This document shows positions 1 to 33,490 of a stretch of DNA of 33,490 nucleotides, one piece after another (within the stretch, counting starts at the first letter, position 1; each line of letters begins with the position of its first letter). A model generated the notes under the pieces. It was not told the origin of the DNA. It made no database searches and saw only the letters and a list, made by a program, of their open reading frames with translations. Both the position numbers and the translations under genes were made by a program. The stretch lies in the NCBI GenBank assembly GCA_947487355.1, contig CANKXC010000004.1, positions 1 through 33,490 of the forward strand. The letters are read 5' to 3'. The DNA is from Comamonadaceae bacterium. GTDB taxonomy: Bacteria; Pseudomonadota; Gammaproteobacteria; Burkholderiales; Burkholderiaceae_C.

Positions 1-173
1 GTTTGGGGGATACACCACGGGGAATAACTCAAATGGCTTCCAGGCGTTGCACCACCTGGCCGAAATTGGCCCATGACGCCCGCCAACCGTTCAGCCCAAT
101 CGCTGGGCCGAAAAGTGCGTCCATCCAAGGTGATGCCTTGAATCATTATTTCTTTGGCGGTGTTTGAAACCAT
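1..173 (-). CDS. DUF3579-family protein, 5' part only (runs off window start)
   Basis: Manual reverse translation from CAT at 171-173 gives MVSNTAKEIMIQGITLDGRTFRPSDWAERLAGVMGQFRPGGATPGSHLSYSPWCIPQ, open to the window edge; the G-x-T-xDG-xTFRPSDWAERL pattern resembles DUF3579. Absent from the ORF track, probably because it is truncated. Confidence 0.8.
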   Translation of the reverse strand, partial: MVSNTAKEIMIQGITLDGRTFRPSDWAERLAGVMGQFRPGGATPGSHLSYSPWCIPQ

Positions 174-340
174 CGATCAGAGGTTGTGAAATTGTTAAAG
201 CGAACAAGCAGGATCACCGCCATGCCGCATTGCCCAAGAATTGTATCTTATATAAGACTTAACACCCAATTTCTGGCTCTAAAATCTACCCTCAGCGGCC
301 CTTTCGTTGGGCCAATTTCTTTTTGACAGGAGATCTTTGT

Positions 341-1543
341 ATGTCCACTTTCATTGAAGCCACTTCGCCGCACACCATGAACACCTATGGCCGATTGCCC
401 ATCGCCATGAGTCATGGTCAAGGTTGCCGCCTGTGGGATGTCAATGGCAAAGTTTATTTGGACGCCTTGGGCGGCATTGCAGTCAATACGCTTGGACATA
501 ACCACGCCGAATTAGTCCCTGCACTTCAAGATCAGTTGAGCAAAATCATCCACAGCTGCAACTACTACCACGTGCCCAATCAAGAAAAATTGGCGGCCAA
601 GTTGGTTGAACTCTCCGGCATGACCAATGTCTTCTTTTGCAGCACTGGACTTGAAGCCAATGAAGCGGCCATTAAATTGGCGCGCAAGTTTGGACACAAT
701 AAAGGCATTGATAAACCCGAGATTGTTGTTTACGAGAAAGCTTTTCACGGCCGGAGCATCGCCACACTGAGCGCAACTGGCAACACCAAAATTCAAGAAG
801 GTTTTGGGCCCTTAGTGGAAGGCTTTGTGCGCGTTCCTGTCAACAACATTGAAGCATTGAGAAAAGCCACCGACAACAACCCCAACGTGGTTGCAGTTTT
901 TTTCGAGACCATCCAAGGCGAAGGTGGCGTCAATCCTATGCACATGGATTACTTGCGCGACGTTCGCAAACTTTGTGATGAAAAAGATTGGCTCATGATG
1001 ATCGACGAAGTGCAGTGTGGCATGGGCCGCACAGGCAAATGGTTTGCCCATCAGTGGGCCGGCATCAAAGCGGACGTCATGCCTTTGGCCAAGGGCTTGG
1101 GCTCTGGGGTTCCCATTGCAGCTGTAGTGGCTGGCCCCAAAGCAGCCCAAATTTTTCAACCAGGCAATCATGGAACAACTTTTGGCGGCAACCCCTTGGC
1201 CATGCGCGCTGGTGTCGAAACCATTCGCATCATGGAAAAAGACGGCTTGCTTGAAAACGCGGCAACCGTTGGTGCGCATCTCAAAGCGCGTTTAGAGGCG
1301 GGACTGGCAGGCGTTCAAGGCATCAAAGAAATTCGTGGCCAAGGACTGATGCTGGGCATTGAACTGACCAAGCCGTGCAGCGCGCTCACACAACGCGCCG
1401 CCGATGCAGGGTTGTTGATCAGCGTCACGGCAGACAGCGTCATCCGCATGGTCCCTCCGCTCATCCTGACGCAAGCAGAAGCCGATGAAATTGCAGACAT
1501 TTTGTTGCCCTTGATTAAGACTTATTTATCGGAGCAAAACTAA
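341..1543 (+). CDS. argD: acetylornithine/succinyldiaminopimelate aminotransferase (class III, PLP)
   Basis: ORF 323..1543; ATG at 341 preceded by AGGAG is the likely start. Class III aminotransferase motifs (FFCSTGLEANEAAIKLARKFG, MIDEVQCGMGRTGKWFAHQ, PLAKGLGSGVPIAA); followed by argF. Confidence 0.92.
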   Translation: MSTFIEATSPHTMNTYGRLPIAMSHGQGCRLWDVNGKVYLDALGGIAVNTLGHNHAELVPALQDQLSKIIHSCNYYHVPNQEKLAAKLVELSGMTNVFFCSTGLEANEAAIKLARKFGHNKGIDKPEIVVYEKAFHGRSIATLSATGNTKIQEGFGPLVEGFVRVPVNNIEALRKATDNNPNVVAVFFETIQGEGGVNPMHMDYLRDVRKLCDEKDWLMMIDEVQCGMGRTGKWFAHQWAGIKADVMPLAKGLGSGVPIAAVVAGPKAAQIFQPGNHGTTFGGNPLAMRAGVETIRIMEKDGLLENAATVGAHLKARLEAGLAGVQGIKEIRGQGLMLGIELTKPCSALTQRAADAGLLISVTADSVIRMVPPLILTQAEADEIADILLPLIKTYLSEQN

Positions 1544-2478
1544 TGGCCACTCAAGCGCAGCCGCAAGCTTTGCAGCACTATTTGCAATTCACAGACTTGA
1601 GCGCTGAAGATTACGCACACATTTTCAAACGTGCCGCCTTCATCAAAGCCAAGTTCAAGGCCTATGAAAAATATCAACCGCTGACCGACCGCACATTGGC
1701 CATGATTTTTGAAAAAGCTTCCACACGAACGCGTGTGAGCTTTGAAGCGGGCATGTACCAAATGGGAGGCTCAGTGGTTCACCTCACCACCGGTGACAGC
1801 CAATTGGGACGCGCAGAACCGATTGAAGACAGCGCGCGCGTCATCAGTCGCATGGTCGACTTGGTCATGATTCGAACCTATGGCCAAGACAAGATTGAAA
1901 AGTTTGCAGCGCACTCGCGCGTGCCCGTCATCAATGGTTTAACCAACGAATTTCACCCTTGTCAAATTTTGGCAGACATCTTCACTTACATCGAACACCG
2001 GGGCTCAATCGAAGGTAAAACAGTTGCGTGGGTGGGTGATGGCAACAACATGGCCAACACTTGGCTCCAAGCGGCAGATTTGCTTGGATTTAAAGTCAAC
2101 TTGAGTACGCCCAGTGGCTATGAAGTTGACCCTTCAGTGGTTGGCGTTCGAAGCGCAGCAAGTACCCAATTTTTCAAAGATCCCATGCAGGCCTGTGAAG
2201 GCGCCGATTTGGTCACCACAGATGTATGGACCAGCATGGGCTACGAAGCAGAAAATGAAGCGCGCAAGAAAGCCTTTGCCGACTGGTGCGTCGATGAAGA
2301 CATGATGAAAGTTGCAAAACCCGACGCGCTTTTCATGCATTGCTTGCCCGCCCATCGCGGCGAAGAGGTGAGCGCAGAAGTCATTGACGGCCCTCAATCA
2401 GTGGTTTGGGATGAGGCTGAAAATAGAATGCACGCCCAAAAGGCCTTGATGGAATTTTTGTTGCTAGGCAAGGTCTAA
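1543..2478 (+). CDS. argF: ornithine carbamoyltransferase
   Basis: EKASTRTRVSFEAGMYQMGG (STRTR carbamoyl-phosphate motif), FHPCQILADI, MHCLPAHRGEEV; TAATG overlap with argD. Confidence 0.96.
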   Translation: MATQAQPQALQHYLQFTDLSAEDYAHIFKRAAFIKAKFKAYEKYQPLTDRTLAMIFEKASTRTRVSFEAGMYQMGGSVVHLTTGDSQLGRAEPIEDSARVISRMVDLVMIRTYGQDKIEKFAAHSRVPVINGLTNEFHPCQILADIFTYIEHRGSIEGKTVAWVGDGNNMANTWLQAADLLGFKVNLSTPSGYEVDPSVVGVRSAASTQFFKDPMQACEGADLVTTDVWTSMGYEAENEARKKAFADWCVDEDMMKVAKPDALFMHCLPAHRGEEVSAEVIDGPQSVVWDEAENRMHAQKALMEFLLLGKV

Positions 2479-3674
2479 GGGCCTGCGTAAAGCCAAGGCA
2501 CATCCATCAAGGACTCCCCCATCAGGCGCATGGCCAGATCTCGGCCCCATCGCATGGGGCCTTGCATGTGAAAGATTCGCCCATTTCGAATTGAACGCGC
2601 TTGAACCCTTGCGTTGCGAGCCCATCGCATTTGCGCATACAACTGCCAACGTGCATTGAGCGGCAAATCTACTTGAGCCCAACACACAGCCAGCGCTGCG
2701 GCATCCTCGATGGCCATGCCAGCGCCTTGTGCCAAAAAGGGACGCATGGGATGTGCTGCATCGCCAAGCAAAGCAATTCTGCCTTTGGCCATTTGGCTTG
2801 CACTTACCAATGGAGGTCGGTCACAGATTGGCCATCGTCGCCAAGCAGGCACGGCTTCCAGAACATCTTTCAAGTGAGGGTGAAGAACCCCCAAAGCTTC
2901 AAATAATTCTTCTTGGTTTGCATCATGGTCCCAGTCTTTCAACGACTCAGGCAACTGACCTGGCGCAATGACAACCATGTTCAAAAATTCGCCACCTCTT
3001 ACTGGGTACAACACAGCATGCATGCGAGAACCCACCCAGACCATCACGTCTTGTTGCCGAAGAGCTTCGGGCAACAGACGCATTGGCAAAAGCGCTCTGT
3101 AGGCAACCAAGCCCGTCACCCGTGGCGGCGTATTGGTCAATACATAATTTCTAGTGTCGCTCCACAAGCCATCAGCACCGACCATTGCTGGCGATTTGAT
3201 CGCTTCTATTTGGCCCGTTTGAATATCACGAACTTGGACGCTGATACCGTCATGAATCTCTTGCAATGAATCGACTTGGCTTTGAAGCTTCAACTCAGCC
3301 AGACCATCGTTCAAGACTTTCTGAAGCAGAACATGATGCAAGTCAGCACGATGCACCGTGACATAGGGCGCACCATATTTTTCAAGACTTCTTTGACCTA
3401 ATGTCAAAGTGCCCAAAGTCTGTCCCGAGACCGCATCCCTAACCTGGAGGCTTTGCGGCACAAAGGTAAATTCATTGAGGGCTTTTTCCAAGCCCCAAGA
3501 AAACAAAGTACGGGTGACATTGGGACCCATTTGAATGCCAGCGCCCACCTCACTGAACTGTGTTGCGCGCTCAAGCAATAATGGCTTAGCGCCTTTTTGT
3601 GCGCACGCCAATGCAGCGGCCAAACCGCCAATACCGCCACCCACAATTAACATTGAGTTTTCCACTTTGTCCAT
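2475..3674 (-). CDS. FAD-dependent aromatic-ring monooxygenase (salicylate / 3-hydroxybenzoate 6-hydroxylase-like)
   Basis: N-terminal GGGIGGLAAALACAQKG Rossmann motif, GADGLWSDTRNYV, and ALLGDAAHPMRPFLAQGAGMAIEDAAAL FAD motif. Confidence 0.85.
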   Translation of the reverse strand: MDKVENSMLIVGGGIGGLAAALACAQKGAKPLLLERATQFSEVGAGIQMGPNVTRTLFSWGLEKALNEFTFVPQSLQVRDAVSGQTLGTLTLGQRSLEKYGAPYVTVHRADLHHVLLQKVLNDGLAELKLQSQVDSLQEIHDGISVQVRDIQTGQIEAIKSPAMVGADGLWSDTRNYVLTNTPPRVTGLVAYRALLPMRLLPEALRQQDVMVWVGSRMHAVLYPVRGGEFLNMVVIAPGQLPESLKDWDHDANQEELFEALGVLHPHLKDVLEAVPAWRRWPICDRPPLVSASQMAKGRIALLGDAAHPMRPFLAQGAGMAIEDAAALAVCWAQVDLPLNARWQLYAQMRWARNARVQARSIRNGRIFHMQGPMRWGRDLAMRLMGESLMDVPWLYAGP

Positions 3675-3714
3675 TTTGCAGCGAACTCTCTCAACACCCT
3701 AAGTTAGGCAATAA

Positions 3715-3748
3715 AAAAGCCCAAAAGACAGACATCTTTTGGGCTTTT
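3715..3748 (-). terminator. intrinsic terminator downstream of acnB
   Basis: Perfect 14-bp stem AAAAGCCCAAAAGA-CAGACA-TCTTTTGGGCTTTT; on the - strand it is followed by a T-rich run (TTTTTTAT). Confidence 0.88.
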
Positions 3749-3770
3749 GCTCTGAGGTTCTTGGCTCAGA

Positions 3771-6362
3771 TTAGGCGGCAACACCTTTGGCCACTTCTGC
3801 GTACTCTTCAATTTTGTCGAAGTTCATGTACTTGTAGATCTGGCTTCCGTCCTTGTTAATTTCGGTCATGCTAGATTGGTACTCTTCAATCGTCGGAATG
3901 CGGCCCAGTTTGGAACTGATGGCCGCAACTTCTGCCGATGCCAAAAACACATTGGTGTTTTTACCCAAACGGTTGGGGAAGTTACGTGTTGAAGTTGACA
4001 CCACAGTTGCACCCTCACGAACTTGCGCTTGGTTGCCCATGCACAAGGAGCAGCCTGGCATTTCGGTACGGGCACCTGCAGCGCCAAACACGCCGTAGTG
4101 GCCTTCTTTGGTGAGTTCTGCCGCGTCCATTTTGGTTGGAGGTGCAACCCACAACTTGACAGGAATGTCACGACGACCTTCGAGCAACTTAGAAGCGGCA
4201 CGGAAGTGGCCAATGTTGGTCATGCAAGAGCCAATGAACACTTCGTCAATTTTGGTACCAGCAACTTCAGACATCAGTTTGGCATCGTCTGGGTCGTTAG
4301 GACAGCACAAGACGGGCTCTTTCAACTGGTCCATGTCAATCTCGAGCACGTGTGCATATTCTGCGTCAGCGTCGGCTTGAAGCAAGTTGGGGTTGGCCAA
4401 CCAAGCTTCAACCGCCTTGATGCGACGCTCAAGTGCGCGCTTGTCGTTGTAGCCCTCGGCAATCATGTTTTTCATCAAAACGATGTTGGAGTTGAGGTAC
4501 TCTTTGATGGGCTCAGGATTGAGTTTGACTGTGCAACCTGCTGCTGAACGCTCGGCGGATGCATCAGACAATTCAAATGCTTGTTCAACCTTCAGATCTG
4601 GCAAGCCTTCAATCTCCAAAATACGACCAGAGAATTCGTTGATCTTGCCGGACTTGGCAACGGTCAACAAACCCGCTTTGATGGCGTAGTAAGGAATGGC
4701 ATGAACCAAATCGCGCAAGGTAATGCCGGGTTGCATCTTGCCTTTGAAACGGACCAAGACAGACTCGGGCATGTCCAAGGGCATGACGCCTGTGGCCGCA
4801 CCAAACGCTACCAAGCCTGAGCCAGCGGGGAAAGAAATACCGATGGGGAAACGTGTGTGGGAATCGCCACCGGTGCCCACGGTATCGGGCAACAACAAAC
4901 GGTTCAACCAGCTGTGGATCACGCCGTCACCTGGTTTCAAAGAAACACCACCGCGGTTACTGATGAATGCAGGCAATTCGTGATGCGTTTTGACGTCCAC
5001 TTTTTTGGGATAAGCGGCTGTGTGGCAGAACGATTGCATCACCATGTCTGCAGAGAAGCCCAAACAGGCCAAGTCTTTCAACTCATCACGCGTCATGGGA
5101 CCCGTCGTGTCTTGTGAACCGACAGTGGTCATTTTGGGCTCGCAATAGACGCCTGGACGAACGCCCTGACCTTCGGGCAAGCCACAAGCACGACCCACCA
5201 TTTTTTGGGCCAATGTAAAACCGGCCTTGGTGCTAGCGGGAACTTTGGGCAAGCGGAACAATGTGGAAGTAGGCAAGCCCAAAAAGTCACGCGCCTTGGC
5301 TGTGAGTGAACGACCAATGATCAGATTGATACGGCCGCCGGCGCGCACTTCGTCAAACAAAACTTCACTCTTGAGTTCGAAGGTAGCGATGGTTTCGCCA
5401 TTTTTCAAAATTTTGCCGTCGTAAGGCAAGACATCAATCACATCACCCATTTCCAATTTGGAGACATCGACTTCAATGGGCAAAGCACCAGAGTCTTCTT
5501 GTGTGTTGAAGAAAATAGGCGCAATTTTGCCACCCAAGGTGACGCCACCAAAGCGCTTGTTGGGGACAAAAGGAATGTCTTCGCCAAAGCCCCAGATGAT
5601 GCTGTTGGTGGCAGATTTGCGGGAAGAACCTGTGCCCACCACATCGCCCACATAGGCCACCAAGTGACCTTTTTTCTTCAGCTCTTCAATGAAAGCCATG
5701 GGGCCACGCTTGCCGTCTTCTTCTGGTTTGAAGGCCGCATCAGGACGCGTATTTTTCAACATGGCCAAATAGTGCAATGGAATGTCGGGGCGACTCCATG
5801 CATCGGGTGCGGGGGACAAATCATCTGTGTTGGTTTCGCCTGGCACTTTGAACACAGAGACCGTCATTTTCTGGGCCACTTCAGGCCGTGAAGTGAACCA
5901 TTCGGCATCGGCCCAGCTCTTAACAACAGCTGTAGCGTTGGCATTGCCTGCTTTGGACTTCTCGGCCACATCGTGGAAGAAGTCAAACATCAACAATGTC
6001 TTTTTGAGGGCTTCAGCAGCCACTGTGCCAACTTCTTTGTCATCGAGCAAATCAATCAAGGGCTTCACGTTGTAGCCACCGACCATGGTGCCCAATAGTT
6101 GCGTGGCTTTGGATTTGTCGATCAGTGCAATTTTGACATCGCCATGTGCAACTGCTGACAAGAAGGAAGCCTTGACCTTGGCCGCATCGTCGACACCAGG
6201 CGGCACGCGGTACGTTAACAATTCCAATAAAAATGCGTCTTCACCTTGAGGTGGATTTTTGATGAGTTCAATTAACTCAGCGGTTTGTGGCGCATCCAAA
6301 GGCAGTGGGGGAATTCCCAGAGCTGCGCGTTCTGCGACATGATCACGATAGGCTTTCAACAT
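3771..6362 (-). CDS. acnB: bifunctional aconitate hydratase 2 / 2-methylisocitrate dehydratase
   Basis: 863 aa; starts [85 protein letters not shown]. Confidence 0.97.
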
Positions 6363-6416
6363 TTTTTCTCTCCTGTCAAACGAATTAACTGTAAAAATAA
6401 ATCTTAAAAAATGAAG

Positions 6417-6977
6417 TCAACGAGGCGCTGAAGTTGGCGCGGTATTGACATCAATCAAAGGTGGCGGCGGATTCAGTTTCATTTCATTGGCAAATGCCAC
6501 TTGATCGGGGTGCGCGCATTCATCCGCCAAACGACGTCCATTTTTCTGGTCCATCAGCATCGATTTGTTGGCCAGTTGAAGCCAAACGGCGCCAGCTTTT
6601 TCGTCCTCTAAACGGATGGCCCCCGTAGTGGTGGCAACTGGTTTCATTCGGTACTTGTAGCCCTTGCCCTGAAGGTTGAAGTAGCCGGGTGATTTTTCAT
6701 CGGCAGTCATGCTGACAACTGCACCCAACTCACATGGCAAATTACCAACATGCACTTTGTCAGCGATTTGCAGCTCATGGGCTGCAAGCTCAGGTTGAAC
6801 GGGCGCTTTGTTTGAATTTTGTTTGGACGCTTCAGCTTTTTGATTGGTTTTGGCAGCGGCCTTTGCTTGTGCTTTTTGAGTCTGTGTATTTGTACCAGAC
6901 TGCCCTTGAGCCATAGAGCCACTGAACGCCAAGATTGAAACCAACAAGGAGGCGAATAAAAATTTCAGACGGCGCAT
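6417..6977 (-). CDS. secreted/periplasmic hypothetical protein
   Basis: 186 aa; signal-peptide-like N-terminus MRRLKFLFASLLVSILAFSGSMAQGQ then a low-complexity K/A/Q/T linker; lies between the CitE-like gene and acnB in the same orientation. Confidence 0.75.
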   Translation of the reverse strand: MRRLKFLFASLLVSILAFSGSMAQGQSGTNTQTQKAQAKAAAKTNQKAEASKQNSNKAPVQPELAAHELQIADKVHVGNLPCELGAVVSMTADEKSPGYFNLQGKGYKYRMKPVATTTGAIRLEDEKAGAVWLQLANKSMLMDQKNGRRLADECAHPDQVAFANEMKLNPPPPLIDVNTAPTSAPR

Positions 6978-7960
6978 GCATACTCCTCAAAATATTTCAG
7001 AGCAGACTCTGGCATGGCACGTCCTGTGTGATGAGCGCGCTCTAACACTTGCCAAAAGAATCGATAGCTGGCGCGATCATGCAATTGTCCCGCATGACTG
7101 ACAGGCGCCCAATTGGCGCGCTCTGCAGCTTCAATCAGGCTTGCAGCATTTTCAATTTCAGACGACGAAGGCGCAAAGGCTTCAATCAGCGGCCTAATTT
7201 GACTAGGGTGAATACTCCACATCCTGGTAAATCCAAGTTCACGCGAGGCTTTGGTGGCAGCTGTTTTGATGGCTTCTAAATCGCTGAATTCTGTAACGAC
7301 ACAGTGCGCAGGAACTTTGCCATGGGCATGACACGCGCTGGCAATTTCAAGCTTGGCCCGAAGCACCAAGGGATGTGTGAATTGGCCTTGAACGCCCATA
7401 CCACTTGCGGGTATGGCACCCCCATGTGCCGACACAAAATCCATGAGGCCAAAACTGAGTGACTGAACGCGAGGGTGTGCGGCTATTTCAAAAGCATGAT
7501 GCACAGCAGTGGGCGATTCAATTAAGACATGCAGAGGCAGCTGCTTGGCACCCACCTGGTCAATGAACTTGACTGCTGTTTCTACGTCTTGAACAGACTC
7601 AACTTTGGGAACCATGACGTGCTTCAAGTTGGCATGGCAATGGGTCAAAATTAATGCAACATCTTCGGCAAATGAAGGATGATCAACGGCGTGAACTCGA
7701 ACCGCAATTCGAGCATTTTGTGGTGCACTCAACGCTATTTCTTTGACCAAATGGGCGTGCTCTATTTCACCGCCCACTGGTGCGCCGTCTTCGCAATCGA
7801 GTGTGACATCAAAGACACAGGTGCCAAACTCTTGCGTCATCTCGGCTTGCAGCTGCAAGCTTTTGCGCATCCGCACTTCAACACCACTGTAGTGATCACA
7901 AACAGGCAAGACCATGCTTGCTGCTTGTGAGCCCAACAAAATGTCGCGCGGATGCTTCAC
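6965..7960 (-). CDS. HpcH/HpaI aldolase / CitE-family CoA ester lyase
   Basis: VFDVTLDCEDGAPVGG, ARIAVRVHAVDHP, VMVPKVESVQDVE, LHVLIESPTAVHHAFEIA, GFTRMWSIHPSQI are CitE/malyl-CoA lyase-like blocks. Confidence 0.85.
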   Translation of the reverse strand: MKHPRDILLGSQAASMVLPVCDHYSGVEVRMRKSLQLQAEMTQEFGTCVFDVTLDCEDGAPVGGEIEHAHLVKEIALSAPQNARIAVRVHAVDHPSFAEDVALILTHCHANLKHVMVPKVESVQDVETAVKFIDQVGAKQLPLHVLIESPTAVHHAFEIAAHPRVQSLSFGLMDFVSAHGGAIPASGMGVQGQFTHPLVLRAKLEIASACHAHGKVPAHCVVTEFSDLEAIKTAATKASRELGFTRMWSIHPSQIRPLIEAFAPSSSEIENAASLIEAAERANWAPVSHAGQLHDRASYRFFWQVLERAHHTGRAMPESALKYFEEYACAV

Positions 7961-7975
7961 AAAAGTGACAGTTGA

Positions 7976-8962
7976 TTAGACCAAGTGCGCTACGCCGGCT
8001 TGCTCGTCTGTCAACTCTTTCAAAGTTTTGTCGATGCAGGCTTGGCTGAACACATCAATTTCCAAACCTTCCACCACTTTGTATTCGCCATTGGCGCATG
8101 TCACGGGGAAGCCGAACATGACGTCTTTGGGAATACCGTACCAACCTTGTGAAGGAATGCCCATGGTGACCCAGTGGCCGTTGGTGCCCAAGGCCCAGTC
8201 GCGCATGTGATCGATGGCGGCGTTGGCAGCAGAGGCCGCAGAAGACAAGCCACGCGCTTCAATGATGGCTGCGCCGCGTTTGCCAACTGTTGGCAAGAAC
8301 ACATTGGCATTCCAATCCTGATCGTTGATCATGGTCTTGACGGATTCGCCGTTGATGGTGGCAAAACGGTAATCGGCGTACATAGTGGGAGAGTGGTTGC
8401 CCCAAACGCACAATTTCTGAATGTCGGCAACAGCTTTGCCTGTTTTGGCAGCAATTTGTGAGGCGGCGCGGTTGTGGTCCAAGCGCAGCATGGCAGTGAA
8501 ATTGCCAGGGTTCAGATCGGGGGCGCTCTTCATTGCAATGTAGGCGTTGGTATTGGCAGGGTTGCCCACCACCAAAACTTTAACATTGCGTGAAGCGACG
8601 GCGTTCAAAGCCTTGCCTTGGGCTGTAAAAATAGCGCCGTTGATAGCGAGCAACTCGGCACGCTCCATGCCGGGGCCGCGGGGACGTGAACCGACCAACA
8701 ATGCGTAATCGGTGTCTTTGAAAGCTGTCATGGGATCGGAATGGGCTTCCATGCCTGCGAGCAATGGGAATGCGCAGTCGTCCAATTCCATCATGACGCC
8801 CTTCAGGGCTTTCTGTGCTTTTTCATCAGGGATTTCAAGCAATTGCAAGATCACGGGTTGATCTTTGCCCAACATTTCGCCCGAAGCGATGCGAAACAAC
8901 AATGCATACCCAATTTGACCAGCGGCTCCTGTGACGGCAACGCGAACGGGCTTTTTGCTCAT
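7976..8962 (-). CDS. mdh: malate dehydrogenase
   Basis: ORF 7976..9037; likely start at 8962 ([32 protein letters not shown]); [35 protein letters not shown]. Confidence 0.96.
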
Positions 8963-9034
8963 GGTGTGAACTCCAGATAGTGATAAGAAAACGAACTTCG
9001 CCAACCCCATCCCGACATTCACTGCCGGCCAGGT

Positions 9035-9053
9035 CATCTGAAATCATCAGATG
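9035..9053. promoter_or_regulatory. inverted repeat CATCTGA-N5-TCAGATG in the mdh/gntR intergenic region
   Basis: Perfect 7-bp arms with 5-nt spacer, 73 nt upstream of the mdh ATG. Confidence 0.4.
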
Positions 9054-9131
9054 GGTGCACACAATGAATGTGCACGGGCAAACAGCTTTCGAGTGTACTC
9101 GCGAAAACCCTCCAAAGTCAATTTGTCTTAT

Positions 9132-9146
9132 GTCTTATATAAGATA
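9132..9146. promoter_or_regulatory. candidate GntR operator GTCTTATATAAGATA (core palindrome TCTTATATAAGA, 9133-9144)
   Basis: 12-bp perfect palindrome between divergent mdh and gntR; the 15-mer recurs exactly, reverse-complemented, at 244-258. Confidence 0.6.
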
Positions 9147-9189
9147 TCATTGCCCTACTTTAATGTCCGCCCATTCAAGGGCAAGAGTC

Positions 9190-9969
9190 ATGACATCCCA
9201 AGTTTTTTCTGCTGATTCATCTGATTTCCAAGACGCCGCACTTGCGCCGGCTTTCAGTCCTTTGTACCAACAAATCAAAGGCTTAATTCTTCAAGGCTTG
9301 CAATCTGGCGAATGGAAGCCCGGCGAGGGCATTCCAAGCGAAATGGAACTGGCGGCGCGCTACCGCGTGAGTCAGGGAACAGTCAGAAAAGCCATCGATG
9401 AGTTGGCGAACAACCATTTGCTAATTCGGCGCCAAGGCAAAGGAACTTTCGTTGCCACCCACGCCGAACAACAAATTCAATACCGATTTTTAAAACTCAT
9501 GCCCGATTTGGGTGATCCCAAAATCGAGGGGCCAGCCCAAAGAAAAATCATCGACTGTAAAAAACTCAGGGCCAATGCAGACATTGCCCGGGCTTTGGCC
9601 ATCCGATCAGGTGACGCCGTTCTTCAAGTCAGGCGTGTTCTGTCTTTTGCAGGGTCGCCCACCATTTTGGAAGACCTTTGGCTTCCCGGCACACCCTTCA
9701 AGGGTCTGACTGCCGAGCGCTTAAGTGAGTACGATGGACCCATGTATGCCATGTTTGAAGCTGAATTTGGTGTCCGCATGGTGAAGGCTGAGGAAAAAAT
9801 CAAAGCGGTGATGCCCGATAGCGCCCAATGCAAACTCCTCGAAATCAAATCAAACACACCCCTATTGAGCGTCGAGAGACTGGCTTTTACCTACAACGAC
9901 ACACCGATGGAATTGCGCAGAGGGTTCTATGTCACTGATACCCACCATTACCACAACGACCTAAATTGA
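9190..9969 (+). CDS. GntR-family transcriptional regulator, HutC-type (UTRA domain)
   Basis: ORF 8980..9969; likely start at ATG 9163 or 9190. PLYQQIKGLILQGLQSGEWKPGEGIPSEMELAARYRVSQGTVRKAIDELANNHLLIRRQGKGTFVA is a GntR wHTH; C-terminus is UTRA-like. Confidence 0.9.
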   Translation: MTSQVFSADSSDFQDAALAPAFSPLYQQIKGLILQGLQSGEWKPGEGIPSEMELAARYRVSQGTVRKAIDELANNHLLIRRQGKGTFVATHAEQQIQYRFLKLMPDLGDPKIEGPAQRKIIDCKKLRANADIARALAIRSGDAVLQVRRVLSFAGSPTILEDLWLPGTPFKGLTAERLSEYDGPMYAMFEAEFGVRMVKAEEKIKAVMPDSAQCKLLEIKSNTPLLSVERLAFTYNDTPMELRRGFYVTDTHHYHNDLN

Positions 9970-10111
9970 CACCTTCGCGACTAAAAATGAGGTTTAAAAA
10001 ACTGTTTTTTAATTAGTTCTTGAAATTCTCATGTCAGTTTGTTGCGTTGCAATAGAATTCGCGCACTGCAGTCAAAAATTTCAGTGAAGTTACCAAAGAG
10101 GAATTAACAAA

Positions 10112-10543
10112 ATGACCGAAACTGCCCGCAAGAGGCCTGAATTTCGCAACATCAATGCAATCAGTGACTTGCCCACTTATCGACTGCCGGCAGCCGGCTG
10201 GGTATCTATCTTGCACCGCGTCAGTGGCGCACTGATGTTCCTGTTGATGCCATTCATCATTTGGATGTTTGACAACTCAATTTCTTCTGAGCTTTCTTTT
10301 GCTACTTTTGCCGCCGCTTTCAATGTCGGACTGGGCTTTGTACCTGGCTGGTTCATGAAGCTGGTCGCGCTGGCCATCATTTGGGCCTACCTTCACCACT
10401 TCATCGCAGGCATTCGTCATTTGTACATGGACATCAACCATGCTGTGACCAAAGAATTTGGCAAATCATCTGCCATTGTGACTCTGGTCTTGAGCCTAGG
10501 ACTAACGGTAGTTCTTGGCGCCAAATTGTTTGGCCTTTACTAA
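10112..10543 (+). CDS. sdhC: succinate dehydrogenase cytochrome b556 subunit
   Basis: RPEFRNINAISDLPTYRLPAAGWVSILHRVSGALMF; His-containing helix YLHHFIAGIRHLYMD; first of sdhCDAB. Confidence 0.93.
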   Translation: MTETARKRPEFRNINAISDLPTYRLPAAGWVSILHRVSGALMFLLMPFIIWMFDNSISSELSFATFAAAFNVGLGFVPGWFMKLVALAIIWAYLHHFIAGIRHLYMDINHAVTKEFGKSSAIVTLVLSLGLTVVLGAKLFGLY

Positions 10544-10558
10544 TAGGAGCTTACCCAT

Positions 10559-10924
10559 ATGTCAGTCAATTACGGCTCCAAACGCGTTGTTGTAGGCGCG
10601 CATTACGGTATTCGCGACTGGTTGGCTCAACGCGTGACAGCCACGCTCATGGCCGCTTTCACCGTTGTGGTTTTGGCCCAAGTCATTTTCACCACTGGCC
10701 CCATTGGTTATGAAGAATGGGCGGGCATTTTTGCAGCCCAATGGATGAAATTCTTGACCTTCACCACCATCGTCGCCCTCCTCTATCACGCATGGATTGG
10801 CATTCGCGACATTTGGATGGATTACGTCAAACCCCCAGGTGTGCGTCTTGTGTTGCATGTGGCCTCTTTGGTTTGGCTCATTGGCTGCGCTGGATGGTCT
10901 GTGCAAGCCCTGTGGCGTCTCTGA
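10559..10924 (+). CDS. sdhD: succinate dehydrogenase membrane anchor subunit
   Basis: Hydrophobic 121 aa; VALLYHAWIGIRDIWMDYVKPPGVRL; position between sdhC and sdhA. Confidence 0.92.
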   Translation: MSVNYGSKRVVVGAHYGIRDWLAQRVTATLMAAFTVVVLAQVIFTTGPIGYEEWAGIFAAQWMKFLTFTTIVALLYHAWIGIRDIWMDYVKPPGVRLVLHVASLVWLIGCAGWSVQALWRL

Positions 10925-10986
10925 TTGAGACAAGCACCAATCACAGGCTTTGAACTTCAACCCCGTATTACAAGATTTCAATCAAC

Positions 10987-12792
10987 ATGACTTACACCAA
11001 AGACAACATCGCTACGCGCAAATTTGACGTTGTGATTGTCGGCGCAGGCGGCTCTGGCATGCGCGCATCATTGCAACTGGCCCGTGCCGGTTTAAACGTG
11101 GCCGTTCTCTCCAAAGTGTTTCCAACTCGCTCACACACTGTGGCAGCGCAAGGCGGCATTGGCGCTTCATTGGGCAACATGTCCGATGACAACTGGCACT
11201 ACCACTTCTACGACACCATCAAGGGCTCAGACTGGCTGGGCGACCAAGACGCCATTGAGTTCATGTGCCGTGAAGCACCCAAGGTGGTTTACGATTTAGA
11301 GCACATGGGCATGCCTTTCGACCGCAATCCCGATGGCACCATTTACCAACGTCCTTTTGGCGGCCACACCGCCAACTATGGCGAAAAACCCGTTCAACGT
11401 GCTTGCGCAGCAGCCGACCGTACCGGTCACGCCATGTTGCACACCTTGTACCAACAAAACGTCAAAGCCAAAACCAGTTTCTTTGTAGAGTGGATGGCGC
11501 TTGATTTGATCCGCGACGCCGAAGGTGACGTGGTGGGCGTGACAGCCCTCGAAATGGAAACCGGTGACTTGCACATCTTGCACGCCAAGACCGTTTTGTT
11601 AGCCACCGGCGGTGCTGGCCGTATCTTTGCAGCCTCAACCAACGCCTTCATCAACACGGGTGATGGCTTGGGCATGGCAGCGCGTGCTGGCATTCCTTTG
11701 GAAGACATGGAGTTCTGGCAATTCCACCCCACGGGCGTGGCCGGTGCAGGTGTGTTACTCACAGAAGGTTGTCGCGGTGAAGGCGCTATTTTGCTGAACA
11801 GCAATGGCGAACGCTTCATGGAACGCTATGCCCCCACTTTGAAAGATCTGGCACCGCGCGACTTTGTGTCCCGCTCTATGGACCAAGAAATCAAAGAAGG
11901 CCGCGGCTGCGGCCCCAACAAAGACTATGTGCTTTTGAAACTGGACCACTTGGGTGCAGAAACCATTCACAAGCGCTTGCCTTCCGTGTACGAAATTGGC
12001 GTCAACTTTGCCAACGTCGACATCACCAAAGAGCCTATTCCTGTGGTGCCAACCATCCACTATCAGATGGGCGGTATTCCTACGAACGTGCATGGCCAAG
12101 TGGTTACACAAACTGCCAGCAGCCACAATGCCGTGGTCAATGGTTTGTACGCTGTGGGCGAATGCTCTTGCGTCAGCGTTCACGGTGCCAACCGCTTGGG
12201 CACCAACTCATTGCTCGACTTGCTGGTGTTTGGCCGTGCCGCAGGCAACCACATTGTCGACTTTGCCAGCAAAACCAAATCGCACAAAGATTTGCCCAAA
12301 GATGCGGCCGACTTCACCTTGGCCCGCCTCAATCGCTTGGAAGGCCGCAAAGGCGAATACGCGCAAGACGTGGCCAACGACATGCGTGCTTCAATGCAAA
12401 AACACGCTGCTGTGTTCCGCACACAAGCCAGCATGGACGAAGGTGTACAAAAGATTGCCGACATTCGTGAGCGCGTCAATGCCATCGCATTGACAGACAC
12501 TTCTAAAGTCTTCAATACAGCGCGCATTGAAGCCCTAGAAGTTGAAAACTTGATCGAGTGCGCTCAAGCCACCATGGTGTCTGCTGCCGCTCGCAGAGAA
12601 TGCCGTGGCGCGCACACTGTCAGTGACTATGAGCGTCCTGCAGATGACCCCATAGCACCATTGGGTCGCGACGATGCCAACTGGATGAAGCACACCTTGT
12701 GGCACAGCGACACCAACAGCCTGAGCTACAAACCCGTCAACTTGAAACCGCTGACAGTGGACTCTGTGCCACCCAAAGTCCGGACGTTCTAA
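10987..12792 (+). CDS. sdhA: succinate dehydrogenase flavoprotein subunit
   Basis: VFPTRSHTVAAQGGIGASLGNMSDDNWHYHFYDTIKGSDWLGDQDAIEFMC, EFWQFHPTGVAGAGVLLTEGCRGEGAIL. Confidence 0.98.
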   Translation: MTYTKDNIATRKFDVVIVGAGGSGMRASLQLARAGLNVAVLSKVFPTRSHTVAAQGGIGASLGNMSDDNWHYHFYDTIKGSDWLGDQDAIEFMCREAPKVVYDLEHMGMPFDRNPDGTIYQRPFGGHTANYGEKPVQRACAAADRTGHAMLHTLYQQNVKAKTSFFVEWMALDLIRDAEGDVVGVTALEMETGDLHILHAKTVLLATGGAGRIFAASTNAFINTGDGLGMAARAGIPLEDMEFWQFHPTGVAGAGVLLTEGCRGEGAILLNSNGERFMERYAPTLKDLAPRDFVSRSMDQEIKEGRGCGPNKDYVLLKLDHLGAETIHKRLPSVYEIGVNFANVDITKEPIPVVPTIHYQMGGIPTNVHGQVVTQTASSHNAVVNGLYAVGECSCVSVHGANRLGTNSLLDLLVFGRAAGNHIVDFASKTKSHKDLPKDAADFTLARLNRLEGRKGEYAQDVANDMRASMQKHAAVFRTQASMDEGVQKIADIRERVNAIALTDTSKVFNTARIEALEVENLIECAQATMVSAAARRECRGAHTVSDYERPADDPIAPLGRDDANWMKHTLWHSDTNSLSYKPVNLKPLTVDSVPPKVRTF

Positions 12793-12810
12793 ATTACTGA
12801 AGGTTGAATC

Positions 12811-13515
12811 ATGACATTACGTACATTTGAAATCTATCGCTACGATCCAGACAAGGATGCAAAGCCCTACATGCAAACCATTCAGGTTGAGTTGGATGGT
12901 CACGAGCGCATGTTGTTAGACGCTTTGATGAAGCTCAAAAAAGTAGACCCTACTTTGTCATTCCGCCGCTCATGCCGCGAAGGCGTTTGCGGCTCGGATG
13001 CCATGAACATCAACGGCAAAAACGGTTTGGCTTGCCTTACCAACATGTTGACCTTGCCAGGCAAAATTGTTTTGAAGCCCCTGCCCGGTCTGCCCGTGGT
13101 GCGCGACTTGATCGTCGACATGACGCAGTTCTTCAAACAATACAACTCCATCAAGCCTTACTTGATCAACGACACCATTCCGCCCGAAAAAGAGCGTTTG
13201 CAAAGCCCTGAAGAGCGTGAAGAGTTGAATGGTTTGTACGAGTGCATTTTGTGCGCCAGCTGCTCCACCAGCTGCCCTAGCTTCTGGTGGAACCCCGACA
13301 AATTTGTAGGCCCAGCAGGTTTGCTTCAGGCTTATCGCTTCTTGGCAGACAGCCGCGACCAAGGCACTGCCGAGCGCTTGGACAATTTGGAAGACCCCTA
13401 TCGCTTGTTCCGATGCCACACCATCATGAACTGCGTGGACGTGTGCCCTAAGAGCCTCAACCCCACCAAAGCGATTGGCAAGATCAAAGAGATGATGGTG
13501 CAACGCGCCATCTAA
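12811..13515 (+). CDS. sdhB: succinate dehydrogenase iron-sulfur subunit
   Basis: SCREGVCGSDAMNINGKNGLAC, CILCASCSTSCPSFWW, CHTIMNCVDVCPKSLNPTKAIGKIKEM. Confidence 0.98.
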   Translation: MTLRTFEIYRYDPDKDAKPYMQTIQVELDGHERMLLDALMKLKKVDPTLSFRRSCREGVCGSDAMNINGKNGLACLTNMLTLPGKIVLKPLPGLPVVRDLIVDMTQFFKQYNSIKPYLINDTIPPEKERLQSPEEREELNGLYECILCASCSTSCPSFWWNPDKFVGPAGLLQAYRFLADSRDQGTAERLDNLEDPYRLFRCHTIMNCVDVCPKSLNPTKAIGKIKEMMVQRAI

Positions 13516-13543
13516 TTTGAAAATACTGACTCAATCAAACTGT

Positions 13544-13834
13544 ATGGGAGATGAACTGCTCGATGGATTGGAAAGCCAAACACCTTTGGGTGAGCGCGCT
13601 TTGAGCAAACTTCGCTGGCGCTGCCGGCGGGGTCTACTTGAAAATGATCTTTTTATTGAGCGATTTTTTAACCGATATGCTTCCAAATTGACAGTAGGTC
13701 AGGCAAGGGGCATGTATGTATTGATGGATTTGTCGGACAACGACTTGATGGACTTGTTCATGAAGCGCAAGCCCCTTGAGTCTGAGATGGCAACAGAGGA
13801 AGTCAGCGAAGTGCTGCACATGCTCCTGGCATGA
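13544..13834 (+). CDS. sdhE: FAD assembly factor SdhE (succinate dehydrogenase assembly factor 2 family)
   Basis: ORF track begins at TTG 13517; ATG 13544 (MGDELLDGL...) is a likelier start. LRWRCRRGLLENDLFIERFFNRYASKLT carries the RGxxE-type motif. Confidence 0.88.
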   Translation: MGDELLDGLESQTPLGERALSKLRWRCRRGLLENDLFIERFFNRYASKLTVGQARGMYVLMDLSDNDLMDLFMKRKPLESEMATEEVSEVLHMLLA

Positions 13835-13835
13835 A

Positions 13836-13855
13836 GTTTGTAAAATTTTGCAAAC
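13836..13855. repeat. 20-nt near-perfect palindrome GTTTGTAAAATTTTGCAAAC between sdhE and gltA
   Basis: Arms match apart from one T/G pair; starts 2 nt after the sdhE stop codon. Confidence 0.45.
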
Positions 13856-13896
13856 AACCCAATTTGAATTGACTGATTACTAGAGGAAATTGAATC

Positions 13897-15195
13897 ATGA
13901 AACTTGCCGACAACAAAGCAACCCTGTCGTTCAGTAACGGCAGTCCCAGCATTGAAATGCCCGTCTACAGCGGCTCTGTTGGACCTGACGTCATTGACAT
14001 CCGCAAACTTTATGGTCAAAGCGGCATGTTCACTTATGACCCTGGTTTCTTGTCAACGGCCTCTTGCCAATCTGGCATTACCTTCATTGACGGCGACAAA
14101 GGCGAGTTGCTGTACCGTGGTTACCCCATCGAGCAATTGGCCAGCCATGGCGACTTTCTCGACACTTGCTATTTGCTCCTCAAGGGTGACTTGCCCAACA
14201 CTGAAGAAAGTGCAAGCTTCCACAAATTGGTAAACAACCACACGATGGTCAACGAGCAAATGCAATTCTTTTTGCGCGGCTTCCGTCGTGACGCACACCC
14301 CATGGCTGTGCTAACTGGTTTGGTTGGCGCACTGTCAGCTTTCTATCACGATAGCACCGACATCAACAACCCCAAGCACCGCGAAATTTCTGCCATTCGC
14401 TTGATCGCCAAGATGCCCACATTGGTCGCTATGGCATACAAATACGGCGTGGGACAACCTTTCCAGTACCCACAAAACAATTTGTCTTACTCAGGCAATT
14501 TCTTACGCATGATGTTTGGCGTACCTTGTGAAGAGTACAAGGTGAACCCCGTTTTGGAACGCGCTTTGGACCGCATTTTCATCCTGCATGCAGACCATGA
14601 GCAAAATGCTTCTACTTCCACTGTGCGTTTATGCGGCTCTTCTGGTACGAACCCTTTTGCAGCGATCGCTGCTGGCGTGGCTTGCCTCTGGGGCCCTGCT
14701 CACGGCGGCGCCAACGAAGCCTGCTTGAAGATGCTAGGCGACATCCAAAAAATGGGTGGCATTGCCAAAGTGGGCGAGTTCATGGAACAAGTCAAAGACA
14801 AAAACTCTGGCGTCAAATTGATGGGTTTTGGTCACCGCGTGTACAAAAACTACGATCCCCGCGCCAAATTAATGCAAGAGACATGCAACGAAGTATTGGC
14901 AGAACTCGGCTTGGAAAATGACCCCTTGTTCCAATTGGCCAAAGCATTAGAAAAAATTGCGTTGGAAGACGAATACTTCGTCAGCCGCAAACTCTACCCC
15001 AACGTAGACTTCTATTCCGGCATCGTGTTGAGCGCCATTGGTATTCCAGTCAACCTGTTCACTGGCATCTTCTCTTTGGCAAGAACCGTAGGATGGATTG
15101 CGCAATGGAATGAAATGATCAGCGACCCAGAATACAAAATCGGTCGCCCACGTCAGCTGTACACAGGCGCTACTCGCCGCGAAATTAAAGCCTAA
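13897..15195 (+). CDS. gltA: citrate synthase (hexameric type II-like)
   Basis: [82 protein letters not shown]. Confidence 0.98.
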
Positions 15196-15205
15196 AAAAA
15201 TAACA

Positions 15206-15227
15206 TCACCTCCTGTGAAGGAGGTGA
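15206..15227 (-). terminator. intrinsic terminator facing the Gfo/Idh gene; may act bidirectionally after gltA
   Basis: TCACCTCC-TGTGAA-GGAGGTGA, 8-bp stem; on the - strand followed by TGTTATTTTTTT. Confidence 0.75.
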
Positions 15228-15266
15228 GGTCAGATTTAAACCTGAGCGAGTTCTAAATTCTGAGGT

Positions 15267-16283
15267 TTAGGCGGTGGGGTCGGCAAGTACTTCCGAAAGC
15301 TGAACGCGGCGACCTTCTCTGGCAGAAATAATGCCAGCGCGAATAACACCCAATGAACGGGTTGCATAATCACCGCCTGTTTCTGGCGTGCCGTGACCAC
15401 GCACGGCCATCGCAAACTCATCAAGTTCGTCAACAAAGGTATCGTTTTTGTCGAATGGGATTTGTTCTACCGTTTCAGTGCCACGCTTAATGAAACGAAG
15501 TCCTCCCCGCAGGTCGAAATAAGCACTCGCTTCTTTGCCATAAATGTTCATGACATAGTTTTCGGTTGCCGACGCATAGCTTGCATTGACGGTTGACAGT
15601 GCGCCGTTCTCGTGCTGCAACAAAAGAGAAGCCACATCAGGGTTGTCGCCTGGCAGAACCAGTTGTGCGGCTTGTCCACTCACCGCAGTGATTGGGCCCA
15701 TCAAATATTCCAGTACGTCGACATAATGCACACCAATTTGCAACATCACACCGCCTGGCATACCCTCTGCCTGGTAGCGCCATGAGGACAAGTCAATCTT
15801 GCCCAGGCGATCACGGCTGATGTTGGCTTCTGCATTGACCAATTTGCCAAAAATGCCGGCGTCGATTTGCTTTTTGATCCAGCGGAATTGACTCTCACGA
15901 CGGCGCTGATAGCCCAGTGCCAAGACAACGCCAGCTTTTTGACAAGCTTCAGTGATGGCCCGTCCTTCTGCCAATGTATTGGCAATTGGCTTATCAAGAA
16001 AGACATGTTTGCCAGCCTCAGCAGCTTGCTTTGTAGTTTCAAGGTGAACATTGTTGGGCGTGGTATTGATGATGGCATCAATAGAGTCATCGGCCAATAT
16101 CTCTTCGTAACTTTTGGCTTCGGCGCATCCGTACTTCGCAGCAAAAGCCGCACGTTTGTCTGCCGAACGCGTATAACAACTGCGAATGACAAATTTGTCT
16201 GAGCGCTGCATGGCGTCTGCCAAAACGTCAGACCACCAGCCCATGCCTAAGCAAGCCACGTTGATAGGTTTAATTGACATCAT
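15267..16283 (-). CDS. Gfo/Idh/MocA-family NAD(P)-dependent oxidoreductase
   Basis: INVACLGMGWWSDVLADAMQRSDKFVIRSCYTRSADKRAAFAAKYG, NTTPNNVHLETTKQAAEAGKHVFLDKPIANTLAEG (EKP-like loop), IGVHYVDVLEYLMG. Confidence 0.88.
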   Translation of the reverse strand: MMSIKPINVACLGMGWWSDVLADAMQRSDKFVIRSCYTRSADKRAAFAAKYGCAEAKSYEEILADDSIDAIINTTPNNVHLETTKQAAEAGKHVFLDKPIANTLAEGRAITEACQKAGVVLALGYQRRRESQFRWIKKQIDAGIFGKLVNAEANISRDRLGKIDLSSWRYQAEGMPGGVMLQIGVHYVDVLEYLMGPITAVSGQAAQLVLPGDNPDVASLLLQHENGALSTVNASYASATENYVMNIYGKEASAYFDLRGGLRFIKRGTETVEQIPFDKNDTFVDELDEFAMAVRGHGTPETGGDYATRSLGVIRAGIISAREGRRVQLSEVLADPTA

Positions 16284-16300
16284 TTTTCCCTGTTGAGTAT

Positions 16301-17722
16301 TTAAGATTTGAGGACAACAAGAACTTCATCCAGCATTTTCTTGGCATCGCCAAACAACATGCGGTTGTTGTCTTTGTAAAAGAGTGGGTTGTCAACTCCT
16401 GCGTAGCCGCTGGCCATGGAGCGCTTCATGACAATGCTGGTGCGGGCTTTCCACACTTCAAGCACAGGCATACCTGCAATGGGACTTGTCGGGTCGTCTT
16501 GCGCAGCAGGATTCACAATGTCGTTGGCACCAATCACGATGGCCACATCGGTGTCCGGGAAGTCGTCGTTCAACTCATCCATTTCCATCACGATGTCATA
16601 AGGCACTTTGGCCTCAGCCAACAACACGTTCATGTGGCCTGGCATACGGCCCGCAACAGGGTGAATACCAAAGCGGACGTTGACACCTTTGTCGCGCAAG
16701 GTGCGGGTAATTTCAAAGACGGTGTGCTGAGCTTGTGCAACGGCCATGCCATAGCCCGGCACGATGATGACGTTTTTGGCATCGCGCAGCAATTCTGCAG
16801 TCTCTGCAGCCAAGATGGGGCTGACTTCACCAACCGGCTCGGCATTGGCATCGCCAGGGGCCTTGGGTGCGGCAGCGGTTGTGCCAAAACCGCCAGCGAT
16901 CACACTGATGAAACTGCGATTCATGGCATTGCACATGATGTACGACAGAATGGCGCCGCTAGATCCGACCAGTGCACCCACCACGATTAGCAAGTCGTTG
17001 CTCAACATAAATCCGGTGGCAGCCGCTGCCCAACCCGAATAACTGTTGAGCATGGACACCACCACGGGCATGTCGGCACCGCCAATGGCCATGACCATGT
17101 GAATGCCAAACAAAAGCGCAATGGCGCTCATGACAAACAAGGGGAACATGCCTTCTTCGATGGTCTCGGCTTGTAAGAACATGCGGCCAAAGTAAACGAC
17201 CGCCAGCAAACCAGCCAAATTAATCCAGTGGCGCGCAGGGAGGAGCAAAGGACTGCCGCCGATACGGCCCGACAACTTTCCAAATGCTGCCACTGAGCCA
17301 GAGAAAGTGACTGCACCGATGAAGATGCCGATGTAGATTTCCATCGCGTGGATGGCGTGGGCGGCACCCTCAAAGCCTTTTGTTGCTTCTGGGTCAACGT
17401 ATGTGGCGTATCCGACCAGCACAGCGGCCATGCCGACCATGCTGTGCATCAAGGCGACCAATTCAGGCATTTGGGTCATCTGAACGGAGCGTGCTGCATA
17501 CAAACCAATGGCACCGCCGACCACCAAACTGCCGACGATCCAAGGCGTGCCTGCCGCTGTGACTTGTGGGCCAAGCACGGTGGCCAAAATAGCCAAAGTC
17601 ATGCCGATCATGCCAAAGAGGTTGCCTCGGCGTGCGGTTTCCTGGTTGGACAAACCGCCAAGGCTGAGAATGAAGAGAATGGTTGCACCAATGTAAGCAA
17701 CCGTGGACAAGTTAGAGCTCAT
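16301..17722 (-). CDS. pntB: NAD(P)(+) transhydrogenase subunit beta
   Basis: Multi-spanning N-terminus plus [59 protein letters not shown] domain III. Confidence 0.96.
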
Positions 17723-17739
17723 GAATTGTGTCTTCCAAT

Positions 17740-19371
17740 TTATTTTCTGAACATCGCCAGCATGCGCTGAGTGACCGCAAAGCCACCAAACATATTGATG
17801 GCAGTGAGCACCAAGGCGAGCGAGGCCAATACGATGATGAGCGTGTTGGGGCGCGCAGCAGCATTGGCCATGGGCGAGATCTGCACCAGCGCGCCAATGG
17901 CAATGATGGAGCTGATGGCGTTGGTCACGCTCATAAGCGGCGTGTGCAGGGCCGGTTTAACGTTCCAAACCACCATGTAACCGACAAAGCAAGCCAGCAC
18001 AAAAACAGTGAAGTGTGAAAGAAACGCTGCCGGTGCATAAGAGCCCACCAAGAAAAACAAAACAGCGGTGATACCAGCAACCATTGCCAACTTACCTGCT
18101 GGCATGGGACCAGAGGGTTCACCATGGCCATGGCCTTTTTTGGCAACTGGCGCAGTAGCAGCTTTGGGCGCAGGTTTGGCCGCAACAACCAATGGTGGCG
18201 CAGGCCATGTGACAGCCCCGTCTTTGATGACAGTCAGCCCGCGAATAGCATCGTCTTCCATGTTGACGTTGATCACGCCATCTTTGGTTTTGCAAAGCTC
18301 TTCCGTCAACCGGAACAAGTTGGTGCCGTAGAGGGTTGACGACTGGCGTGCCATGCGCGAAGCCAAGTCGGTATAACCCACAATGGTAACGCCGTGCTTA
18401 ACCACCGCCTTGCCTGGCTCGGTCAATTCGCAATTGCCACCTTGCTCGGCAGCCATGTCAACAATGACGCTGCCGGGCTTCATATTTTTCACCATTTCAG
18501 CGGTGATCAGCTTAGGGGCTGGTTTGCCAGGAATGAGCGCAGTGGTAATGATGATGTCGCACTCTTTGGCTTGCTGCGCATACATCTCGCGTTGCGCAGC
18601 CTGAAAGCCTTCGCTCATGACTTTGGCATAACCGCCACCGCCCGAACCTTCTTCCTCATAGTTCACCTTGACGAACTCGCCACCCAGTGACACCACTTGG
18701 TCGGCAACTTCAGCGCGTGTGTCGTTGGCACGAACGATGGCGCCCAAACTGGCAGCCGCACCAATGGCAGCCAAGCCAGCCACACCCGCACCGGCAATAA
18801 AAACCTTGGCAGGCGGTACTTTGCCTGCTGCCGTAATTTGACCATTGAAGAAACGACCAAAGGCACCTGCCGCTTCAATGACGGCGCGGTAACCACTGAC
18901 ACCCGCCATGGACGTTAGTGCATCCATTTTTTGCGCACGGCTTAGGGTGCGTGGCAAGGCGTCAATTGACAGTGCGGTGACTTTTTTGGCCGCCAGTTGC
19001 TGCATCAAATCGGGATTTTGAGCGGGCCACAAGAAGCCAATTAGCGTCTGGCCTTCGTGCATGAGGGTGACTTCTTCTGCCGTAGGGGCACGAACCTTGA
19101 AGACGATGTCAGTGCCACTCCAAAGTGCTGCAGCATTTGGGGCGATGCTTGCACCGGCTTGTTCAAAGGCTTGATCAGACAGATCTGCCAGCTCTCCCGC
19201 ACCTTGCTCGACCACCACCTCAAAGCCAAGTTTAGTCAGCTTGGTGACCACATCGGGTACGGTGGCAATACGCTTTTCACCAGGGAAAATCTCTTTGGGA
19301 ACACCTATGCGTTGCGGTTTGCGTAAAGCATTGCTTTCTTGGGCGGTGTCACTTGGATGGACAGTGGTCAT
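17740..19371 (-). CDS. pntA: NAD(P)(+) transhydrogenase subunit alpha (fused alpha1-alpha2)
   Basis: [41 protein letters not shown]-terminus plus C-terminal transmembrane helices in one 543-aa ORF. Confidence 0.95.
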
Positions 19372-19418
19372 AAAAATCTCAATTAAAGTGTGAAATGATG
19401 ATTTACGGATGTGTGTCT

Positions 19419-19448
19419 AAAAGCGGCCATTCGATGGTGTCGCTTTTT
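19419..19448 (-). terminator. likely terminator of the catabolic operon (after the dehydratase gene)
   Basis: AAAAGCG-G-CCAT-TCG-ATGG-TGT-CGCTTTTT two-part stem with A/T flanks; located between the dehydratase stop and pntA start. Confidence 0.55.
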
Positions 19449-19490
19449 AACACTCAATTATCTTGATTTCGCTCTGAATATCGCTGGCTT

Positions 19491-21209
19491 TCATTTCGTG
19501 TCCATTTCAGTGGAACGAAGAAAATCAAAATCACAGCCAGCATCGGCTTGCATCACGTGGTCTTGGTAAAGTTTGGCGTAACCTCGGTCAGGTGTCGCAC
19601 CACGCGCTGGCAATTCTGCGCGTCGACGTGCCAATTCGGCTTCATCAACGAGCAGGTCAACTCGGCGCTCTTTCACAGACAAGCGAATTCGATCGCCATT
19701 GCGGACAAGCGCCAATGGACCGCCTGCCGCAGCCTCAGGCGTGACGTGCAAGACGATGGTGCCAAATGCAGTACCACTCATGCGCGCGTCAGAAATACGA
19801 ACCATGTCTTTGACACCCGCCATTGCCAGCTTCTTCGGAATTGGAAGATAGCCGGCTTCGGGCATGCCGCTGCCGCTGGTTGGGCCCGCATTTTGCAAAA
19901 CCATGATGTCGTCTGCTTGAATATCAAGATTTGGATCGTCAACACGCTCAGACAGGTCTTGCAAAGAAGTAAAGACAACTGCGCGCGCTTCTTTCTCGAA
20001 CAGTGTTTTGTCAGCTGCAGATCTTTTCAGGATGGCACCACCTGGGGCCAGCGAACCAAAAAGCGCCACCAAACCGCCCACGGGTTCAATGGGCTCAGAA
20101 GCTTTACGAACGACGCGATGATCTGCCCAAGCGCCTTCCTCAGCAGCAAGCCGTTCTCCCAATGTTTCACCAGTCACAGAAATAGTGTCTAGATGCAGTA
20201 GTGGCTTCAGTTCTCGAAGCAAAGCGCTCATGCCACCTGCGGCATAGAAGTCTTCCATGTAATTGTCGCCTGTTGGCTTCAGGTCTACGAGTACAGGGGT
20301 TGTATCGCTTAGTTCATTGAGATCGTGCAAAGAAATCGGAATTCCCCTGCGCCCAGCGATGGCCGTCAAATGAATGATCGCGTTGGTACTTCCGCCCAAA
20401 GCAAGCAGAACACGTAGCGCGTTGTGCACAGACTTTGTCGTGATGACCTGGCTGGGTCGAATAGGGTTTTGAATCAAGCGAACTGCATGGGCACCACTGG
20501 CCTCAGCAGCACGCAGGCGATCGGCATGAACAGCCGGTATGGCTGCTGTGCCAGGCAAGGACATGCCAAGCGTTTCGGCAATACAAGCCATGGTGCTGGC
20601 AGTACCCATCACAGCACAGGTACCTGCTGTGGTTGCCAATCGGCCTTCGACGAGGTCAATGGTTTTGCGTTCGATTTTGCCAGCGCGGTAGCTGCCCCAA
20701 AATCTGCGGCAGTCTGTGCAAGCTCCCAAGCGTTCGCCTTCGTGACGACCGGTCATCATGGGCCCAGTAACAAGCTGAATAGCAGGAACATCTGCCGCCG
20801 CCGCGCCCATTAGTTGAGCTGGTACTGTTTTGTCGCAACCCCCGATAAGGACAACCGAATCCATCGGTTGTGCACGGACCATTTCCTCAACATCCATGCT
20901 CATCAGGTTGCGGAACATCAAACTGGTAGGATTTAGAAAAACTTCTCCAAGCGAAATGGTGGGGAACTCAATTGGTAATCCACCAGCAGCCAACACGCCG
21001 CGTTTGACGGCTTCAACCAACTCGGGCATGGCGCGATGGCAATTGTTAAAACCAGATCCACTGGAGGCAATGCCGACAACTGGGCGCTCAAGCAATTCAG
21101 TGGAATAGCCCATTGACTTGATGAAGCTTCGCCGCAGGTAGAGCGCAAAAGCACGGTCACCATAATTTGTCAGCCCGCGCGCAATGCCATGATCGGGAAT
21201 ATCTGCCAT
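19491..21209 (-). CDS. IlvD/Edd-family dehydratase (sugar-acid/dihydroxy-acid dehydratase)
   Basis: GGCDKTVPAQLMGAAAADVPAIQLVTGPM, GACTDCRRFWGSYRAG, GTCAVMGTASTMACIAETLGMSLPG, ALGGSTNAIIHLTAIAGRRGI. Confidence 0.92.
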   Translation of the reverse strand: MADIPDHGIARGLTNYGDRAFALYLRRSFIKSMGYSTELLERPVVGIASSGSGFNNCHRAMPELVEAVKRGVLAAGGLPIEFPTISLGEVFLNPTSLMFRNLMSMDVEEMVRAQPMDSVVLIGGCDKTVPAQLMGAAAADVPAIQLVTGPMMTGRHEGERLGACTDCRRFWGSYRAGKIERKTIDLVEGRLATTAGTCAVMGTASTMACIAETLGMSLPGTAAIPAVHADRLRAAEASGAHAVRLIQNPIRPSQVITTKSVHNALRVLLALGGSTNAIIHLTAIAGRRGIPISLHDLNELSDTTPVLVDLKPTGDNYMEDFYAAGGMSALLRELKPLLHLDTISVTGETLGERLAAEEGAWADHRVVRKASEPIEPVGGLVALFGSLAPGGAILKRSAADKTLFEKEARAVVFTSLQDLSERVDDPNLDIQADDIMVLQNAGPTSGSGMPEAGYLPIPKKLAMAGVKDMVRISDARMSGTAFGTIVLHVTPEAAAGGPLALVRNGDRIRLSVKERRVDLLVDEAELARRRAELPARGATPDRGYAKLYQDHVMQADAGCDFDFLRSTEMDTK

Positions 21210-21293
21210 GAAGAGTCCTAATTGAAACTGATAGTCACCGAATTTTGGATGGCTTCGAGTGACTTAATTGAAATGAACGAAGATTCTAAGCAT

Positions 21294-22760
21294 CTATAGG
21301 CGAGTCTTGATATATTTTGCTTCTAAATAGTCGCGCAGGCCCAGTGAGCCCCCTTCACGTCCCATTCCGCTGTCCTTCACGCCTCCAAACGGCATCTCAG
21401 CACTGGCAATAGCGAGCTCATTGATACCGACCATGCCGGCCTCGATGGCTTCGCTGGCCATGGTGGCGGTTTTAAGCGAACGCGTGAACAAGTAAGACGC
21501 AAGGCCATAGGGCGTGGCGTTGGCAAGTGAAATGGCCTCGTCAAAGTTGCTAAAAGGCGCAATCGGCGCGACTGGCGCAAAGGGCTCGTCGTGCATGATT
21601 CGCGCAGACTGTGGCACATCGGCCAGCGCAGTGGGCGATAAGTAGTAACCCTTGGTTCCAAGGCCTTCTGGACGGGCTCCGCCAGCAATCAAGCGAGCAC
21701 CATGATCGAGGGCATCGGCAATCAAGGACTGTGCGTGCAACAAACCACGGCGATTGGCCATGGGCCCGACGTCTGTATCCGCGGCCAAACCCGGTCCGAC
21801 TTTTAGAGAGCGAGCGATCTCACCAAATTTATCGACAAAGCGTGCATACACACTTTCATGGACAAAAAAGCGCGATGGCGATGCACACACTTGACCGCAA
21901 TTGCGGTACTTGAAGCGCGCACATTGCTCAGCAGCAGCCTCGACATCTGCATCTTCAAAAATCAAAACAGGCGCGTGACCGCCCAGTTCCATTGAGACTC
22001 GCTTGATGCCTTCGGCTGCCAAGTGAAGCATCTTGCGCCCCACTGAGGTAGATCCAGTCAATGTGATTTTTGAAATCTTTGGAGAACCAACCAAAACTTC
22101 AGAAATAAATCCGGAATCGCCAGTGACAAGATTGACAGTTCCAGCGGGCATGCCGGCATCGTGCAAAGCTTGAATGACTGCCATGCAACTTCCCGCGGCT
22201 TCGCTGGCTGGTTTGACCACCACACAACAGCCAGCACCCAAAGCTGCCGCAATTTTGCGAGAAGGCAACAAAGCTGGAAAGTTCCAAGCAGAAAAAGCCG
22301 CCACCACACCAACAGGCTCATACCGAACTTGCATGCGCACCTCAGGCACTCTCGCTTGAAAGGTGTGGCCGTAAATACGCTGTGTTTCGCCTGCATACCA
22401 ATCAAATTGGTCGGCTGCGTCATTGAGTTCACCTCGAGACTGCGCAAGTGGCTTGCCTGTCTCAGATGACATTAAGCGCGCATTTTCTTCGATGCGCTCA
22501 CGCATGATTGAAGCCGTGCGATGCAAAAGCACCGACCTCTCCCATGGGGATGTATGACGCCATGTTCGAAAAGCAGCATCGGCGGCGTTAACCGCCTCTT
22601 CGATGTCAAGACGAGTGGCCACTGGAATGTGGCCAATCACTTCTTCGTTGGTTGGGTCAATGACCTCTCGCGTTTCGCCACCGGTGGCCGCGCGCCAATG
22701 ACCATTGATGAAAAGGCCGTAGCCACTGTATAAACCTAGATCGTCGCGATTCATAGTCAT
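21294..22760 (-). CDS. NAD(P)-dependent aldehyde dehydrogenase (succinate-semialdehyde / alpha-ketoglutarate-semialdehyde dehydrogenase-like)
   Basis: FSAWNFPALLPSRKIAAALGAGCCVVVKPASE, ELGGHAPVLIFEDAD, NCGQVCASPSRFFVHE, FGGVKDSGMGREGG. Confidence 0.92.
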   Translation of the reverse strand: MTMNRDDLGLYSGYGLFINGHWRAATGGETREVIDPTNEEVIGHIPVATRLDIEEAVNAADAAFRTWRHTSPWERSVLLHRTASIMRERIEENARLMSSETGKPLAQSRGELNDAADQFDWYAGETQRIYGHTFQARVPEVRMQVRYEPVGVVAAFSAWNFPALLPSRKIAAALGAGCCVVVKPASEAAGSCMAVIQALHDAGMPAGTVNLVTGDSGFISEVLVGSPKISKITLTGSTSVGRKMLHLAAEGIKRVSMELGGHAPVLIFEDADVEAAAEQCARFKYRNCGQVCASPSRFFVHESVYARFVDKFGEIARSLKVGPGLAADTDVGPMANRRGLLHAQSLIADALDHGARLIAGGARPEGLGTKGYYLSPTALADVPQSARIMHDEPFAPVAPIAPFSNFDEAISLANATPYGLASYLFTRSLKTATMASEAIEAGMVGINELAIASAEMPFGGVKDSGMGREGGSLGLRDYLEAKYIKTRL

Positions 22761-22778
22761 TGAATTTGAAATAATTTG

Positions 22779-24692
22779 TTAAACAAGGCTAGACAGGTAA
22801 CGTTGTTGGACGTCATCGCACCAGTTACCAACGTTCCAAGAACCGTAAGCACCTAAGCCGCCCTCAGGGCGCTCGCCTGCATACACAGGCACATGAACCA
22901 CTGACAACCCAGAATGTGAATGCGCACGCTTTAGGGCATCGCGCAGAGAAGCTGTATCTTCACCACCCCAAAGAGCTTGAACGCCTTTCACACTGCCTGC
23001 CAATTGAACATAATCGACGGCAACTGCATCGTTGGTCCGGAAGTCTCGTCCGTACTGTGCATGCTGAAGGCTAGATATAGCAGCCATACGTCGATTGTCA
23101 AAAATAACGATGGTGCCACGCGCTTGATGTTCTATGGCACTGATGAGTGCCTGTGGGTTCATCATGAATGAACCGTCACCCGTGAATGCAATGGGGTATT
23201 GCTGCGTACTTGCCATGCCGGCAGCAGTGACTGCACAGGTGGCAAAACCCATGTACGAGGCGCCTGATTCTGTGTAAGTCTGTCCAGTTGAATCATCCTC
23301 GACCGTTTGGAAGCCATTGGCCTGCACATCGCCTGCATCAAAGAATTTGATAGCGTGGACTTCATTTGCAAAATCGCAAACGACTTTAATGGCGGCGGGC
23401 TGTGTCAAAACATTCCGTTGCCAGACCTCATCAAAAAGCGGCGGCGTGGACTGTCGCTGATGTAAAAAACTTTTCCAAGCAGCCTTGCTTGCGGCACATG
23501 AATCCAACCAAACAGAACGTTGCTGTGCCTGTTCATCGGGCATCGCTTGGAGCACAGACAATAGTTGTTCAACAACGGCACCGATATCCCCTTGCAAAGG
23601 GATGGTCCGGTTGTAATGCGTCAAGTCGGACAAGTCGGCGTTGATGTTAATTACCTGTTCGACCAAAGGATAGCCGACACCCGAGCAGTCACTTTGACAG
23701 ACAGCACGCGTACCAATAGCCACAAGCAATGTTGCATTGGTCATGGCGTGATTGCCACTGATGGAGCCCTTGCTGCCGCCAACATGCATGTATTGAGGGT
23801 GCGCATCGGGCAAGACCCCCGTGGAGCCTGGCGACGCCACAACTGCAGCGCCGCATCGCTCTGCTAATTCACGCAAAGGACCTGCAAAGGGCCTACCGCC
23901 TCCGCCAACCTTGAAGACAATGCGCGAGTGACCTCGCAAAGCTTCTGCCGCCTTTTTGAGAACCGCCATGTCAGCAACTGCTGTTGGTGTGTTTTGCAGC
24001 GCTTCTGGTAGGGCTTCCAAATTCAGCCCATCGATCACTTGAGGCTGGGTGTTGATTGGCAACATCAAATAAAAAGGACCCGGCTTCACTGGGTGGTTAA
24101 CGCATTGCGTGCCTCGACGCAGTGCATCTCGAAGTGCCTCTGGTGTGTGCAACACATAAGATTGCCCCATCAGAGCAGTCATTTGACCGTACAACTGCTG
24201 CTGCTGCTTGGGAATCTGCTGCATGTTATAGCCTTCACCCCAGGTGGTTTCATCGCCATAAATATGATACAGACCAACACCATTGCAAGCTGCCGCCAAG
24301 GATCCAGCCATGGCCTGAAGCGCACCCGGACCAATAGAGGTTACGACTGCGCAAGGCTCCTTCCATGCCCAGGCCAGAGCCGTTCCGGCATGGGCCATTT
24401 CAACTTCGTTGCGAAAGTTAAAAACCTTCGTCACGCCAGCCTCTGTGTAAACGCGAAGTACCTCGCCAAGATCGGTTGAGCCGTGCCCGAAAATAGCCAA
24501 GTATTTGCTGACACCTTGCTTGAGCAGACCCAACACCAATGCTTCAGAAAGTGTGATGTTGAGCTGCTTGGGCAATGCGCCTGAAGCTAAAGCCTGATTC
24601 AGACCACCACTGCTTGCGATAACTTTTGCCCTAGCTTCTAAGCCCTGAGTTCCTAACAGCATGACGGAAGGTATTTCAACTTGTTTGTTCAT
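22779..24692 (-). CDS. thiamine-diphosphate-dependent enzyme, IolD / acetolactate synthase-like
   Basis: FGHGSTDLGEVLR, NFRNEVEMAHAGTALAWA (catalytic Glu region), GDGSFMMNPQALISAIEHQARGTIVIFDN (ThDP motif). 637 aa, long for acetolactate synthase but similar to IolD. Confidence 0.85.
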   Translation of the reverse strand: MNKQVEIPSVMLLGTQGLEARAKVIASSGGLNQALASGALPKQLNITLSEALVLGLLKQGVSKYLAIFGHGSTDLGEVLRVYTEAGVTKVFNFRNEVEMAHAGTALAWAWKEPCAVVTSIGPGALQAMAGSLAAACNGVGLYHIYGDETTWGEGYNMQQIPKQQQQLYGQMTALMGQSYVLHTPEALRDALRRGTQCVNHPVKPGPFYLMLPINTQPQVIDGLNLEALPEALQNTPTAVADMAVLKKAAEALRGHSRIVFKVGGGGRPFAGPLRELAERCGAAVVASPGSTGVLPDAHPQYMHVGGSKGSISGNHAMTNATLLVAIGTRAVCQSDCSGVGYPLVEQVININADLSDLTHYNRTIPLQGDIGAVVEQLLSVLQAMPDEQAQQRSVWLDSCAASKAAWKSFLHQRQSTPPLFDEVWQRNVLTQPAAIKVVCDFANEVHAIKFFDAGDVQANGFQTVEDDSTGQTYTESGASYMGFATCAVTAAGMASTQQYPIAFTGDGSFMMNPQALISAIEHQARGTIVIFDNRRMAAISSLQHAQYGRDFRTNDAVAVDYVQLAGSVKGVQALWGGEDTASLRDALKRAHSHSGLSVVHVPVYAGERPEGGLGAYGSWNVGNWCDDVQQRYLSSLV

Positions 24693-24705
24693 TGACTTGA
24701 ATTGA

Positions 24706-25686
24706 TTATTTGATATTCAGACCGGCTCGCTCAATCAGTCTGCCCAACATGACGTCGTCCTTGGCAATCAGTGGGCCGAATTCATTGGCGGGCATGAATG
24801 CTGGGACAAAGCCCATCTTGACGCCCTGCGCCTTGAATTCCGGACTTGTCACAGCCTCCTGTAAAGCCTTCTCGAGTCGAGAAACGATGGCTGGCGGCGT
24901 TCCCTTGGGTGACGCAATACCACGCCACATTTCGCCGTTGTAAGCCATGCCTGCCTCTGCCGTGGTAGGTACCGATGGGAATGCTGGTTCGCGTGACGAA
25001 GCCAATACACCCACAATGCGCAATGTGCCTGCACTGACATGCGATGTCAGCGCAGATGGCACCGACACAACAGCATCAATTTGGCCGCCAAGCAAGCTTG
25101 TGACGACTTGCGATGCACCAAAAGGTACATGCATGACATCGGCATTAATTTCTTTAAAAAATGCCACAGATGAGATGTGTGTATGACTACCAATACCAGA
25201 ATTGCCAATAGAAACTACGCCTGGACGCTTTTTGACATCATCCACCATGGCCTTCAGATCTTTCCAAGGCGCATTGGCCCTGACAGCAATGACTGGGTTT
25301 TCAACCGTCACTCGGGCAATAGGATCAAACGCGCGGTAGTCAAAGGGAATCAAGCCAGAGTAGAAAACAGTGCTGATCGATGTTGAATTAAATACCAAGG
25401 TATAGCCGTCAGCTGGCTTCTGTTGTGCGTACTTATAACCAATGGAGCCACCACCACCTGGCTTGTTAACGACCACAATCTGCTGGCCAAGTTTTTTAGT
25501 CATTTGTTCTGCCAACACACGCGCCGTAACATCAGCTGCTGAGCCCGCTGGAAATAGGACAACTAACTCAACAGGCTTTGCTGGAAAGTTTTGCGCAAAG
25601 GCCGCACCCGTTGCGAAGGCGCTGACTGTTGCAAGCATTCCTACCAGGATAGAGCGGCGTAAATTGGTTTGATTTTGATTCGTCAT
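24706..25686 (-). CDS. tripartite tricarboxylate transporter substrate-binding protein (Bug/TctC family)
   Basis: Signal peptide; NFPAKPVELVVLFPAGSAADVTARVLAEQMTKKLGQQIVVVNKPGGGGSIGYKYAQQKPADGYTL is diagnostic. Confidence 0.95.
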   Translation of the reverse strand: MTNQNQTNLRRSILVGMLATVSAFATGAAFAQNFPAKPVELVVLFPAGSAADVTARVLAEQMTKKLGQQIVVVNKPGGGGSIGYKYAQQKPADGYTLVFNSTSISTVFYSGLIPFDYRAFDPIARVTVENPVIAVRANAPWKDLKAMVDDVKKRPGVVSIGNSGIGSHTHISSVAFFKEINADVMHVPFGASQVVTSLLGGQIDAVVSVPSALTSHVSAGTLRIVGVLASSREPAFPSVPTTAEAGMAYNGEMWRGIASPKGTPPAIVSRLEKALQEAVTSPEFKAQGVKMGFVPAFMPANEFGPLIAKDDVMLGRLIERAGLNIK

Positions 25687-25763
25687 TTTTGTCTCCGTTA
25701 TTAAAAAGGTTTGGTGTATTCATCTTTGAAATAAAGACACCGCATAAAAACTGACTGATTTTT

Positions 25764-26795
25764 TTAGTTGATGGTCTCTTCAATTGGCGTTGTGACAGCC
25801 TTTGCAACTGAGCGCTTGGCAATCAATGCCTCCATCACGCGCTCAGGTGTTGCGGGGAGCCGAGTCATGCGAACGCCAACAGCGTCGTAGATGGCATTGA
25901 TAATTGCAGCCGCTGTGGGCGTGATGGCTGGCTCCCCAATTCCTTTCACACCAAGTGGTGTCTTTGGATCTGGTTCGGTCAGCAATACTGATGTGACATG
26001 TGGAATGTCCAAAGCGGTAGGCAATATGTATTTGGCAAAGCCAGGGGTGGTTGTTTCGCCATTGACCTGAACATACTCTTCCATCAGTGCATGTCCCAAT
26101 CCCATAATGACTGAGCCTTCAATTTGGCCTTCGACTTGCTGTGGATTGATGACTCGACCCACATCATGCGCTGCCCAAACACCCAAGACTTGCACTTCAC
26201 CCGTGTCGTCATCCACTTCAACCTCTGCCACCTGTGCGCCAAAAACATAGCTCTGCCATGGTGTTGCTTCGCCAGTTTCCGGATGAAGCGAGGTATGCGC
26301 TGAGGTAAAGAGTCCGCTACCGACGATCACAATGCCACGCTCTTTTTTCAAAACGTGAACAGCATGTTCCATGCTCATGCGTTTACTGGCTGAACCCTCA
26401 ACCCAGACTTGACCTGAAAATGCTTTCACGCTTTCGGGGCTGACACCCCAGTAAGCGCCCATCGCAACACGAAAGCGTCCAAAGGCTTCACGGCAACCTA
26501 CAGCAACTGCATTGCCAATCATGTAGGTCATGCGTGTTGCACCTGCGTGCGCTGCTTCTGGTACACGCGCAGTGTCGTTGTCGCCCAAGACGATGTCTTC
26601 AGGTCGAACACCCATTTCCTGTGCTGCAATCTGGCAGAGACCCGTCAATACACCTTCACCGATCTCAGTGACGCCAGTGGCAATTTTGACAGTGCCACCA
26701 TCGTCGAGCTCAACCCAAACAGCAGCTCGGTCCATCGCTGCTGTACGGGCGATACCGTACCAACCACAGGCTACACCTCTTCCTCTGTTTTTCAT
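25764..26795 (-). CDS. molybdenum hydroxylase, C-terminal Moco-binding half (MoCoBD_2-like) as a separate polypeptide
   Basis: MKNRGRGVACGWYGIARTA, GVTEIGEGVLTGLCQIAAQEMGV, VNPQQVEGQIEGSVIMGLGHALMEEY-like block, GVKGIGEPAITPTAAAIINAIYDAVG (catalytic Glu region). ATGA overlap with upstream ORF; AAGGAG at 26803-26808. Confidence 0.9.
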   Translation of the reverse strand: MKNRGRGVACGWYGIARTAAMDRAAVWVELDDGGTVKIATGVTEIGEGVLTGLCQIAAQEMGVRPEDIVLGDNDTARVPEAAHAGATRMTYMIGNAVAVGCREAFGRFRVAMGAYWGVSPESVKAFSGQVWVEGSASKRMSMEHAVHVLKKERGIVIVGSGLFTSAHTSLHPETGEATPWQSYVFGAQVAEVEVDDDTGEVQVLGVWAAHDVGRVINPQQVEGQIEGSVIMGLGHALMEEYVQVNGETTTPGFAKYILPTALDIPHVTSVLLTEPDPKTPLGVKGIGEPAITPTAAAIINAIYDAVGVRMTRLPATPERVMEALIAKRSVAKAVTTPIEETIN

Positions 26796-28744
26796 GCCAT
26801 GTCTCCTTGATTGTGATGAGCCTCTGAGGTCAGCGGAACACTGGGTTTGGTTTTGCCACCAATTAAATAGAACTCACGCGAACCTTCATAATTGAAATCG
26901 CTTCGCATGGGCTGACCCTGTCCTTGACGGTAAGGCACGCCGGGTTCCCAGCCGGCAGCTTTGATGGCTGCTTCTAGACATTCGACAGCCAGTACGCGAT
27001 CGAGTTGTTGCCGAGTGTGCGTCGTTGCACCGTCGCGCATCAAATTGATACGGCGCAAGGCAACGGGATCCATGCCGAGTTTTTGCGCGCAAAGGTCCAA
27101 GTGACATTCGGTGGCAAACTCAGATTGAAAAGCACCAAAAGCACGGAAGGCACCGCTAGGCGTGTTGTTGGTGTAGACACCAATGGAGTCGACCCACACA
27201 TTGGGTACTGCGTAGGGCCCAGGACCCAATATGGCCGACTTGTTCATCACGCCAGGCGTAGACAATGCGTAGGCACCACCATCGCTGACCATGACCATCT
27301 TTGTGGCAACAATGCGTCCATCGCGCTGAAGGCCCATCGTGTAACGGATGTTGAAGGGGTGCCTCTTAGCGCTGACCTTGATACTTTCTTCGCGCGTAAA
27401 GACATAACGAACTGGACGACGAGTTTTAATAGCCGCCAGCGCCAAAATGCCTTGATAAATCATGTCTTCTTTACCGCCGAAGCCACCTCCCACGGTACTC
27501 ATGATCATGCGTACTTTGTTGATGGGACGCCCCAAAATGCGAGCCAACATGTGCCTGTGGTGGGTAATGTTTTGGCTAGGCGACTGTACCGTCACACAAC
27601 CATCAGCTTCTAAGTAAGCCAAGCCAGCTTCAGGTTCAAGGTAAGCATGCTCGATGGATTGGGTGTTGTAGGTTTGCTCAACAATGATGTCCGCTTGTGC
27701 CAACGCAGCATCGACGTCTCCCTTACGGATACGCGTGTGCTTGCAAATATTATTTTGCGCAAAAGAATGCAGTTGAACAGCACCATCTTTCATGGCTTCG
27801 TGAGGGTCAAATAAGCTGGGAAGTTCTTCGTACTCAACGTGAATCAAAGCCAAAGCAGCGCGGGCAATGTCCAAAGTTTCAGCCGCTACGGCTACGACAG
27901 CCTCGCCTACATATCTGACGACATCTCGGGCCAATGTTGGTTGGTCTTCGATAAAGACTCCGAAGTTGTCAACCCCTGGCACATCATCACAAGTTAGTAC
28001 ACATTCAACACCTGGCAGCGAACGTGCCAAGTCTGTATCAATGCGGACAATGCGTGCATGCGGATGAGGGCTGCGAAGCACCTGCATGTGCAGCATATTG
28101 GGCATGAACATATCTGCCGCATATTTGATTGCGCCAGTGACTTTCGCGGGAGAGTCCAAGCGACGCGTACGCTGACCAATAAAACTGTCAGTCGCTAGAT
28201 CTTCATCAAGTGCACTGTGAGGTTTTGTGCCATTTTGGACATCACGCGCCAGTTCTACTGCATCAATAATTTTTTGATAACCCGTACATCTGCAGATGTT
28301 CCCGCCCAAGCCTTCTTTGATATCGTCTCGGCTGGCGTCTGGGTTTCTTCGCAAGGTGGAAGTGGCAGCCATCACCATGCCTGGAATGCAATAGCCGCAT
28401 TGACTTGCACCGCATTTATTGAATGCTTGTTGCAACAGCGACATGCCTGAATCACGGTCCAAATCGTCAATGGTCTCAACCGAGCAACCATTGATTTTCT
28501 GAACGGGTGAAAGGCAGCTCTTGATTAATTTACCATCCACAAACATGGAACAAGTGCCACACTCACCAGCACCGCAACCCTCTTTGTTTCCCGTCAACTT
28601 GAGCTCTTCACGTACAAAGTCAATCACACGGTAATGATTGGGTACAGTGCGCTTAACTTTTCGGCCGTTGACCGTTGCGCTAATTTCTGTCGTGGGATGG
28701 CAGCCTTGCGCCAAAGATCCATCTGATAAAAGCGTATCAGACAT
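26792..28744 (-). CDS. molybdenum hydroxylase, [2Fe-2S] subunit fused to the N-terminal Moco-binding half
   Basis: ORF 26792..28792; likely start 28744 (MSDTLLSDG...). N-terminus GCGAGECGTCSMFVDG, CGASQCGYCIPGMVM, GNICRCTGY; then SFIGQRTRRLDSPAKVTGAIKYAAD, GGGFGGKEDMIYQGILALAA, GAFRAFGAFQSEFA. Confidence 0.92.
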   Translation of the reverse strand: MSDTLLSDGSLAQGCHPTTEISATVNGRKVKRTVPNHYRVIDFVREELKLTGNKEGCGAGECGTCSMFVDGKLIKSCLSPVQKINGCSVETIDDLDRDSGMSLLQQAFNKCGASQCGYCIPGMVMAATSTLRRNPDASRDDIKEGLGGNICRCTGYQKIIDAVELARDVQNGTKPHSALDEDLATDSFIGQRTRRLDSPAKVTGAIKYAADMFMPNMLHMQVLRSPHPHARIVRIDTDLARSLPGVECVLTCDDVPGVDNFGVFIEDQPTLARDVVRYVGEAVVAVAAETLDIARAALALIHVEYEELPSLFDPHEAMKDGAVQLHSFAQNNICKHTRIRKGDVDAALAQADIIVEQTYNTQSIEHAYLEPEAGLAYLEADGCVTVQSPSQNITHHRHMLARILGRPINKVRMIMSTVGGGFGGKEDMIYQGILALAAIKTRRPVRYVFTREESIKVSAKRHPFNIRYTMGLQRDGRIVATKMVMVSDGGAYALSTPGVMNKSAILGPGPYAVPNVWVDSIGVYTNNTPSGAFRAFGAFQSEFATECHLDLCAQKLGMDPVALRRINLMRDGATTHTRQQLDRVLAVECLEAAIKAAGWEPGVPYRQGQGQPMRSDFNYEGSREFYLIGGKTKPSVPLTSEAHHNQGDMA

Positions 28745-29645
28745 AGTGTGACTCCTTTGGTAAACGAGGCAATTCGAGCCCAGCGTGCGCAATGGCAGTC
28801 ACCAGCGATCGCTCAACGAAATTACTCAAAACTTCTCTCCTGTAACTTTGTCGGCTGCGAGAGCGAACACGATCAGCAACTCGAATCGATGCATCACGCA
28901 GGGCTAACGGCGTCGGTTTGATACCTGTCAGCAGGTCTTCAATGTCAGAGAGGCGTTCAGGTACTGGGCCAACAGCACCAATGGCAATGCGCAAATCCTC
29001 AATCCGCTTGTCCGCATCAAGGCGAACTAGCGTTGCCAGGCAAACTGTGGATATTGCAAGCGAGCGACGATGGCCTACCTTCTCGAAAGAAACGCCATGT
29101 TGGGGTAAAGCATCAAACTCTAGCCGCACCAGAATTTCTTCTGGCTGCAGCAGAGTTTTACTTGGCCCAAGAATGAACTCGGAAAGCGGTACTGAGCGCT
29201 CAAGAATACGACCTGATTCGCGACGTGCGATCGTGACGTGTGTATTGAGCGCCAGCAAGGCCGGTTGAGTATCGCCAGCCGGCGAAGCATTGACCAAATT
29301 ACCGCCAACTGTGGCTTGCTCACGAATTTGATCGTCCGCAAACCAAAGTGCGCAGGAGCCCAACACCGGTGCTTGCTGCTGCAAAAGCGGATGCAACTGC
29401 AACGCAGAGATGGGCGTCGTTGCCCCAAGGCGAATTCGTGCGCCTTGTTGGGATATTCCGCTCAAATCAGCTATCCGGCTGATGTCAATCACAGCTGGCA
29501 GGTGAACATCGCCAGCCCGGCCCTCTCGGGCCCAGGGCAATAGGTCTGTGGCACCAGCCAACAAGCGAGCAGCCGGTATTCGATGCAACATGTCAAATGC
29601 ATCATCGAGCGACTCTGGCGTTAAGTATTGGTCAAATGTAAGCAC
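28737..29645 (-). CDS. molybdenum hydroxylase FAD-binding subunit (CoxM/XdhB type)
   Basis: ARLLAGATDLLPWAREG, IRLGATTPISALQLHPLLQQQ, REQATVGGNLVNASPAGDTQPALLAL. Stop overlaps next start by 8 nt. Confidence 0.94.
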   Translation of the reverse strand: MLTFDQYLTPESLDDAFDMLHRIPAARLLAGATDLLPWAREGRAGDVHLPAVIDISRIADLSGISQQGARIRLGATTPISALQLHPLLQQQAPVLGSCALWFADDQIREQATVGGNLVNASPAGDTQPALLALNTHVTIARRESGRILERSVPLSEFILGPSKTLLQPEEILVRLEFDALPQHGVSFEKVGHRRSLAISTVCLATLVRLDADKRIEDLRIAIGAVGPVPERLSDIEDLLTGIKPTPLALRDASIRVADRVRSRSRQSYRREVLSNFVERSLVTAIAHAGLELPRLPKESHYV

Positions 29646-29658
29646 GGTTAACCTTGAT

Positions 29659-30810
29659 TTAGCAACCTTCGGGGTGGCCGATTTTCACGACGACCTTGAT
29701 GGCATCGTCAATGCGCTCGCGGGCATGACGCAAGGCTTCAGGCAACTCTTCCAGAGGGAAAGTGTGCGTGTGAATAAGCTTGGCATTGAATCGTTTTTGC
29801 GCCATCAAAGCAGCTGCGCGGTGCGTTGCACTCTTGCCTTCACCACGGATACCAAACATATAGATATTGTTGCGAACCAAAGCTGCAACATCGATAGGTA
29901 CTGGAGAGCCAGGGAATGCAGCCAAACAGATGCGACCGCCACGGCGAAGCATGGATGATGCGTCGTTAACAGCGTTGGGTGCGCCAGAGCATTCCAACAC
30001 GTAATGCGCACCGCCATTGGTGTACTCGCGAACCTTGGCAACGGCATCTTCTTTGGTCACGTTGATGGTGTAGTCAGCACCGAGCTTGCGTCCCATTTCA
30101 AGACGGTTGTCGCGCGTTCCAGTCAGAATGACCTCGCTTGCACCCAAAGCCTTGGCAACGCCAACGCCCATCAAACCGATAGGGCCGGGTCCCATAATGA
30201 CAACGGATTGACCAGCGATCAAACCACCAATGACATCCAATCCATACATGGCAGTGCCCGCAGTAACGATCAATGTCGCTTCTTCATCGCTCATGTCTTC
30301 TGGAACATGCGCCAACGTGTTGATGTTGTTGACCGCATATTGTGTAAATCCACCATCGGTTGTAAAGCCGTTGGCACGGTGACCTTTGTTAACTTCGCCA
30401 TAGTTTTTACCGTAGTTGAGGCAAGAGGTGTACATACCTTCTCTGCAGCGCTCGCAACGACCACATCCAGCGTGCACTTCGACTGTGACGCGATCGCCAA
30501 CCTTGTACTCATCAACACCTTGACCAAGCTTGACAACAGTGCCCATGTATTCGTGGCCAGGCGTGAAGTTCTTGTTAAATGGGAGGCCACCATTGATTAA
30601 AGCGGGAGGTCCTTTGTGGATGATTTCTAAGTCAGTTGCGCAAACAGCAATGGCGTCAATGCGCACAAGCACCTCAGCAGCACCAGGTTGCGGTACAGGT
30701 TTGTCTACAAAAGTCAGCTGTTCGGGATCGCCAAGCACCCAAGCTTTCATGGTTTCTGGAATTTTGTAGCTACGCTGGCCCAAGAAGGCGGCATCTGTGT
30801 TGGTGTTCAT
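29659..30810 (-). CDS. zinc-dependent medium-chain alcohol/polyol dehydrogenase
   Basis: ORF 29659..30894; likely start 30810 (MNTNTDAAFLGQ..., GGAGAAAAG upstream). GHEYMGTVVKLGQGVDEYKVGDRVTVEVHAGCGRCERCREGMYTSC structural zinc loop, VIMGPGPIGLMGVGVAKALGA. Confidence 0.93.
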   Translation of the reverse strand: MNTNTDAAFLGQRSYKIPETMKAWVLGDPEQLTFVDKPVPQPGAAEVLVRIDAIAVCATDLEIIHKGPPALINGGLPFNKNFTPGHEYMGTVVKLGQGVDEYKVGDRVTVEVHAGCGRCERCREGMYTSCLNYGKNYGEVNKGHRANGFTTDGGFTQYAVNNINTLAHVPEDMSDEEATLIVTAGTAMYGLDVIGGLIAGQSVVIMGPGPIGLMGVGVAKALGASEVILTGTRDNRLEMGRKLGADYTINVTKEDAVAKVREYTNGGAHYVLECSGAPNAVNDASSMLRRGGRICLAAFPGSPVPIDVAALVRNNIYMFGIRGEGKSATHRAAALMAQKRFNAKLIHTHTFPLEELPEALRHARERIDDAIKVVVKIGHPEGC

Positions 30811-30938
30811 CTTTTCTCCAAAGGTTAGTGAGTGGAAATTGATCGAGAACTTCGACGCGTTTTCAGTACGCATTTGATTTTTCGATGGATCCATTGAACG
30901 CTATGATTTTGGTGTTCACAAGAGGGAAAACGAATATT

Positions 30939-30975
30939 CTTGGACAAATACAAGTTATTCCTTGATTTGTCCAAG
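30939..30975. promoter_or_regulatory. inverted repeat CTTGGACAAAT-N15-ATTTGTCCAAG in the adh/araC divergent region
   Basis: 11-bp perfect arms; inner CAAG/CTTG arms (30951-30954/30961-30964) extend it; additional GTCCAA copies at 30975-30980 and 31026-31031. Confidence 0.65.
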
Positions 30976-31084
30976 TCCAATTTTTATGGACGCAGCACGG
31001 ACGTTTTGTGAAACGCATAATGGGGGTCCAAATATCAGGGAAATCCCTGTCTTTCAACGACCTGCTAATCCACGAAATGCGCCC

Positions 31085-32002
31085 ATGAAAGTTGAAACGC
31101 CACCTTCGGTCGACATCCACACTTACTCCATGGTCGAGCGGTCGGAGCGTTTCGACTTTGAAATTCGTGACCAGTCAACGCGGGTGCCCATCGCCAAACC
31201 ACATCGGCATGAGCATTTTCAAATCATTGCAAACCAAGCAGGTAATGCACCGCACTTGCTTGGTGGGCGCCGAATAGAGTCTGTTCAAGGCTCGATCGTT
31301 TTCGTATTACCTTACCGAGTCCACCTTGCCATGGTGGAGCCAGGCACTCGCTATCAGTTGATCAATTTTTCAAGTAAATTTCTCCGACCGGATTTTGAGT
31401 TATCGCCGCTTGAAATGGAGGAAGCTTCGATCGTCAAGTACCCAGAACTCACGCCCTTCATTTACCAAGGCTGGTTTGACTTTGTCTTTGATGAAAAAGA
31501 GTTTGCATACATTGAAACCTTGCTCGAAAGACTTCATGATGCTCACAACAACAGGCGGTTGGGCTCACTCGATCGAGCAAGGGGCGCTCTTTTTGAAATC
31601 ATCGGGATGACCACCGAAAAATTCGCGCCACAACTTCAGGTGTTGGCAGATAAGCGTGTCTACATTCAAGATCACACCGATGCGCTGCGTCGCGTCTTAA
31701 AATTTATCGATGAAAACTTGCACCGCGAGATCGGTTTGAATGTGGTTGCAGAAGCCGCTTACCTTTCACCAAACTATCTGTCACAGTTGCTCAAAAAACA
31801 GACAGGTTTGGCTTTTGTCGATTGGTTAACTGGACGCCGCATGGAACGCGCTCAACACATGTTAACGCACACAACAGATCGTGTCAGCGCCATTGCAAAC
31901 AAAGTTGGCTTCACTGACGAGGCTTATTTCACACGGCGCTTCACTAAACGCTTTGGTGTTTCACCATCAGCTTACCGGCGCTCTTTACGCGACATAGGCT
32001 GA
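31085..32002 (+). CDS. AraC-family transcriptional regulator
   Basis: ORF 30962..32002 (TTG start); ATG 31085 preferred because upstream starts would overlap or abut the inverted repeat. C-terminal HTH: EIGLNVVAEAAYLSPNYLSQLLKKQTGLAFVDWLTGRRMERAQHMLTHTTDRVSAIANKVGFTDEAYFTRRFTKRFGVSPSAYRR. Confidence 0.93.
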   Translation: MKVETPPSVDIHTYSMVERSERFDFEIRDQSTRVPIAKPHRHEHFQIIANQAGNAPHLLGGRRIESVQGSIVFVLPYRVHLAMVEPGTRYQLINFSSKFLRPDFELSPLEMEEASIVKYPELTPFIYQGWFDFVFDEKEFAYIETLLERLHDAHNNRRLGSLDRARGALFEIIGMTTEKFAPQLQVLADKRVYIQDHTDALRRVLKFIDENLHREIGLNVVAEAAYLSPNYLSQLLKKQTGLAFVDWLTGRRMERAQHMLTHTTDRVSAIANKVGFTDEAYFTRRFTKRFGVSPSAYRRSLRDIG

Positions 32003-32135
32003 CGCTGCAAAGAAAGCGGGCTGATCCTAGAATGAGTGCATAAAAGCCTCGTTCTCGCCTTAACAAGGCCGCCATTGGTGCGCGTTTTTTAGGTGTAATC
32101 AGCTTAAAATACTAGGCTTGACCCTAGGAAGCACC

Positions 32136-33490
32136 ATGGCACGCACGCTTTACGACAAAATTTGGGACGAACACCTCGTCCACACCGAAGAAGACGGTAC
32201 TTCCGTCCTGTACATCGATCGTCACTTGGTGCACGAAGTCACCAGCCCCCAAGCTTTCGAGGGCCTGCGCCAAGCTGGCCGCAAAGTTTGGCGTGTGAGT
32301 TCCATTGTGGCCACTGCAGACCACAATACCCCCACCACGGGTTGGGAGTTGGGTTACGACGGCATCACAGACCCCATCAGCAAAGAACAAATTACTACGC
32401 TGGACAGCAACATTGCTGAATTTGGCTCGGCCGCTTTCTTCCCGTTCATGTCCAAGCGCCAAGGCATCGTTCACGTCATTGGCCCTGAGAATGGCGCCAC
32501 ACTGCCCGGCATGACCGTGGTCTGCGGCGACTCACACACCTCTACGCATGGCGCTTTTGGTGCATTGGCACACGGCATTGGCACCAGCGAAGTTGAGCAC
32601 GTCATGGCCACCCAAACTTTGTTGGCCAAAAAAGCCAAGAACATGTTGGTCAAAGTCGAAGGTACAGTTGCCAAAGGCATCACGGGCAAAGACATTGTTT
32701 TGGCCATCATTGGCAAGATAGGCACAGCCGGTGGCACGGGCTACACCATTGAATTTGGTGGCGCCGCCATTCGTGCGCTGTCCATGGAAGGCCGCATGAC
32801 CGTCTGCAACATGGCCATTGAAGCTGGCGCTCGTGCTGGCTTGGTGGCGGTGGACGAGAAAACCATCGAGTACGTCAAAGGCCGCTTGCTGTCCCCTACG
32901 GGCGTTGAGTGGGATCATGCGGTTGCTTATTGGAAAACTTTGCAATCCGACCCAGGCTCGCATTTTGACGCAGTTGTCGAAATCAATGCTGCCGACATCG
33001 TGCCTCAAGTGACTTGGGGCACCTCACCCGAGATGGTGCTTGGTATCAACGCCATCGTGCCCGACCCCGACAAAGAAAAAGATGCCAACAAGCGTGGTGC
33101 CATTGAACGCGCACTCACCTACATGGGACTCGAACCCGGCAAAGCCCTTAACGACATCTTTGTCGACAAAGTTTTCATTGGCTCTTGCACCAATAGCCGC
33201 ATCGAAGACATGCGTGAAGCCGCGGCAGTGGTCAAAAAATTAGGCCAAAAAGTATCAAAAACTGTCAAATTGGCCATGGTGGTGCCTGGCTCTGGCTTGG
33301 TTAAAGAACAAGCCGAGCGCGAAGGCCTTCACGAAATCTTCAAGGCCGCAGGCTTTGAATGGCGCGAACCCGGTTGCTCCATGTGCTTGGCCATGAACGC
33401 CGATCGACTCGAACCGGGCGAGCGTTGCGCCAGCACCAGCAACCGCAACTTTGAAGGCCGTCAGGGCGCCGGCGGTCGCACGCACTTGGT
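32136..33490 (+). CDS. leuC: 3-isopropylmalate dehydratase large subunit, 3' truncated by window end
   Basis: Manual translation [45 protein letters not shown]..., [74 protein letters not shown]; open to the window edge, hence missing from the ORF track. Confidence 0.97.

Follow-up and report, generated by a model that had tools for sequence, protein, structure and literature searches.

In the nicotinate dehydrogenase of Eubacterium barkeri (NdhFSLM, PDB 3hrd), the subunit that holds the molybdenum cofactor (Moco) is made of two chains, NdhL and NdhM, and a FAD subunit is also present. NdhF, NdhS, NdhL, and NdhM have been described as four subunits (PMC10331938). The aldehyde oxidoreductases of Desulfovibrio (MOP; 1sij and 1dgj) carry two FeS domains followed by the first and second Moco-binding regions (Mo1 and Mo2) in one chain. 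MOP is not known to have a FAD subunit. The selenium-dependent xanthine dehydrogenase or XdhD type (TIGR03311) is likewise a single chain, with FeS fused to the Moco part. The 4-hydroxybenzoyl-CoA reductase has a separate FeS subunit and a single Moco chain.

Domain content and position of the cut

The window is the whole 33,490-nucleotide stretch of DNA that was analysed, from a Comamonadaceae metagenome-assembled genome (MAG). Two neighbouring genes on its reverse strand encode the enzyme. The N-half gene (26792..28744, 650 aa) contains Fer2 (residues 24-75), Fer2_2 (91-164), the hammerhead domain Ald_Xan_dh_C (203-309), and MoCoBD_1 (326-568), followed by an 80-residue tail; these assignments come from Pfam and from PDB 3hrd_A and 1sij. 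The C-half gene (25764..26795, 343 aa) contains MoCoBD_2 only, with residues 2-265 covering profile positions 23-283, and the catalytic-Glu motif GIGEP, as identified by Pfam and by alignment with NdhM. A sequence-only reading of this DNA had described two open reading frames with both [2Fe-2S] Cys sets, GGGFGGKE, and GIGEP; its coordinates, domains, and motifs were confirmed by Pfam, which placed FeS and MoCoBD_1 on one frame and MoCoBD_2 on the other. Its placement of the split at the MoCoBD_1/MoCoBD_2 boundary needs a small correction: the cut lies some 22 positions into the MoCoBD_2 profile of Pfam and so not exactly at that boundary.

At the junction (26792..26807, reverse strand), the stop of the N-half and the start of the C-half share 4 nt (ATGA), and the two genes lie in different frames. 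The stretch CAAGGAGAC, shortly 5' of the C-half ATG, contains the ribosome-binding site AAGGAG. The gene of the FAD subunit (28737..29645, reverse strand; FAD_binding_5 and CO_deh_flav_C by Pfam) also overlaps the start of the N-half. The domain set of the xanthine oxidase family (Fer2, Fer2_2, hammerhead, MoCoBD_1, MoCoBD_2, and FAD_binding_5 in the FAD subunit) was found by Pfam, and its catalytic-Glu and Gly-rich Moco-binding motifs were found in the motif counts described below. These sequence features place the enzyme in the xanthine oxidase family (molybdenum hydroxylases), and hydroxylase activity is predicted.

The best PDB match of the Moco part of the N-half was NdhL (3hrd_A, 333 bits), and that of the C-half was NdhM (3hrd_B, 219 bits). 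Residues 1-326 of the C-half align with residues 1-327 of NdhM, start to start; the Moco subunit is thus divided into two chains at the NdhL/NdhM site. The E. barkeri enzyme had been cited as a resemblance; as the best PDB match of both halves, it is a closer relative than that. An AlphaFold model was calculated for a natural single-chain relative, L015 (997 aa, 98 sequences, mean pLDDT 80.4, pTM 0.80). The longest low-confidence stretch in this model is 607-639, right before the first strand of the C-half. Foldseek matched the model best to 1sij and 1dgj, both single-chain aldehyde oxidoreductases, along almost its entire length. Taken with the 3hrd matches, the modelled linker and the 1sij/1dgj matches indicate that two-chain and one-chain members share a single fold and that the split lies in a flexible linker. 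The cut site itself is already known, since NdhL/NdhM are the best solved relatives and the C-half aligns start to start; the fusion of the [2Fe-2S] domains to the first half is new.

Judging by the assembly of 3hrd and MOP, the locus very probably encodes an FAD / FeS-Mo1 / Mo2 hydroxylase, with its large chain made as two proteins, within a catabolic operon. The first protein would contain the two [2Fe-2S] clusters along with the hammerhead and Mo1; the other would supply Mo2 and the catalytic glutamate. Translation of the C-half would start in the stop region of the N-half (ATGA), which should hold the two products in step. The halves would fold together around one molybdenum cofactor and form, with the FAD subunit, an FAD / FeS-Mo1 / Mo2 heterotrimer, probably as a dimer of these. 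Electrons would pass from the substrate to Mo, then through the two [2Fe-2S] clusters to FAD. The known active site of such enzymes draws residues from both halves, from which it follows that neither half should be active alone.

Conservation of the split and its junction

Related loci were found by N-half peptide patterns, with one genome per species, and the best 80 loci were used. Both halves were visible in 78 of these; 74 share the split and its position, and four are single-frame (L015, L043, L044, and L053), a ratio that is no census, since distant fused relatives are under-sampled by the N-half peptide-pattern search. The sequence-only reading would have given way if all close homologues were continuous, or if a single-base error separated the frames. 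Instead, most of the close homologues are divided alike, with the same junction in close relatives and the split in isolates.

Breakage of one continuous gene by a sequencing or assembly error has a negligible probability. The genome is a MAG of 190 contigs, 58% complete, and the 85% identical relative L015 is one chain, which would agree with such an error. However, many independent projects contributed split loci, some of them from isolates (Rhodopseudomonas, Afipia, Ramlibacter, Rhodovulum, and HIMB114); on the finished Phaeobacter piscinae plasmid, each half is annotated as a CDS of its own. The same ATGA junction occurs in the assemblies of close relatives (L013, 95% identical; L056, 99%; L014, 90%). 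The junction has a ribosome-binding site and a start codon, whereas L015 has GTC at the position of the C-half ATG of its split cousins and lacks AAGGAG. An assembly error was rejected, as independent isolate genomes carry the same split. The L056 contig is binned as a planctomycete (record: Singulisphaera sp. GP187 MAG), and its operon has 96-100% protein identity to the window; the planctomycete assignment is probably a binning error.

A recent gene breakage with decaying halves, which the existence of fused FeS-Mo1-Mo2 relatives (group B, L002, and L132-L134) might suggest, is just as improbable. Both [2Fe-2S] Cys sets and GGGFGGKE are kept in 79/79 family members, and GIGEP in 75/76, with GVGEP in the remaining one. 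Both halves are under strong purifying selection, since comparison with L013 gives dN/dS values of 0.031 (N-half) and 0.023 (C-half). The split is also conserved between alpha- and beta-proteobacteria. These selection and conservation results led to the rejection of a pseudogene or decay.

The 74 split loci show 4-nt and 11-nt overlaps, 1-nt overlaps (TGATG or TAATG), and spacers of 1-19 nt; the widest junction is a 209-nt spacer with a dyad repeat in L067. This repeat element is GC-rich (CCCTCTCCCCGC...GCGGGGAGAGGG) and lies at L067:9866-10072, between the two half-genes. Each C-half has its own start codon, in most cases accompanied by a Shine-Dalgarno-like stretch. Programmed frameshifting or stop read-through could join the frames into a single chain, a form that is evidently tolerated in the natural fusions; nevertheless, the varied junctions, the separate C-half starts, and the lack of a common slippery site across the junctions make this explanation very improbable. 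A shared programmed frameshift was rejected as very unlikely because the junctions differ too much between members.

Thus a base error is ruled out and a shared frameshift is very unlikely, since the split occurs in independent loci and its junctions vary. The two-gene form is heritable and conserved in a distinct enzyme family across alpha- and beta-proteobacteria. The homologues and the 3hrd matches support the proposal of a real fusion-plus-split architecture, akin to but distinct from NdhL/NdhM. The existence of four natural single-chain members suggests that function does not depend on the split.

Phylogeny and origin of the split

A phylogenetic tree was built on the joined Mo1 and Mo2 regions, and alternative topologies were compared by AU tests. 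The family forms one clade (support 100/100), separate from group B (single-chain FeS-Mo1-Mo2), group C (L124-L131, four-gene operons with FAD, FeS, Mo1, and Mo2 from other proteobacteria), and NdhLM. Two main branches were found inside the family, with bootstrap support of 93-94. The fused members are nested inside the family at three places, which requires three changes by parsimony. This nesting suggests that they re-fused from a split ancestor. The family is most simply read as one lineage that was ancestrally split, with the genes re-joined later in about three lineages; the direction of change is taken from parsimony on the sequence tree.

The deeper origin of the split might be explained in two ways. 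The AU tests allowed one clade of all split lineages (p-AU 0.111), the family with group B (0.103), and the family with NdhLM (0.168); the FeS-domain tree does not resolve the deeper order. A fission of a single-chain FeS-Mo1-Mo2 enzyme, MOP or group B-like, with the same linker cut as in NdhL/NdhM by convergence, stands at about even probability. The FeS-Mo1 fusion is common to the family and group B, and the linker has low confidence in the L015 model, hence an easy cut there. However, a clade of the family and group B is allowed but not favoured by the tree, and the FeS-domain tree leaves this origin undecided. Somewhat less probable, though still a serious candidate, is that the split was inherited from the same event as NdhL/NdhM, the new step being that a separate FeS subunit became joined to the NdhL-like half. 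Such inheritance is consistent with the cut position shared with NdhM, with the presence of NdhFSLM-type four-gene operons in proteobacteria as well, and with the allowed single clade of all split lineages. On the other hand, the split must have arisen more than once on the best tree, where NdhLM joins the single-chain FeS-Mo1-Mo2 group with 95/86 support, on long branches.

The loci L124-L131 (G094, G369, G181, G385, G427, G228, G329, and G114) have separate Mo1, Mo2, and FeS genes, and most of them also have a FAD gene. As these NdhFSLM-like operons are proteobacterial, the NdhL/NdhM-type split reaches beyond the clostridial example; the cut is no clostridial oddity. In L135:7503-10727 (the same gene as L111), Mo1, Mo2, and a FAD domain lie in one 1075-aa open frame, and the FeS gene is separate.

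Operon, distribution and relation to known enzymes

The operon genes, all on the reverse strand in the window, were counted among the best 80 loci, using only loci with sufficient flanking sequence. They run from the dehydrogenase through the FAD subunit, the N-half and then the C-half, TctC(BA), the ThDP enzyme, the aldehyde dehydrogenase, and the IlvD-type dehydratase to PntAB. The first gene encodes a Zn-dependent MDR dehydrogenase (Tdh / IolM-like; 29659..30894), found in 71/71 loci with room; the FAD subunit was found in 78/78. Downstream of the C-half lies a TctC-type substrate-binding protein of a tripartite tricarboxylate transporter (24706..25686; Pfam). In other loci TctB and TctA come after TctC; in the window they are absent between TctC and the ThDP gene. 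A sodium:dicarboxylate symporter replaces the tripartite transporter in L034, and L077 and L025 also lack TctC. The ThDP-dependent enzyme (22779..24692), a distant relative of IolD and acetolactate synthase, is present in 59/59 loci with room. The aldehyde dehydrogenase (succinate-semialdehyde dehydrogenase-like; 21294..22760) is present in 41/59 and missing from the Xanthobacteraceae/Pseudolabrys-like set; in L075, the locus examined from this set, Gfo/Idh/MocA oxidoreductases and an alpha/beta hydrolase are encoded. An IlvD/Edd-type hydroxy-acid dehydratase (19491..21209) was assigned by NF004784, above its cut-off, and by its closest solved relatives. The transhydrogenase subunits PntA (17740..19371) and PntB (16301..17722) follow, as they do after IlvD, in the same order, on the Phaeobacter plasmid. 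A Gfo/Idh/MocA oxidoreductase (15267..16283), of a kind also found in Pseudolabrys-type loci, is possibly the last operon gene. A divergent AraC-type regulator (Pfam) lies at 30962..32002 on the forward strand; in other loci an IclR-type regulator is found upstream of the operon.

We infer from these conserved genes, including the transporter, that an imported organic acid is oxidised and is cleaved by the ThDP enzyme, and that the aldehyde dehydrogenase and the dehydratase complete its breakdown. The molybdenum enzyme would perform one oxidation step in this catabolism, beside the Zn-dehydrogenase. The ThDP enzyme probably breaks a carbon-carbon bond adjoining a carbonyl, and most members would add the aldehyde dehydrogenase and the IlvD-type dehydratase to the pathway. 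Cyclitols, cyclic diketones, and N-heterocyclic acids were considered as substrate types, based on the ThDP enzyme, the dehydratase, and the transporter. No nicotinate genes were recognisable in the operon by Pfam or NCBIfam. A search of the 58%-complete MAG gave no XdhC-type chaperone above the cut-off, only a sub-threshold match.

The family was present in 1/401 genomes of the window's own taxonomic family and in 2/399 genomes of its phylum (two matches, at least 63% identity), and one operon copy is on a plasmid (Phaeobacter). This rare and patchy occurrence, with one copy on a plasmid, suggests horizontal spread of the operon. In the same-genus genomes searched, no close N-half copy was found, the best matches having about 40% identity or less; the window's operon (15267-30894) was therefore probably acquired horizontally.

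In the open-access literature, no description was found of FeS-Mo1 with a separate Mo2, of a MoCoBD fission, or of the operon, nor of the conservation and repeated re-fusion of this fused-and-split plan. XDH and AOX1 are treated in general terms as having split homologues in gut microbes in the accessible part of PMC12547972, where the FeS-Mo1/Mo2 arrangement was not found. An archaeal fusion/fission paper, as far as its available text goes, concerns Moco biosynthesis and not molybdenum hydroxylases (PMC11237513). On balance, the evidence leans slightly towards an undescribed clade with its own FeS-Mo1/Mo2/FAD plan, split ancestrally and re-fused repeatedly, which performs a key oxidation in an undescribed organic-acid catabolism of alpha- and beta-proteobacteria, including SAR11 relatives.

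The fused-and-split enzyme brings a further conserved subunit plan to an enzyme superfamily that is already well studied, and its operon, likewise conserved, suggests an as yet unassigned organic-acid pathway in freshwater and marine bacteria. At about 85% identity, a natural single-chain member and its split counterparts offer close relatives for testing how a divided, buried metal active site is assembled and receives its cofactor.

Among the described systems, the alpha subunit of 4-hydroxybenzoyl-CoA reductase is the best NCBIfam match of the C-half and a high Foldseek match of the L015 model; however, the C-half scores far under the cut-off. The best NCBIfam match of the N-half is TIGR03311, but at 516.8 bits against a cut-off of 830.45, and the enzyme is not a single chain. 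The domain order is that of MOP, whereas the enzyme has two chains and a FAD gene. With NdhFSLM it shares the two-chain Moco subunit, the cut position, and the FAD subunit. It differs from NdhFSLM in its gene neighbourhood, in the residue after GGGFGGK (Leu in NdhL, Glu here), and in its FeS domains, which form the separate subunit NdhS there and are fused to the NdhL-like half here.
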